Positions 1 through 64,000 of a DNA stretch of 64,000 nucleotides are shown piece by piece. How positions within the stretch are numbered: position 1 is the first letter of the stretch; the number at the start of each line of letters is the position of its first letter. The translations under genes and the position numbers were made by a program. This stretch comes from Candidatus Bacteroides pullicola (GTDB lineage: Bacteria > Bacteroidota > Bacteroidia > Bacteroidales > Bacteroidaceae): contig DXCV01000029.1 of the NCBI GenBank assembly GCA_019115825.1, positions 20,188-84,187 of the forward strand. Direction: 5' to 3'. A model generated the notes under the pieces. That model saw only the letters and a list, made by a program, of their open reading frames with translations, was not told the origin of the DNA and did no database searches.

Positions 1-54
1 GCCCTCTTCAAAGTTCGGCTTTATCTTGTCGAGATAATTTCTTAACGCTTTCAT
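1..54 (-). CDS. nqrB: Na+-translocating NADH:quinone reductase subunit B, N-terminal fragment (runs off the left edge)
   Basis: Reverse complement from 54 reads MKALRNYLDKIKPNFEEG, typical of an NqrB N-terminus, directly downstream of nqrA. Confidence 0.75.
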   Translation of the reverse strand, partial: MKALRNYLDKIKPNFEEG

Positions 55-98
55 TTATGAATGATTAATGTTCAATGATAAACGGTTAATAATCAGGT

Positions 99-1448
99 TC
101 ACGCCATCTCTGCACGAAGCATGTCAAGTCCGGCACGCACAATGCGCTGCACCTCTACCTTGGAGGAGCAGACGAACTCGCACAAGGCAAAGTCTTCGGG
201 AGCCACTTCGTAGATGCCCAGAGCTTCCATCCGGTCAATATCTCCCGCAATGATGGCCTTCACCAAATACTCGGGGAAGATGTCCATGGGGAACACGCGG
301 TCATATTCATTGGACATGATCATGTGGCGTTCGCCTCCCTTGACGCGGGCGTCCACAACGTACTCCTTCTTGCCCATCAGCCAGGAAAAGTAAGAATGGC
401 TGGTGCTGTATTGGTTCAGACGCGGCATAATCCAGCCCAGCATCTCGTGGATTTCATCGCCTTCGGGGATGACGCTCAATTGAGTATGGAAAGCGCCGAG
501 GAAGCCGTTGGGAGACACTTGTTTGCCGGTCAACACGTTACCGCTAATATAGCGCAGGTCCTTGTCGGTGGTCACGTTGCCCTTGAAGACATTTGTCAGC
601 AGGGCGCCCACTTTCAGTTTGCAATAACCGGGCTTCAGCACCTCGCTGCCTGTCAAGGCCACCGTACGGGTCAAGTCCACACGCCCGGTGTTCATCAGGC
701 GTCCGATAAAGATGACAGCCTCTGCCCCAATGGTCCATACCGTCTCGCCCTTCACGATAGGGTCGATGTGGTTGATTTGCACGCCCACGTTTCCGGCAGG
801 ATGCGGACCGTCGAAGGCTGTGATGGTCACGTTCTTGGCGTTTGTCAGTGCCTGGGCAGTCTGGTTCACGCTGATGTCCAAGTAGGTCTTCGCCATGCGG
901 GACAAGGCGTCCAAGCCTGTCTGGAAGTTGGTTTCCTCACCTTTCAGGACAAACTCGAAGTCGGGTGCCAACGGATTGGAGTCGAAGGCGGAAACGAAAA
1001 TAGCTTTGGGCTTCACCGCAGGATTGGCAATCACGTCGTAGGGACGTTGACGGATGAAAGCGAACATGCCTGCATTCAGCAAGGCTTCCTTCACTTGCTC
1101 CCCACTCATCTTGGCGGGCTCCATCTTGCCAAATTCTTCGTAGTCCTGCTCGGCGGCGGCTTCCACCACGATGTTCATCACCTTACGCTTAGCTCCGCGC
1201 TCCACACTGGTGACCACTCCGCTGACCGGCGAGACGAATTTCAATTCGGGGTGGTTCTTGTCGATGAACAAGGGTCCCCCGGCCATCACATACTCCTGCT
1301 CTTTCACCACCACTTTGGGAGTGACACCGGTGAAATCATCGGGTACCAGCGAGTAGAAGCCCGGTTCTTTCACGCTCAGCCATTCCTTGGCGGCTTTGCC
1401 TTTCAGGTTAATGTCAAGGCCTTTTCGTAATTTGATTACATTTGCCAT
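99..1448 (-). CDS. nqrA: Na+-translocating NADH:quinone reductase subunit A
   Basis: 449 aa; MANVIKLRKGLDINLKGKA...FVSPVSGVVTSVERGAKRKV is characteristic of NqrA. Confidence 0.95.
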   Translation of the reverse strand: MANVIKLRKGLDINLKGKAAKEWLSVKEPGFYSLVPDDFTGVTPKVVVKEQEYVMAGGPLFIDKNHPELKFVSPVSGVVTSVERGAKRKVMNIVVEAAAEQDYEEFGKMEPAKMSGEQVKEALLNAGMFAFIRQRPYDVIANPAVKPKAIFVSAFDSNPLAPDFEFVLKGEETNFQTGLDALSRMAKTYLDISVNQTAQALTNAKNVTITAFDGPHPAGNVGVQINHIDPIVKGETVWTIGAEAVIFIGRLMNTGRVDLTRTVALTGSEVLKPGYCKLKVGALLTNVFKGNVTTDKDLRYISGNVLTGKQVSPNGFLGAFHTQLSVIPEGDEIHEMLGWIMPRLNQYSTSHSYFSWLMGKKEYVVDARVKGGERHMIMSNEYDRVFPMDIFPEYLVKAIIAGDIDRMEALGIYEVAPEDFALCEFVCSSKVEVQRIVRAGLDMLRAEMA

Positions 1449-1644
1449 GCGTCGTTTTAATTTATGGTTTCGCTAATTGCCCGCAAAAATAACAAAAAAA
1501 TGTAGAAAATCCTTGGAGAGGATGAAAAAAACACACTGATTTTCACAAATATTCTCCCAAAGCGGACAAGTCCTTTCCGCGAAGACAAAAGACGACCTCC
1601 GCGAGCAAAAGCCCGCCCTTTTGCGAAACATTGGTTGCTGAAAA

Positions 1645-1690
1645 ACAGAGCGGGCGGGGCATCTGGAAAATCCATACACCCCGCCCGGAC
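1645..1690 (-). terminator. Intrinsic terminator downstream of lysA
   Basis: CGGGCGGGG (1651-1659) pairs perfectly with CCCCGCCCG (1679-1687); T-rich tract follows on the minus strand. Confidence 0.7.
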
Positions 1691-1710
1691 ATATACCTGT
1701 CAAGTTGGAC

Positions 1711-2871
1711 TCAAATCATCTCGTCCGACGTATAACCTTGCGGCAATTCGCGGCAATTATAGACCGAAGCCATTATCTCGCCGTAAGCGCCGGCTGAACG
1801 TATAGCTATAAAATCGCCCCGCTGCACGCCGTTCAAATCTACGGCCTTGCCAAAGACATCCGAAGACTCGCAGACAGGTCCAACGACATCGTAAGTTTCC
1901 ACCGGACGCTCCGAAGAAATGTCCTCTATCTTGTGATAAGCCTGGTAAAGAGCCGGGCGAATCAAGTCAGTCATGCCCGCATCCAGGATAGCAAACTGCT
2001 TATTGGTGCCTTGCTTGACATAGAGCACCCGCGCGATAAGCGAGCCGCATTGACCAACCACCGAACGCCCCAATTCAAAGTGCAAAGTCTGGTAAGAGCG
2101 CAACTTCAAATGAGTGTTATAGGTGGCAAAATAAGCCTTGAAGTCAGGGATGGATTGCCGGTTGGGATGCGCATAGTCAATGCCCAATCCGCCTCCCACA
2201 TTGATGTATGAGATACGGATCTGGCGGGCTTCGAGCTTGTCCTGCAATTCATTGACCCGGTTGCAGAGCGCCACGAAATCGCCCATGTCCAATATCTGCG
2301 AACCGATGTGGAAATGCAAGCCGATGAACTCCACATGCTGCATGGACAGGGCAATATCCATCACCTTGTCCATATCCTCCATGCTGATGCCGAATTTGTT
2401 TTCAGCCAATCCGGTCGTAATGTTGGCGTGTGTATGGGCGCCGACATTGGGATTGATGCGGAAAGCCACACGCGCCACCTTGCCCTTGGCGGCGGCCAGC
2501 TGGTTGATAACTTCCAACTCAGGAATGGACTCCACATTGAAGCAGAAGATGTCATAATCTAGAGCCAGGTTAATTTCCCAATCCGACTTGCCTACACCGG
2601 CAAAGACAACCTTCCCAGCGGGGAAGCCTGCCTTGATGGCCGCACGTATTTCGCCTCCGCTCACGCAATCCGCACCCAATCCGCTCTCCCGGATGATGGC
2701 AAGCACCTTAGGATTGGCATTGGCCTTGACGGCATAGTGTACGGAGTAATTGCCATAACGTCCGGCTTCAGCACGGATGGCGCTCAAGGTGTCGCGCAAC
2801 ACCTTTGTATCATAATAATAAAAAGGTGTGCGCAACGACTGGAATTTATCTATAGGGAATATTCCTTTCAT
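1711..2871 (-). CDS. lysA: Diaminopimelate decarboxylase
   Basis: 386 aa; PLP fold-III decarboxylase motifs HYAVKANANPKVL and HFHIGSQ. Confidence 0.95.
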   Translation of the reverse strand: MKGIFPIDKFQSLRTPFYYYDTKVLRDTLSAIRAEAGRYGNYSVHYAVKANANPKVLAIIRESGLGADCVSGGEIRAAIKAGFPAGKVVFAGVGKSDWEINLALDYDIFCFNVESIPELEVINQLAAAKGKVARVAFRINPNVGAHTHANITTGLAENKFGISMEDMDKVMDIALSMQHVEFIGLHFHIGSQILDMGDFVALCNRVNELQDKLEARQIRISYINVGGGLGIDYAHPNRQSIPDFKAYFATYNTHLKLRSYQTLHFELGRSVVGQCGSLIARVLYVKQGTNKQFAILDAGMTDLIRPALYQAYHKIEDISSERPVETYDVVGPVCESSDVFGKAVDLNGVQRGDFIAIRSAGAYGEIMASVYNCRELPQGYTSDEMI

Positions 2872-2897
2872 AAAATCAGAGTTAATAATAAGGAGGG

Positions 2898-2978
2898 CTA
2901 AAATCCCTCTTTAGCGGTCTAAAATCCCTCTTTAGGAAGCTCAAGAGCCTCTTTAGGAAATTCAATCACCCTCTTTCG
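2898..2978. repeat. 21-bp tandem repeat (3 units plus a partial) between aspartate kinase and lysA
   Basis: CTAAAATCCCTCTTTAGCGGT / CTAAAATCCCTCTTTAGGAAG / CTCAAGAGCCTCTTTAGGAAA / TTCAATCACCCTCTTTCG. Confidence 0.8.
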
Positions 2979-4310
2979 TCAACCCTCATTGAAGAGGGCC
3001 TTGCTCAACGACTGGAGAGCCGCCTTCTTGTCGCACTCGCGGATGAGGAAAGAGATGTTGTAGTTGCTTCCGCCGAATGAAATCATACGCACCGGTATGT
3101 CGCGCATAGCATCCAAAGCCTTGGCTTCAAAGCCCACGTTCTCCCATTCCAAATCTCCCACTACACAGATGATGCACATATCCCGGTCAACGGTGACAGT
3201 GCCATATTTCTTCAAATCATCCAGGATTTCATTCAGGTGCTTCACGTTGTCGATGGAAACAGACACACCCACCTCGGACGTGCAAATCATGTCGATGGAA
3301 GTCTGGTAGCTCTCGAAAATCTCGAAGACCTTGCGCAAGAAGCCGTATGCCAGCAACATTCTGCTGGATTTGATTTTGATGGCCGTGATGTTGTCCTTGG
3401 CGGCCACGGCTTTGATTTTTCCTTTCTCCGTGTCGTTGGAAATCAACGTGCCTTCAGCCTTGGGATCCATCGTGTTGAGCAGGCGCACAGGGATGTTGGC
3501 ATACTTGGCGGGCTGTATGCACGTGGGGTGCAGGATTTTGGCGCCGAAATACGCCAACTCGGCCGCTTCCTCAAAATGCAGGTGGCGTACGGGCGAAGTC
3601 TTGTCCACGATGCGTGGGTCGTTGTTGTGCATGCCGTCAATGTCTGTCCAAATCTGTATCTCGGAGGCATTGATGGCAGCGCCAATCAGAGAAGCGGTGT
3701 AGTCACTACCACCCCGTTGCAGGTTATCAATCTCGCCGTATGCGTTGCGGCAGATGAAGCCCTGCGTGATGTAGATGTCGGCATCCGGATGCAGCTCCAA
3801 CTGGATTTGCAGCTTCTCCTTGATATATACAGGGTCAGGTTCGGCATTCTTGTCTGTCCGCATGAACTCCAAAGCAGGCAACAGGACGGCGTTCACCCCG
3901 CACTCCTGCAAGTAGAGGTTCATCATGCCGGTGGAAATCAATTCGCCCTGGGCAAGGATGACCTTTTCCTCGAAAAGCGTAAACAAGTCCTTGGTATAGG
4001 AACGGATATAATCGAAGTGGGAACGAATCAGTTCCAATCCCTTCTGCTTATACTCCGGCGTGGCATACAACTCGTCTACATGGCCACGGTATTTACCCTC
4101 CAAGCGATTGATGATTTCGTTGGCTCCTTCCGGATTTTTCTTGTACAGATAATCTGAAATCTCCACCAATGTGTTCGTTGTACCCGACATGGCGGACAAC
4201 ACCACAATCTTGCGTTCGCCATCGGTAATCAATTTGGCCACTTCCTTCATCCGTTGGGCGGAACCGACCGAAGTACCTCCAAACTTTAAAACTTTCATTC
4301 CTGTATTCAT
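2979..4310 (-). CDS. Aspartate kinase (monofunctional)
   Basis: 443 aa; MKVLKFGGTSVGSA and ACT-domain region. Confidence 0.95.
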   Translation of the reverse strand: MNTGMKVLKFGGTSVGSAQRMKEVAKLITDGERKIVVLSAMSGTTNTLVEISDYLYKKNPEGANEIINRLEGKYRGHVDELYATPEYKQKGLELIRSHFDYIRSYTKDLFTLFEEKVILAQGELISTGMMNLYLQECGVNAVLLPALEFMRTDKNAEPDPVYIKEKLQIQLELHPDADIYITQGFICRNAYGEIDNLQRGGSDYTASLIGAAINASEIQIWTDIDGMHNNDPRIVDKTSPVRHLHFEEAAELAYFGAKILHPTCIQPAKYANIPVRLLNTMDPKAEGTLISNDTEKGKIKAVAAKDNITAIKIKSSRMLLAYGFLRKVFEIFESYQTSIDMICTSEVGVSVSIDNVKHLNEILDDLKKYGTVTVDRDMCIICVVGDLEWENVGFEAKALDAMRDIPVRMISFGGSNYNISFLIRECDKKAALQSLSKALFNEG

Positions 4311-4334
4311 TTCGTTAGTTGTTAATTTCTTATC

Positions 4335-5048
4335 TTAGTCATTCTGTTCTTTCACAACCTCTGTCAACCGGTGCCCGGCACAACGGCACACCCTGCCCGG
4401 AAAATCCTCCAACAAGCGCAGGTTGTGCGTGGTCACCACGACCAAAGCCCCTTTCCGGCTGAGGTCTGCCAAAAGTGCCGCAATGGCTTGTCCGGTCTCC
4501 ACATCCAGATTGCCCGTAGGCTCATCGGCCAAAATCACTTTCGGCGAATTGAGCACCGCACGGGCTATGGCTATGCGCTGTTGCTCGCCTCCGGACAATT
4601 CATTGGGGAATTTATATCCCTTGCGCTCCATGCCTACCAAGGCCAGGACTTCCGCTATGCGCTCTTTCATCCGGCTTTTGTCTTTCCAACCCGTCGCCCG
4701 CAACACAAATTCCAAATTGTGATAGACCGTACGATCAGTCAGCAACTGAAAATCCTGGAAAATGATGCCCAGTTGTCGGCGCAATTCCGGCAAACTTCTC
4801 CGCTTGATGCGGCACATATCATATCCCAACACCTCGGCTTTACCGGAATGCACGTCCAATTCGCCATAAAACGTCTTCAGCAAACTGGTCTTTCCGGAAC
4901 CCACCTTGCCTATCAGATAAACCAATTCCCCGGGATGAAAATCCAGATTCACATCGCTCAATACGCACAACTCCTGTTGGCGCACTTCCACGTGGCTATA
5001 TTTGATTAGGGAATCGTCCATCTCTGCCGGAATCAATGTTTCTTCCAC
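4335..5048 (-). CDS. FtsE-like ABC transporter ATP-binding protein
   Basis: Walker A GKVGSGKTS, signature LSGGEQQR, Walker B VILADEPTGNLD. Confidence 0.85.
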   Translation of the reverse strand: MEETLIPAEMDDSLIKYSHVEVRQQELCVLSDVNLDFHPGELVYLIGKVGSGKTSLLKTFYGELDVHSGKAEVLGYDMCRIKRRSLPELRRQLGIIFQDFQLLTDRTVYHNLEFVLRATGWKDKSRMKERIAEVLALVGMERKGYKFPNELSGGEQQRIAIARAVLNSPKVILADEPTGNLDVETGQAIAALLADLSRKGALVVVTTHNLRLLEDFPGRVCRCAGHRLTEVVKEQND

Positions 5049-5644
5049 GTGGCGCTATGCCGCTCTTGAAGCTCACGCGCCAAGTCCTCGATGCGATAGC
5101 CCTTCGACGTCAGCAACACGATAAGGTGGTACAGCAGGTCGGCACCTTCATAGATGAGACGCTCGTCCGTACCGTTACAAGCCTCAATGACCGTTTCCAC
5201 GGCTTCTTCGCCCACCTTCTGTGCCATTTTGTTGACACCCGACTGGAAAAGGCTGGTCGTATAAGAGCCCTCAGGCATTTCTTCGTGACGCTTGCAAATG
5301 AAATCCTGCAAGGTCTTCAGGAACATCACAGGTTGCTCGTTCTTCTCCCCCCAGCAGGTATCCGTACCGGTGTGGCAAACCGGCCCTGCCGGATGCACCT
5401 GGATAAGCAAAGTGTCGCAATCGCAATCTTCCTGTATGGAAACCACAGTAAGGAAATTGCCGCTCTCCTCGCCTTTCGTCCACAGACGGTTGCGGGTGCG
5501 GCTGTAGAAGGTCACCTTGCCGGTTTCCACCGTACGGTTATAGGCCTCCTCGTTCATAAAGCCCAGCATCAACACTTTGGCCGTGTCTGCATCTTGTATG
5601 ATGGCCGGAACAAGTCCGTTCATTTTCTCAAAATTCAAGCTCAT
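5033..5644 (-). CDS. hisIE: Bifunctional phosphoribosyl-AMP cyclohydrolase/phosphoribosyl-ATP pyrophosphatase
   Basis: 203 aa; FYSRTRNRLWTKGEESGN (HisI) plus KVGEEAVETVIEA (HisE). Confidence 0.95.
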   Translation of the reverse strand: MSLNFEKMNGLVPAIIQDADTAKVLMLGFMNEEAYNRTVETGKVTFYSRTRNRLWTKGEESGNFLTVVSIQEDCDCDTLLIQVHPAGPVCHTGTDTCWGEKNEQPVMFLKTLQDFICKRHEEMPEGSYTTSLFQSGVNKMAQKVGEEAVETVIEACNGTDERLIYEGADLLYHLIVLLTSKGYRIEDLARELQERHSATWKKH

Positions 5645-5672
5645 ACCTATTTATATTTAGCATATTATCCGT

Positions 5673-6431
5673 TCATATCATCCGGACGGGAATTCCCTGG
5701 CCGCAAAGATACAACTTTAATTCGGGAATTTTGATTTCTCCGAAATGAAAAACACTGGCTGCCAACGCCGCATCGGCCTTTCCCTGCAAAAACACGTCCC
5801 TGAAATGCTCTTTGGCTCCGGCTCCACCCGATGCTATCACCGGAATGGACAACGCATCGGCCAACGCAGCCAAGGTGCTATTGGCATAACCCGTCTTCAC
5901 GCCGTCATGGTCCATGCTGGTGAAGAGCACTTCACCGGCTCCCCGTTCCTGGGCTTCCTTTGTCCAGCTGAACAATTCTTTGTCAGTTTCCACCCGTCCC
6001 CCATTCAGGTAGCAGCGCCAACCTCCATCCGTCTGCTTGGCATCTACCGCCAGGACACAGACTTGGGAGCCGAAATGCCCGGCAATCTCGTCGATCAGCT
6101 CCGGCCTACGGATGGCGGCGGAATTGATGGAAATCTTGTCCGCACCTGCATTCAACAGCCGTTCCACATCACTCAGTTCATGAATGCCTCCGCCCACCGT
6201 GAAGGGGATACTGATGTTGGCGGCAATGCGCTTCACCAACTCCGCAAATGTCTTTCTGCCTTCAAAACTGGCGGTGATGTCCAGGAATACCAGTTCATCC
6301 GCCCCTTGCTCACTATAGGCACGGGCCAGTTCCACAGGGTCTCCCGCTTGGCGCAGGTTGACGAAGTTCGTCCCCTTCACCGTTTGTCCGTCTTTGATGT
6401 CCAGACAAGGAATGATTCTCTTGGCCAGCAT
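5673..6431 (-). CDS. hisF: Imidazole glycerol phosphate synthase subunit HisF
   Basis: [23 protein letters not shown]. Confidence 0.97.
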
Positions 6432-6444
6432 AGTATCTATAGTA

Positions 6445-7170
6445 TTAATGGTTCATTAATTTTTCCATATCCTCCAAGGTGATGCGCCCTTCATAGAAGG
6501 CTTTTCCGATGATGACGGCGGGGATGCCCGCTTCTTCCAAAGCTTCCACATCCTGAAGGCTGCCCACTCCACCACTGGCCACCAGATACAAGGATGGATG
6601 TTGGCGCAGGATTTCTTTATACAACTCCAGGGAAGGGCCTTGCAACATTCCATCCCTGCCTACGTCCGTACAAATGGCCTGAGTCACCCCTTTCAAGATG
6701 TAATCGTCCAGAAAAGGGAACAGTTCGCAAGCGCTCTCCTCTTTCCATCCGTTGACAGCAATGCGACCTTCCTTCACGTCAGCGCCCAAGATGATTCGCT
6801 CCGGGCCGTATTTTTGCAGCCAATGGCAAAACCTGTCGGGATTCTTCACGGCTATGCTTCCGCCTGTCACCAACCGCGCCCCGCACTCGAATGCAATGCG
6901 CAAATCGTCATCACTCTTGACACCTCCTCCAAAATCTATGGCCAACGATGTCTGCGTAGCCAGTTCCTCCAAGGTCCGGTAGTTCACGATGTGATGCGAA
7001 GCTGCCCCATCCAAATCCACGACATGCAGGCGGCGGATGCCATGTGCCTCGAATGCTTTCGCCACGTCCAACGGGTTTTCGTTGTACACTTTCTTGCTTT
7101 CATACTTTCCTTGCGAAAGGCGTACACATTTCCCTTCGATGATATCAATGGCAGGTATCAATTCTATCAT
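6445..7170 (-). CDS. hisA: ProFAR isomerase HisA
   Basis: [21 protein letters not shown]. Confidence 0.96.
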
Positions 7171-7183
7171 AACCCCACTTGCT

Positions 7184-7774
7184 TTATAAGTTTAAGAAAT
7201 TGCGCAAAATACGTTCGCCCACGCCACCGCTCTTTTCCGGATGGAACTGGGTGGCGTAAAAATTATCTTTGTGCAAGGCCGCGCTGAAAGGCTGGATGTA
7301 ATCCGTAACCGCCGCCGTGCAATCGTGCAACGGCACATAATAACTATGCACGAAGTAGACATACTCCTCCCTGCCGAACCCGTCAAACAGGGCGCTGTTC
7401 GTCTGTCCGATGGTGTTCCATCCCATGTGGGGCACCTTGTCTTCATGGCGGGCTGACACAAAACGCTTCACCTCTGCATCAAAAATGCCCAATCCGTCCA
7501 CGTCGCCTTCTTCTGAATGGCGGCACATCAATTGCATGCCCAGGCAGATGCCCAATACAGGTTGCTTCAATCCCACTATCACCTTGTCCAAACCTGAATC
7601 GTGCAGGTAAGACATGGTGGTCGCGGCTTCGCCAACGCCGGGGAAAATCACCCGCTCCGACCGGCGCAACACGTTTTCGTCTGCCGTGATGACCGGCTCC
7701 ACACCCAGGCGCCGCAAGGCGTAATCCACCGAACAGATGTTGCCGGCATTGTATTTGATGACAGCTACGCTCAT
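7184..7774 (-). CDS. hisH: Imidazole glycerol phosphate synthase glutamine amidotransferase subunit HisH
   Basis: Class I GATase motif GICLGMQ; HPEKSG. Confidence 0.96.
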
Positions 7775-7786
7775 AATGTTCTCTTG

Positions 7787-8644
7787 TTAATTGAATATCA
7801 CTGTTTTGTTTTTGTACGCCAATATCTTACGCTCGATGTGCTTCTGCACGGCACGCGACAAGACAATTTTCTCCAAATCCTTACCTTTATTCACCAGGTC
7901 CTGTACGGTGTCTTTGTGCGTGATGCGCACCACATCCTGCTCGATGATAGGTCCCGCATCCAGGTCCGTAGTCACATAGTGGCTGGTTGCCCCGATGATT
8001 TTCACCCCACGCTCGAAAGCGGCATGATAGGGCTTCGCACCTACAAAGGCAGGCAGGAAAGAATGGTGTATGTTGATGATGCGGTTCGGGAAGGCTTCAA
8101 TGAGTTGCTCGGACACGACCTGCATGTAGCGTGCCAAGACGATGAAGTTGATGCCGTGCTCGGCCATCAGCTCCAGTTCGCGCCGCTCCTGTTCTGCCTT
8201 ATTCTCCTTGGTAATCGGAAAAAGATGAAAGGGAATGTCAAAACGCTCGGCCACGTGTTGCAAATCGGGATGGTTGCTGATGATGAGAGGCACCTGCACA
8301 TTCCATTCTCCGGCCGTATAGCGCGCCAACAGGTCGTAGAGGCAATGCGACATCTTGGACACGAAGATGGCCATACGCGGCGTATAATCCGAGAAATACA
8401 GGCGGAACTCCATCGCATACTTTTGGGCATAGAGCGTGGCAAAGTAATCGTGGATTTTCTCTTGCGGCACCAGGAACTTCTCCAATTCCCACTCAATGCG
8501 CATAAAGAATATGTTCTCCACATGGTCCACGTATTGGTCAAGGTAGACGATATTTCCTTTGTTCACCGTGATGAAGTCCGTCACCTCGGCCAAGATGCCC
8601 GGACGGTCGGGACAATGCAACAATAGTTTCGCGGTTTTCATCAT
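7787..8644 (-). CDS. purU: Formyltetrahydrofolate deformylase
   Basis: 285 aa; N-terminal ACT domain plus formyltransferase fold (NIHHSFLPAFVGAKPYHAAFERGVK). Confidence 0.95.
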   Translation of the reverse strand: MMKTAKLLLHCPDRPGILAEVTDFITVNKGNIVYLDQYVDHVENIFFMRIEWELEKFLVPQEKIHDYFATLYAQKYAMEFRLYFSDYTPRMAIFVSKMSHCLYDLLARYTAGEWNVQVPLIISNHPDLQHVAERFDIPFHLFPITKENKAEQERRELELMAEHGINFIVLARYMQVVSEQLIEAFPNRIINIHHSFLPAFVGAKPYHAAFERGVKIIGATSHYVTTDLDAGPIIEQDVVRITHKDTVQDLVNKGKDLEKIVLSRAVQKHIERKILAYKNKTVIFN

Positions 8645-8729
8645 TCTCTTTCTTTTTGATTACAACATTATCGGTTTACGGGCGCAAAAATAACGAATTA
8701 TCCTTAAACAGCGAACATTTTGCACAATA

Positions 8730-8767
8730 AAAAAGCCCCATCCACGGAAATCGGACAGGGCTTAGCA
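8730..8767 (-). terminator. Intrinsic terminator of the downstream NigD-like gene
   Basis: AAGCCC...GGGCTT hairpin followed by T6 on the minus strand. Confidence 0.65.
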
Positions 8768-8789
8768 TTGAGATGATTGAGAAATAAAC

Positions 8790-9491
8790 CTAATCTGCGG
8801 ATGTCTCCACGATGAAACTCTTCATCCCACCATACAGGGGGTTGACTTCTATACACAATCCTTTATAGGAAGGGAGTTGGTCGCGCACATTGTCCAACTT
8901 AAAGGAAGCAATGCCGGTCCCGCCTTGCAGTGGAGTGTCATTGTAGGCATTATGGCGGAAAGCCAGGTGCAGATAGCCATCGTCCGCAGCGTCCTGCCTT
9001 TCGTCAATGACCAGGTTCAACATGTGCTTCTTGTTCATGTCGTTACTATGATAGAACTTATACACGATGTTGACGTGGTTTTTCGTCAGCCAGATATTGT
9101 CCACATCAATGCGGTCGTTTCCGATGCTGTCTGCCTTGTCCGGCGGCATCCGGTAAATGTCTTTCGTCAAGATGTTTTCGATATGCTCCAATTTTGCATT
9201 GTAATCATAACCCGGCAACTCCCCCTCCAACAAGCTAAAATAGACGAAAGCACGCTGTTCATCTTTTACGGCATAATTGTGTATGGCGGTTGTGTCCGCC
9301 GGATACAGCTTGCTTCCGTCATCCAATTCCATATAATAATCCTGGCCTTCTATCACCCTGACCGTACCTATGGAGAAAAGCAAATCTTCAGTCCCATAGC
9401 TATTGTCATCCAGGCAGGATTGCAAGGCAATCACCGTTGCTACAACACACGCCATCCATCCGGCTGCTTTCATCTGTTTTTTACGCTTCAT
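8790..9491 (-). CDS. NigD-like lipoprotein
   Basis: Lipobox-like VIALQSC near the N-terminus; about 230 aa, similar to Bacteroidales NigD-like proteins. Confidence 0.65.
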   Translation of the reverse strand: MKRKKQMKAAGWMACVVATVIALQSCLDDNSYGTEDLLFSIGTVRVIEGQDYYMELDDGSKLYPADTTAIHNYAVKDEQRAFVYFSLLEGELPGYDYNAKLEHIENILTKDIYRMPPDKADSIGNDRIDVDNIWLTKNHVNIVYKFYHSNDMNKKHMLNLVIDERQDAADDGYLHLAFRHNAYNDTPLQGGTGIASFKLDNVRDQLPSYKGLCIEVNPLYGGMKSFIVETSAD

Positions 9492-9695
9492 ATATATTAC
9501 GCACTGTTTTTATGAGAATATTCACATTGCTTATAAGGCATGCAAATTTAAGTTTTCATTTATTTTTTGAATGCAATGATTTGCCCGATACTGCATCCGC
9601 GGCTGTTAAAGAAAGCAAAACACTATTTTTCGTCCCCTTCCGATGCAGTATTTTTGCAGTCCGTGAATTTAAAAATCGTACACGCGTCAAAAAGA

Positions 9696-10247
9696 ATGAT
9701 GGAAGAGCAAGAATTGGCCGAACACTGCAAGCAAGGGGACCGTGCTGCCTACAAAGAGCTATACGAGCGCTACGCCGGCCGCCTGCTGAACGTATGCCTT
9801 CGCTACACCGGCAACCGGGATGTAGCCGAAGACTTGCTGCATGACGGCTTCCTGAAATTGTTCGACTCGTTCGACAAGTTCACCTGGCGCGGCGAAGGTT
9901 CATTGCGTGCCTGGATGGAACGTGTGATGGTAAACGTGGTTTTACAATACCTACGACGCAACAACGTCTTGAACCAATCCACCCCGTTCGACAAGGCGCC
10001 CGAAGTCTATGAGACTCCCGACTCCTCGGACATAGAGGCCATCCCGCCTGAGGTGCTGATGGAGTTTATCCAGCAACTTCCTGCCGGCTATCGCACCGTA
10101 CTGAACCTGTATGTATTTGAAGAGAAATCCCATAAGGAAATAGCCACATTGCTGGGCATTAATGAGAAATCTTCCGCCTCGCAATTGGCACGCGCCAAAG
10201 CCTCACTGGCCATCAAAGTGCGCGAATGGATGAAAAAGAACAGTTAA
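9696..10247 (+). CDS. RNA polymerase sigma factor, ECF sigma-70 family
   Basis: MMEEQELAEHCKQGDRAAYKELYERYAGRLLNVCLRY (region 2) plus region 4 KSHKEIATLLGINEKSSASQLARAK; ORF track start 9567 looks too long. Confidence 0.9.
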   Translation: MMEEQELAEHCKQGDRAAYKELYERYAGRLLNVCLRYTGNRDVAEDLLHDGFLKLFDSFDKFTWRGEGSLRAWMERVMVNVVLQYLRRNNVLNQSTPFDKAPEVYETPDSSDIEAIPPEVLMEFIQQLPAGYRTVLNLYVFEEKSHKEIATLLGINEKSSASQLARAKASLAIKVREWMKKNS

Positions 10248-10260
10248 AACGGAAAAGCGT

Positions 10261-11439
10261 ATGAAAGACGAAGCATGGTTGAAAAAAATAAAGGAGCGTT
10301 TGGATGAATATTCCGAACCTGTCCCCTCTTCGGGTTGGGAGCGACTGGAGCGCGAACTTCCCCGACAAAAAACAATCCCTCTCCGCAGATGGATGGCAGC
10401 CATTGCCGCTTTGCTGGTAGGCGCCCTTTCCTTCATCGGAATACGGCTGGCAGACGACCATAGCTCCAACATCCCTGTGCAGCTATCCCTGCAAGCACAA
10501 GCCCCTGCACCGGCAACAACCGCCGATGCACTCCCGCTATACACCTATCCGCACCGGCAATTGCCGCCTGTCGCACAGGTGAGTCCCGTCCAAATCCATA
10601 CGGAGGAGCATCTTGAAACCGCTCAAGAAACTATTATACCCCAAGACACCACCCCATCCCGTCCTCAGAAGAAAGTAAAAAAGGAAACAGAACTGCCCCG
10701 CACCAACCGGGAGTTATTAGCCATGAACAAACAGCCGCGTTCGCATGCCAAAGGATGGTCTATAGGCGTCTTGGTAGGAAACCTTGGCGGAAGCATTGGC
10801 AATCTTTCGCAAAAAGGCGGCCTTTCCCAAGCACAACAAAGCGCTCCGGGCACAGGCTACTCCGACCTGGACTTGACCGCAACCACCAGCGACGTCCTTG
10901 CCATCCCCAAAGAACAAGAAATTATTTTCCAGAATGGATTACCTTTCTTGCAAAACCGCACCCCAAGGATTGTATCCATTGATCACAAACAGCCCATAAG
11001 CGCCGGTTTCTCCATCCGCAAAAATTTGCCCAAAGGCTTCTCCGTGGAAACGGGCTTGGTATATACCTTCCTGGCTTCGGACATCCTCTATGAAGGAGCC
11101 GTGCAAGAAACCAGACAAAAGCTGCATTACATGGGCATTCCGCTTCGTGCAAACTGGAATTTCATCGACAAGGACAAGTTCACCTTCTACGTCTCAGCAG
11201 GAGGCACCGTTGAAAAATGCATCTATGGCAAGATGGGCTCAGAAGATCTGTCCGTCGACCCCGTGCAGCTATCAGTTTTAGCAGGCATTGGCGCACAATA
11301 TAATATAGGAAAGCATTTCGGCATCTATCTGGAGCCAGGCATCTCCTACTTCTTCGATGACGGCTCGGACATACGGACAATCCGGACAGATAATCCCTGC
11401 AACTTCACGCTGCAGGCAGGACTCCGGCTGAGCTACTGA
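10261..11439 (+). CDS. Membrane-spanning anti-sigma-like protein with C-terminal outer-membrane beta-barrel domain
   Basis: Directly downstream of the ECF sigma gene; charged N-terminus, one TM helix (RRWMAAIAALLVGALSFIGIRLA), Pro-rich linker, PorT-type beta-barrel C-terminus ending LQAGLRLSY. Confidence 0.7.
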   Translation: MKDEAWLKKIKERLDEYSEPVPSSGWERLERELPRQKTIPLRRWMAAIAALLVGALSFIGIRLADDHSSNIPVQLSLQAQAPAPATTADALPLYTYPHRQLPPVAQVSPVQIHTEEHLETAQETIIPQDTTPSRPQKKVKKETELPRTNRELLAMNKQPRSHAKGWSIGVLVGNLGGSIGNLSQKGGLSQAQQSAPGTGYSDLDLTATTSDVLAIPKEQEIIFQNGLPFLQNRTPRIVSIDHKQPISAGFSIRKNLPKGFSVETGLVYTFLASDILYEGAVQETRQKLHYMGIPLRANWNFIDKDKFTFYVSAGGTVEKCIYGKMGSEDLSVDPVQLSVLAGIGAQYNIGKHFGIYLEPGISYFFDDGSDIRTIRTDNPCNFTLQAGLRLSY

Positions 11440-11445
11440 ACACGA

Positions 11446-12015
11446 TCAGGGCCTTACCTTGTCCGGATGCTTGGCGATGAAGTCTTTCCAGCCTTTGTAT
11501 CCCTTCTCTACGGCAGGGCGACCCATTTGCAGGAAATGGCAATAGGCGGCCGCCAGACCGTCCGTGGCATCCATGAAAGTAGGCATATCGTCCTTGCTGA
11601 AATGGAGCATACGTTGCAACATATCGGCCACTTGTTCTTTGGATGCCTGCCCATTGCCGGTAATGGCCATTTTTATCTTCAAGGGAGCGTACTCCGTGAT
11701 AGGAATGTCACGACTCAAGGCAACCGCCATAGCCACGCCTTGCGCACGTCCCAACTTCAACATGGATTGCACGTTCTTCCCATAAAAAGGGGCTTCGATG
11801 GCCATTTCATCCGGCAAGTAGCTTTCAATGATGCTCAACACCCGTTCGTGAATATGGCGCAACTTCAGGTAATGATTGGCATACTTCCGCAAATCAATAA
11901 TCCCCATGGCAACCATTTCCGGCTTCGTGCCGGCCACGCGCAGCACGCCATATCCCATGATAGTGGTGCCCGGGTCAATCCCCAGGATTATTTTCTCCCC
12001 AACCGGCTGTATCAC
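11446..12015 (-). CDS. ruvC: Crossover junction endodeoxyribonuclease RuvC
   Basis: [20 protein letters not shown] start at 12015 overlaps the upstream stop (GTGA); the 221-aa ORF is over-extended. Confidence 0.92.
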
Positions 12016-12317
12016 ACCAACACCTCCATCAATGTGGGAAATCCCACCACCTTGTCCTTGAATATCCGGTTCATTTCCCCGGCCAGTTTCACCCCCTGTT
12101 CCTGATGCCAATGGTGCAACTGGGTCGAATCTTCCACCTCAAACTGCACCGAGAAGCAACTGCCGGCATCTTCCCGATGACTCAATATGCGCGCAATGCG
12201 GGGTGCATGGAGCCTACCGTCCTTCTCTACTTCGGGCAAATAATACTCTTGCATCCAGATCAGGAAATACTTCTCCTGGCTTTCCTCCACGTGATAAGTC
12301 GTATTAAATATCAGCAT
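12012..12317 (-). CDS. DUF4286-like protein
   Basis: 101 aa; [30 protein letters not shown], 4-nt overlap with ruvC. Confidence 0.75.
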
Positions 12318-12405
12318 AAACTATTCCTATTTTGAGTGCAAACATAGCAAATATTCCGATAAGAACCTTTTTTCAACCCAAAAATTAAAAAAATCCCTTG
12401 AAAAT

Positions 12406-12436
12406 TTTGCCCGTTCAAAAAAACGCCTTATCTTTG
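12406..12436 (+). promoter_or_regulatory. Bacteroidetes sigma-ABfr promoter for tRNA-Ala
   Basis: TTTG (12406-12409)-N19-TATCTTTG (12429-12436). Confidence 0.85.
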
Positions 12437-12454
12437 CACCGTCAAAAAAAGAAC

Positions 12455-12528
12455 GGGGTATTAGCTCATCTGGCTAGAGCGCGACACTGGCAGTGTCGAG
12501 GTGAGCGGTTCGAGTCCGCTATGCTCCA
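12455..12528 (+). tRNA. tRNA-Ala (anticodon GGC)
   Basis: GGGGTAT acceptor, CGACA-CTGGCAG-TGTCG anticodon arm, GCGGTTCGAGTCCGC T-arm, ATGCTCC-A 3' end. Confidence 0.93.
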
Positions 12529-12533
12529 CATAT

Positions 12534-12572
12534 TAACCGCTGACTATTATTTAGTTAGCGGTTTTCTTTTTT
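12534..12572 (+). terminator. Terminator after tRNA-Ala
   Basis: AACCGCTGAC...GTTAGCGGTT hairpin plus T-rich tract. Confidence 0.75.
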
Positions 12573-12709
12573 AGGACAACACGGACGGGGGCGCCGACAA
12601 CACTGTTAAAACCACAATAAAAATAACAGAGATTTTTTAATCGGAATCATAAAATCATTATCTTTGTAACCACCGTAACAGTTACGACAGTTACTAAAAT
12701 ACTTGTGAT

Positions 12710-14032
12710 ATGAAATTCTATGACAGAGAAAACGAACTGGCAGAATTGAAACGCATTCAGAACCTTTCGTTCACTGATCATTCCCGGCTCACAGTAGTAA
12801 CGGGGAGAAGACGTATTGGCAAAACCAGCTTGGTGATGCGGGCGGTGAAGGATAGCCCCACCGTTTATCTATTCGTCAGCAGAAAGAGCGAGGCTTCCTT
12901 GTGTGCTGAGTATGTTCCGCTCATCGCTCAATCTCTGGATGTATATGTTCCCGAAGACATCAAGTCATTCCGATCACTTTTCCAATACCTGCTTGAGCAA
13001 GCCAAGGTTAAGACTTTCAACTTGGTCATTGACGAGTTCCAAGAGTTTTACAACATCAATCCCTCCGTCTATAGCGACATGCAAAACTTGTGGGATCGTT
13101 ATCGGATGGAAACACACCTGAATCTGATTGTTTCCGGTTCTGTTTATTCCCTGATGCAAAGGATTTTCCGCAGTTCGAAGGAGCCTCTTTTCGGAAGAGC
13201 TGACAACATCATCAAGTTATCGGCTTTCTGCATTGCCACCTTGAAAGAAATCATGCACGATTACAACCCCGACTATACTCCCGATGATCTCTTGGCTCTC
13301 TATTCGTTTACAGGTGGGGTGCCTAAATACGTGGAATTGTTCTGCGATAACCGGATTCTTGATGTGGAAGGAATGATCTCGTTTATGATCCGCGACAATT
13401 CCCCTTTTCTCGATGAAGGCAAATACTTGCTCATAGAAGAATTCGGCAAGAACTACGCCACTTATTTCTCCATCCTCAGTGCCATTTCGGGAGGTATCAA
13501 TACACAATCTTCCATTGAATCGGCTTTAGGAGAAAAGAGTATCGGAGGTCAGCTGAAACGGCTTATGGAAGATTATAATGTAATAACCCGCCGACGTCCC
13601 ATCTTGGCCAAGGAAGGGTCACAAACCATCCGATACGAAATAACGGATAATTTCCTCCGTTTTTGGTTCAACTATTTCGACCGCCACCGTTCCTTGATGG
13701 AAATTAAGAATTATCCCGGATTGCAGCAGATCGTCAAGAGTGATTATCCTACTTATTCAGGGCATTTGCTAGAATTGTATTTTAAACAACAGATGGCGGA
13801 AACATTCCAATATCGTGATATCGGTTCTTGGTGGGAACTGAAGAATGGACAGAATGAAATCGATATTGTAGCCCTGAAACTGGAGAAAAACAAAGCTGTG
13901 GCCATCGAAGTGAAACGACAAAAGAAGAACTTCAAGCCTGAACTATTCCGGCAGAAGGTAGAGCATCTGAAAAAGAAAGTTCTGCCCCAACATGAGATAG
14001 AGATGAAATGCCTCTCACTGGAAGATATGTAA
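12710..14032 (+). CDS. AAA ATPase of the archaeal ATPase/DUF234 type with C-terminal PD-(D/E)XK-like domain
   Basis: Walker A GRRRIGKTSL; VIDEFQEF; C-terminal NEIDIVALKLEKNKAVAIEVKRQ. Confidence 0.85.
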   Translation: MKFYDRENELAELKRIQNLSFTDHSRLTVVTGRRRIGKTSLVMRAVKDSPTVYLFVSRKSEASLCAEYVPLIAQSLDVYVPEDIKSFRSLFQYLLEQAKVKTFNLVIDEFQEFYNINPSVYSDMQNLWDRYRMETHLNLIVSGSVYSLMQRIFRSSKEPLFGRADNIIKLSAFCIATLKEIMHDYNPDYTPDDLLALYSFTGGVPKYVELFCDNRILDVEGMISFMIRDNSPFLDEGKYLLIEEFGKNYATYFSILSAISGGINTQSSIESALGEKSIGGQLKRLMEDYNVITRRRPILAKEGSQTIRYEITDNFLRFWFNYFDRHRSLMEIKNYPGLQQIVKSDYPTYSGHLLELYFKQQMAETFQYRDIGSWWELKNGQNEIDIVALKLEKNKAVAIEVKRQKKNFKPELFRQKVEHLKKKVLPQHEIEMKCLSLEDM

Positions 14033-14146
14033 GAAAAAGAGGACCGCTACACCCGTCATAGGCATAGCGGTCTTGAAGTTATGACAATAAAACGAGCATC
14101 CGGTGAAGCTCTATCCCTCACTCCTCCGATAACGGCTCTTCTTTTT

Positions 14147-17100
14147 TCATTCGCCAATACCCCGTTCAGCCGCTGCCTTGGGATAGGTTTCATTCAAAGA
14201 AGTATCCTCATCCGCTACCGCATCGGGAACTTCCAGGTCACGTCTCTTGATGCCAAACGCCACCACATAGAGATACATGCTCGTAAGGACGTTGATGGCC
14301 GCGTCACATTCCTGCTCGGTAGCTATGGGAGCCTTGTGGGCATTGTCATTCCGCCACTCCCTTACCAGTCCAAGATAGTCGCTGAACTTCCTGTCCGACT
14401 CGCTTTCCGAATACTTCAAGCGTTTCAGGCAAGGCGTTTGGAAAATGCAGTCGGCCAACATCGCTTTCTGACCTTCTTGGCCGGGCTTTGTGCTGACCAT
14501 CTCGGCATGATTCTTTAAGTAATAGACCTTCTTCAAGAATACCTCAAAGCGGCTGACCAGTGTGTTGAAATGCTGCTTCTTGTCCACCAGAGGCACTGCC
14601 GCCGGACTGCAATACAGCCGGTTGAACGCGTTTTGTATCACGTCGTTGGCCCCATCCATATCATCCGTGGTCCGGGCGGCAATAAGATCTACCAGGTCAT
14701 CCGCGATTTGTTCCTTGCCTTTGGGCATCATCTTGTAAACGGCAAACTCACGCTCTATGGTCGGCAGAATCTTCTCCTTGAAACGCTTGGGGTTGAAGAT
14801 GAGCGCATCGCCCTCTGCCCGGTAGTTCTGATACATCAAATCCGCCATTTGCGTCATGATGCTATTGTACAGTTCCTTGTTTTGGAACAGACGGTCAAAC
14901 GCATCGACACTTTCGTCGTAACACTTCTGGGCTGCCTTCTCGAAGATTTCGGGGAAGATGCTTTCGGCAAATTGCTTCGGGTCATTGTTCTGGGCCTGTT
15001 TCGTCAACTTCTTTTTCGTGGCGGTGGTGGTCAGCTTGTCGTAGATGGCTTCCACGATCACCCGGTCGGCTGGCGAGAAGTTGCCTTTGAACATCATATT
15101 CACCTTGTCTATGATGTTGGACAGCAAATCCCGGTTCTCGTCGGGCTTTCCGCCGCCTTTCACGTTCTCGCCTTTGATGCCGCCCTTGCCCTTTTCCAGA
15201 ACAATCTGCTGGGTCTTGCCCTCCTCGATGCGGGAGTTGATGAGCTGGATTTGCTTGGCCAAGTCCACCTTTTCATGAGGAGTCTTCGGCAACAGGCAAT
15301 ACAACAAGTCACAGAAGATATAGGTTTGGTATAAGCCTCGGTCATAGGTCCGTTCCACCTGTGCCATATAAGCATAGAAGCGGACAAAGTTCTTGATGAG
15401 CGAACGCACCTTGAAGCGTGTCTCCTCGTCCAGCTGCTCGAATCTCGACACGACAGGCTTGAACGCATTGCTCAGCTTGGCCAGCCTACTCTTGTCTTTC
15501 TTGGTCTCAGACGCCAGTTTATAGATAGCCTCCTCTTCCGCCGGGCTCCAGAGGTGATACTGCGCCATGTCATTGCGGAAATTGTAGACCCCGTTCACGT
15601 CCACCGGCCGGATAAGCTCCGTGGCCGTGTAGAAAGGCTCGAAGGCTTTCTGGATGGATACCGGGTCGTTCACGAAGTCCAACACATAGGTATCTTCCTT
15701 ATCTTTATGTGCACGGTTCAGCCGGCTCAAGGTCTGCACGGCCTTGACATTCTTCAGCTTCTTGTCCACAAACATGGTGTGCAGCAACGGCTCGTCGAAG
15801 CCGGTCTGATACTTGTCCGCCACCACCAGCATGTTGTACATGTCACTGGCGAAGTAGAGGGGCAAACGCTCCTCGCTGATGTGCAGGTCTTCGTCGCTAT
15901 TCAACTTCGTCTCGGTATACTCGGTGTCGCCATACTTGACCTTGCCGGAGAACGCCACCATCGGATGGACATCTGTATACCCCTTCTCCTCGCAATACTT
16001 CTTGATTTGCAGGAAATAGCGCAGGGCATGGGCACGGCTCGAGGTGACCACCATGGCTTTGGCCTGCCCTTGCATGGCATGCAGGGTGATGGCGCGGAAC
16101 TTCTCCACGATGATTTCCGTCTTCTGGTTGATGACATGCTGGTGGTTGTCGTGATAGGCTTTCACGGCCCGCGTGGCTGGCGTCTCCTCGTAGGTCGGGT
16201 CTTGCTCGATTCGCTTCTCTATCTCGTAGGTCACGCTATACGGGGTATATTGCAACAATACGTCCTTGATAAACCCCTCTTCAATGGCCTGGAGCATGGA
16301 ATAGACATGGAAGGGGCGGTATTTGTCCTCTTCCGGCGTCCTCCCCTTCTCCACCAGCACGCCGAACGTCTGGAGCGTCTTCGGCTTGGGGGTCGCCGTG
16401 AAGGCATAGAACGAGAGGTTGCTGTGCCTCCCCTGGGCCAGCAAGTCTTCCATCATGGCGTCGCGCTCCGCCTCCAGTTGTTCCTCCGTCTTCTCTTCCA
16501 GTTCGGCCATTTCGTGCAAGGCTTCGTCGGTGTCGGCCAAGGCGGTCTTCACCTTTTCCGCGCTCTTGCCGCTCTGGCTGCTGTGTGCCTCGTCCACGAT
16601 GATGGCATAGCGCTTGCCGCTCCGGGAAGTCACCTCCTGATAGATGACCGGGAAGCGGTGCAGCGTGCAGATGACAATCCGGGCCGCCCCCTCGTTGATG
16701 ACATCGCGCAACTTCGTGGACGGGTCTTTGTCCGTGATGGTCTCTATCTGCCCTTCGATGTGGTCGAGCCCCAGGATGGTCGTCTGCAACTGGGCATTCA
16801 GCACCCGGCGGTCGGTGATGACAAACACGGCGTCGAAGATGCTCTTCTGCCTCGCGTCATGCAGCGAAGCCAGCCGATAGGTGAGCCAGGCAATGGAGTT
16901 GGACTTGCCCGAGCCGGCGGAGTGCTGGATCAGGTAGTTCTGCCCGCTGCCTTTCGCTTCGGTGTCGGCCAAGAGCTTCTCCACGACGTCCAACTGATGA
17001 TAGCGGGGGAAGATGATCTTCACGGAGGTTTCCTTCCGCTCCCTGATTTTGCCATGCTTGTCACGCACCAGCTTGATTCTCTCCTCTTCCTGGCGGGAGA

Positions 17101-17884
17101 TGTAACGCTGCAAGATGCTCAGCAGCATGTCGCGCTGAAGCACGCGCCGCCACAGGTAGGAAGTGGCGTAGTCGTCCGGGTCTTCACATTCCGGATTGCC
17201 GGCGCCGCCCACACGGCCCGCACCGCCGCTGCCCTGGTTGAAGGGCATGAAGTAGGTCTTGTCCTTTTTCAGCTCCGTGGCCATGATGGCTTCGTAGAGG
17301 TCCACGCCAAAGTAGGCCAGGATACGGGTGTTGAAGTGGAAAAGCAGTTCCGCGGGGTCACGGTCGTTCTTCCATTGCTCGCGCGAGTTCTCGACATTCT
17401 GCCCGGTAAGCTGGTTCTTCAGCTCCAGGGCCACCACAGGGATGCCGTTCAGGGACAGCACCATGTCTATGGTGTTCCTGTTCTGGGTGGAATAAGCAAA
17501 CTGTCGGGTCACCTGGAGGATGTTCTGCCCGTATTTCAGCATCAGTTCTTCGTTCAGCTCCGAGGCCGGACGGAAATAGCACATCTTCAGCCGGATGCCC
17601 AAGTCGTCGATGCCGTTGCGCAGCACGTAAATCAGCCCGTAGCGCGCGACGTTCTCCTGAAAGACCTGATACAGGCGGCTTTCTGCCTTGTCGCCATACT
17701 TGCGCACATAGCGGTCCCATTGCTTGGGCTGGGTGGTGGCCAGAAACGCCATGAGGGTGGCCAGGTCGATGGCACGCTCCTTGTCGTAGGTCTTCTGATT
17801 ACCCTTCGTATAACCACCGTTCTCTAAAAGCCATCGTTCGATGTCGGCTTCAAAGTTTCTTTCCTGCAAGTCTTGCTCGTTCAT
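14147..17884 (-). CDS. hsdR: Type I restriction endonuclease subunit R
   Basis: 1245 aa; DMVLSLNGIPVVALELKNQLTGQ nuclease motif, HSAGSGKSNSIAWL, IIVDEAHSSQSG. Confidence 0.95.
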   Translation of the reverse strand: MNEQDLQERNFEADIERWLLENGGYTKGNQKTYDKERAIDLATLMAFLATTQPKQWDRYVRKYGDKAESRLYQVFQENVARYGLIYVLRNGIDDLGIRLKMCYFRPASELNEELMLKYGQNILQVTRQFAYSTQNRNTIDMVLSLNGIPVVALELKNQLTGQNVENSREQWKNDRDPAELLFHFNTRILAYFGVDLYEAIMATELKKDKTYFMPFNQGSGGAGRVGGAGNPECEDPDDYATSYLWRRVLQRDMLLSILQRYISRQEEERIKLVRDKHGKIRERKETSVKIIFPRYHQLDVVEKLLADTEAKGSGQNYLIQHSAGSGKSNSIAWLTYRLASLHDARQKSIFDAVFVITDRRVLNAQLQTTILGLDHIEGQIETITDKDPSTKLRDVINEGAARIVICTLHRFPVIYQEVTSRSGKRYAIIVDEAHSSQSGKSAEKVKTALADTDEALHEMAELEEKTEEQLEAERDAMMEDLLAQGRHSNLSFYAFTATPKPKTLQTFGVLVEKGRTPEEDKYRPFHVYSMLQAIEEGFIKDVLLQYTPYSVTYEIEKRIEQDPTYEETPATRAVKAYHDNHQHVINQKTEIIVEKFRAITLHAMQGQAKAMVVTSSRAHALRYFLQIKKYCEEKGYTDVHPMVAFSGKVKYGDTEYTETKLNSDEDLHISEERLPLYFASDMYNMLVVADKYQTGFDEPLLHTMFVDKKLKNVKAVQTLSRLNRAHKDKEDTYVLDFVNDPVSIQKAFEPFYTATELIRPVDVNGVYNFRNDMAQYHLWSPAEEEAIYKLASETKKDKSRLAKLSNAFKPVVSRFEQLDEETRFKVRSLIKNFVRFYAYMAQVERTYDRGLYQTYIFCDLLYCLLPKTPHEKVDLAKQIQLINSRIEEGKTQQIVLEKGKGGIKGENVKGGGKPDENRDLLSNIIDKVNMMFKGNFSPADRVIVEAIYDKLTTTATKKKLTKQAQNNDPKQFAESIFPEIFEKAAQKCYDESVDAFDRLFQNKELYNSIMTQMADLMYQNYRAEGDALIFNPKRFKEKILPTIEREFAVYKMMPKGKEQIADDLVDLIAARTTDDMDGANDVIQNAFNRLYCSPAAVPLVDKKQHFNTLVSRFEVFLKKVYYLKNHAEMVSTKPGQEGQKAMLADCIFQTPCLKRLKYSESESDRKFSDYLGLVREWRNDNAHKAPIATEQECDAAINVLTSMYLYVVAFGIKRRDLEVPDAVADEDTSLNETYPKAAAERGIGE

Positions 17885-17929
17885 ATCTCAATGTAGGTTT
17901 CAAAATTAGTAAAAAGAATATCTGCAAAT

Positions 17930-18150
17930 GGTTCCACCCGTACCGGAACCGAGTTCCACCGGCGTTGGAACTGCGTTACATCCGTACTGTAACGGCGTTA
18001 CATCCGTACTGTAACGGCGTTACACCCGTACTGTAACGATGTCACACCCCGTACTGTGAGGTCGTCACACCCGTACTGTGAGGTCGTCACACCCGTACTG
18101 TGAAAGCCTCACACCCGTACTGTGAAAGCCTCACACCCGTACTGTGAAGC
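17930..18150. repeat. Tandem array of ten ~22-bp hairpin units with compensatory arm changes
   Basis: GGTTCC/GGAACC, AGTTCCA/TGGAACT, 3x CGTTACA/TGTAACG, 5x TCACA/TGTGA around (C)CCGTAC loops. Confidence 0.92.
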
Positions 18151-18208
18151 TATGAGGATATGGGATAAGGGCGATTGCGCATATTCATTGGGTATTAAAT
18201 AGGATGCG

Positions 18209-19468
18209 TTAGTCAATATTTGTTTTACCGGTCACTGCCTCGAAGATAATGCTCTTCTTGTATTCTTTCAACGTCTCTATCTTCTGTCGCTTTATTGAAA
18301 TTAGGGTGTCTATCTCGTGGCATTTCTCTTGGATATATAGCGCAATAGATTCTTGTTCATTAGCAGGTGGATATATGCAACTAATTGAGAACAAATCATC
18401 TGTGTAAAGTCGGGTTAACCCCGCGCCTACGCCAGTTGATAGTTTCCGAAATTCTGCTATATATTGTGGAGTCTTAAATAAATACTCCAGATACTTCATG
18501 CTACAATTGCCTCTTTTTGAATAAACAGCATAGTCCGGACTTACTAAGCCATCAAATTTAGAAACAGCAAAGACTCCCAAGTGAGCTTTAAGCTTATTGA
18601 AAACCAAATCGCCTTTATATACTAATTTTGCACCCACAAAGGATGAAGCCATATTGGGAACAACATCCATCTCTTTAGTAGGAATCAATCCATATTTCTG
18701 ACTCATAGAAAGGGGCTCTTCTTTTCCTCTTTCCGAACGTTCCTTCCGTTCATTTAATTGCCATTTCACTTTTGTGATAGCCCAACCTTTCGGCACATCC
18801 CCAATCCAATCAATCCCAGATGGTACCAGTTCCGCCTCAGGATTTAATCCTTTGGTGACAGCTTCGGTTATGACGGACTGTTTATAGTCAGTAAGCTGTG
18901 CTATCATTTGCTCTTGCAATTCAACCAAAGAATCTATCTCGGCGCACTTCTTGTCGAGATAGGAGGCGATGGCTTGTTGCTCATCAAGAGAGGGAAGAAT
19001 ACAATTTAGCTTTCTTAACTCAACCCAATTAAGGTTTTGCCGTACTCCATTGCCCATACTATAAAACACTTTTTTTATGTCCGCTGAATGAAGTTGATAA
19101 TGTAGATACTTGGGCAATACGAGGGACATTGCTTCCAATGCTAAATATGCAGAAGTTATTATACCTTTTTGAGTGGAAAGCCCAACCCTAAGGCTTCTTT
19201 GGTCATTCTGCAAGTCAGTTAAACGTAGCACTATATTCCCATCCTCAACTATTTGGTATGTGTCGAAAGAAGCAGGTAAAAGACCATCCGTGGTGTTTAT
19301 ATTCTTATTGACTATTTTACCGTAGCTTAACGAAAGTAGATTTTGATTATGTATGTTTTTGTTTGATATATAGTGTTCTTTTGCCATTTGTGACAAAGAG
19401 CAGACTTTCCAATCCTTCGGAATCCTCCCAATCCACTCAATCCCGCTATCCTTATATTCTCTTGCCAT
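18209..19468 (-). CDS. hsdS: Type I restriction specificity subunit S
   Basis: 419 aa; two TRD halves with repeated SGIxWIGxxPKxW and QQAIASYLDKKCAEIDSLV motifs. Confidence 0.95.
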   Translation of the reverse strand: MAREYKDSGIEWIGRIPKDWKVCSLSQMAKEHYISNKNIHNQNLLSLSYGKIVNKNINTTDGLLPASFDTYQIVEDGNIVLRLTDLQNDQRSLRVGLSTQKGIITSAYLALEAMSLVLPKYLHYQLHSADIKKVFYSMGNGVRQNLNWVELRKLNCILPSLDEQQAIASYLDKKCAEIDSLVELQEQMIAQLTDYKQSVITEAVTKGLNPEAELVPSGIDWIGDVPKGWAITKVKWQLNERKERSERGKEEPLSMSQKYGLIPTKEMDVVPNMASSFVGAKLVYKGDLVFNKLKAHLGVFAVSKFDGLVSPDYAVYSKRGNCSMKYLEYLFKTPQYIAEFRKLSTGVGAGLTRLYTDDLFSISCIYPPANEQESIALYIQEKCHEIDTLISIKRQKIETLKEYKKSIIFEAVTGKTNID

Positions 19469-19480
19469 AGCCGATTCAGA

Positions 19481-21490
19481 TTAGTGTAACAGACTCTCCA
19501 TTAACTCACTCTCTTTCTGCTCCAAATCCTTCAGCGCTTGGAATATCTCACTGCTGGGTCTGAGCGGCGTGTAGCGATAGAACTCACGGGTAAACGGAAT
19601 CTCGTAGCCGATGCGGGTCTTCTCCTCGTCCACATGATAGTCCGGGGCGTATGGAGCCACATTCCTTGCCAAGTACGAACCGGGATTTTCCTTCCACGGA
19701 ATAATCTCGGAGTCGGCAAGGTCCGGGTCCCAAACGTAAGTGCGTTCACGCAAGTTGAACGGGTCTTCATAGACCTCTTCCGCCGTCTCGTCCTTGATGC
19801 CCAGGTATTGCCGAATCTTCTTCACCTGTGCCTTGGTCACCTTCAGTCCGGCCTTATACTTGATTTTCTGGAAGAAGTCGCGGTCAATCAGGCGTTGCCC
19901 GGGGTAATAGGCCCGATAGCCGTCTACGAACTGTTGCACAATCCTGCGGTCTGCCTCCGTCAACTTCGCGCTCTCATCCGGCATCTCTGGATTCTCGTAT
20001 ACCAAGCGCAAGGGGCGGTCGATAAACACCTTGCGATACTTGAAATCCTCGTTGTCTTTCACCCGGCTTTCCACCTGAATCTCCACGCCATCGGCCGTAG
20101 TGGCCTTATAGACAAAGTCGTTGAAGCCGTGATAGGCCTGCATGACGAGGTCGCGGCAGAAGTCCGAGATTTCCACACGCTTATTGCCGAGCGGCTTGCG
20201 ACGCTTCTCGTAGCATCGGCTGGCGTCGATAAGCTGCACCTTGCCCTGACGTTCCGCACGCTTGTTCTTGGTGACTATCCAAATATAGGTGGCAATGCCC
20301 GTGTTGTAAAACAGGTCCGTGGGCAGCTGCACAATGGCCTCCAGCCAGTCGTGGTCCAGCAAATAGCCACGGATGTTGCTTTCCCCGCTTCCCGCGTCCC
20401 CCTTGAAGAGCGACGAACCGTTCTGGATGATGGCCATGCGGCCTTCAGCTTTCAACTTGGCCACGCCGTTCAGCAAGAACAGCATCTGCCCGTCGCCGAT
20501 GGAAGGCAGTCCGGGTTCAAAACGGCCGGCACCGCCCATTCGGTATTCCTCTTCCACCTTCTGGCGCGACGGCTTCCACTCGATGCCAAACGGGGGATTG
20601 GAAATGATATAGTCGAAGGTGTAACCGGCAAACCGGTCATCCCCCAGCGTATCCCCCTGGCGCATGTTGTCGGCATTGCCTCCACGAATCAGCGTGTCTG
20701 CCTTGGCAATGGCAAAAGTCTGGTTGTTCAGCTCCTGGCCATAGCTTGTGATTTCCGCCTCCGGGTCAATCTGCTTGAACCGGTCGTGCAGACACGAAAG
20801 CATCTGGCTCGTCCCCATCGCCATGTCATAGTTGGCGACAACGATGCCTTCTTCCTCCAGCCGCACCTCATCGTCGCCAATGAGCAGCTCCGCCATGAGG
20901 TTGATGATGTCGCGGGCGGTAAAGTGTGCTCCGGCCTGTTCGTCATAACTCTCAGAGAACTTGCGGACCAGTTCCTCGAAGATGTAACCCATGTCGACGC
21001 TCGAAATCTTGTCGGCGCCGAGGTAGGCTTTCGCGGTGCAGAACTCCTTGATGACCAGGTAAAGCAATCCGTTATCGGCCAACTTGTCAATCTCCTTCTG
21101 GAAATCCATGCGGTGGATGATGTCGATGACGTTCTCCGAGAAGTGGTTCAGATACGACTCGAAGTTGTCCTTGATGTTGTCCGCGTCGGCCAACAGGGTC
21201 TCGAAGGTGAAGCGGCTCAGGTTGTAGAACTTCTGTCCGGCGGCACGTTCCAAGAATCCACGCGTCTCCTCGAATTTCTTCTCTTCCAACTCCTTATTTT
21301 TCTCCAACACCTTTTCGCGAGTGGGTGCCAGTGTGTCTTCAAACCGTTTGATGACACACATCGGGAGAATGACGTTGCCGTACTCGTGGGGCTTGTACAC
21401 GCCCACCAGCTTGTCAGCAATCGCCCAAATCAGGTTGGCTTTCTCTTGCACGTTGACCGTGGTCTGCTGTTGTCTGTCGTCTATGCTCAT
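19481..21490 (-). CDS. hsdM: Type I restriction N6-adenine methyltransferase subunit M
   Basis: 669 aa; ISNPPFGIEW motif IV, AMGTSQML, GAHFTARDIINLM. Confidence 0.95.
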   Translation of the reverse strand: MSIDDRQQQTTVNVQEKANLIWAIADKLVGVYKPHEYGNVILPMCVIKRFEDTLAPTREKVLEKNKELEEKKFEETRGFLERAAGQKFYNLSRFTFETLLADADNIKDNFESYLNHFSENVIDIIHRMDFQKEIDKLADNGLLYLVIKEFCTAKAYLGADKISSVDMGYIFEELVRKFSESYDEQAGAHFTARDIINLMAELLIGDDEVRLEEEGIVVANYDMAMGTSQMLSCLHDRFKQIDPEAEITSYGQELNNQTFAIAKADTLIRGGNADNMRQGDTLGDDRFAGYTFDYIISNPPFGIEWKPSRQKVEEEYRMGGAGRFEPGLPSIGDGQMLFLLNGVAKLKAEGRMAIIQNGSSLFKGDAGSGESNIRGYLLDHDWLEAIVQLPTDLFYNTGIATYIWIVTKNKRAERQGKVQLIDASRCYEKRRKPLGNKRVEISDFCRDLVMQAYHGFNDFVYKATTADGVEIQVESRVKDNEDFKYRKVFIDRPLRLVYENPEMPDESAKLTEADRRIVQQFVDGYRAYYPGQRLIDRDFFQKIKYKAGLKVTKAQVKKIRQYLGIKDETAEEVYEDPFNLRERTYVWDPDLADSEIIPWKENPGSYLARNVAPYAPDYHVDEEKTRIGYEIPFTREFYRYTPLRPSSEIFQALKDLEQKESELMESLLH

Positions 21491-21675
21491 AGCTATTATA
21501 CTATCTTATTTAAGTTGCAAATATACAAATATGCTGAGATTATCCACTGGTTTTAGGGCAGATAATGAAAAAACACTGATTTTTGTGATACCATGCAGAA
21601 AGATTGCACAGAAGTGTCGTAACTTTGCCCCACGAGAACAAGAAGATTATTGCTTAATACTTAAATTTTGTACGT

Positions 21676-23079
21676 ATGAAAGAATTGAAATGTCCGAAAT
21701 GTGGGAATGTATTCAAGGTGGATGAAGCTGATTATGCTTCCATCCTCAGCCAGGTGAAGAACGCAGAATTTGAAGCGGAAATAGCAAGCCGTCTCAAAGA
21801 AATGGAAGCACGCCATCAAGCTGAACAGGCTTTGAAATCCACAAAAGCCGAGCAGGAGTTCGCAAGCAAAATGAGCAAGAAAGACTTGGAGTTGAGTGCT
21901 AAGGATGCTGAAATAACTCGCCTTAAAACCGAGATGAACGCCATGCTGGCCAAACTGAATGGAGAAAAAGACCAGGAAATAAACCGCCTTAAAAATCAGT
22001 TGGAGAATATAGTCAGTCAGAAAAACTCTGAACGGCAACTTGCGCTTGCAGAAAAAGACAAGACTATCGCAACGCTGAATGCTACGATTGAACAAGAAGA
22101 ATCGAAGTTGAGAATTGCGGTCATGGAAGAACAGAAAAAGTCGGAGCAAGCCATCCAGGAACGTGAGCAGACAATTAATAAGCTCAAGTCTGATATGGAA
22201 TTGGAACGTTTCAAGGCACAGGCAGAGACGGAGGAATTGAACAAGCGGCATCTGTTGGAGCTTCAAACCAAGCAGGAGCAGATAGACTATTATAAGGACC
22301 TCAAAACCCGCATGAGCACAAAGATGATTGGGGAAACCCTAGAAATACATTGCAGCACGGAGTTCAACCGTATGCGTTCACTTTTCCCATACGCCTATTT
22401 TGAGAAAGATAATGACGCTTCCGAAGGTTCCAAAGGTGATTTTATATTCCGGGATTTCGGGCCAGATGGAACAGAATATGTCTCCATTATGTTTGAAATG
22501 AAGAATGAAGCGGACGAGACTGCTACTAAACACAAAAACGAGGATTTCTTTAAAAAACTAGATGCCGATCGTAAAGCTAAGAATTGTGAGTTTGCTGTTC
22601 TTGTTTCATTGTTAGAACCGGACAGTGAACTTTACAATGGGGGCATTGTAGACGTGTCTTATCGTTATGATAAAATGTACGTGATACGTCCGCAATTCTT
22701 TATGCCGCTTATCAGCTTATTAGTGCAGACATCTAAAAAGAGCCTGGAATACAAGCAGGAACTGGCCGTTGCCAGAAGCCAATCTGTAGACGTGACGAAC
22801 TTTGAGGACAAACTGATTGACTTTCAACAGCGCTTTGGAAATGACTACCGGTTGGCGAGTGAGAAGTTTAAAACTGCTGTTGATGAGATAGACAAGTCCA
22901 TTCAACATTTGCAAAAGATTAAAGACGCATTGTTGGGTAGTGAGAATCGTTTGCGTTTGGCCAATGATAAGTTGGAAGGGCTTACTATCAGAAAACTTAC
23001 ACGTAATAATCCGACCATGAAAGCTAAATTTGAAGAAGCGCGTAAAAAGAAGAGTGGCCCATCCGCAGAAGAATTATAA
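21676..23079 (+). CDS. DUF2130 family protein (zinc-ribbon plus coiled coil)
   Basis: [20 protein letters not shown]; coiled coil; C-terminal [23 protein letters not shown]...[10 protein letters not shown]. Confidence 0.85.
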
Positions 23080-23217
23080 TTCATACCTAACTCTTATACG
23101 CTTTCTTTTCGATTGCTTCCGAACCGTCAAAACTCTCTTTCAGGTCTCTTTCCGAAAGAGACTTGAAAGAGACTTGAAAGAGACTTGAAAGAGACTTGAA
23201 AGAGACTTGAAAGAGAG
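23075..23217 (-). repeat. Dispersed repeat copy A (11-bp tandem repeats plus hairpin plus conserved flank)
   Basis: Five perfect GAAAGAGACTT copies at 23154-23208, hairpin GTCTCTTTC-C-GAAAGAGAC, and a flank ~82% identical to the 55.1 kb copy. Confidence 0.85.
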
Positions 23218-23375
23218 AAGAGGGTGTATCAAAATATAGACATGGCACACAGATGACACGGATTAAACAGATGATCACAGATTTATTTTGCTCGTAATCA
23301 GTTATATATAATCTGTGGTCATCTGCCCTATCTGAGTCATCTGTGTGCCATTCCTTATTTTGACACACCCTCTTC
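23217..23375. repeat. MITE-like long inverted repeat
   Basis: Arms GAAGAGGGTGTATCAAAATA...ATGGCACACAGATGAC...CACAGATT and its near-perfect reverse complement, ~70 nt each. Confidence 0.85.
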
Positions 23376-23391
23376 TTACAATTATCCGCGC

Positions 23392-24885
23392 TTAGTATGA
23401 CCGCGCGAAGATAACCCGGCAGGGCGAGGGTTTACCCGTCACCATGCATTTGCCCGGCTCTTTGTCGCCCGGCAGGTAGGTGTCGAAGGGGATGCAACGG
23501 ATGGTAGCCTTGGTTTCCTCCTTGATGCGCTCCTCGGTCTCAGTTGTGCCGTCCCAATGGGCCAGAATGAAACCGCCTTCTTCGATTTTTTCCTTGAACT
23601 CGTCGTAAGTATCCACGCTCGTGATGCGGGCATTGCGGTAGTTCAAAGCTTTCTGATAGATATTGTTTTGGATGTCCTCCAAGAGGTCTTTGACATATTG
23701 CTCTATGCCGTCGCAAGTGCGGGTCTCTTTCTCCAGCGTGTCGCGGCGCATCACCTCGATGGTGTTGTTCTCCAGGTCGCGACCACCCATAACGAGGCGT
23801 ACGGGGACGCCCTTCACTTCGTAGTCGGCAAACTTGAAGCCGGGACGCTTGTTATCGGCATTGTCATACTTCACGCTGATGCCCAGATCCTTGAGGCGAG
23901 CCACGATACCGGCCACCTTCTCATCAATCTGATGCAACTGCTCCTGGCTTTTGTAGATGGGCACGATGACTACCTGTATCGGTGCCAGGTGGGGCGGAAG
24001 AACGAGGCCGTTGTCATCGGAGTGGGTCATAATGAGTGCGCCCATCAGACGGGTGGATACGCCCCAAGATGTAGCCCAGACGTACTCCAACTGGTTGTCC
24101 TTGTTGACGAACTGCACGTTGAAGGCCTTGGCGAAGTTCTGCCCGAGGAAGTGCGACGTACCGCTCTGCAATGCCTTGCCATCCTGCATCATGGCTTCGA
24201 TGGTGTAGGTATTCAACGCGCCGGCAAAGCGTTCATTGGCCGACTTGACGCCCTTGATGACGGGCACAGCCATATATTTCTCGGCAAAGTCTGCATAGAC
24301 GTTCAGCATCTTCACGGCTTCGGCTTCGGCCTCCTCCTTAGTGGCATGGGCAGTGTGCCCCTCCTGCCAGAGGAATTCGGCAGTGCGCAGGAAGAGGCGT
24401 GTACGCATCTCCCAGCGGAAGACGTTGGCCCATTGGTTCACCAGGATGGGCAGGTCGCGATAGGAGTTAATCCAGTTCTTGTACGTATTCCAAATGATGG
24501 TCTCCGAGGTGGGACGGATAATCAGTTCCTCTTCCAACTTGGCCGCCGGGTCAACGACGACTCCCCCGCCATTGGGGTCGTTTTTCAGCCGGTAGTGGGT
24601 CACCACGGCACACTCTTTGGCAAATCCCTCTACATGCTCTGCCTCACGGCTCAGGAAAGACTTCGGGATGAGCAGGGGGAAGTAAGCATTGACGTGCCCC
24701 GTCTCCTTGAACATATCATCCAACTGACGCTGCATTTTCTCCCAGATGGCATATCCGTAAGGTTTGATGACCATGCATCCACGCACGGCGGATTGCTCGG
24801 CCAGGTCGGATTTCACCACCAGTTCATTGTACCATTGCGAGTAGTTCTCGCTCCGTTTGGTAAGGTCTTTTAATTCTACTGCCAT
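23392..24885 (-). CDS. proS: Prolyl-tRNA synthetase
   Basis: 497 aa; class II motifs [17 protein letters not shown] and [24 protein letters not shown]. Confidence 0.97.
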
Positions 24886-25108
24886 ATTTTATTCAATAAT
24901 AAGTTCAAAATCGAGCGTGCAAAGGTACTACTTTTTGGCGAACCCGTCTCCCTTTTTCGCACAAAAGAATCCCGTAGCGCACTTTTTTTGAAGGCAAAAT
25001 GAAAAACTTACCAACAGAAATTGCTATCTTTGCGCGCTGAATGAGAACTCACGATGCGGCCGGAAGGTTGCAGAGGACAAATATTCAATTAAATACAACT
25101 AATAGTTC

Positions 25109-26296
25109 ATGGGTTTATTACAAGACAAATTTGCAAAATACGATGTGCCACAACAATTTATGGCCAAAGGCGTATATCCTTATTTCCGCACGATAGACAG
25201 CCATCAGGACACGGAAGTCATGATGGACGGACGGAAAGTCCTGATGTTCGGCTCGAACGCCTACATGGGGCTGACGTATGACAAGCGAATCATCGAAGCA
25301 GCCAAGGCGGCTACGGACAAATATGGGACGGGATGTGCCGGATCCCGCCTGCTGAACGGCACGCTGGACATCCACGTCGAGCTGGAAAAGGAACTGGCCG
25401 AGTTTGTCGGCAAGGACGAGGCTCTATGCTTCTCCACGGGCTTCACCGTGAACGAAGGCGTCATCCCCCAGTTGGTGGGACGCGGCGACTACATCATTTG
25501 CGATGACCGCGACCACGCCTCCATCGTGGACGGACGTCGTCTGTCTTTTGCCACCCAACTGAAATACAAGCACAACGATATGGAGGCTCTGGAGAAAGAA
25601 CTCCAGCGTTGCGAGCCGGATGCTGTGAAACTCATCGTGGTAGACAGCGTTTTCTCTATGGAAGGCGACTTGGCCAACCTGCCGGAAATCGTCCGCCTGA
25701 AAAAGAAATATAACGCAAGCATCTACGTGGACGAAGCCCACGGCATTGGTGTCTTCGGACGCGAAGGACGCGGCGTGTGCGACCACTTCGGCGTGACCGA
25801 CGATGTAGACCTCATTATGGGCACCTTCAGCAAGTCACTGGCCAGCATCGGCGGTTTCGTGGCCGGCGACAAAGAAGTTATCAATTGGCTGCGCCACAAC
25901 GCCCGCTCCTACATCTTCCAGGCCAGCAACACCCCTGCAGCCACTGCGGCCGCCCGCGAGGCCATCCGCATCATCCGCACGGAGCCGGAACGCATCAAGC
26001 ACCTGTGGGACGTGACCAACTACGCTTTGAAGCGCTTCCGCGAGGCGGGCTTTGAAATTGGCGAGACCCAGTCGCCCATTATCCCCCTTTATGTGCGCGA
26101 CACGGACAAGACATTCACCGTTACCAAGCTGGCCTTTGACGAAGGCATCTTTATTAATCCCGTCATACCACCCGCCTGCGCCCCGCAGGACACTCTGGTG
26201 CGCGTAGCTCTGATGGCCACCCACACCAAAGAGCAGGTGGACTATGCCGTGGAGAAACTGACCAAATGCTTTAAACAACTTGGAATTATACAATAA
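25109..26296 (+). CDS. spt: Serine palmitoyltransferase (alpha-oxoamine synthase family)
   Basis: 395 aa; YVDEAHGIGVFG, GTFSKSLASIGGFVAG; close to Bacteroides SPT. Confidence 0.88.
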   Translation: MGLLQDKFAKYDVPQQFMAKGVYPYFRTIDSHQDTEVMMDGRKVLMFGSNAYMGLTYDKRIIEAAKAATDKYGTGCAGSRLLNGTLDIHVELEKELAEFVGKDEALCFSTGFTVNEGVIPQLVGRGDYIICDDRDHASIVDGRRLSFATQLKYKHNDMEALEKELQRCEPDAVKLIVVDSVFSMEGDLANLPEIVRLKKKYNASIYVDEAHGIGVFGREGRGVCDHFGVTDDVDLIMGTFSKSLASIGGFVAGDKEVINWLRHNARSYIFQASNTPAATAAAREAIRIIRTEPERIKHLWDVTNYALKRFREAGFEIGETQSPIIPLYVRDTDKTFTVTKLAFDEGIFINPVIPPACAPQDTLVRVALMATHTKEQVDYAVEKLTKCFKQLGIIQ

Positions 26297-26347
26297 TAGA
26301 ATATCTGACCGAATTGGAATAAATAAGGGTTAAACAATTAGTTACTT

Positions 26348-26382
26348 CCCTGCTCCGACGTGAGTCGCGGCAGGGATTTTTT
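26348..26382 (+). terminator. Intrinsic terminator of spt
   Basis: CCCTGC...GCAGGG followed by ATTTTTT. Confidence 0.8.
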
Positions 26383-26424
26383 ATATACTATCAAAGGTGG
26401 CACCTTTGCCTCACTAGGAAATTA

Positions 26425-26495
26425 TTTAGGCGCGGATTACGCGAATTTCACGAATCATTAAAAATCCGCGTCCATCTGCGTAATCAGCGCCTAAA
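26425..26495. repeat. Short MITE-like inverted repeat
   Basis: TTTAGGCGCGGATTACGC / GCGTAATCAGCGCCTAAA, 17 of 18 paired. Confidence 0.75.
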
Positions 26496-26521
26496 ATCAC
26501 TTGAGCACCTACTTACTGCAA

Positions 26522-27013
26522 TCAGAAATAGAATCCGAAGCCCAATTTCAGTCCAAATTTAGAGCGGTCGTTATTAACATTCCAATATACCGCAGGCTCC
26601 AGGGTTACGGTCCTTGAAAGGAAGAAAGCATAGCCGGCTTCCATACCGAATGAGAACTTGGTTTCATCCGCTTCGCCCCAATCCCAACGATCCACGTTGA
26701 CATTGGCTCCCAAGAAAATGCCGACCTTGCTAAAGTAGTAACGACCACCGACACCCAAGGAATAGATATCGGTATCCGCATCTCCTTCGTTCAAAGCCAA
26801 TCCGCCACGTATCAACAAGGCCAGATTGTCCATCACAAAAGCACCTCCATGGACATCCAATCCAAACGAGGCCTTATCCACTCCCGTATCGTATGACAAG
26901 CCAAAACCGCTAACCGAAGGATTGATGACCCATTTCCCTTTTTCAAATTGCGCATGGGCAGACACGACACTTGCCAGCAGGCAAAACAATAGTACAAACT
27001 TTTTCATTATCAA
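26522..27013 (-). CDS. Outer-membrane beta-barrel protein
   Basis: Signal peptide MKKFVLLFCLLASVVSAHA; alternating beta pattern ending LGFGFYF. Confidence 0.8.
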   Translation of the reverse strand: MIMKKFVLLFCLLASVVSAHAQFEKGKWVINPSVSGFGLSYDTGVDKASFGLDVHGGAFVMDNLALLIRGGLALNEGDADTDIYSLGVGGRYYFSKVGIFLGANVNVDRWDWGEADETKFSFGMEAGYAFFLSRTVTLEPAVYWNVNNDRSKFGLKLGFGFYF

Positions 27014-27052
27014 CGTATTTAGTTAAACATATTTGCCATGAATAATTATTTC

Positions 27053-28471
27053 CTACTTTTTCTTTGAATACCAAACGCCAAACCATACAGCAGCCACCAG
27101 CAATGCCACAAGAGCAATATAAGGCGACCATCCGGCGGAGAGACCCAAGCCTTCCGGTGCTACACAGATATAGGTGGTGCAAACGGCGGTCATAAACAAA
27201 GCAGGAATAAAGGTTATATAATAGGTAAGTCCTTTTCTGGTGCGCACCAGATAAACCGTCACAGCCCACAGGGTGAAAACGGACAAAGTCTGGTTGGACC
27301 AAGCGAAATAACGCCAAATCATGTCAAACCCCTGGGCATCGCGCAGGCTATACAGCAACAAGCCGATAGCAGCCAAAAACATAGGCACACAGATATACAG
27401 ACGGCGACGGATGGACTTCTGCTCCAACCCCAAGAAATCGGCCACGATGAGACGCGCCGAACGGAAAGCCGTGTCACCGCTGGTGATAGGCGCGGCAATG
27501 ACGCCCAACACAGCCAGCACGCCACCTACCGTGCCCAGCCAATCCTTGGTGACGGCATCGACGATAACCGCCGCATTGGTCTCTTCCATCCCATTCTCAT
27601 GGAAGAAATAGGTAGCAGCGGCTGCCCAAATGAGCGCCACGATGCCTTCGGTAATCATTGCTCCATAGAAGACAGGGCGTCCATAACGTTCGCTCTTCAT
27701 ACAGCGAGCCATCAGAGGACTCTGCGTGGCATGGAAGCCGCTGATGGCTCCACAAGCTATGCTGACGAACATGATGGGAAATATCGGAAGGTTAGCCGCG
27801 TCGGGATGGGTATTCTGCAAGCCATCCCACAGCTCCGGAAGAGCCGGATGGTTGACATAGAGCATCACCAGGATGCCCACCGCCATAAACAGGAGCGCGA
27901 AGGCGAAAATGGGATAAATCTTGCCGATAATCTTATCGATGGGCAACATGGTCGCAAACACATAATATAAGAATACGACCACAATCCAAAATGTGGTATC
28001 CAAGGCCTCCGGCGTCAGATTGGCCAGCAAACCGGCAGGACCTGCCACGAAAACGGAACCCACCAACACCATCAGAATCACCGTAAAGACACGCATCACC
28101 TGCTTGGTAGTGGTACCCAGATAACGCCCGATAAGCTCGGGAAGGCTCTCCCCGTCGTGCCTCATGGAAAGCATACCGGACAGATAGTCGTGTACGGCTC
28201 CCGCAAAGATGCTTCCCAACACGATCCAAAGGTAAGAGGCTGTACCGAACTTGGCACCCATGATGGCACCAAAGATAGGTCCCAATCCGGCGATATTAAG
28301 GAACTGGATCATAAATATCTTCCAAGTGGACATCGGGATATAATCCACGCCATCCGTCTTGGTCAAAGCCGGTGTTTTGCGGTTATCAGGACCGAAGACA
28401 CGCTCCACCACCCGTCCGTAAAGGAAATAGCCGGCAATAAGCGCCAGCAAACAAAGCGTAAATGTTATCAT
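27053..28471 (-). CDS. cstA: Carbon starvation protein CstA-like peptide/pyruvate transporter
   Basis: 472 aa polytopic; GPIFGAIMGAKFGTASYLWIVLGSIFAGAVHDYLSGMLSMRHDGES. Confidence 0.93.
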   Translation of the reverse strand: MITFTLCLLALIAGYFLYGRVVERVFGPDNRKTPALTKTDGVDYIPMSTWKIFMIQFLNIAGLGPIFGAIMGAKFGTASYLWIVLGSIFAGAVHDYLSGMLSMRHDGESLPELIGRYLGTTTKQVMRVFTVILMVLVGSVFVAGPAGLLANLTPEALDTTFWIVVVFLYYVFATMLPIDKIIGKIYPIFAFALLFMAVGILVMLYVNHPALPELWDGLQNTHPDAANLPIFPIMFVSIACGAISGFHATQSPLMARCMKSERYGRPVFYGAMITEGIVALIWAAAATYFFHENGMEETNAAVIVDAVTKDWLGTVGGVLAVLGVIAAPITSGDTAFRSARLIVADFLGLEQKSIRRRLYICVPMFLAAIGLLLYSLRDAQGFDMIWRYFAWSNQTLSVFTLWAVTVYLVRTRKGLTYYITFIPALFMTAVCTTYICVAPEGLGLSAGWSPYIALVALLVAAVWFGVWYSKKK

Positions 28472-28565
28472 CGTTTTTTAAGATTTTGTTAATGCGTGCA
28501 AATGTAGCAGTTTCCGCGTTATTTGCATAAAATTATCAAGTGTTTTACGTATCTTCGCCGCAAAA

Positions 28566-30059
28566 TTGATAATTATGAAGAATAATCATGGCATAATTCA
28601 ACGAATGCTTCTCTTTTTGTGTCTTTTGTCTGCGTGGCCGTTATCTGCTTCCGCCCAACCCAAACACGAAGTGCGCGCAGCATGGATTACTACCGCATAC
28701 GGACTGGACTGGCCGCATACCCGCGCCACATCTGCCGCCAGCCAAAAACGCCAAAAGGCAGAACTCATCAAGATGCTGGACAAACTGCAAGCCGCCCATT
28801 TCAATACCATCCTCTTCCAGGCACGTACCAGGGGGGATGTGCTCTACCGTTCGGACATCGAACCGATGAATGCCGTATTGACAGGAAAGACCGATGGAGA
28901 CCCCGGCTATGACCCCTTGGCTTTCGCTGTGGAAGAATGCCACAAAAGGGGAATGGAATGCCATGCTTGGATGGTCACCCTCCCGTTGGGAAACCGCAAG
29001 CACGTACAATCCTTGGGGAAACAATCGGTCACGAAACGGCATCCCGATATCTGCCTCACCTACCGGAGGCATTATTACCTCAACGCCGGGCATCCGGAAA
29101 CCAAAGAATACCTGATGAGCCTGGTGCGCGAGGTGGTGCAACGCTACGATGTGGATGGTGTGCATTTCGACTTTCTCCGTTATCCCGACAAAGCCCGCCG
29201 ATTCCCCGATGCCTATGACTACCGGAAGAGAGGCAATGGACGAAGCCTCGCCCAATGGCGACGCGACAACCTGACGGAAATCTTGCGTTATATATATAAA
29301 GAGGTGAAAGAGATAAAACCTTGGGTAAAGGTGAGCACCTGCCCTGTGGGTAAATATCGCGATACCAGCCGCTATTCTTCCCGAGGATGGAATGCGTTCA
29401 ACGCGGTTTATCAGGATGTGCAAGGCTGGCTGGGCGAAGGTATCCAAGACCAGATATACCCCATGATGTATTTCAAGGGCAACCATTTCTACCCGTTTGC
29501 CCTCGACTGGAAAGAGCAAAGCAATGGACGCCAAGTGATACCGGGTTTAGGCATCTACTTCTTGCATCCCAGTGAAGGGAACTGGTCGCTGGACGAAATT
29601 GAACGGCAAATGAATTTTATCCGCGCCGAAGAAATGGCCGGAGAAGCCCATTATCGTGCAGCCTTTCTCATGGAGCAAGACACACAAGGCTTGTATGACT
29701 TATTGGTGGATCAATACTACACCTATCCAGCCCTGCAACCTGCCATGCCTTGGTTGGACGCCCAAAAGCCTACAGCACCTGCCGGGCTTCATATCGAACA
29801 CCGGAAAGACGGCAATGTCCAGTTGTCTTGGGAGGAATCAAAGGATAATGACCCGGCCAATGCACCGATGTATGTCATATACGCCTCGGATACCTACCCG
29901 GTAGACATCACCCGCCCTGAACACATCGTGGCGCAAAGCGTACGGGGTACGACCTATACCTATACCCCCCTGCTTCCTTGGGAAAGCCAAAAACATTTTG
30001 CCGTCACGGCCATTGACCGTTATGGCAACGAAAGTGTCCCGTGTCAGGAAAAACCTTGA
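28566..30059 (+). CDS. Glycoside hydrolase-like protein (GHL10/DUF187 family)
   Basis: Signal peptide; HEVRAAWITTAYGLDWPHTRA; YDVDGVHFDFLRYP; C-terminal Fn3-like domain. Confidence 0.88.
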   Translation: MIIMKNNHGIIQRMLLFLCLLSAWPLSASAQPKHEVRAAWITTAYGLDWPHTRATSAASQKRQKAELIKMLDKLQAAHFNTILFQARTRGDVLYRSDIEPMNAVLTGKTDGDPGYDPLAFAVEECHKRGMECHAWMVTLPLGNRKHVQSLGKQSVTKRHPDICLTYRRHYYLNAGHPETKEYLMSLVREVVQRYDVDGVHFDFLRYPDKARRFPDAYDYRKRGNGRSLAQWRRDNLTEILRYIYKEVKEIKPWVKVSTCPVGKYRDTSRYSSRGWNAFNAVYQDVQGWLGEGIQDQIYPMMYFKGNHFYPFALDWKEQSNGRQVIPGLGIYFLHPSEGNWSLDEIERQMNFIRAEEMAGEAHYRAAFLMEQDTQGLYDLLVDQYYTYPALQPAMPWLDAQKPTAPAGLHIEHRKDGNVQLSWEESKDNDPANAPMYVIYASDTYPVDITRPEHIVAQSVRGTTYTYTPLLPWESQKHFAVTAIDRYGNESVPCQEKP

Positions 30060-31212
30060 TGAAAGCGCGATAACGGCTGGAAGGAGTTACCGGCACCAAA
30101 GGCATATAACCGGACATGATACGCCCTTCGCGCCATGTCAACGGATAAGCAGTTTCGTCTTTAATGTGGTATGCACGCAGGGCATCCGGCGACGTATGGT
30201 ATTCAATCCGGAAATAGCCGACGGCATCCGGTGCCAACAAACGGCGATAAAGGCTGCCGGCCACTATTCCCATGTTCATCCGCAGATTCACCTCCACACA
30301 AGGATGGATCCAAAACCCTTCACCCGAACGGCATACCATCATGTCTATGCCTAAACACCCGGCATATCCCACAAAACGACGCTCCAATACGTCTTTGGCC
30401 ACCTCCCGTACACGATGCAAAGTTTCCAAGGGAACATATCGGGTCAGATATTCCTCAATTTGCGCATCAGACAGCAACAGGTTCCCCCCATAGGCACCCC
30501 GGTCATTGGTGTGAAAAAGCGAATAGCCGATGAAGGAGACACGGCCCTCCTTATCTTTGTCAAACTCCATGGCGAAATCCACCACCTTATCATATACTGG
30601 CGAAGCCACTACACACCCTTGTCCGCGCAACACCTTGGCACACCATCCTGCTATGGATGAAGTAAAAGCCCCTGTACACCAGCATAATCCCTTCCCGCTT
30701 CCCGACCAAGGCGCTTTCAACAAGACGTGTCCCCTGCCCTCCACATATTCCCGGCAAGCGGACAAATCTTTCAGAGCAACACTCTCTCCCCGACAAGAAG
30801 GGATTCCCCTGAATGCCTCCAGGCATCCTGCAACATGCTCCCGCGAGGCGCACTGGCGATAAAAGTGCAAATCCTCCACCGAAGGTAAACGACCGGAAGG
30901 AAAGCCGCCTTGCATCAATTTCCGGCGTAAGGATAAATTCCATCCCCAAGGAACCACGCCGGCGTCAGCATAATCCGGCAATTCAGGGTAAGTCACCAAT
31001 CTGACATCCAGCGCTAAAAAGTCACGCATACGCTTCAGGAAACTGTCATTATAAGCAGAGGGTGCCCATACGCCATCTCCCTCACCGGCATACCACACAG
31101 GAAGCAAAGCCAAATCATCGGCCATCCGACGCGCCGCAGCCGGAGCAATATAGTTATCGCCACCATCGGCCAAAGCCAAATCGGCATCGGGATTGAAGAT
31201 AAAAAGTTTCAT
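30004..31212 (-). CDS. Conserved hypothetical protein, possible ATP-grasp fold
   Basis: Start MKLFIFNPDADLALADGGDNYIAPAAA at 31212; LLKAPWSGSGKGL and GFWIHPCVEVNLRMNMG resemble ATP-grasp motifs. Confidence 0.7.
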   Translation of the reverse strand: MKLFIFNPDADLALADGGDNYIAPAAARRMADDLALLPVWYAGEGDGVWAPSAYNDSFLKRMRDFLALDVRLVTYPELPDYADAGVVPWGWNLSLRRKLMQGGFPSGRLPSVEDLHFYRQCASREHVAGCLEAFRGIPSCRGESVALKDLSACREYVEGRGHVLLKAPWSGSGKGLCWCTGAFTSSIAGWCAKVLRGQGCVVASPVYDKVVDFAMEFDKDKEGRVSFIGYSLFHTNDRGAYGGNLLLSDAQIEEYLTRYVPLETLHRVREVAKDVLERRFVGYAGCLGIDMMVCRSGEGFWIHPCVEVNLRMNMGIVAGSLYRRLLAPDAVGYFRIEYHTSPDALRAYHIKDETAYPLTWREGRIMSGYMPLVPVTPSSRYRAFIKVFPDTGHFRCHNGQWP

Positions 31213-31271
31213 ACGCCTGCAAAGGTGGGAATAAAACCGAAAATATCCAAATAGATTTTTGCTATCCCTAC

Positions 31272-31302
31272 TTTGCAATTCGATAAAAAAGGCCTATCTT
31301 TG
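31272..31302 (+). promoter_or_regulatory. Bacteroidetes promoter upstream of the AAA ATPase
   Basis: TTTG (31272-31275)-N19-TATCTTTG (31295-31302). Confidence 0.85.
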
Positions 31303-31326
31303 CCCCCTGATAAAGGAAGAGACAGC

Positions 31327-32505
31327 ATGGAATCATTCTATCGTACACACGCCTACCTCGTGGAGCATACCAATGCCCCCGTACGCCGCGACCTCATGGA
31401 CGAGATCGACTGGAACGACCGGCTCATAGGCATCAAAGGAACACGCGGCGTGGGCAAGACCACTTTCCTGCTGCAATATGCCAAAGAGAAGTTTGGGACA
31501 GACCGTTCATGCCTTTTCATCAACATGAACAACTTCTACTTCTCCACCCACGGAATCGAAGAATTTGCCGCTGAATTCCAACGCAGAGGGGGCAAAGTCC
31601 TGCTCATTGACCAGGTGTTCAAGCACCCGAACTGGAGCCGGGAATTACGCCGGTGCTATGACAACTTCCCCAACCTGAAAATCATCTTCACCGGTTCATC
31701 TGTCATGCGCCTCAAGGAAGAGAACCCGGAGTTGTGTGACATCGTGAAAAGCTACAACCTGCGCGGCTTTTCTTTCCGGGAATACCTGAATCTGCAGACG
31801 GGCATGAAATTCCATGCTTACACTTTGGAGGACATCCTGGAGAACCACGAGCAAATCTCTCGCGGAGTGCTTGCCAAAGCCAAACCTTTAGACTATCTCC
31901 GAGACTACTTGCACCACGGCTTCTATCCCTTCTTCCTGGAAAAGCGGAATTTCCCTGAAAACCTGCTGAAAACCATGAATATGATGGTGGAAGTGGACAT
32001 CCTGCTCATCAAGCAAATCGAATTGAAATACCTCTCCAAGATAAAGAAACTGCTCTATCTCCTGGCCGTGGACGGGCCCAAAGCGCCTAATGTCAGCCAA
32101 CTGGCCAACGACATACAGACTTCGCGTGCCACGGTGATGAATTACATCAAATACTTGGCGGATGCACGCCTCATCAACATGGTTTACCCCAAGGGGGAAG
32201 AATTTCCCAAGAAACCGGCCATGATCATGATGCACAACCCCAACCTGATGTATTCCATCTACCCCATACGGGTGGAAGAACAGGACATCTTGGAAACCTT
32301 TTTTGTCAACGCGATGTGGAAAGACCACAAGGTGAACAAGGGAGACAGAAACATCTCTTTCCTGGTAGACGGGGAAATGCCTTTCAAGATTTGTAACGAA
32401 GGCTCGCGCCTGAAAAACAATCCCGGCATCACCTACGCGGTACGCCAACTGGAGATAGGACAGAAAAACCAAATTCCCCTGTGGTTGTTTGGTTTCTTAT
32501 ATTAA
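31327..32505 (+). CDS. AAA family ATPase (DUF4143-type)
   Basis: Walker A GIKGTRGVGKTTFLLQYA; MESFYRTHAY start lies downstream of the promoter; C-terminal DUF4143-like region. Confidence 0.85.
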   Translation: MESFYRTHAYLVEHTNAPVRRDLMDEIDWNDRLIGIKGTRGVGKTTFLLQYAKEKFGTDRSCLFINMNNFYFSTHGIEEFAAEFQRRGGKVLLIDQVFKHPNWSRELRRCYDNFPNLKIIFTGSSVMRLKEENPELCDIVKSYNLRGFSFREYLNLQTGMKFHAYTLEDILENHEQISRGVLAKAKPLDYLRDYLHHGFYPFFLEKRNFPENLLKTMNMMVEVDILLIKQIELKYLSKIKKLLYLLAVDGPKAPNVSQLANDIQTSRATVMNYIKYLADARLINMVYPKGEEFPKKPAMIMMHNPNLMYSIYPIRVEEQDILETFFVNAMWKDHKVNKGDRNISFLVDGEMPFKICNEGSRLKNNPGITYAVRQLEIGQKNQIPLWLFGFLY

Positions 32506-32548
32506 ATAGAAAAGAACAAGTTTCATCACTTTTATAATTCATTTAGTT

Positions 32549-36121
<3,573 letters not shown>

Positions 36122-36151
36122 TCGTCTAAATATAGACTCCTATAAATAAAG

Positions 36152-36202
36152 AATCACAGGAAGGTGAAGTCCCGTCGAGGCTTCCCTTTCTGTGATTTTT
36201 TT
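36152..36202 (+). terminator. Intrinsic terminator of nifJ
   Basis: ATCACAGGAAGG...CCTTTCTGTGAT followed by T7. Confidence 0.85.
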
Positions 36203-36274
36203 GCTCCGAGCAATTAGCCCCGAACTCACGTCATCAACCGTTGACCCTCTCCGCGTGTAGGAATATCGCCTTTA

Positions 36275-36297
36275 TTTATGTTCTTCAACCTATTCCC
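36275..36297. repeat. 23-bp perfect direct repeat, left copy
   Basis: TTTATGTTCTTCAACCTATTCCC, identical to 37134-37156. Confidence 0.9.
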
Positions 36298-36306
36298 AAC
36301 AAAAAG

Positions 36307-36345
36307 AACAGGCCAAGTAGGGAGAACCCCCGCTTGGCCTGTTTT
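36307..36345. terminator. Bidirectional terminator-like hairpin
   Basis: AACAGGCCAAG...CTTGGCCTGTT flanked by A5 and T4. Confidence 0.7.
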
Positions 36346-36348
36346 GAA

Positions 36349-37023
36349 TTACAACCGCTCGATGGATTCAGGAGTGAGGCCGGTATAACGTGCGATGGTT
36401 TCTATCGGCATAGCGTCTGCCTTCATACTACGGGCTACGTCAATTTTACCTTCCGCACGGCCTTTGACAAGACCTCTCGCTTCACCTCTCGCTTCGCCTT
36501 GCAACCGTTCATATTCCATTACGGCAAGCTGGTCGCGATAGACCTTGATGCTTTCATCGTACTTCAGGCGGTCTTCCTTGCTCAAGCCGGCAATATCCAC
36601 GATTTGCTCCAGCTTCTCAAATACGGCTTTTCGCGCCTTGAAAGGCAATCTCTGCAATATCTCCATATTCTTCAATACATAAATCCAACGTTCGAAATCA
36701 GTCTCACATTCATCTTCCTCTTTCGTAAACAGGGGAAGCTCAATAAAAATGTAGCGCATTTTGTCGCTAAACTGCTCGTGCGTGTCGCGGTCGGCAAGTA
36801 CGATGTCCGTACGCAGCTTGCACGGCAAGTTCGTCATGCTGAAATTGAGGAAGAAAACGCCGTAAACGGCTTTCAGGTCGAACTTCCAGTCCACGCCCTT
36901 TTCTCCCTAGCGTTCACCGTCCAGCAGGGCGTTGAGGAAGTCTATCAGCAGGTCTTTGTTTATTTCCTGTCCGAAGATGCGCTTGAAGCCCACATCGGTA
37001 AAAGGGTTTATGAACTTTGCCAT
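36349..37023 (-). pseudogene. Rpn family/PD-(D/E)XK nuclease transposase-like gene, decayed
   Basis: N-terminal MAKFINPFTDVGFKRIFGQEINKDLLIDFLNALLDGER, then in-frame TAG, then GEKGVDWKFDLKAVYGVFFLNF; the usual intervening segment with catalytic residues is missing. Confidence 0.85.
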
Positions 37024-37133
37024 GGTCTTTCTGCTTTTATTGATTTCATCGATGCAAAGTTAATGATTTCCCGGAAAATACAGAGAAATTACTATGGCAT
37101 TCTCTTTTTTCCGAGACAGAAATTATTTCGGTT

Positions 37134-37156
37134 TTTATGTTCTTCAACCTATTCCC
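37134..37156. repeat. 23-bp perfect direct repeat, right copy
   Basis: TTTATGTTCTTCAACCTATTCCC, identical to 36275-36297. Confidence 0.9.
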
Positions 37157-37177
37157 TGAAAAAATCCAAATTTTTCC

Positions 37178-37208
37178 TTTGTTTTCAGATTCATTCTCCG
37201 TACATTTG
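37178..37208 (+). promoter_or_regulatory. Bacteroidetes promoter upstream of the candidate ncRNA
   Basis: TTTG (37178-37181)-N19-TACATTTG (37201-37208). Confidence 0.8.
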
Positions 37209-37212
37209 CTGC

Positions 37213-37511
37213 GTCCTTACGGTTGTAAGGACAGACATATTGATACGAAGAGCGTTTAAGATATTATCCTGCATTGGAATCTGGACAATTTCATTGGTTA
37301 GGGATAATAGGCAAAACGCTCACGTCAGTGTTATATACCTACCTCATTGGGTAGAATATATAAAGTCTGGCGTGGGCTATTGTTTATTACCTAACCAAGG
37401 GCAGTCCAGAGCCTCAATGCGGTGATATACAATAGTTCCCACGCCTCTTTTTGTGTGTCTGTATTTGGGGGGGTAAACCGCTTACTTTGGGAACAGTGGG
37501 CACATTTTTTT
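37213..37511 (+). ncRNA. Candidate structured RNA (standalone ncRNA or long leader), family not identified
   Basis: Helices: GTCCTTAC/GTAAGGAC; ACAGACA/TGTCTGT closing stem; GAGCGTTT/AAACGCTC continuing to TATTATCC/GGATAATA; CTACC/GGTAG; GGCGTGGGCTATTGT/ACAATAGTTCCCACGCC followed by TCTTTTT; T7 at 37505-37511. Confidence 0.6.
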
Positions 37512-37516
37512 AACTT

Positions 37517-37825
37517 ATGATAGATAAAACAAAAATCATTTCAGAATTTATGAGTAAAGCGGCGCAAAGTAAAAACTGTTGCTTTGATGGCGGTACTCTA
37601 CTAAAAAACATTTGTGACATAAAGCGTATCAATGTTTGGAAGGTTGAAGAAGTCTCAGATGAAAAATACGACTTTCTCTTACATGGATGTGCAGAATTTT
37701 ATTATGCATTTGAAAATGATATTGTCAATGCTGAAACAGAAGATTTTAATGCAGAAGTAAAGATAGGAGAAGAAGGAGATAGCGTTGAAATCTATCGAAT
37801 AAATATAAGAAAAAGAGGTTACTAA
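37517..37825 (+). CDS. Hypothetical protein (AT-rich island)
   Basis: 102 aa ORF, AT-rich, no recognised family. Confidence 0.6.
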   Translation: MIDKTKIISEFMSKAAQSKNCCFDGGTLLKNICDIKRINVWKVEEVSDEKYDFLLHGCAEFYYAFENDIVNAETEDFNAEVKIGEEGDSVEIYRINIRKRGY

Positions 37826-37875
37826 AACAAATAGTACATCGAAAAATAATTCAACTTACTGATAAATAAATTGCT

Positions 37876-38727
37876 ATGCAAATAGATGTATTAAATAATG
37901 CAGAGGTTTATCGAATGAAAACTATTTTTTACAATATAAAAAGTAAAAAAAGATGGTTTTCTGGTGAAACCTATTATGAGGAATGTAAGGAGCGTACCTG
38001 TGATTACACTTTGAGAAATGGGAAAGTGATAGATAAAGAAGCCATTGATTTTGAAAACAATAAAATGATTAAAAGTGAAAGATATGAATTTGTAAATGGC
38101 TTGGTAACGAAAAAGCAAATTGTAATTCCTGGTGGTTTCCTAGAAGAGGAGACATTATTTTCGTATGATGATAATGAACATTTGCTGATGGAAGAAACAT
38201 ATAAAAATGGAGTATTGAGTAACCGTATATTATATAAATATAACAATATAGGAAAGATTACTTCCGAAACGGTATTTAAATACAAGGATGGAAGAATCTC
38301 AAAGACTGCAAAGGAGTGGATTTATGAGGGAAGAAAGGCAACGGTTATTTATTATTATACGAAAAAAACAAAAACTGAATATGAATATAATTCTATGGAT
38401 CGCTTGATTAAAGAGATTCGCTATTCTCCTGAGGGAGAGAAAATAATGCAAATTGACTATATCTATGATTCTGATGGTAGACTTTCAAGAAAAATCTATG
38501 ATAGACAATACGTTGATGAATTTCAACATGATAGATATGGAAATCTCACGTTGTATAAATGCTATCATAATTACGGATTAACATTTCTACCTTGGAATGA
38601 AAGAAGTGAAGTAATTTACTTACGAGATGAATATCGTTATGATACCCGTGGCAATTGGGTAGAAAATAAGCATTTCGTAAACAATACTTATACAAGTCGT
38701 ATGACGAGAGAAATCAAATACTTGTAA
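37876..38727 (+). CDS. Hypothetical YD/RHS-repeat-like protein
   Basis: 283 aa with repeating Y-x-Y-N/D-x-x-G-R/K pattern (YKYNNIGKITSE, YEYNSMDRLIKEI, YIYDSDGRLSRKI, YRYDTRGNWVE). Confidence 0.7.
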   Translation: MQIDVLNNAEVYRMKTIFYNIKSKKRWFSGETYYEECKERTCDYTLRNGKVIDKEAIDFENNKMIKSERYEFVNGLVTKKQIVIPGGFLEEETLFSYDDNEHLLMEETYKNGVLSNRILYKYNNIGKITSETVFKYKDGRISKTAKEWIYEGRKATVIYYYTKKTKTEYEYNSMDRLIKEIRYSPEGEKIMQIDYIYDSDGRLSRKIYDRQYVDEFQHDRYGNLTLYKCYHNYGLTFLPWNERSEVIYLRDEYRYDTRGNWVENKHFVNNTYTSRMTREIKYL

Positions 38728-38745
38728 CTTATAAAAGATTTTAAT

Positions 38746-39105
38746 ATGGAATTTACATTTGATGAGAAAGCCGCATGTTTCTATGCACTTGAAATAATTG
38801 GAGAATGTGATGGACAATTAACAGAAGAGGAAAAGGATTTATTAATTCACTTGATGTCCAGTAAGTTTGGAGTAACTTTTGATGATATGATATTAGGAGT
38901 CCATCTTAAATATCACGATGATAGAGATGCCGGAAAGGTATTGGGAAATATGCCCAAGGCCAAAAGGAATATATTTCAAGAAGCTATGGAAGAAATGGCG
39001 GGAATAGATCCAATGAATATTCATAAATGCATTGAACTCTATTATTTTTACAACAGCATAGGCATACACGCAGATTGGGAGAAAATGAAATCGCAAATTA
39101 GGTGA
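38746..39105 (+). CDS. Hypothetical TerB-like helical protein
   Basis: 119 aa; FYALEIIGECDGQLTEEEKDLLIHLM resembles TerB-like helical proteins. Confidence 0.55.
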   Translation: MEFTFDEKAACFYALEIIGECDGQLTEEEKDLLIHLMSSKFGVTFDDMILGVHLKYHDDRDAGKVLGNMPKAKRNIFQEAMEEMAGIDPMNIHKCIELYYFYNSIGIHADWEKMKSQIR

Positions 39106-39376
39106 AGAAGATTATGGAGAAATTCAGATGAAAAAGTACAAAGGAAATCATTCCTTATTTAATTAGATGAAAGATGAATATTCACAAGAGCAGTATTCAT
39201 AATGCTTGTGAGATGGTACAACATTTCATTGATGAATGAACGACTTTTTATCTGATGATTCGAAGCTTCATACTATTGAAGAATCAATCATATCAACTCC
39301 CTATATGCTTAGCCAAATATGCAAAAACTATTGCGGTCGAAGAATATGAGAAATAATATTAAAAAATAGACTAAAT

Positions 39377-39955
39377 ATGCAAGAAAAATACAATACATTT
39401 TTCGGAATTGGAAAGGGGGAAGCTTTCTATGACAAAAGGCGGCACTTGAACATTATATTCTTAGTGTGTGCAAATTATCAATTATTTGCCACTCCTGTAG
39501 CAGTAAATGAACTACGTCATTATGTACTTAATGAAACTACGGAGGTTAGCGCATCATATATACGCAATAATATATTGACTGTAGGCGAGTATAACTATTT
39601 GAATATGTTACGCGAACGCTACAACATTCCGATTAACGATTTTACAACTATACTGAGTGGTATAGGATTATTTAGCCTTAATTTCAAATCGCCATCGAAA
39701 TACTCCCCAAAAGAGGAAGCTAGGTTAATAATTCAAATGATGATTGCACGAAATTATATGCAGCCTCAAAAGATGGAAGCATTCAAAATTATAAACACAA
39801 TGATTTATAATTTAGGTCAAAATATAAATCTATTTAAGTCATTATCAACCTTTCATCAATATGAAAAACTTCTCTATGAAGCATCTTCCCATTATCCACA
39901 TGAGAAGTACATGGTTGAAATAGAAGAATACGTTTTACAACGTGTAAATATATAA
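39377..39955 (+). CDS. Hypothetical protein (AT-rich island)
   Basis: 192 aa ORF, no recognised family. Confidence 0.6.
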   Translation: MQEKYNTFFGIGKGEAFYDKRRHLNIIFLVCANYQLFATPVAVNELRHYVLNETTEVSASYIRNNILTVGEYNYLNMLRERYNIPINDFTTILSGIGLFSLNFKSPSKYSPKEEARLIIQMMIARNYMQPQKMEAFKIINTMIYNLGQNINLFKSLSTFHQYEKLLYEASSHYPHEKYMVEIEEYVLQRVNI

Positions 39956-39967
39956 ACATCAATACAC

Positions 39968-40690
39968 ATGAAACATCTACACCAACTCTCCATGGCCCTC
40001 CTGGCAATCCTGACGGCCATGAACTTCGCCGCTTGTAGCGACGATGACAACAACGAAGGCGGACAAGGTGGCGACACGCCCGGTACGTCCGGTAAACAAC
40101 TGGTATGGTTCCGTGAAGGCGGGAGTGACAGCGATGACATCGTGGACATGCACTACGGCAACGACGGGTGGCTGAACACTGCCTACAGCAACTATGGCCG
40201 TGAAGACGACATCACGTACCGCTATGAAAGCGATGGGGGCAAGTACACCATCGCCACTTCCTATTGGAGTGACGGGGGAATCGTATGCGAATTCACCTTC
40301 GACAACCTGTTGCGACGAATAGACGGTGAGCCGTGCGAATATGACGCTGAAGGACACCTGACAAGCTGCGGCGATTACACCTTCGTGTGGGAAGGCGGAA
40401 ACATTGTCCGTTGCGAGGACGGATATGACACCGTGGAATATACCTACTACACGGACAAGGAAAACAAGTCGCCAGTTTATCCTGATCCTTTGGCAGAAAC
40501 ATTTGAAGATTTTTTCATCCAAGCTCACCCGCAACTGTTGGGCACGTGGAGCAAAAATCTGGTAAAGACCATTTCAAACTATGACGGCGAAACCGTCACC
40601 TGGGAATACACCCTGGACTCGGACGGCTATGTGACAAGTGTCAAGCAGACGGATAGGGATGACTATTCCTACGAATACCGCTGGGAATAA
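39968..40690 (+). CDS. Lipoprotein, DUF4595-like
   Basis: Lipobox MNFAACSDDD; repeated Y-x-Y-D/E-S-D-G pattern. Confidence 0.75.
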   Translation: MKHLHQLSMALLAILTAMNFAACSDDDNNEGGQGGDTPGTSGKQLVWFREGGSDSDDIVDMHYGNDGWLNTAYSNYGREDDITYRYESDGGKYTIATSYWSDGGIVCEFTFDNLLRRIDGEPCEYDAEGHLTSCGDYTFVWEGGNIVRCEDGYDTVEYTYYTDKENKSPVYPDPLAETFEDFFIQAHPQLLGTWSKNLVKTISNYDGETVTWEYTLDSDGYVTSVKQTDRDDYSYEYRWE

Positions 40691-40795
40691 CCTCCTACCC
40701 AGAGAACAAACAAAATATCCCAACAGGACAAGCGGGAATGAATCTTGCTTGACTTGTTGGGATTATTTATGCTGACCGCTTATAGCCCGTAATTC

Positions 40796-42208
40796 TTAGA
40801 AAGGCGCGTCCTCCTCGCTCTCACGCACCACCGGGAGCGTCCGGTAGTCCTCCACGTCCTCGAAGTGCGTCAACTTGTCGTTGAAGCGGCAGAGGAAACG
40901 CATGGTCCCAATATTCCTGCCCTTGGCCACATCTATCATGGCCATGCCCCGCACATCCACCCGGTCGAACGGCGCAGGAAAACGCAGGCTCATCCCCTCG
41001 TGCTCGTTGAAGTACTCGGGACGATAGACCAGCATCACCGTATCGGCCGCCTCGGCTATCTGGCCGGAGTCGCGCAGACGGTTCAGCGTCGGCAGGGGAT
41101 TGGCCTTGTCGCGGTTGAACTGGGACAGGGCGATGACCCAGATGCCCAGATCCTTGGCCAGGTTCTTCAGCCGTCGGGCCACGTCGCCCATCACCTGCTC
41201 GCGGGTACTGTCGTTACCCTTGATATTGACGTTGAGTATCTGCAGATAGTCCACAATGGCCCCGTCGATGTCATACTTCAGCTTCATCGAGCGAATGGAC
41301 GTCAGGATGGTGTCGATGTTCGAGGTGCTGCGGTCGTCAAAGTACAGGTTCTTGCCACACAACGCCCCGATAGCCCGGTCCACCGCTTGGAACTGTCCGT
41401 CCGTCAATGGTTTGTAGAGGATGTCACTGGACGACACCCCGCTCTGTCCTGCCACGATGCGTGCAGCCAACTGCTCCTTCACCATCTCCATGGAGTAGAC
41501 GGCTATCTTGGCATCTTGCTGCATGGCATTCACGGCAATGTCGGTAGCAAAGCTGGTCTTGCCTTGCGACGTGGCACCCGCAATGACGATGAGGTCCGAC
41601 TTCTGCAAACCGCCCTTCTCGTCCAGACAGTGGAATCCCGTGGGCGTGCCTGTCAGTGCCGTGGTCCCGGCCAGGTTGTCATCGATGATTCTGTGCACGC
41701 TTTCCAGCGCATCATCGAGGGTGGATATGCCTCCGGGCGACTCGCGGAAGAGGTTGCCGAAGTCCTCGACGACCTTCTGTTGCACGTCCGCAATGTCTTC
41801 CGCCTCGCACGAGCCGGACTTGACCAAGTATTGCCCCAGCTGATAGAACTTCCTACGCATATGCAGGCCGTGCAGACGGGCGACGTACGTATAGAAATCG
41901 ACAATACACCTGTTCAACATGATGCCGGCCAGTTCGTGCATCTCGACTGCGGACTGCATTTTCTGAAGCTCCGCATTGACCAGCAGGATGCTCGGCTGGT
42001 CGCCACGGTCGGCCACATTCAGTATGGCCTGGTAGATGTCCCGGTGCTTGTCCACGTAGAAGCTGTCCGGCACAAGCATCTCGCGGGCCTGCTGCAACGC
42101 CTCGCCCCCATCCACGATGGTGCCCAGCACCGCGCGTTCGCAATCATCGTCGTGTACCCCCAGCGCATACTCGGGGTTGAACTGCACTGCTTTACTTTTG
42201 CTGCCCAT
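40796..42208 (-). CDS. DnaB-like replicative helicase
   Basis: 470 aa; DDDCERAVLGTIV N-domain, Walker A GATSQGKTSFA, DYLQILN, ALSQFNRD. Confidence 0.9.
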   Translation of the reverse strand: MGSKSKAVQFNPEYALGVHDDDCERAVLGTIVDGGEALQQAREMLVPDSFYVDKHRDIYQAILNVADRGDQPSILLVNAELQKMQSAVEMHELAGIMLNRCIVDFYTYVARLHGLHMRRKFYQLGQYLVKSGSCEAEDIADVQQKVVEDFGNLFRESPGGISTLDDALESVHRIIDDNLAGTTALTGTPTGFHCLDEKGGLQKSDLIVIAGATSQGKTSFATDIAVNAMQQDAKIAVYSMEMVKEQLAARIVAGQSGVSSSDILYKPLTDGQFQAVDRAIGALCGKNLYFDDRSTSNIDTILTSIRSMKLKYDIDGAIVDYLQILNVNIKGNDSTREQVMGDVARRLKNLAKDLGIWVIALSQFNRDKANPLPTLNRLRDSGQIAEAADTVMLVYRPEYFNEHEGMSLRFPAPFDRVDVRGMAMIDVAKGRNIGTMRFLCRFNDKLTHFEDVEDYRTLPVVRESEEDAPF

Positions 42209-42920
42209 ATCGTCTCGTCAACTCGTCCGACAAACTTTGGTATACACTCGTCCTTCTCTTGGGGAGTTGTTTCCAGTTATTCAACGCCTGCAAGCCATCT
42301 GCAATCTGTGCCTTGGTATATGTGCGCCTTAACCTCAAGTATTCGTCTTCACTCATCTGCATGGCAAGCTTCAACACAAACGGAGTATTCTGCGGCATCC
42401 ATTCGTTGAGACACTCGAATTCGGTTTTACTGGATGAATCCGATGATGGTGGCAAAGAAAGCTCGACTTTCTTTGGATATTCGGATGAATATCTTTCTTT
42501 GTTAATATCTACGGAAGTAGATACTTTTTCAGTATCAGTACCAGTACCAGTATCAGTTACAGTATCAGCTTGATTTGCTACGTTTTGCTTGGATTTGCTA
42601 GAATTTGCTACCTTGCGGGCATTAGCTTTCTTTCCTTTGCGCTGATTTTCAGCCTTTTGCAGTCCACCTTTCCGGCCGGCTTCCTGACGTTGCTTGCACT
42701 TCGCTTCGTATTTTTCGGCATTCGCCTCAAAGGCGTTGCGTATGTTGACGAATGCCACCTGGACAACCGGGTCTTGCAAATATTTTTCCAACGCCTCCTC
42801 GTCGCCCCTGTGATAAGCAGCCACTGCCTTGAGCAGTTGGCCCCCCTGCTCGTCGCTCATGTAATCCAACACGTCTAAATGATCAACATACATTATAAAA
42901 CTCTTCTTGTTCATGTTCAT
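42192..42920 (-). CDS. DUF6291-like protein (phage-type replication accessory)
   Basis: MNKKSFIMYVDHLDVLDYMSDEQGGQLLKAVAAYHRGDE; overlaps the helicase start. Confidence 0.75.
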   Translation of the reverse strand: MNMNKKSFIMYVDHLDVLDYMSDEQGGQLLKAVAAYHRGDEEALEKYLQDPVVQVAFVNIRNAFEANAEKYEAKCKQRQEAGRKGGLQKAENQRKGKKANARKVANSSKSKQNVANQADTVTDTGTGTDTEKVSTSVDINKERYSSEYPKKVELSLPPSSDSSSKTEFECLNEWMPQNTPFVLKLAMQMSEDEYLRLRRTYTKAQIADGLQALNNWKQLPKRRTSVYQSLSDELTRRYGQQK

Positions 42921-43529
42921 AAATTCCTAAACCTCCTCCAAAAATTAAAATAAATAGTTCATAACTTGAATGCCTTGTTTGCACGTCCTGCGTCCACACA
43001 ATCCTTACTGCTTCCACAGCACATAAGCCGGAGCGACTGCCGGACGAATCCTCCAACGGAGGTTTAAGTCCTAACATCGACAACCGATGCTTTTTTCTCA
43101 CTCCTGATGTAATTTTTTCAGAAACACCAGATAAATCTAAATAGTTATTCATAGTTATATAATACTTGTGCCTCCGCGGATTCCTCATGGAGATTTTCCC
43201 GATGCAGTTACCGCTATAAGGTTTCTGCAAAGGTAAATGGTCTATTCGTAACTACCAAACATTTTTGGTACAAAATGCATTTTTTCTCAGAAAATTCTTC
43301 AGATTTATATTTCAATACAAACATAAACAGGCTTACCATACAATGCAAATACTATAATGCAAACGTTAGCCTATTAGAATAAGCCTGTTACGAAGTTACA
43401 CAACGACGTAACGTAACGTAGTAACGTAACTTTATTGTTATTATTATTATTACAATCTTATAATATAAAGATAGACAGTATAGGAAACATACAACAACAA
43501 ACAACAACAAGTAATTTTCTTTTTCTTTC

Positions 43530-43583
43530 AACTCTCTTTCTCCTCTCTTTCATGTCTCTTTCAAGTCTCTTTCCCAAAGAGAC
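43530..43583 (+). repeat. Dispersed 11-bp repeat/hairpin element, copy B
   Basis: AACTCTCTTTC/TCCTCTCTTTC/ATGTCTCTTTC/AAGTCTCTTTC plus hairpin GTCTCTTT-CCC-AAAGAGAC. Confidence 0.75.
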
Positions 43584-43750
43584 CTGTATGGGCTATGCGA
43601 AATAGCTGCATGAACAATGATATTTGGATGAAAAAATTATAAGGATTTATTGCATATATGAACGATAATGATTATCTTTGCATCAGTAAAAGCAACGACA
43701 ATGCTAGCAACCGTTGAGCTTACGTATTTTTTAACCTAAACTTTAACTTT

Positions 43751-44677
43751 ATGGCAAGAGGATCAGGAGTTATCCGCAAAATTTCCGGAAAGGTAGGCGA
43801 TTTGGTCTACCAAGTCCGGGGTGGTCAACAAGTTATTCGCGGCGTCGCCACCACAATGAAGAACCCGCGAACGGAGTTACAAATGGCCCAAAGACTGAAG
43901 TGGCCCAACGTCTTGGCCGTCTATCGTGCCTTGCAGCCCTACATGAAGGACTGCTTCGAGACCAAGCAAGGCGGGGTGACGGACTACAACCGCTTCATGG
44001 GCATCAACCTCCACGCAGAACCCGTGTACCTGGAGAAAGGTGCAGCCCGGCTGGGCGCGGCCATCGTGGCACCCTACGTGCTGTCGCAGGGGTCGCTGCC
44101 GTCCGTCCAGGTGAACGGGGCAACACCGGCAACCGACATCGCATTGGGCACGCTGACCATTGACGATGACACCACGGTAGCTGAGTTCGCCCAAGCAGTG
44201 GTACAGAACAACTACGCCTACAGCTACGGCGACCAGATTGCCTTCTTCCGCCTCGTGCAGGAAGAGGACAGCCAGGACGGGCACCCGTACATCAGCGTGT
44301 CTGCCACACGGGTGAACCTGGACCCGACGGACACCGGCACCCTGCGCAGCGTGGCTCCTGCTTCGGGATTCAGCACCGTCAGCGGGATGCTGGGTGCGGA
44401 TGCCGCCTTGACGGGTGCAGGCATAGCGTGGGTGCACAGCCGCACGACAAACGGCAAGACGCATGTCAGCTCGCAACGGCTCGTCGTGGAAAATGATTTG
44501 CTGGAAGAGTATGGCACCACGCAGATGCTGAGCGTAGCCACCAAGTCCTATGGCGGCACGACGGAGATTTTCATCCGTCCTGACGGTTCATCGGGCGGCG
44601 TGATTGTGGACGGGAACGAGGATGGCGGAAGCAGTCCGTCCGAACCCGGCAGTGGCGACGAAGACTCCTTCGGTTGA
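43751..44677 (+). CDS. DUF6266 family protein
   Basis: MARGSGVIRKISGKVGDLVYQVRGGQQVIRG...MKNPRTELQMAQRLKWPNVL. Confidence 0.8.
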   Translation: MARGSGVIRKISGKVGDLVYQVRGGQQVIRGVATTMKNPRTELQMAQRLKWPNVLAVYRALQPYMKDCFETKQGGVTDYNRFMGINLHAEPVYLEKGAARLGAAIVAPYVLSQGSLPSVQVNGATPATDIALGTLTIDDDTTVAEFAQAVVQNNYAYSYGDQIAFFRLVQEEDSQDGHPYISVSATRVNLDPTDTGTLRSVAPASGFSTVSGMLGADAALTGAGIAWVHSRTTNGKTHVSSQRLVVENDLLEEYGTTQMLSVATKSYGGTTEIFIRPDGSSGGVIVDGNEDGGSSPSEPGSGDEDSFG

Positions 44678-44719
44678 TGCTGACGGAGGGACATACCCCC
44701 GACACGGATTTACAAATTT

Positions 44720-44762
44720 GGCCGCCTTGCGAGAAAAGAAAACGCAGGGCGGCCATTTTTTT
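44720..44762 (+). terminator. Intrinsic terminator
   Basis: GGCCGCC...GGGCGGCC followed by ATTTTTTT. Confidence 0.8.
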
Positions 44763-44782
44763 GAGGTGTGCGGACTATCCGC

Positions 44783-45346
44783 TTAGCGAATGAGGGTAAT
44801 CGTCCCTTCTTTTACTTTCTTTTCTTTCACCGGGGCATCGGCAGGCTCGTAGCCCAGGGCGGCACAGCCATAGACCTTATGACTGGCAGGCACGCCCAAC
44901 TCGGTCAGCAGGGCACGCACGCCGGGGTCGTCGCACGTCTGGCCAATCTGGTTGATCCAGCAGGAACCAATGCCCAACGAAGCGGCAGCCAGGAAGATGT
45001 TCTCCAAGGCACAGGCGCAATCCATCCCTGCCCACCATTGCGTGGGTTCGTTGGAGACAATCACCAGCGTCGGGGCATGATAGTAGCAGCAATAGGTCGT
45101 GCTATGTCCGCGCTCTCGCAGGCGGGGTTCGGGACTTTTGGCAAAGGCGCCTTTGACAGCCTCGTTCAGACGGTTCAGGATTTCCGCGTTTTGGATGGCG
45201 GTGAAGTGCCACGTCTCCAGGTGCATCCCGTTGGGCGCATAGGTGGCCGCTTCGAGGATAAGAGCCAGGTCTGCCTCGCTCACTTGCTGTCCGGTATAGG
45301 CCCTCACGCTGTGGCGGGCTTTAATGTTTTCTAATACAGTATTCAT
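44783..45346 (-). CDS. Nitroreductase family protein
   Basis: 187 aa; RHSVRAYTGQQVSEADLALILEAATYAPNG; LGIGSCWI. Confidence 0.92.
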   Translation of the reverse strand: MNTVLENIKARHSVRAYTGQQVSEADLALILEAATYAPNGMHLETWHFTAIQNAEILNRLNEAVKGAFAKSPEPRLRERGHSTTYCCYYHAPTLVIVSNEPTQWWAGMDCACALENIFLAAASLGIGSCWINQIGQTCDDPGVRALLTELGVPASHKVYGCAALGYEPADAPVKEKKVKEGTITLIR

Positions 45347-45367
45347 ATCGCTATCATTTTATTGAGG

Positions 45368-46453
45368 TTATCGTTTCGTAAAGCCGATTTTGGCATTCAG
45401 TTTGAAATACCAGACGCCGTTCTCCCGCTCCAGAAAACCGTACTTGTCTTTTTCCAAAGGACCTTTCTCCAGGCGGGTATGGCGATACAGGAACTCGGCA
45501 AACACATCCGGCGCACTGCGGTCGTAACTGTAGACGCGACCATCGCCGTCCGTCAGGAGCATCCCATCGATGGCCGAAGCCTGGCCGGTGTAAATCTTGG
45601 CCGGACGCATCCCCAAGGCCAGAGCCAGGAGGAACTGCTTCACCTTGTACGGATAGAAACCATGCTTACGGATAAGTTCATCCTTGATTTTCAAGGGGTT
45701 GATTTCGCACATCCGCTCGGTCAGCTCGGATATCCGGGTGATGTCTTCCAAGTGCATCAGGCGCACCATCTCTGCCAGCAGGCGGGGGAAATGGAGGTCT
45801 ATCATCAGCAGGTTGCAGCGGAAGACGCGGTCGGCCACATCATTGTATTTCAGCACGCCGCCCAGACGCTCTAGCAATCGCATGCGCTCGGCCACTTCGG
45901 CAGGACCTTCGGGCGAGGCATTGATTTTGTTCACAGTAGGCACGGCAAACTTCACGCCCGTCTGCTCGAACTTCAGGTTGGCCGTGCGCCCGCCATCCAA
46001 CAAAGGATTCATCGGGGCAAGGCGGCAACGGATGACATAACCGGCCAGCGGCGCCTGGGGATGCCAGAAGGCAATGCGCAAGTCGGTACGGTCGTCAGTC
46101 TTGGCCTCCAGGTCGTAAATGCGGACGGCATCCAGGAAATTCTCAAGGACATCGGGTACTTCCACTTCGTCGCCGGGTTGTTTGAGCAGAGCAAGCAGAA
46201 GTTCCGCAGCTTCAGCAAAGTCCGTACGGGGGACATGCACTTCCCCGCTTGCGCCGGATACGCGCACCTCGTCTTTCTCCACATAATAGCGGCGGGTCCC
46301 GTCGTGCTCTTCGCGCTCTATCAGGACTATCGGTTTGTAGGCAGGGGCGGCGTCAGACAAATCGGGAGTGCCGGATGCAACCCGTCCTTCGGCCAGCAGG
46401 CGGAAGAAAGTGTAGATTTCTCCTATTTCTCGTTTCGTTGCTTGGAATGACAT
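45368..46453 (-). CDS. HpaII-family restriction endonuclease-like protein
   Basis: 361 aa; from memory resembles HpaII (LLDGGRTANLKFE, YKVKQFLLALALGMRPAKIYTG, RHTRLEKGP, FKLNAKIGF). Confidence 0.65.
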   Translation of the reverse strand: MSFQATKREIGEIYTFFRLLAEGRVASGTPDLSDAAPAYKPIVLIEREEHDGTRRYYVEKDEVRVSGASGEVHVPRTDFAEAAELLLALLKQPGDEVEVPDVLENFLDAVRIYDLEAKTDDRTDLRIAFWHPQAPLAGYVIRCRLAPMNPLLDGGRTANLKFEQTGVKFAVPTVNKINASPEGPAEVAERMRLLERLGGVLKYNDVADRVFRCNLLMIDLHFPRLLAEMVRLMHLEDITRISELTERMCEINPLKIKDELIRKHGFYPYKVKQFLLALALGMRPAKIYTGQASAIDGMLLTDGDGRVYSYDRSAPDVFAEFLYRHTRLEKGPLEKDKYGFLERENGVWYFKLNAKIGFTKR

Positions 46454-46486
46454 AAGCGTTGGTTATGCAAAATTTATAATCATCAT

Positions 46487-47107
46487 TTATTCGTCTATCC
46501 GTAGCGTCTCCACCTTCTCCAGCCGTTGACGCAGACGGGGCATCAGTGAGCTGCGGATGCGCAGGGTCATCGAGCAGTCCGTGTCATAGCCTTGCGAGAC
46601 GATGACGGGGCCTTCTTCCTTGACAATGCGCATCACGTCGTTCATGAAAGGATACTCGAAGAGGACGGTGACCTCGGCATCCACGGTTTTCTCCAACACG
46701 GTGGCAGCGCCAATGGCTTCGGCAGCAGCCGTGCGATAGGCTACGATAAGCCCGCTTGTTCCCAGCTTGATGCCTCCGAAATACCGCACCACGATGACAA
46801 GGATGTCCGTCAGGCCGTTGCTATTTATTTGCCCCAAGATGGGCTTGCCGGCCGTGCCGCTGGGCTCTCCGTTGTCATTGGCGCGGAAGTCCTTGCGTTC
46901 GGGTCCCAACATATAGGCATAGCAGACATGGCGCGCGTCATAATACTTCTTCTGATACGTGTCCAGCCACGTCTTCACCTCGTCCACCGTGCGCACAGGC
47001 AGGGCGATGGCGATGAACTTGCTCCGCTTCTCGGTATAAAGTCCCTCGGCAGGAGCGGCAATGGTCTTGTAGGTATCTTCTATCATAAGCGGGCAAAGAG
47101 GAATCAT
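46487..47107 (-). CDS. YigZ/IMPACT family protein
   Basis: SKFIAIALPVRTVDEVKTWLDTYQKKYYDARHVCYAYMLG; NDNGEPSGTAGKPIL. Confidence 0.92.
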   Translation of the reverse strand: MIPLCPLMIEDTYKTIAAPAEGLYTEKRSKFIAIALPVRTVDEVKTWLDTYQKKYYDARHVCYAYMLGPERKDFRANDNGEPSGTAGKPILGQINSNGLTDILVIVVRYFGGIKLGTSGLIVAYRTAAAEAIGAATVLEKTVDAEVTVLFEYPFMNDVMRIVKEEGPVIVSQGYDTDCSMTLRIRSSLMPRLRQRLEKVETLRIDE

Positions 47108-47111
47108 CTTA

Positions 47112-47145
47112 AAAAGAAAGGGCAGATTACCCTGCCCTTCCCCTG
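47112..47145 (-). terminator. Intrinsic terminator of pfp
   Basis: AAGGGCAGGGTAATCTGCCCTTTCTTTTT on the minus strand. Confidence 0.8.
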
Positions 47146-47178
47146 ATTTTTTTTAAATTTAATAATTATAACAGACGC

Positions 47179-48825
47179 TTACTTCTGATGCTCCAGTTGC
47201 AACGTCTTCGTCGGCTGGTCACAGACTTCCGTCGGGCCGAAGTACTGGATGGGGCCGGGATAGGTGTAGCACGTCTCCTTGGCCCACTGCTCGCGCTGTG
47301 CGGCAAAGGCTTGGAAGGGCGCACCGTCCAGGCGAACCAGTGCCTTTTGGATAACGGGCTTCATCTCGCCGTGACGACGCTCCATGTTCATCATCATCGT
47401 GATGGGCACACCGCCGGAAATCCACTCTTCAGCGGGAGCAGTCAGGTTGCGGATGGAGGACATATAGCCCGTCTTGCCGTTGGCTATCAAAGCGGCAGCG
47501 GCAAAGCCGAGGGAGTAGCAGTAGTCTGCATCGAAATTGGACGGAGCGGCGCAACGGCCTTCGTAGCCGAAGAAGTGGTGTTGTGCAGCGAACTTGCCCA
47601 CATACTTGCCTTCCTTCTTCCACTCGGCCAACTTGTTGCCTACCATCTCGGACAGCAGCTTCTCTGTCTCGATGAGGGATACCTGCACGTTGCCGTGGGG
47701 GTCGCGGTCGAGGGAGAGCTGACGGGCCACGCCTTCGGGCAGGCTGGCGTAGATAGCAGCATTCTCGGGCGTGAGTTTGCTGATGATGTAGTTGCGCTGT
47801 TCGGCCTTGTCCACCTGGGCGAACTCCTCGGCGTTGGCGGCGAGGAAGTCGTTCAGCTCGGCGATGAGGCGCTTCATGGCGGGGATGAACTCAATCAAGC
47901 CCTCAGGAATGAGGACGGTGCCGAAGTTGTTGCCTGCTGCGGCACGATCAGCCACCACCTGTGCGATGTAGGTCACGATGTCGTCCAGCGACTGGTCCTT
48001 GGCTTCCACTTCCTCGGAAACGATGCAGACATTGGGCTGCGTCTGGAGGGCGCACTCCAAAGCAATATGAGAGGCAGAACGGCCCATCAACTTGATGAAG
48101 TGCCAATACTTGCGGGCGGAGTTACAGTCGCGTTCGATGTTGCCGATAACTTCGGAGTAGGTCTTCACGGCAGTGTCGAAGCCGAAGGAGGTCTCAATCA
48201 TCTCGTTCTTCAGGTCGCCGTCGATGGTCTTGGGGCAGCCGATGACCTGCACGCCATAGTTCTTAGCAGCATAGTACTCAGCCAGGACACAGGCGTTAGT
48301 ATTGGAGTCGTCGCCACCGATGATAACCAGTGCCTTGATGCCCAGTTCCTTCAGGATTTCATAGCCTTTCTCGAACTGGTCTTCCTTCTCCAGCTTCGTA
48401 CGTCCGGAACCGATGATGTCGAAACCACCCGTGTTGCGGTATTCGTCGATAATGTCAGCTGTCAGCTCAATGTACTTGTGGTCAACGAGACCGCCGGGAC
48501 CCATCAGGAAGCCGTAGAGCTTGCTCTCGGGATGAATGCGCTTCACGCCGTCGAAGAGACCGGAGATAACGTTGTGTCCGCCGGGAGCCTGTCCACCGGA
48601 GAGGATGACGCCCACATTCATAGCGGGGCACTGTGCAGCCTCATCGGCGGCCTCAAACTTGATGAGGGGCATGCCGTAGGTGTTGGGGAACAGTCGTTTG
48701 ATTTCTTCCTGGTCGGCTACGGATTGTGTAGCTGCACCTTCCTGCACTTTCACGTGTCCGCGGAGGGCTTTGGGAAGTTTGGGCTGATAGGCAGCCCGTG
48801 CGATTTGCAATGCACTTTTGCTCAT
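47179..48825 (-). CDS. pfp: Diphosphate-fructose-6-phosphate 1-phosphotransferase
   Basis: 548 aa; [37 protein letters not shown]. Confidence 0.95.
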
Positions 48826-48924
48826 TTCTCTTTTATATTAAAGGTGTTGATAAGTCAGCTTGTAAATGCGTTGCAAATTTCGCCTTTTTTCCCAAATATT
48901 GCAAGCAGTTAGCGAATTTTTTAC

Positions 48925-50331
48925 TTACTCGTCCACGCTCCATCCGCCGCCTAACGCTTTATAGACGTTGACCATGGCCAACTGACGGTCGCGCAGGGCG
49001 TTGCTCAGGCCGATCTGAGCATCCAGGTACGTACGCTGGGCGTCCAGCAAATCCATGTAGCCGATGGCACCATTAACGTATTGCAACTGCGCCAGCTCCA
49101 AAGACGACTTGGACGATTGCTCCAGTTGCAGGCGCGTCTGGTAGATTTCCTTCATCTTGTTGAAGGTAGCTATGGCGTCGTAAGCATCGCGCAGGGCGGT
49201 GAGCACAGCCTTCTCGTAGGCATAGGTGGCACGTTCGCGGGCGGCCTTACGCGCCTTGAGGCGGGCACGGTTCTTGCCGAAGCCGAAGATGGGCTGCAAT
49301 ACGGTGCCGGCTATCAGGTGGTAGGGCGACTCCAACAGATGCTTCACTTCGTCATTCTCCGCACCGAGCTGGCTGGTGAGGGACAAGCTGGGAAACATAC
49401 TGGTATAGGCCACGCCTACCTCGGCATAGGCGGCAATGAGTGCCTGCTCCGCCTCGCGCACGTCCGGACGACGCTCCAGCAACGTGCTGGGCAAGCCGAC
49501 AGGGAGGTTGTTGGGGAAGCGCACTTCCTGTGGCAGAGAGGCGCGACGGATGGCATGCGGATAGTCGCCGGTGAGGAAGGCCAGTTCGTTTTCCTTCAGG
49601 GAGATTTGGCGCTCCAAGTCAGGCACCAGTGTGGCTGTACGCGCCAACTCCACCTGTGCCTGGCGGAAGGCCACTTCCGAAGTCAATCCGCCTTCATAAC
49701 GTATCTGGGCCAAGTGAAGGCTCTCGCGACGGGCAGAAACAGTCTGGCGTACGATGTTCAGTTCATTGTCCAACGCCACCAGCTCGAAGTAGGACTGCGC
49801 CACACGGGCGATGAGACTCATCTGCAAGGCGCGGCGGTTCTCTATTGAACCGAGGAAATCGGCCAAGCTGGCGTCACGCGCCCAACGCAACTTGCCCCAC
49901 AAATCCAACTCCCAAGAGATAGTGGCTTTCAAATCCGCTTGATTATCGGGGTCATAGTTGTTGCCACCGTAGTTGTCCCCCTCTTTTTCGCCATAGACGC
50001 GAAGACCCACTTGCGGAAACATATTGGCCCAGTCAATACGCTTCAAAGCGGCCTGCTCCTTAATGGTGGCACTGGCCATCAGAAGGTCTTTGTTATAATC
50101 CAGCATCTTGTATATCAATCCCTGCAACAAGGTGTCGGTGTATACCTCCTGCCAGGAATAATCGGCTATGGTAGCGGAGTCGTTGCCCTGCTCGTCCTGC
50201 TTGAGCGTGGCGGGCATTTCAAGATTGGGACGCGTGTAGTGCTTGCCCAACTGGCAACTGCTCAGCAAGAGGGCGGATGCTGCAAGGACAAGGACGCCAC
50301 TCTTCATATATTTAGTATAGAGTATATTCAT
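48925..50331 (-). CDS. RND efflux outer-membrane factor (TolC/OprM/NodT family)
   Basis: 468 aa; lipobox LLSSCQLG, SWELDLWGKLRWARD, LERRPDVREAEQ. Confidence 0.95.
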   Translation of the reverse strand: MNILYTKYMKSGVLVLAASALLLSSCQLGKHYTRPNLEMPATLKQDEQGNDSATIADYSWQEVYTDTLLQGLIYKMLDYNKDLLMASATIKEQAALKRIDWANMFPQVGLRVYGEKEGDNYGGNNYDPDNQADLKATISWELDLWGKLRWARDASLADFLGSIENRRALQMSLIARVAQSYFELVALDNELNIVRQTVSARRESLHLAQIRYEGGLTSEVAFRQAQVELARTATLVPDLERQISLKENELAFLTGDYPHAIRRASLPQEVRFPNNLPVGLPSTLLERRPDVREAEQALIAAYAEVGVAYTSMFPSLSLTSQLGAENDEVKHLLESPYHLIAGTVLQPIFGFGKNRARLKARKAARERATYAYEKAVLTALRDAYDAIATFNKMKEIYQTRLQLEQSSKSSLELAQLQYVNGAIGYMDLLDAQRTYLDAQIGLSNALRDRQLAMVNVYKALGGGWSVDE

Positions 50332-53300
50332 TTTGCTTTTCTCCTCTGCAATTTGTTTTGCACATTGTATATCATCACGAAGAAGAACGGTATGAGCAAG
50401 ATGCCCACCGTCACGGCCGCTATCATGCCGAAGAACACACCCGTGCCTATCGACTGGCGGCTGGCTGCACCCGGCCCCGAAGCAATCACCAAGGGGAAAA
50501 TACCAAGGATGAAGGCCAAGGACGTCATCAGGATGGGACGGAAACGCAGTTGGGCAGCGTGCAGGGCAGCCTTGAAGACATTTACTCCGGCATCGGCCTC
50601 ATCCTTAGCGAACTCCACAATAAGGATAGCGTTCTTGGCGGCCAAGCCCATCAGCATCACGAGGCCAATCTGAAAATAGGTATCATTCTCCATACCACAC
50701 ACAGAGATGCCGATATAGGCTCCCAGCGCGGCCACCGGCAGCGAGAGCAGCACCGCGATGGGAATACTCCAACTCTCGTAGAGCGCGGCAAGGAAGAGGA
50801 ACACGAAGAGGAATACCAGTGCCAGGATGACGCCCGTCTGTCCGCCTGCCTGCTTCTCCTGATAGGACAATCCGCTCCACTCCACGCCGATGTTGTCCGG
50901 CAGATGCGTGCGTGCTGTCCGCTCAATGACCTCCATCGCCTGGCCGGAGCTGTAGCCCTGTGCGGCCTGTCCGCGGATGACGGCAGTATTGAACATATTG
51001 AATCGCTTGATGCTGCCCGGGCCGGTGGTGTACTCCGTGTTGCCCAAGGCGGTGAGCGGTATCATATTGCCGTCCGCACCACGCACGAAGAAGAGACTGA
51101 TGTTGTCGCGATGCTGGCGATAGGGCGCGTCCGCCTGCAAGTAAACGCGGTAGATGCGGTTGAACATATTGAAGTCGTTCACGTAGACGGAGCCGGTGTA
51201 CGCCTTCATCGTGTTGAACACGTCTGCCATGGGCACGCCCAGCATCTTCACCTTGTCGCGATCCACGTCGAAATAGAGTTGCGGTATCTCCGCCTGAAGC
51301 GACGAGGAGAGGTTGCTCAATTCCTTGCATTGCGAGGCATAATACATCAGGGTATCGGCAGCCTGCACCAGATTCTCGTAGGTAGCGTCGCCGCGCGCCT
51401 CCAGCTGCATCTCGAAGCCGCCGGACGTACCCAGGCCGGGTATGACGGGAGGCGTGGAGATGTAGAACTTACACTCGGGATATTCCGTCAGCTCCTTGCT
51501 CACACTGGCCATGATTTCGTCGATGTTCGTATCGTCGCGCTCCTTCCACTCCTTGAGGATGACCGTAAGCTGGGCGCGTGCCTGGCTGGTGCCCACACGG
51601 GGGCTGGTGCCGGTGACATTCTGCACATACTCCACGGCGGGGTCTTCCATAAGGAAAGCTATGGCGCGGTTAGTCACCTCGCGGGTGCGCTCCAAGGTGG
51701 TACCCTCAGGCATTTCCAGTTCGACGGTGAAATATCCTTGGTCTTCCGTGGGGAGGAAGCTGGTAGGAATCAACCTGTATAGGACGAAGATGGCTATCAG
51801 CACCATGCAGAAGCCGATGCCCACGCGGCGCGGATGCTTGATGATGCGCTTGATGCCGCCCAGATACTTGGTATTGCCGAAGTCCACCCAACGGTTGATG
51901 GCGCGGAAGACGCGGTTCTTCGGTTTGTTCGGATCCACCGGCTTCAGGATGAGCGAGCACATCACCGGGCTGAGCGTCAAAGCCACGACCGTGGAAAGCA
52001 ACACCGAGATGGCGATAGTGACACTGAACTGACGGTAGAGCTGTCCGGTGATGCCCGACAGGAAGCTAACCGGCACGAACACCGCAGCGAGCACCATCGA
52101 CGTGGCAATCAGCGCACTGGTCAGGCCGTTCATCGCTTTCTTGGTGGCTTCGTAGGGCGACAAATGCTCTTCCTCCATGATGCGCTCCACGTTCTCCACC
52201 ACCACGATGGCATCGTCCACCACCAGGCCGATGGCGAGCACCAAGCCCAACAGCGTCAATATGTTCAGCGAGAAGCCGAATATCAGCATAAAGCCGAAGG
52301 TACCTATCAGCGAGATGGGCACCGCCACCAGCGGGATGACCGTGGCGCGCCAGCTCTGCAAGAAGAGGAATACCACCACGATAACCAGAAAGAGAGCCTC
52401 GAACAGCGTCTTGTACACCTCGTGGATGGATTCGGAGATATAGGTCGTTATGTCAAAGGGAATCTCATACTTCATCCCCTCGGGAAAGGTGCGGCTGATT
52501 TCCTCCATCGCCTGCTTCACGCTCTCGGCCACCTCCATGGCGTTGGCACCAGGCAGGAGGTAGACACCCATGATGGCAGCATTTCCCCCGTTGATGCCGC
52601 TCTCCGTGTTGTAGGACTGCGCTTCGAGCGATACACGGGCGATGTCGCGCATACGGATCATCGAGCCGTCCGGATTGGCGCGGAGCACGATTTCCTCGAA
52701 CTGGGCGGCACTGGACAGACGCCCCTGCGCCGTGATGGGGATGGTAAAGTCTAATCCGGACACGGGTTGCTGACCCAGTACGCCGGCGGCCGACTCACGG
52801 TTTTGGTCCTTCAGCGCATTCTGCACGTCCTTCACGGTGAGTCCGTAGTTGGCCAGACGGGCGGGATCCACCCAAATCTGCATGGCATAGTAACGGCTGC
52901 CGATGTTGGACACACGGCCCACACCGGGGATGCGTCGCAGGAGGTCGAGCACATTCAGCGTGGCGAAGTTGCTGAGGTAGATTTCGTCAAACTTGGGATC
53001 GTTGGAGGTCAGACAGATGGTCATCAGCTGGCTGGAGGCCTGCTTCTCGATTTCGATGCCATTCTGCACCACCTCGGCGGGCAAACGCGACTCGGCCAAC
53101 TTCACGCGGTTTTGGATTTCCACTGCAGAGAGGTCGGGGTCGGACGAGATGTCGAAGGTGATGGTAGCCGAGAAGCCTCCGGAGTTGGAGCTGTTGGACT
53201 CCATATAGAGCATCCCCGGCGTGCCGTTCAGCTCCTGTTCGATAGGGGTAGCCACGGCCTGCGACACGGTCAAGGCGCTGGCGCCGGGATAGGACGCGCT

Positions 53301-53438
53301 GATTTTCACCACCGGGGGCGTGATTTGCGGATACTGGTCGATGGGGAGCATCGTAAGGCCTATGAGACCCACGATGACAATCAGGATAGAGATGACCGCC
53401 GAAAATACGGGGCGGTCTATGAAGAAACTGACTTTCAT
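50328..53438 (-). CDS. RND multidrug efflux transporter permease (AcrB/MexB-like)
   Basis: 1036 aa; MKVSFFIDRPVFSAVISILIVIVG, GLVVDDAIVVVENVERIM. Confidence 0.96.
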   Translation of the reverse strand: MKVSFFIDRPVFSAVISILIVIVGLIGLTMLPIDQYPQITPPVVKISASYPGASALTVSQAVATPIEQELNGTPGMLYMESNSSNSGGFSATITFDISSDPDLSAVEIQNRVKLAESRLPAEVVQNGIEIEKQASSQLMTICLTSNDPKFDEIYLSNFATLNVLDLLRRIPGVGRVSNIGSRYYAMQIWVDPARLANYGLTVKDVQNALKDQNRESAAGVLGQQPVSGLDFTIPITAQGRLSSAAQFEEIVLRANPDGSMIRMRDIARVSLEAQSYNTESGINGGNAAIMGVYLLPGANAMEVAESVKQAMEEISRTFPEGMKYEIPFDITTYISESIHEVYKTLFEALFLVIVVVFLFLQSWRATVIPLVAVPISLIGTFGFMLIFGFSLNILTLLGLVLAIGLVVDDAIVVVENVERIMEEEHLSPYEATKKAMNGLTSALIATSMVLAAVFVPVSFLSGITGQLYRQFSVTIAISVLLSTVVALTLSPVMCSLILKPVDPNKPKNRVFRAINRWVDFGNTKYLGGIKRIIKHPRRVGIGFCMVLIAIFVLYRLIPTSFLPTEDQGYFTVELEMPEGTTLERTREVTNRAIAFLMEDPAVEYVQNVTGTSPRVGTSQARAQLTVILKEWKERDDTNIDEIMASVSKELTEYPECKFYISTPPVIPGLGTSGGFEMQLEARGDATYENLVQAADTLMYYASQCKELSNLSSSLQAEIPQLYFDVDRDKVKMLGVPMADVFNTMKAYTGSVYVNDFNMFNRIYRVYLQADAPYRQHRDNISLFFVRGADGNMIPLTALGNTEYTTGPGSIKRFNMFNTAVIRGQAAQGYSSGQAMEVIERTARTHLPDNIGVEWSGLSYQEKQAGGQTGVILALVFLFVFLFLAALYESWSIPIAVLLSLPVAALGAYIGISVCGMENDTYFQIGLVMLMGLAAKNAILIVEFAKDEADAGVNVFKAALHAAQLRFRPILMTSLAFILGIFPLVIASGPGAASRQSIGTGVFFGMIAAVTVGILLIPFFFVMIYNVQNKLQRRKAK

Positions 53439-54637
53439 TCGTTCGTTGCTGTTGAGGATTGGGATTCAACGTCTTCTTTCTTCGCGGCCACGCGGATGCG
53501 GATGCCCGGTGTCAGTTTGTGGTAGCCCTCAGTCACAATCATCTCGCCGGGAATGATGCCGCGCTCCACTACCACATTATTGCCGAACTCGGGGCCAAGC
53601 TCAATGAAACGCCGCTCGGCTATGGAGTCGCGGCGCATCACGAAGACATAGGCGCCGCCTTTCTCGATAATCAGCGCTTTTTGGGGCACCACGGTGGCAT
53701 TCTCGCGCACGTCCAGCAAGGCTTTCACCTTAGTAAACTGGCCGGGCAGCAGGACGCGGTCGGGATTGGGTATCTCGGCGCGGACGGCAAAGGTACCCGT
53801 CTTGGGGTCCACCTGCGGGTCGGCAAAGTCCACCATGCCTTTGTAGGGATATTCGCTGTCGTCGGCCAGCGTGATAGTGACATAGGGTTGCCAGGAGCGG
53901 GTGGAGTCCTTCTGACCGATGACCACGTTGCGCTGGCGGCTCTTGAGATACTCCAGGGCGGTCATGCTATAATCCACCTCCACCGTGTCGCTCTTCACCA
54001 CCGTGGCCAGCAGCGACTCTCCGCCGGGTCCCACCAACGCGCCGAGGTCCACGTAGCGTTCGCTGATGTAACCGGACAGTGGCGAACGCACCACGGTATA
54101 TCCCAGCTCCTGCTCCGCCTGGTCGAGGTCGGCCTGGCTCATGCCCATACTGGCCACAGCAGTCTCATAGGCGGCAATGGCGTTATCCAAGTCCAACTGG
54201 CTGGCGGCATTCTGCTCATACAGGGGACGTATGCGGTTCAGGTCGCGCTCGGTTTTCAGTACGTTGGCCGAATCCTTGCGGAGTTGGGCGCGCGCTTTGT
54301 CCGCCTTGGCGCGGTACTGACGCTGGTCGATGACGAAAAGTGCCTGGTTTTTGGCCACGTACGAGCCTTCCTCGAACTCCATGCTCTCCAGGAAGCCTTC
54401 CACACGGGCACGTACCTCTACGAACTGCTGTGCACGGATGCGGCCCACGTATTCACCATAGATTTCCACGTTTTCCACACCCACCGGCTCCACGACAACC
54501 AGCGGAGCCTCAGGTTCTACTTTCTTCGGCCACGTCAGGACCACATAAAGGCCTACGATGACCACCAGGCAGGCCGCCATGATGATGAGCCTCTTCTTGC
54601 GCAAGTGCAATTCTCTTTTCGTAAAAAACAGTTTCAT
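53435..54637 (-). CDS. RND efflux periplasmic adaptor (AcrA/MexA-like)
   Basis: MKLFFTKRELHLRKKRLIIMAACLVVIVG start; VEVRARVEGFLESMEFEEGSYVAKNQALFVID. Confidence 0.93.
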   Translation of the reverse strand: MKLFFTKRELHLRKKRLIIMAACLVVIVGLYVVLTWPKKVEPEAPLVVVEPVGVENVEIYGEYVGRIRAQQFVEVRARVEGFLESMEFEEGSYVAKNQALFVIDQRQYRAKADKARAQLRKDSANVLKTERDLNRIRPLYEQNAASQLDLDNAIAAYETAVASMGMSQADLDQAEQELGYTVVRSPLSGYISERYVDLGALVGPGGESLLATVVKSDTVEVDYSMTALEYLKSRQRNVVIGQKDSTRSWQPYVTITLADDSEYPYKGMVDFADPQVDPKTGTFAVRAEIPNPDRVLLPGQFTKVKALLDVRENATVVPQKALIIEKGGAYVFVMRRDSIAERRFIELGPEFGNNVVVERGIIPGEMIVTEGYHKLTPGIRIRVAAKKEDVESQSSTATNE

Positions 54638-55082
54638 ACTTTCTGTGCTATGTTTTTTGTAGTTCAATTTGGGTATCCTTACACACAATCTTCATCACAC
54701 TTGCAAAGATAATGCCATTTTCCCAATTATGAAACATCCGCATCCTTATTTCGACGTCCTACGGGACGAAAACGGGGCATTTATTTTAACGCGAGTTCGA
54801 CATTATCTAAAACATCGCAAGTTATCCACCCTTGACCAAACATAGGCCCATGGCGGGCTTCTTTTAATTTTATACAAATATATTACTATGCACAAAAATA
54901 ATGATTAATTACATATTTATCCGAATCACCCGGCATTTGCAGACATTGCCCTCCCCGTCGGCCACTTCCCGCATTTCCCGCCCGCCGGGGCGACAGAAGC
55001 CCCTTGGGTAGTCATCCACCCGCCAAAGGCCTTGAAAATACGGGAAATGGGCTAATTTTTATCTCCTCATCCGTTATTCCTC

Positions 55083-55205
55083 TCTTACTCCTCTCTTTCA
55101 TGTCTCTTTCACCTCTCTTTCATGTCTCTTTCGGAAAGAGTGTTATGACAGCCCTGAAGCAATCGGAGAGAAAGCGTATAAGAGTGATGTATGAATTATT
55201 TAGCA
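55083..55205 (+). repeat. Dispersed repeat copy C, same family as 23075-23217 in opposite orientation
   Basis: TCCTCTCTTTC/ATGTCTCTTTC/ACCTCTCTTTC/ATGTCTCTTTC plus CTCTTTC-G-GAAAGAG hairpin, then TGACAGCCCTGAAGCAATCGGAGAGAAAGCGTATAAGAGTGATGTATGAATTAT. Confidence 0.85.
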
Positions 55206-55463
55206 TTGATATTGCACAATGTTTACTTTTTTCAATAATACAAATAGTCCATTCATAACACTGGCAGTTGCTCGCCGGGATTGACATCGCTATATTCCTA
55301 ATTTCCAAAACTAATTCTCAAACCTAATTTTAATCCTTATATCGAACTCCCGTTATTTTATATCCCGATGAATCACCGGCAGAAAGAATGTGGAAAGCCG
55401 CCCCATATTGGGGAAATTTTCCACACCTGCAACGCCCCACGCCCCAATCCGCATCCTCCGGGA

Positions 55464-55495
55464 TTTGGTTTTGCCAAACATAATGCTTATCTTTG
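55464..55495 (+). promoter_or_regulatory. Bacteroidetes-type promoter upstream of 55623 CDS
   Basis: TTTG-N20-TATCTTTG. Confidence 0.65.
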
Positions 55496-55622
55496 TTTCG
55501 CAGAAATCAAGGCAGCGCAGAACTTTATGGTTAAAATTGCACCCGAACCTATCCCAAAACCAAAATAAAACGCTACCTTTACGGAGAAAAACTGATTTAT
55601 TCACTTAAAAACGTAAAAGATT

Positions 55623-55892
55623 ATGGCAAGTAGAAAAAATTTAAAGAAAGGCATCAACTATATCGTGAGCGAGTTGTTCGCCGAATGTGTGTTCATCAGC
55701 TTAACCCTCTCTGAGGCAGACCGGAAGAAGGCTGACAAAATCCTGACCGACATTCTGAACCTGCAAGACGAGTTCATCAGCCGCGTCAGCCACACCGAGC
55801 CGGGCAATGTCAAAGGTTTCTACAAGAAACTGCGCGAGGACTTCAACGCCAAGGTGGGCGAGATACTGGAGGCGATGAAAGGACTGAAATGA
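55623..55892 (+). CDS. Conserved hypothetical protein
   Basis: 89 aa; MASRKNLKKGINYIVSELFAECVF; overlaps the next gene by 4 nt. Confidence 0.8.
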   Translation: MASRKNLKKGINYIVSELFAECVFISLTLSEADRKKADKILTDILNLQDEFISRVSHTEPGNVKGFYKKLREDFNAKVGEILEAMKGLK

Positions 55893-56431
55893 ACGCCCTC
55901 TACCGATTCATCTACCTGCGCCTACTGGGCTGGAAAGCACGGGTGGAGGTGTCCGGATATGACAAGTGCGTCATCTGCGCCGCGCCCCATACGTCCAACT
56001 GGGACCTGCTGTTCGGCAAGCTGTTCTATGGGGTAGTGGGCAGGAAGGTACACTTCCTGATGAAGAAGGAGTGGTTCTTCTTCCCCCTGGGTTATCTGTT
56101 CAAGGCATTGGGAGGCATCCCCGTGGATCGTGGGCGCAATATGTCGCTCACCGACCAACTGGCTGAACGCTTCGCCCGGAGTCGGACGCTCCACCTGGCC
56201 ATCACGCCCGAAGCCACCCGCAAGGCCAACGCCGAGTGGAAACGAGGGTTCTATTACATCGCCCTGAAGGCGCAGGTGCCCATCCTGCTGATAGGCATTG
56301 ACTATCCCACCAAGACTATCGCCTGCACACAGAGCATCATGCCCAGCGGCGATTATGACCGGGACATCCGCCTCATCAAGCAATACTTCACCCGCTTCCG
56401 GGGGAAGAAACCAGAAAACTTCGCGATATGA
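55889..56431 (+). CDS. 1-acyl-sn-glycerol-3-phosphate acyltransferase family protein
   Basis: CAAPHTSNWDLLFGK (HX4D-like), GGIPVDRG, ITPEATRK. Confidence 0.88.
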   Translation: MNALYRFIYLRLLGWKARVEVSGYDKCVICAAPHTSNWDLLFGKLFYGVVGRKVHFLMKKEWFFFPLGYLFKALGGIPVDRGRNMSLTDQLAERFARSRTLHLAITPEATRKANAEWKRGFYYIALKAQVPILLIGIDYPTKTIACTQSIMPSGDYDRDIRLIKQYFTRFRGKKPENFAI

Positions 56432-57219
56432 ACCCATTGCGTGTCAGCCTCTTGCAGACGGACATCGCCTGGGAGGACAAACAGGAGAATCTTCGCCGCC
56501 TCCGTGCGAAACTGGAAACACTGCGCGGACAGACAGACGTGGCAGTCCTGCCGGAAACTTTCTCCACGGGATTCAGCATGAACCCCGCCGCCTTGGCCGA
56601 ACCCGCCGACGGGGATACCCTTACCACTTTGCGCCGTTGGGCGGCGGAATACGGGATGGTCTTGGCAGGAAGCTACATCGCCTGCGACACGCCTGTCACA
56701 CAAGTATTCCACAACCGCGCCTTCTTCTTGACGCCGGAGGGGGAAACCCGCTTCTACGACAAGCGCCACCTCTTCCGCATGGGGCACGAGACGGATTGCT
56801 ATACGCCCGGCAAAGAACGCTTAGTGGTGCACTACCAAGGATGGAACATCTGCCTCCTGGTGTGCTACGACCTGCGTTTCCCGGTGTGGAGCCGTAACCG
56901 CCACAACGAATACGACCTGGTCATCTACGTGGCCAACTGGCCCGCCTCGCGCAGAAAAGCATGGGACATCCTGCTGCAAGCGCGTGCCTTGGAGAACATT
57001 TCCTATGTCTGCGGCGTTAACCGCATAGGAGAAGACTTCCACGGCATCCTGCACGACGGAGGGAGCGCGGCCTGGTCGCCCAAAGGCGAGCGGCTTGCCT
57101 ACGTCCCCGACCATACGGAAGGCATCGCCACCGTGACGTTGGACGGAGACGCGCTGCAGCATTTCCGCAAGAAATTCCCGGCGTGGAAGGATGCGGATGA
57201 CTTCTCGATAATTAAATAA
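56428..57219 (+). CDS. Nitrilase superfamily hydrolase (omega-amidase-like)
   Basis: LPETFSTGF, KRHLFRMG, LLVCYDLRFPVW Glu-Lys-Cys triad. Confidence 0.93.
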   Translation: MNPLRVSLLQTDIAWEDKQENLRRLRAKLETLRGQTDVAVLPETFSTGFSMNPAALAEPADGDTLTTLRRWAAEYGMVLAGSYIACDTPVTQVFHNRAFFLTPEGETRFYDKRHLFRMGHETDCYTPGKERLVVHYQGWNICLLVCYDLRFPVWSRNRHNEYDLVIYVANWPASRRKAWDILLQARALENISYVCGVNRIGEDFHGILHDGGSAAWSPKGERLAYVPDHTEGIATVTLDGDALQHFRKKFPAWKDADDFSIIK

Positions 57220-57231
57220 TGAAGTGGCCTT

Positions 57232-60200
57232 ATGAAACTACAAACCTTAATCTGCCTGCTGGCCATCGCGTTATTCGCCGCCTGCACAGGAAACCGACGG
57301 GACATCACCCCGTCCGTCGAATTCGCGCCTTACGTCAGCGCCTACACCGGAGGCGTCATCTCCTCCCAGAGCACCATCCGCATCGAACTGGCGCAAGACC
57401 TATCCGTGGTAGACCTGAACGAACTGGAAGAAAACCCTTTCAGCTTCTCCCCCGCCCTGGACGGAAAGGCGCATTGGCTGGACAACCACACCATCGAGTT
57501 CGTGCCCGACGAGGGAGCACTGCAATCCGGCGAACTCTATAACGGCATCTTCCGTCTGGGAGACTTCGTAGCGGTAAAAGAAGGTTTGGAGGAATTCCGC
57601 TTCTCCTTCCGCGTGCAGCCGCGCACCTTCACAATGCAGGCGGAAACGCCTGTCATCACCTCGGCAGACTATCTGTCCCTGGCGGGTGAAATCCACTTTA
57701 GCGACGCGGTCACCGCAGCAGAAGCCAGACAGATGCTGTCCGTCGGTCAGGAAGACGTCGCCCTACGACTCACCCCCACGGACAATCCTCTGCGCTACAC
57801 ATTCACACTGGACAGCATCCCTCGCGAAGAGAAAGACTACACACTGACACTCACCGCCGACGGAGAACTCGCCGACATTGACCAGAAACAAAGCTTAGAC
57901 TTCACCATCCCCGCCCGGGGCGTCTTCCGCTTCCTCTCCGCGCGGCGCACGGACACACCGGACGGGCTGGAAATCGTGTTCTCCGCCCCGCTGGACGCCT
58001 CGCAAGATCTGAAAGGGCTGGTGGAAATCAAGGAAGTCCCCAAGGCCATCTTCCAGGTGAAGGCCAACAAACTCCACGCCTACCTGGACGAGACGCAGAA
58101 GACCGATGGTAAACTGACGCTGAACCTGCACGAAGGCATCCGCGACACGGAAGGCCGCAAACTCGGCTCGGCACACTCCCTCTCCTTCGGTGAGCTACAT
58201 CTCAAACCGCAAGTGGAACTCCGGACGGAAGCCGCCATCCTGCCCGACTCCAAGAGTCTGCTCATCCCCTTCCGCGCCGTCAACCTCCACGCGGTGGACT
58301 TGAGCGTGGTGCGCATCTTCGAGCAAAACGTGTTGACTTTCCTCCAAACCAACACGCCCGAATCTGCCAACGAACTGCGCCGCGCCGGACGCCTGATTTA
58401 CAAGAAAACACTTCCCTTGGACGAGGACCAAACCAAGGACATCCACCAATGGAACGACTACTCCATCGACTTGGGCGGACTCATCCGACAGGAGCCGGGA
58501 GCCATCTACCGCATTTATCTGTCCTTCCGCCAAGAGTATTCCGCCTATCCTTGCGAAGGCCAGACTCCGCAACCTTCTTTCTCTGCCAGCAGATTAACCC
58601 CCTTGACCGACAACGCATTGACCGAAGCCGACGAGGCGGAATGGGACGTGCCGCAAAGCTACTTCTACTACAACGGCGGCGTGGAGTATGACTGGAGCCT
58701 CTACGACTGGCGGGAGCAGGACAATCCGTGCCATCCCTCTTATTATATGAACAACAGCCGTGTGGCCGCCTGCAATGTCTATGCCTCCAACCTGGGAATT
58801 ATCGTTAAGGGCAATACGATGCACAAGCTCTGGATAGCCGTCAGTGACATCCTTACCACCCGCCCCGTGGAAGGAGCAGACATCACCGTCTACAACTTCC
58901 AACTCCAGCCCATCGGCACGGGAAAGACCGATTCGGAGGGGTTTGCCGAAATCTCCCCCGATGGCGTGCCTTTCCTCGTCTGCGCCTCTGACGGCAAGCA
59001 GAAGGGCTATTTGCGCGTAGTGTCCGGAGAAAACCTCTCCACCAGCCGCTTCGACACCGGCGGGAAGCAAGTAGAGAAAGGATTGAAAGGCTTCATCTAC
59101 GGCGAACGTGGCGTGTGGCGTCCGGGAGACACGCTACACATCTCCTTCATCCTGGAAGACAGGGAGAAGCGCATCCCCGACACGCATCCCGTCACATTGG
59201 AGGTGTACAATCCGCGTGGGCAATTCCACAGCAGACTCGTCTCCACGCGAGGACTGAACGGTTTCCACGCCTTCCAAGTCCCCACCCGTGCGGATGACCC
59301 CACCGGCGTATGGAATACCTACGTCAAAGTGGGCGGAAGCACCTTCCACAAGAGCCTGCGCATCGAATCGGTGAAACCCAACCGGCTCAAAATCAACGTC
59401 AAGTTGCCGGAAAAGATGCTGCAAGCCTCGCGAAAGGAAGTGCAAGCCACCATCTCCTCCGCCTGGCTGACGGGCGCCACCGCCTCCCGCTTGAAAACCA
59501 AGATGGAAATGTCGCTCAGCAAGGTGAACACCCAATTCCCGAAGTACGGGCAGTATGTCTTCAACAACCCCGCCACGGAGTTCACCACCCAGAAAGCGGA
59601 AGTATTCGACGGACAACTGGATGCGGACGGCAAGGCGGCCTTCTCCTTGAAACTCCCCCAAGCCTCCACGGCGCCGGGTATGCTGAACGCCACGCTCACC
59701 ACCCGCGTGTTCGAGCCGGGTGGAGACGCCAGCATCCACGTGCAAAGCATCCCCTACTCTCCCTTCGCCTCCTACGTGGGCATCGCCCTGAACCAGCCGG
59801 AAAACAAGTGCATTGAGACAGACCAAGCACACCGCTTCGACATCGTCACCCTGACTCCGGACGGGAAGCCGACGGACCGCTCCCGTTTGGAGTATAAGAT
59901 ATATAGGGTAGACTGGAGCTGGTGGTGGGAGAACCGAGAAGAATCCTTCGGCACGTATGTCAACAACAGCTCCGTCACGCCCGTGGCCGGCGGAAATCTG
60001 GAAACCAAGAACGGGAAAGCCAGCTTCACCTTCCGCGTGGACTATCCCGACTGGGGACGCTACCTGGTCTATGTCAAGGACAAGGAGAGCGGGCACGCCA
60101 CGGGCGGCACCGTCTACATCGACTGGCCGGAGTGGCGCGGACGCTCCACCAAGGCTGACCCTGACAATGTGAAGATGCTGACTTTCTCCCTGAACAAGGA

Positions 60201-62760
60201 ATCGTACAAGCCGGGCGACAAGGCCACAGCCTTCATCCCCGCCGCTGCTGGAGGACACGCGCTGGTAGCCATTGAGAACGGCTCCACCGTGCTGAAGCGC
60301 GAATGGATAGAAACGGATGCGGAAGAAGACACCCGCTACACCTTCGACATCACGCCGGACATGGCGCCCAACGTCTACCTGCACGTCACCCTGCTGCAAC
60401 CCCACGCCCAGACGGTCAACGACCTGCCCATCCGGATGTATGGAGTGGCTCCCGTACTGGTGACCGACCCCGCCACCATCCTCCAGCCACGGATAGAGAT
60501 GCCCGACGCCCTGCGCCCGGAGACCGACTTCTCCATCACCGTGAGCGAAAAGACAGGCAAGCCGATGACCTACACCCTCGCCATCGTGGACGAAGGTTTG
60601 CTGGACCTCACCAACTTCCGCACGCCCGACCCGTGGCAGGAGTTCTATGCCCGCGAAGCCTTGGGCATCGCCACGTGGGACCTGTACGACCAAGTCCTGG
60701 GTGCCTCCGCCGGACGCTATGCCCCCATCTTCGGCACGGGAGGAGACGAGATGCTGAAACCCGCCGATGCCAAGGCCAACCGCTTCAAGCCGGTGGTGAA
60801 GTTCATCGGGCCATTCCATATAGATAAAGGCAAGCGCGGCACCCACACCTTGCGCCTGCCGCAGTATGTCGGCTCGGTGCGCGTGATGCTCATTGCCGGG
60901 GAAGATGGAAGCTACGGACACGCCGAGAGGACCGTGCCCGTCCGCACGCCGCTGATGCTCCTCCCCACCCTGCCGAGGGTGCTCTCCACCGACGAGGAAA
61001 TCCAAGTCCCCGTCAATGTGTTTGCCATGGAGCAAGGCGCCAAGGATGTGAACGTCTCCATCCAAGCGGAAGGCGCGGGCATTGCCATCGAAGGCCCCAG
61101 CCAGCAATCCCTCCGCTTCGACCAGCCGGGAGACCAACTGGTATGCTTCCGGATGAAGACTTCCCCGAAGACAGGCAAGGCCACCATCCGCTTCACAGCT
61201 TCGGGAGGCGGCAGGCAAGTCAAGGAGAGCGTGGAGATAGACGTGCGCAATCCCAATCCGACCGTCACCCTGCGGGAAAGCCGCTGGATAGAGCCGGGGA
61301 AACAAGCGGAATTGGCCTACGCCGCCACCGGCGAGGATGCCTCCGTCCGCCTGGAAATGTCGCGCATACCTTCGCCCGACCTGAGCCGGCGGCTGGATTT
61401 CCTCTACAACTACGCCCACGCCTGCACCGAGCAAATCACGTCGAAGGCTTTGCCGTTGCTGTTCCTCGACGCCTTCGGGGAAACAGACACGGAGGCATCC
61501 GCCCGCTCGACAGCCAACGTCCGGGAAGGCATCCGCCAACTCTACGCCCGCCAGTTGCCCAACGGCGGTTTCGCCTATTGGCCGACGCAGGCCGTGGCCG
61601 ACGAGTGGGTGACCTCCTACGCGGGCATGTTCCTCACGCTGGCTGCCGAAAAGGGGTATACCGTCCACGCCAACACGCTGGAAAAATGGAAACGCTTCCA
61701 ACGCTCGGCGGCACAGAACTGGCGTTTCTCGGATTATGCCGACAAGTATCGGCAGGAGACTGCTTGCCTCCAACAAGCCTTCCGCCTCTACACGCTGGCC
61801 TTGGCCGGAGCCCCCGAGCCCGGCGCGATGAACCGCATGAAGGAGCAAGACAACCTGCCCGCACAAGCCCGGTGGAGGTTGGCCGCCGCATACGCCCTGG
61901 CGGGCAAGCCGGATGCCGCGAACGAGTTGATATTCAACGCCCCGTCCCATTCCTCCACAAGTGCCATGACGCTGTATGGCTCTCCCCTCCGCGATGAAGC
62001 AATGGCCTTGGAGACGCTTGTCTTGCTGAACCGCACCGACGAAGCCTTGGAGCAAGCCAAGGCGGTATCCCAATCCTTGCAGGAAGAGACAGGCTTCAGC
62101 ACCCAGTCCACCGCCTTCGCCCTGATGGCCATGGCGCGGCTGGCCGAAAAGACATCCGGCTCCCTGCACTACGGCTGGACGCTGAACGGGAAGGCACAAG
62201 CCGAAGTCGCATCGGGCAAGGCCACCCGCATCCACACCCTGCCCGCCGCCGGGAAAGGTTCCGTCCGTGTGGAGAACCTGGGTGAAGGCGCACTGAACAT
62301 GACCCTCGTCACCCGTATGCAACCCGTCGAAGACAACCTGCCCGAACAGGCGCGGGGCATCCGCCTCCAGGTAGCCTACACGGACATGAACGGCAAGCCC
62401 CTCTCCGTCAACGCCCTCCGCCAAGGCACGGACTTCATGGCAACCGTCACCGTGGAGAATACCTCCGCCAAGGACCTGACCCACCTGGCCCTGACACATA
62501 TCCTGCCCGCTGGCTGGGAAATCTTCAACGAACGCCTGGGCGGCACGCAAGCCAACGCCAACTATGCCTACCAGGACGTGCGCGACGACCGCGTGCTGAC
62601 CTACTTCGACCTAAAACGGGGCGAACGCAAGCCATTCGTCGTCCGCCTGCAAGCCACCTACGCCGGACAATTCATCTTGCCCGCCCTGCAATGCGAGGCG
62701 ATGTATGACACCGCCATCCAGGCACGCACCCGTGCCGGGCGCACCACGGTGACCCCATGA
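57232..62760 (+). CDS. Bacterial alpha-2-macroglobulin family lipoprotein
   Basis: 1842 aa; lipobox LFAACTGN; MG2 region GERGVWRPGDTLHISFIL; thioester motif ACTEQ. Confidence 0.95.
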   Translation: MKLQTLICLLAIALFAACTGNRRDITPSVEFAPYVSAYTGGVISSQSTIRIELAQDLSVVDLNELEENPFSFSPALDGKAHWLDNHTIEFVPDEGALQSGELYNGIFRLGDFVAVKEGLEEFRFSFRVQPRTFTMQAETPVITSADYLSLAGEIHFSDAVTAAEARQMLSVGQEDVALRLTPTDNPLRYTFTLDSIPREEKDYTLTLTADGELADIDQKQSLDFTIPARGVFRFLSARRTDTPDGLEIVFSAPLDASQDLKGLVEIKEVPKAIFQVKANKLHAYLDETQKTDGKLTLNLHEGIRDTEGRKLGSAHSLSFGELHLKPQVELRTEAAILPDSKSLLIPFRAVNLHAVDLSVVRIFEQNVLTFLQTNTPESANELRRAGRLIYKKTLPLDEDQTKDIHQWNDYSIDLGGLIRQEPGAIYRIYLSFRQEYSAYPCEGQTPQPSFSASRLTPLTDNALTEADEAEWDVPQSYFYYNGGVEYDWSLYDWREQDNPCHPSYYMNNSRVAACNVYASNLGIIVKGNTMHKLWIAVSDILTTRPVEGADITVYNFQLQPIGTGKTDSEGFAEISPDGVPFLVCASDGKQKGYLRVVSGENLSTSRFDTGGKQVEKGLKGFIYGERGVWRPGDTLHISFILEDREKRIPDTHPVTLEVYNPRGQFHSRLVSTRGLNGFHAFQVPTRADDPTGVWNTYVKVGGSTFHKSLRIESVKPNRLKINVKLPEKMLQASRKEVQATISSAWLTGATASRLKTKMEMSLSKVNTQFPKYGQYVFNNPATEFTTQKAEVFDGQLDADGKAAFSLKLPQASTAPGMLNATLTTRVFEPGGDASIHVQSIPYSPFASYVGIALNQPENKCIETDQAHRFDIVTLTPDGKPTDRSRLEYKIYRVDWSWWWENREESFGTYVNNSSVTPVAGGNLETKNGKASFTFRVDYPDWGRYLVYVKDKESGHATGGTVYIDWPEWRGRSTKADPDNVKMLTFSLNKESYKPGDKATAFIPAAAGGHALVAIENGSTVLKREWIETDAEEDTRYTFDITPDMAPNVYLHVTLLQPHAQTVNDLPIRMYGVAPVLVTDPATILQPRIEMPDALRPETDFSITVSEKTGKPMTYTLAIVDEGLLDLTNFRTPDPWQEFYAREALGIATWDLYDQVLGASAGRYAPIFGTGGDEMLKPADAKANRFKPVVKFIGPFHIDKGKRGTHTLRLPQYVGSVRVMLIAGEDGSYGHAERTVPVRTPLMLLPTLPRVLSTDEEIQVPVNVFAMEQGAKDVNVSIQAEGAGIAIEGPSQQSLRFDQPGDQLVCFRMKTSPKTGKATIRFTASGGGRQVKESVEIDVRNPNPTVTLRESRWIEPGKQAELAYAATGEDASVRLEMSRIPSPDLSRRLDFLYNYAHACTEQITSKALPLLFLDAFGETDTEASARSTANVREGIRQLYARQLPNGGFAYWPTQAVADEWVTSYAGMFLTLAAEKGYTVHANTLEKWKRFQRSAAQNWRFSDYADKYRQETACLQQAFRLYTLALAGAPEPGAMNRMKEQDNLPAQARWRLAAAYALAGKPDAANELIFNAPSHSSTSAMTLYGSPLRDEAMALETLVLLNRTDEALEQAKAVSQSLQEETGFSTQSTAFALMAMARLAEKTSGSLHYGWTLNGKAQAEVASGKATRIHTLPAAGKGSVRVENLGEGALNMTLVTRMQPVEDNLPEQARGIRLQVAYTDMNGKPLSVNALRQGTDFMATVTVENTSAKDLTHLALTHILPAGWEIFNERLGGTQANANYAYQDVRDDRVLTYFDLKRGERKPFVVRLQATYAGQFILPALQCEAMYDTAIQARTRAGRTTVTP

Positions 62761-64000
62761 GGAGGCGGCTACACATTATATTATTAGGTATAACCCGGCT
62801 TTCCCCCCGACGGAAGGCCGGGTTCATCTGTATCCTCCTCCTGCTGCTGGCCTACGCCTTCTGCCTGCCCCGGCAATTATTCCAGGTGCCTTACTCCACC
62901 GTGGTGACGGACTGCCACGGAGAGTTACTGGGCGCGCGCATCGCCCCGGACGGCCAATGGCGCTTCCCGCCGTGCGACACCGTGCCCCGCAAGTTCGTCC
63001 GCTGCCTGCTGGCCTTCGAGGACCGGCATTTCTACTACCACCCCGGCGTCAACCCCCTGTCCATGGCACGGGCGGCCTGGCAAAACATCCAGCAGGGAAG
63101 AATCGTCAGCGGGGGCAGCACCCTGACGATGCAAACCATCCGCATCTCCCGAAACCGCCCGCGGACATTCGCCGAGAAGGTGGTGGAGATGATACTGGCC
63201 ACCCGCCTGGAGCTGCGCTGCTCCAAGGATGAGATTCTGGCCCTATATGCCTCGCACGCGCCGTTCGGGGGGAATGTCGTGGGATTGGACGCCGCGGCCT
63301 GGCGCTACTTTGCCCATCCTGCCTCCGAACTTTCGTGGGCGGAAGCCGCCACCCTGGCCGTACTCCCCAACGCGCCCTCCGCCATACACCCCGGCAAGGG
63401 GCGGGAAGCCTTGTTGCGCAAGCGCAACCGGGTGTTGCGGCTCCTTCTGGAGCAAGGTGAAATCAGCACTTCGGATTACGCGCTGGCACTGGACGAACCC
63501 CTGCCGGACGCTCCGCTTCCCCTGCCCCGCATCGCGCCCCACCTGGTAGACCGGTTAGCCTCCGAACATCCCGGCCAAACCCTCGTCTCCACCATCGACA
63601 AATCCCTGCAACTCCGCCTGGAGGCATTGGCCGAACGCCATAGCCAAGAATTTGCCCGAAGCGACATACGCAACCTGGCCATCCTGGTCATCGACCTGCG
63701 AGAGAACCAAGTCGCGGCCTATTGCGGCAACACCGGCTTCGGACAGTCGGCCGAGGGCAGCCAAGTGGACATCATCCGCGCCCCGCGCAGCACGGGCAGC
63801 ATCCTGAAGCCTTTCCTCTACTACGCCGCCCTGGAGGAAGGGCTGATTCTGCCCCACACCCTCCTGCCGGACGTGACCGTCAACATCAACGGATTCGCCC
63901 CGCAGAACTTCAGCCGCCAGTTCGAGGGAGCCGTGCCCGCCTCGGAAGCCCTGGCCCGCTCGCTGAACATCCCCGCCGTGCACCTCCTGCAACAATACGG
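62757..64000 (+). CDS. pbpC: Penicillin-binding protein 1C (partial, runs off the right edge)
   Basis: ATGA overlap with A2M; LLAFEDRHFYYHPGVNPLSMARA, GGSTLTMQTIR, RSTGSILKPFLYYAALEEG; absent from the ORF track because it has no stop in the window. Confidence 0.93.
   Translation, partial: MRRRLHIILLGITRLSPRRKAGFICILLLLLAYAFCLPRQLFQVPYSTVVTDCHGELLGARIAPDGQWRFPPCDTVPRKFVRCLLAFEDRHFYYHPGVNPLSMARAAWQNIQQGRIVSGGSTLTMQTIRISRNRPRTFAEKVVEMILATRLELRCSKDEILALYASHAPFGGNVVGLDAAAWRYFAHPASELSWAEAATLAVLPNAPSAIHPGKGREALLRKRNRVLRLLLEQGEISTSDYALALDEPLPDAPLPLPRIAPHLVDRLASEHPGQTLVSTIDKSLQLRLEALAERHSQEFARSDIRNLAILVIDLRENQVAAYCGNTGFGQSAEGSQVDIIRAPRSTGSILKPFLYYAALEEGLILPHTLLPDVTVNINGFAPQNFSRQFEGAVPASEALARSLNIPAVHLLQQY

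Follow-up and report, generated by a model that had tools for sequence, protein, structure and literature searches.

A conserved structured RNA of Bacteroidota with the layout of a putative attenuating leader

Transcription attenuators of the trp type have three overlapping, mutually exclusive pairings, a promoter at the 5′ end and an intrinsic terminator just before the gene. The purine, lysine and cobalamin classes are transcriptional riboswitches with loop–loop kissing, in which a junction of kissing hairpins lies upstream of an expression platform with a terminator. GEMM (c-di-GMP-I) RNAs precede very diverse genes. In Bacteroidota, the DUF805 RNA (RF03081) and Flavo-1 (RF01705) are structured RNAs that also lie near diverse genes. 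For Bacteroides, a paper on RbpB (PMC11697453) describes the FopS/GibS RNAs as multicopy with a sigma-ABfr promoter, FopS RNAs being ∼65–70 nt long and not tied to a downstream gene, and lists BTnc020, BTnc054, BTnc075, BTnc172, BTnc213 and BTnc266 as paralogous B. thetaiotaomicron sRNAs adjoining transposases or invertases. A large microbiome screen reported 3161 candidate RNAs (PMC8040213).

The window analysed here is a stretch of 64 000 nucleotides from Candidatus Bacteroides pullicola, and its positions 37201–37501 hold one copy of an RNA of roughly 290 bases that is structured, conserved and non-coding. This RNA shares all of the above features of trp-type attenuators but differs from them in that its core is non-coding, a kissing-loop junction is added and the controlled genes do not form one pathway. 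It shares the kissing-hairpin junction upstream of a terminator-bearing platform with the riboswitches named above and, unlike them, has no Rfam match and precedes very diverse genes. In Rfam 15 the best match in the window was MIR838, which scored 24.5 bits where the gathering score is 190, and no match was obtained over the RNA in 20 diverged loci, which bears out an earlier sequence-only reading in which the element was called unannotated. The DUF805 and Flavo-1 RNAs are separate elements, neither model of which matches. The same reading had kept a 6S-like RNA in play; 6S RNA, a free-standing rod with a central bubble (6S-Flavo, RF01685), gave no match in the Rfam search of the window, and the present RNA is multicopy and tied to downstream genes, so this option is not supported. 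Identity with FopS/GibS, RNAs that carry an R1 seed, was rejected on size and context, the terminated product here being ∼235 nt and tied to the downstream gene. The BTnc020-type RNAs (PMC11697453) are likewise paralogous and near mobile genes, as some copies here are near recombinases, and this six-member family may be the same RNA. Some copies may also already be present as anonymous models among the candidates of PMC8040213. No published description of the family was found in a literature search, most subscription journals lying outside its scope.

All parts of the window copy lie on the + strand. A promoter of the Bacteroidota primary-sigma type, TTTG-N19-TACATTTG, was identified at 37178–37208 from its sequence and from motif counts over the copies, and is followed at the predicted transcript start by a 5′ hairpin, GTCCTTAC-GGTT-GTAAGGAC (37213–37232). 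The sequence of this hairpin varies among copies while the hairpin itself tends to persist; the 40 nt after the promoter have a mean minimum free energy of −9.3 kcal mol−1 versus −6.1 kcal mol−1 after shuffling (72 copies). Region 1 consists of arm a (GAGCGTTT, 37250–37257) and arm b (37262–37269) and pairs with region 2 as a putative anti-antiterminator; arm a faces AAACGCTC at 37314–37321, and a second helix, TATTATCC/GGATAATA, adjoins this one. Then follow the 5′ strand of helix P1 (c2, 37271–37275; partner c2′, 37416–37420), hairpin H (37276–37292), the loop of which (CUGGAC, 37281–37286) kisses the loop of hairpin G, and the 5′ strand of helix P3 (d, 37294–37300), which is hypervariable yet complementary to d′ (37392–37398). 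Region 2 (b′, 37302–37309, and a′, 37314–37326) can pair with either region 1 or region 3. An apical hairpin e (37332–37362; CTACC/GGTAG in the window copy) caps P3. Region 3 (f, GGCGTGGGCTATTGT, 37369–37383) is the 5′ arm of the terminator, with a′ as its alternative, antiterminator partner, and is followed by d′ and by hairpin G (37400–37413; loop GUCCAG, 37404–37409), both placed by covariation, as was c2′. Region 4 (f′, ACAATAGTTCCCACGCC, 37429–37445) and a U-tract (TCTTTTT after the stem, to 37452) complete the predicted intrinsic terminator of the leader. Just 5′ of the start codon lies the region 5 hairpin (37480–37501, loop UUUGGGAACA), in which GGGAAC (37489–37494) complements GUUCCC of region 4 (37435–37440), and a run of seven T residues occupies 37505–37511. 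The first downstream gene, which is the putative controlled gene, encodes 102 residues without a family match (37517–37825) and is followed by ORFs at 37876–38727 (RHS repeat) and 38746–39105. The promoter, 5′ hairpin, helices, CTACC/GGTAG, TCTTTTT and T7 elements quoted in the sequence-only reading were all found in place; the covarying helices c2 and d, the kissing pair, the alternative a′/f pairing and the start-codon hairpin had been missed.

Predicted folding of 37209–37515 gave z = −6.4, with none of 100 shuffled sequences equally stable. For comparison, 85 non-identical copies were gathered and 73 were aligned (A1). Mutual information ranked helix d (37294–37300/37392–37398), helix c (37280–37286/37404–37410), c2 and b at the top. 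With the terminator fold and its crossing helices 93.1% of the cells were paired, with 504 compensated cells against 154 after shuffling; the alternative fold gave 91.8% (480 against 149) and the junction with H, G and a 6 bp kissing pair gave 92.0% (447 against 139), in each case with 0/500 shuffles reaching the observed value; shuffles ignore relatedness, and slid controls, which retain it, fell to 28–54% paired. The claim of a structured RNA is thus upheld in many copies from relatives, in which compensatory changes preserve the helices, and on these sequences a conserved structured RNA is near certain.

Covariation supports a four-way junction formed by P1, hairpins H and G, and P3, in which the two hairpin loops kiss. 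All five pairs of P1 covary (83–93% paired; 95% in the short form described below), the H stem is 98% paired, and the kissing pairs are 97.5% paired with five of six covarying; among the diverged short-form copies the loop variants CUGGAC, CUCGAC, CUGGUA, CUGGAA and CUAGAC each occur with a matching partner, and the kissing architecture was present in 116/139 copies versus 7/139 resampled sequences. Helix d/d′ has the strongest covariation of the whole RNA. Hairpin e is 93% paired in its outer and 80% in its inner part (8/10 pairs covary). Since the stems of H and G each covary independently, c–c′ was reinterpreted as two kissing hairpins and not as part of a single long rod. The multi-branch junction proposed in the sequence-only reading is not supported, and its closing helix, ACAGACA/TGTCTGT, proved to be a chance match: standard pairs occur in 37% of the cells of the 72 other aligned sequences, and sliding the partner by 3 nt gives 36–49%. 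In three loci (L137, L112 and L064) an extra hairpin of ∼18 nt is inserted in the 3′ side of hairpin G, with the kissing loop intact or nearly so.

The remaining pairings would compete. Arms a and b of region 1 are 91 and 95.5% paired, respectively, in the main alignment, with compensatory changes, pairing 2:3 is 98.5% and pairing 3:4 is 98.9% (98.4 and 98.6%, respectively, in the short form). Pairing 4:5 reaches 89.9%, with five of six pairs covarying (e.g. AGCUCC/GGAGCU and GGCUCA/UGAGCC); the region 5 stem is 73.8% paired, a value taken from few aligned cells, and region 5 is absent from part of the copies. RNAalifold chose the 2:3 fold, which was more stable than 1:2 plus 3:4 in 68/73 copies when pseudoknot terms were left out, by a median of 13.7 kcal mol−1 with the kissing pair not counted. 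Many distant copies, mainly at class level, have a short form with a core of ∼115–130 nt, in which hairpin e is much reduced, to a tight loop, and 2:3 folds locally into a tight hairpin. When 31 diverged copies of this form were aligned, with both structures read off one member, P1, H, the kissing loop, G, 2:3 and 3:4 were again supported, and the closing pair of H is A–U in 14 and U–A in 14. In the short form 1:2 is weaker than 2:3 and 3:4: a/a′ is 87% paired, helix b 63–67% and helix d 54.6% (A4 alignment), the poor values for b and d probably being due to misalignment; the d row is misaligned.

The position of the RNA relative to genes is fixed. The next gene is co-oriented in 135/139 copies (74/75 in the first set), with a median of 47 nt from the end of the core to the ATG, and upstream genes have mixed orientation. 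The motif TAnnTT[T/C]G occurs upstream of 125/135 copies versus 5% of random windows (19/358), in agreement with the canonical Bacteroidota promoter assigned to the RNA by the sequence-only reading, and TAnnTTTG lies between terminator and gene in only 3/135. A U-tract (at least five U residues in the 9 nt after the stem) follows the stem in 94% of copies versus 5% of windows taken another 30 nt downstream. The conserved features are thus the helices, the promoter, the U-tract, the orientation relative to the gene and the spacing from it. As for coding potential, 5/243 forward frames of the core are open and the spacing is not a multiple of three; an ORF that traverses the RNA in the window (36241–37425) was rejected as coding because its frames are closed in other copies. 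Position and orientation are thus nearly constant and a separate promoter motif for the gene is rare, as in a cis-regulatory leader. The sequence-only reading had left the choice between an ncRNA and a long leader; because of the co-oriented gene, the close ATG and the lack of an intervening promoter motif, the leader is clearly favoured over the free-standing RNA, and by these sequence criteria the RNA is very probably a cis leader of the following gene.

As regards mechanism, a G+C-rich stem with a U-tract and a competing conserved pairing that shares region 3 are both present in the sequence, and the overlapping pairings 1:2, 2:3 and 3:4, all conserved, have the layout of a terminator/antiterminator attenuator. 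Our preferred reading, to which we assign a probability of roughly 0.6, is that the leader controls the co-oriented gene mainly by transcription attenuation; that the leader switches co-transcriptionally, which way it does so and that an effector exists are what we infer. RNA polymerase would start at the TAnnTTTG promoter and make the junction and kissing-loop domain (P1, H, P3 and G), with 1:2 forming first during transcription. In the terminator state, region 3 would pair with region 4 while region 2 is held by region 1, and an RNA of ∼235 nt would be released. In the readthrough state, region 3 would remain bound to region 2, so extending P3, and the gene would be transcribed; region 4, freed on readthrough, could then base-pair with the loop of the start-codon hairpin. 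An effector that tips the balance would probably bind or stabilize the conserved junction domain. It is also conceivable that a single pseudoknotted fold accommodates the junction together with 1:2 and 3:4; only a minor state would then be left for 2:3.

Since the start codon adjoins regions 4 and 5, control could instead be translational, or could act on RNA stability, with a ribosome or a protein such as the RRM protein RbpB deciding the outcome. The conserved region 5 hairpin and 4:5 pairing beside the ATG would suit such control, and RbpB binds RNA globally in Bacteroides (PMC11697453); the near-perfect 3:4 stem and the U-tract are terminator features that would be superfluous there, and we consider this reading unlikely. 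Similarly low odds attach to the short terminated RNA being the main product, namely a trans-acting multicopy sRNA family for which readthrough is incidental. The copy number in Bacteroides and the strong terminator speak for it, as does the six-member paralogous B. thetaiotaomicron sRNA family mentioned in PMC11697453, which lies beside transposases and invertases and carries the second RbpB-ligand motif. A trans-acting RNA, however, would need no ∼47 nt spacing to a co-oriented ATG, as seen in 135/139 copies; its start-codon hairpin would not be expected to pair with a terminator arm, nor its loops to kiss within the molecule instead of remaining free.

Two further explanations appear very improbable. 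One is a fixed structured 5′ UTR or insulator, i.e. a non-switching stabilizer of the mRNA or a stop for upstream readthrough, which would fit downstream genes without a shared function but leaves three competing pairings, kept across the order and beyond, without a role; in front of an insulator, moreover, a promoter would be needless. The other is a DNA element of mobile cassettes, either a folded single-strand recombination site or a conserved rAID intergenic motif. Recombinases directly upstream of roughly 15 of about 75 copies and cargo that differs between related loci point in this direction, whereas the majority of copies lack a recombinase next to them, arrays contain no repeats of the core, and the promoter, the U-tract and G–U-tolerant pairing indicate RNA.

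The genes behind the leader are diverse: 119 first genes match 74 unrelated Pfam families, the largest groups being lipocalin-like lipoproteins (seven), SusC/RagA TonB receptors (six), and BspA-type leucine-rich repeat proteins, β-barrels and DUF5640 proteins (five each), with single defence genes (ZorA and MmeI) and response regulators among the rest. No common function was found in Pfam, PADLOC or NCBIfam. N-terminal export signals, called by a simple, crude heuristic with homologous cargo weighted in full, occur in 52% of controlled genes versus 22% of neighbouring ORFs (odds ratio 3.9, p = 3 × 10−11). Because the controlled genes share no pathway, they suggest no effector. Sensing of a small molecule or messenger is a tentative idea. 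By analogy with GEMM and c-di-GMP, a new riboswitch-like class of Bacteroidota RNA might be envisaged, in which the kissing-loop four-way junction responds to some general signal, either a nucleotide second messenger or an envelope or stress metabolite, and sets the transcription of many horizontally variable surface and defence genes together; this is doubtful, and what the sequence shows is an aptamer-like junction and an expression platform. If the leader does switch, one undescribed RNA class would control outer-membrane receptors, surface lipoproteins, adhesin-like repeats, defence genes and mobile cargo, amounting to a common regulon of unexplored input in a phylum dominant in the human gut. 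With dozens of natural variants, a defined terminator and tractable hosts, the effector question is directly testable. For annotation, terminated RNAs of ∼235 nt that transcriptome maps record as sRNAs in their own right may belong to the following gene as its attenuated leader. At one locus (L157) two DUF805 RNAs (RF03081; 2190–2255 and 3154–3222) were observed, one directly between leader and gene and the other further downstream, so that a tandem arrangement of the two families does occur.

Many same-genus copies, several per genome, came up in a DNA search of 100 relatives, and an exact-pattern contig scan located 56 loci in Bacteroides, Phocaeicola, Parabacteroides, Prevotella, Tannerella and other Bacteroidales MAGs; a contig labelled as uncultured Clostridium (L081) holds an otherwise Bacteroides-like locus and is probably misbinned. 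Genome counts were made with a covariance model of the core (R1). Within the genus, 113/160 genomes gave matches, with as many as 15 copies per genome; matches were also obtained in 127/394 genomes and 74/206 genera of the order, and in 29/398 genomes drawn across the phylum, 25 of these being in the same class but outside the order and two outside the class; because the core is nearly self-complementary, R1 also scores the wrong strand, at 39.9 bits, so scores below about 45 bits are not to be trusted, and these underlie a minority of the genome counts. One partial match was found in a phage record. In several Bacteroides genomes (L065–L069, L071 and L078) the RNA lies between a gene for ∼140 residues (MLKTILSISGKPGLY...) and an ORF of ∼78 residues, an arrangement that is apparently vertically kept. 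The second good copy in the genome of the window (G000:C53:3410–3567, L204; 67 bits) has no clear ORF close downstream save a frame of ∼56 codons, perhaps a small or decayed gene.

A link to mobile elements, entertained in the sequence-only reading, exists for a subset of copies. A gene for a serine resolvase or a short tyrosine recombinase lies upstream of the RNA, its end ∼190 nt away, at roughly 15 of about 75 loci; a DUF3871 gene usually precedes it, and sometimes a RadC-like gene. The order DUF3871 (with or without a RadC-like JAB gene), serine or tyrosine recombinase, RNA and cargo was observed at L040–L045, L051, L057, L135 and L137; the DUF3871–recombinase loci are plausibly integrating elements, with the leader serving their cargo. 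Cargo differs among related loci, for example between the window and L039. Repetition of the core within gene arrays, as in rAID or attC, was not found, and an rAID (recombinase-associated) immunity array, in which a tyrosine recombinase precedes several short, co-oriented, low-GC genes separated by conserved motifs, was rejected for the window locus, which has co-oriented low-GC genes but neither a recombinase beside the RNA nor a repeat between genes.

In the window, the putative controlled gene opens a stretch of 28–33% GC, and the placement of the RNA at the edge of an AT-rich island is correct for this locus; it is not a property of the family, as GC content drops downstream in just 28/52 Bacteroidales copies (means of 0.43 upstream and 0.40 downstream). 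The low-GC stretch (37500–39955) carries co-oriented small ORFs including that of the RHS-repeat protein, and is flanked by a pyruvate:ferredoxin oxidoreductase-like gene and a DnaB-like helicase gene; the ORF at 38746–39105 resembles TerB-like cargo at other loci. Upstream, a 31 nt direct repeat (36275–36305 and 37134–37164, 90% identical) flanks a PDDEXK_2 (Rpn-type) transposase gene (36349–36894) that is apparently broken by an in-frame stop near its start.
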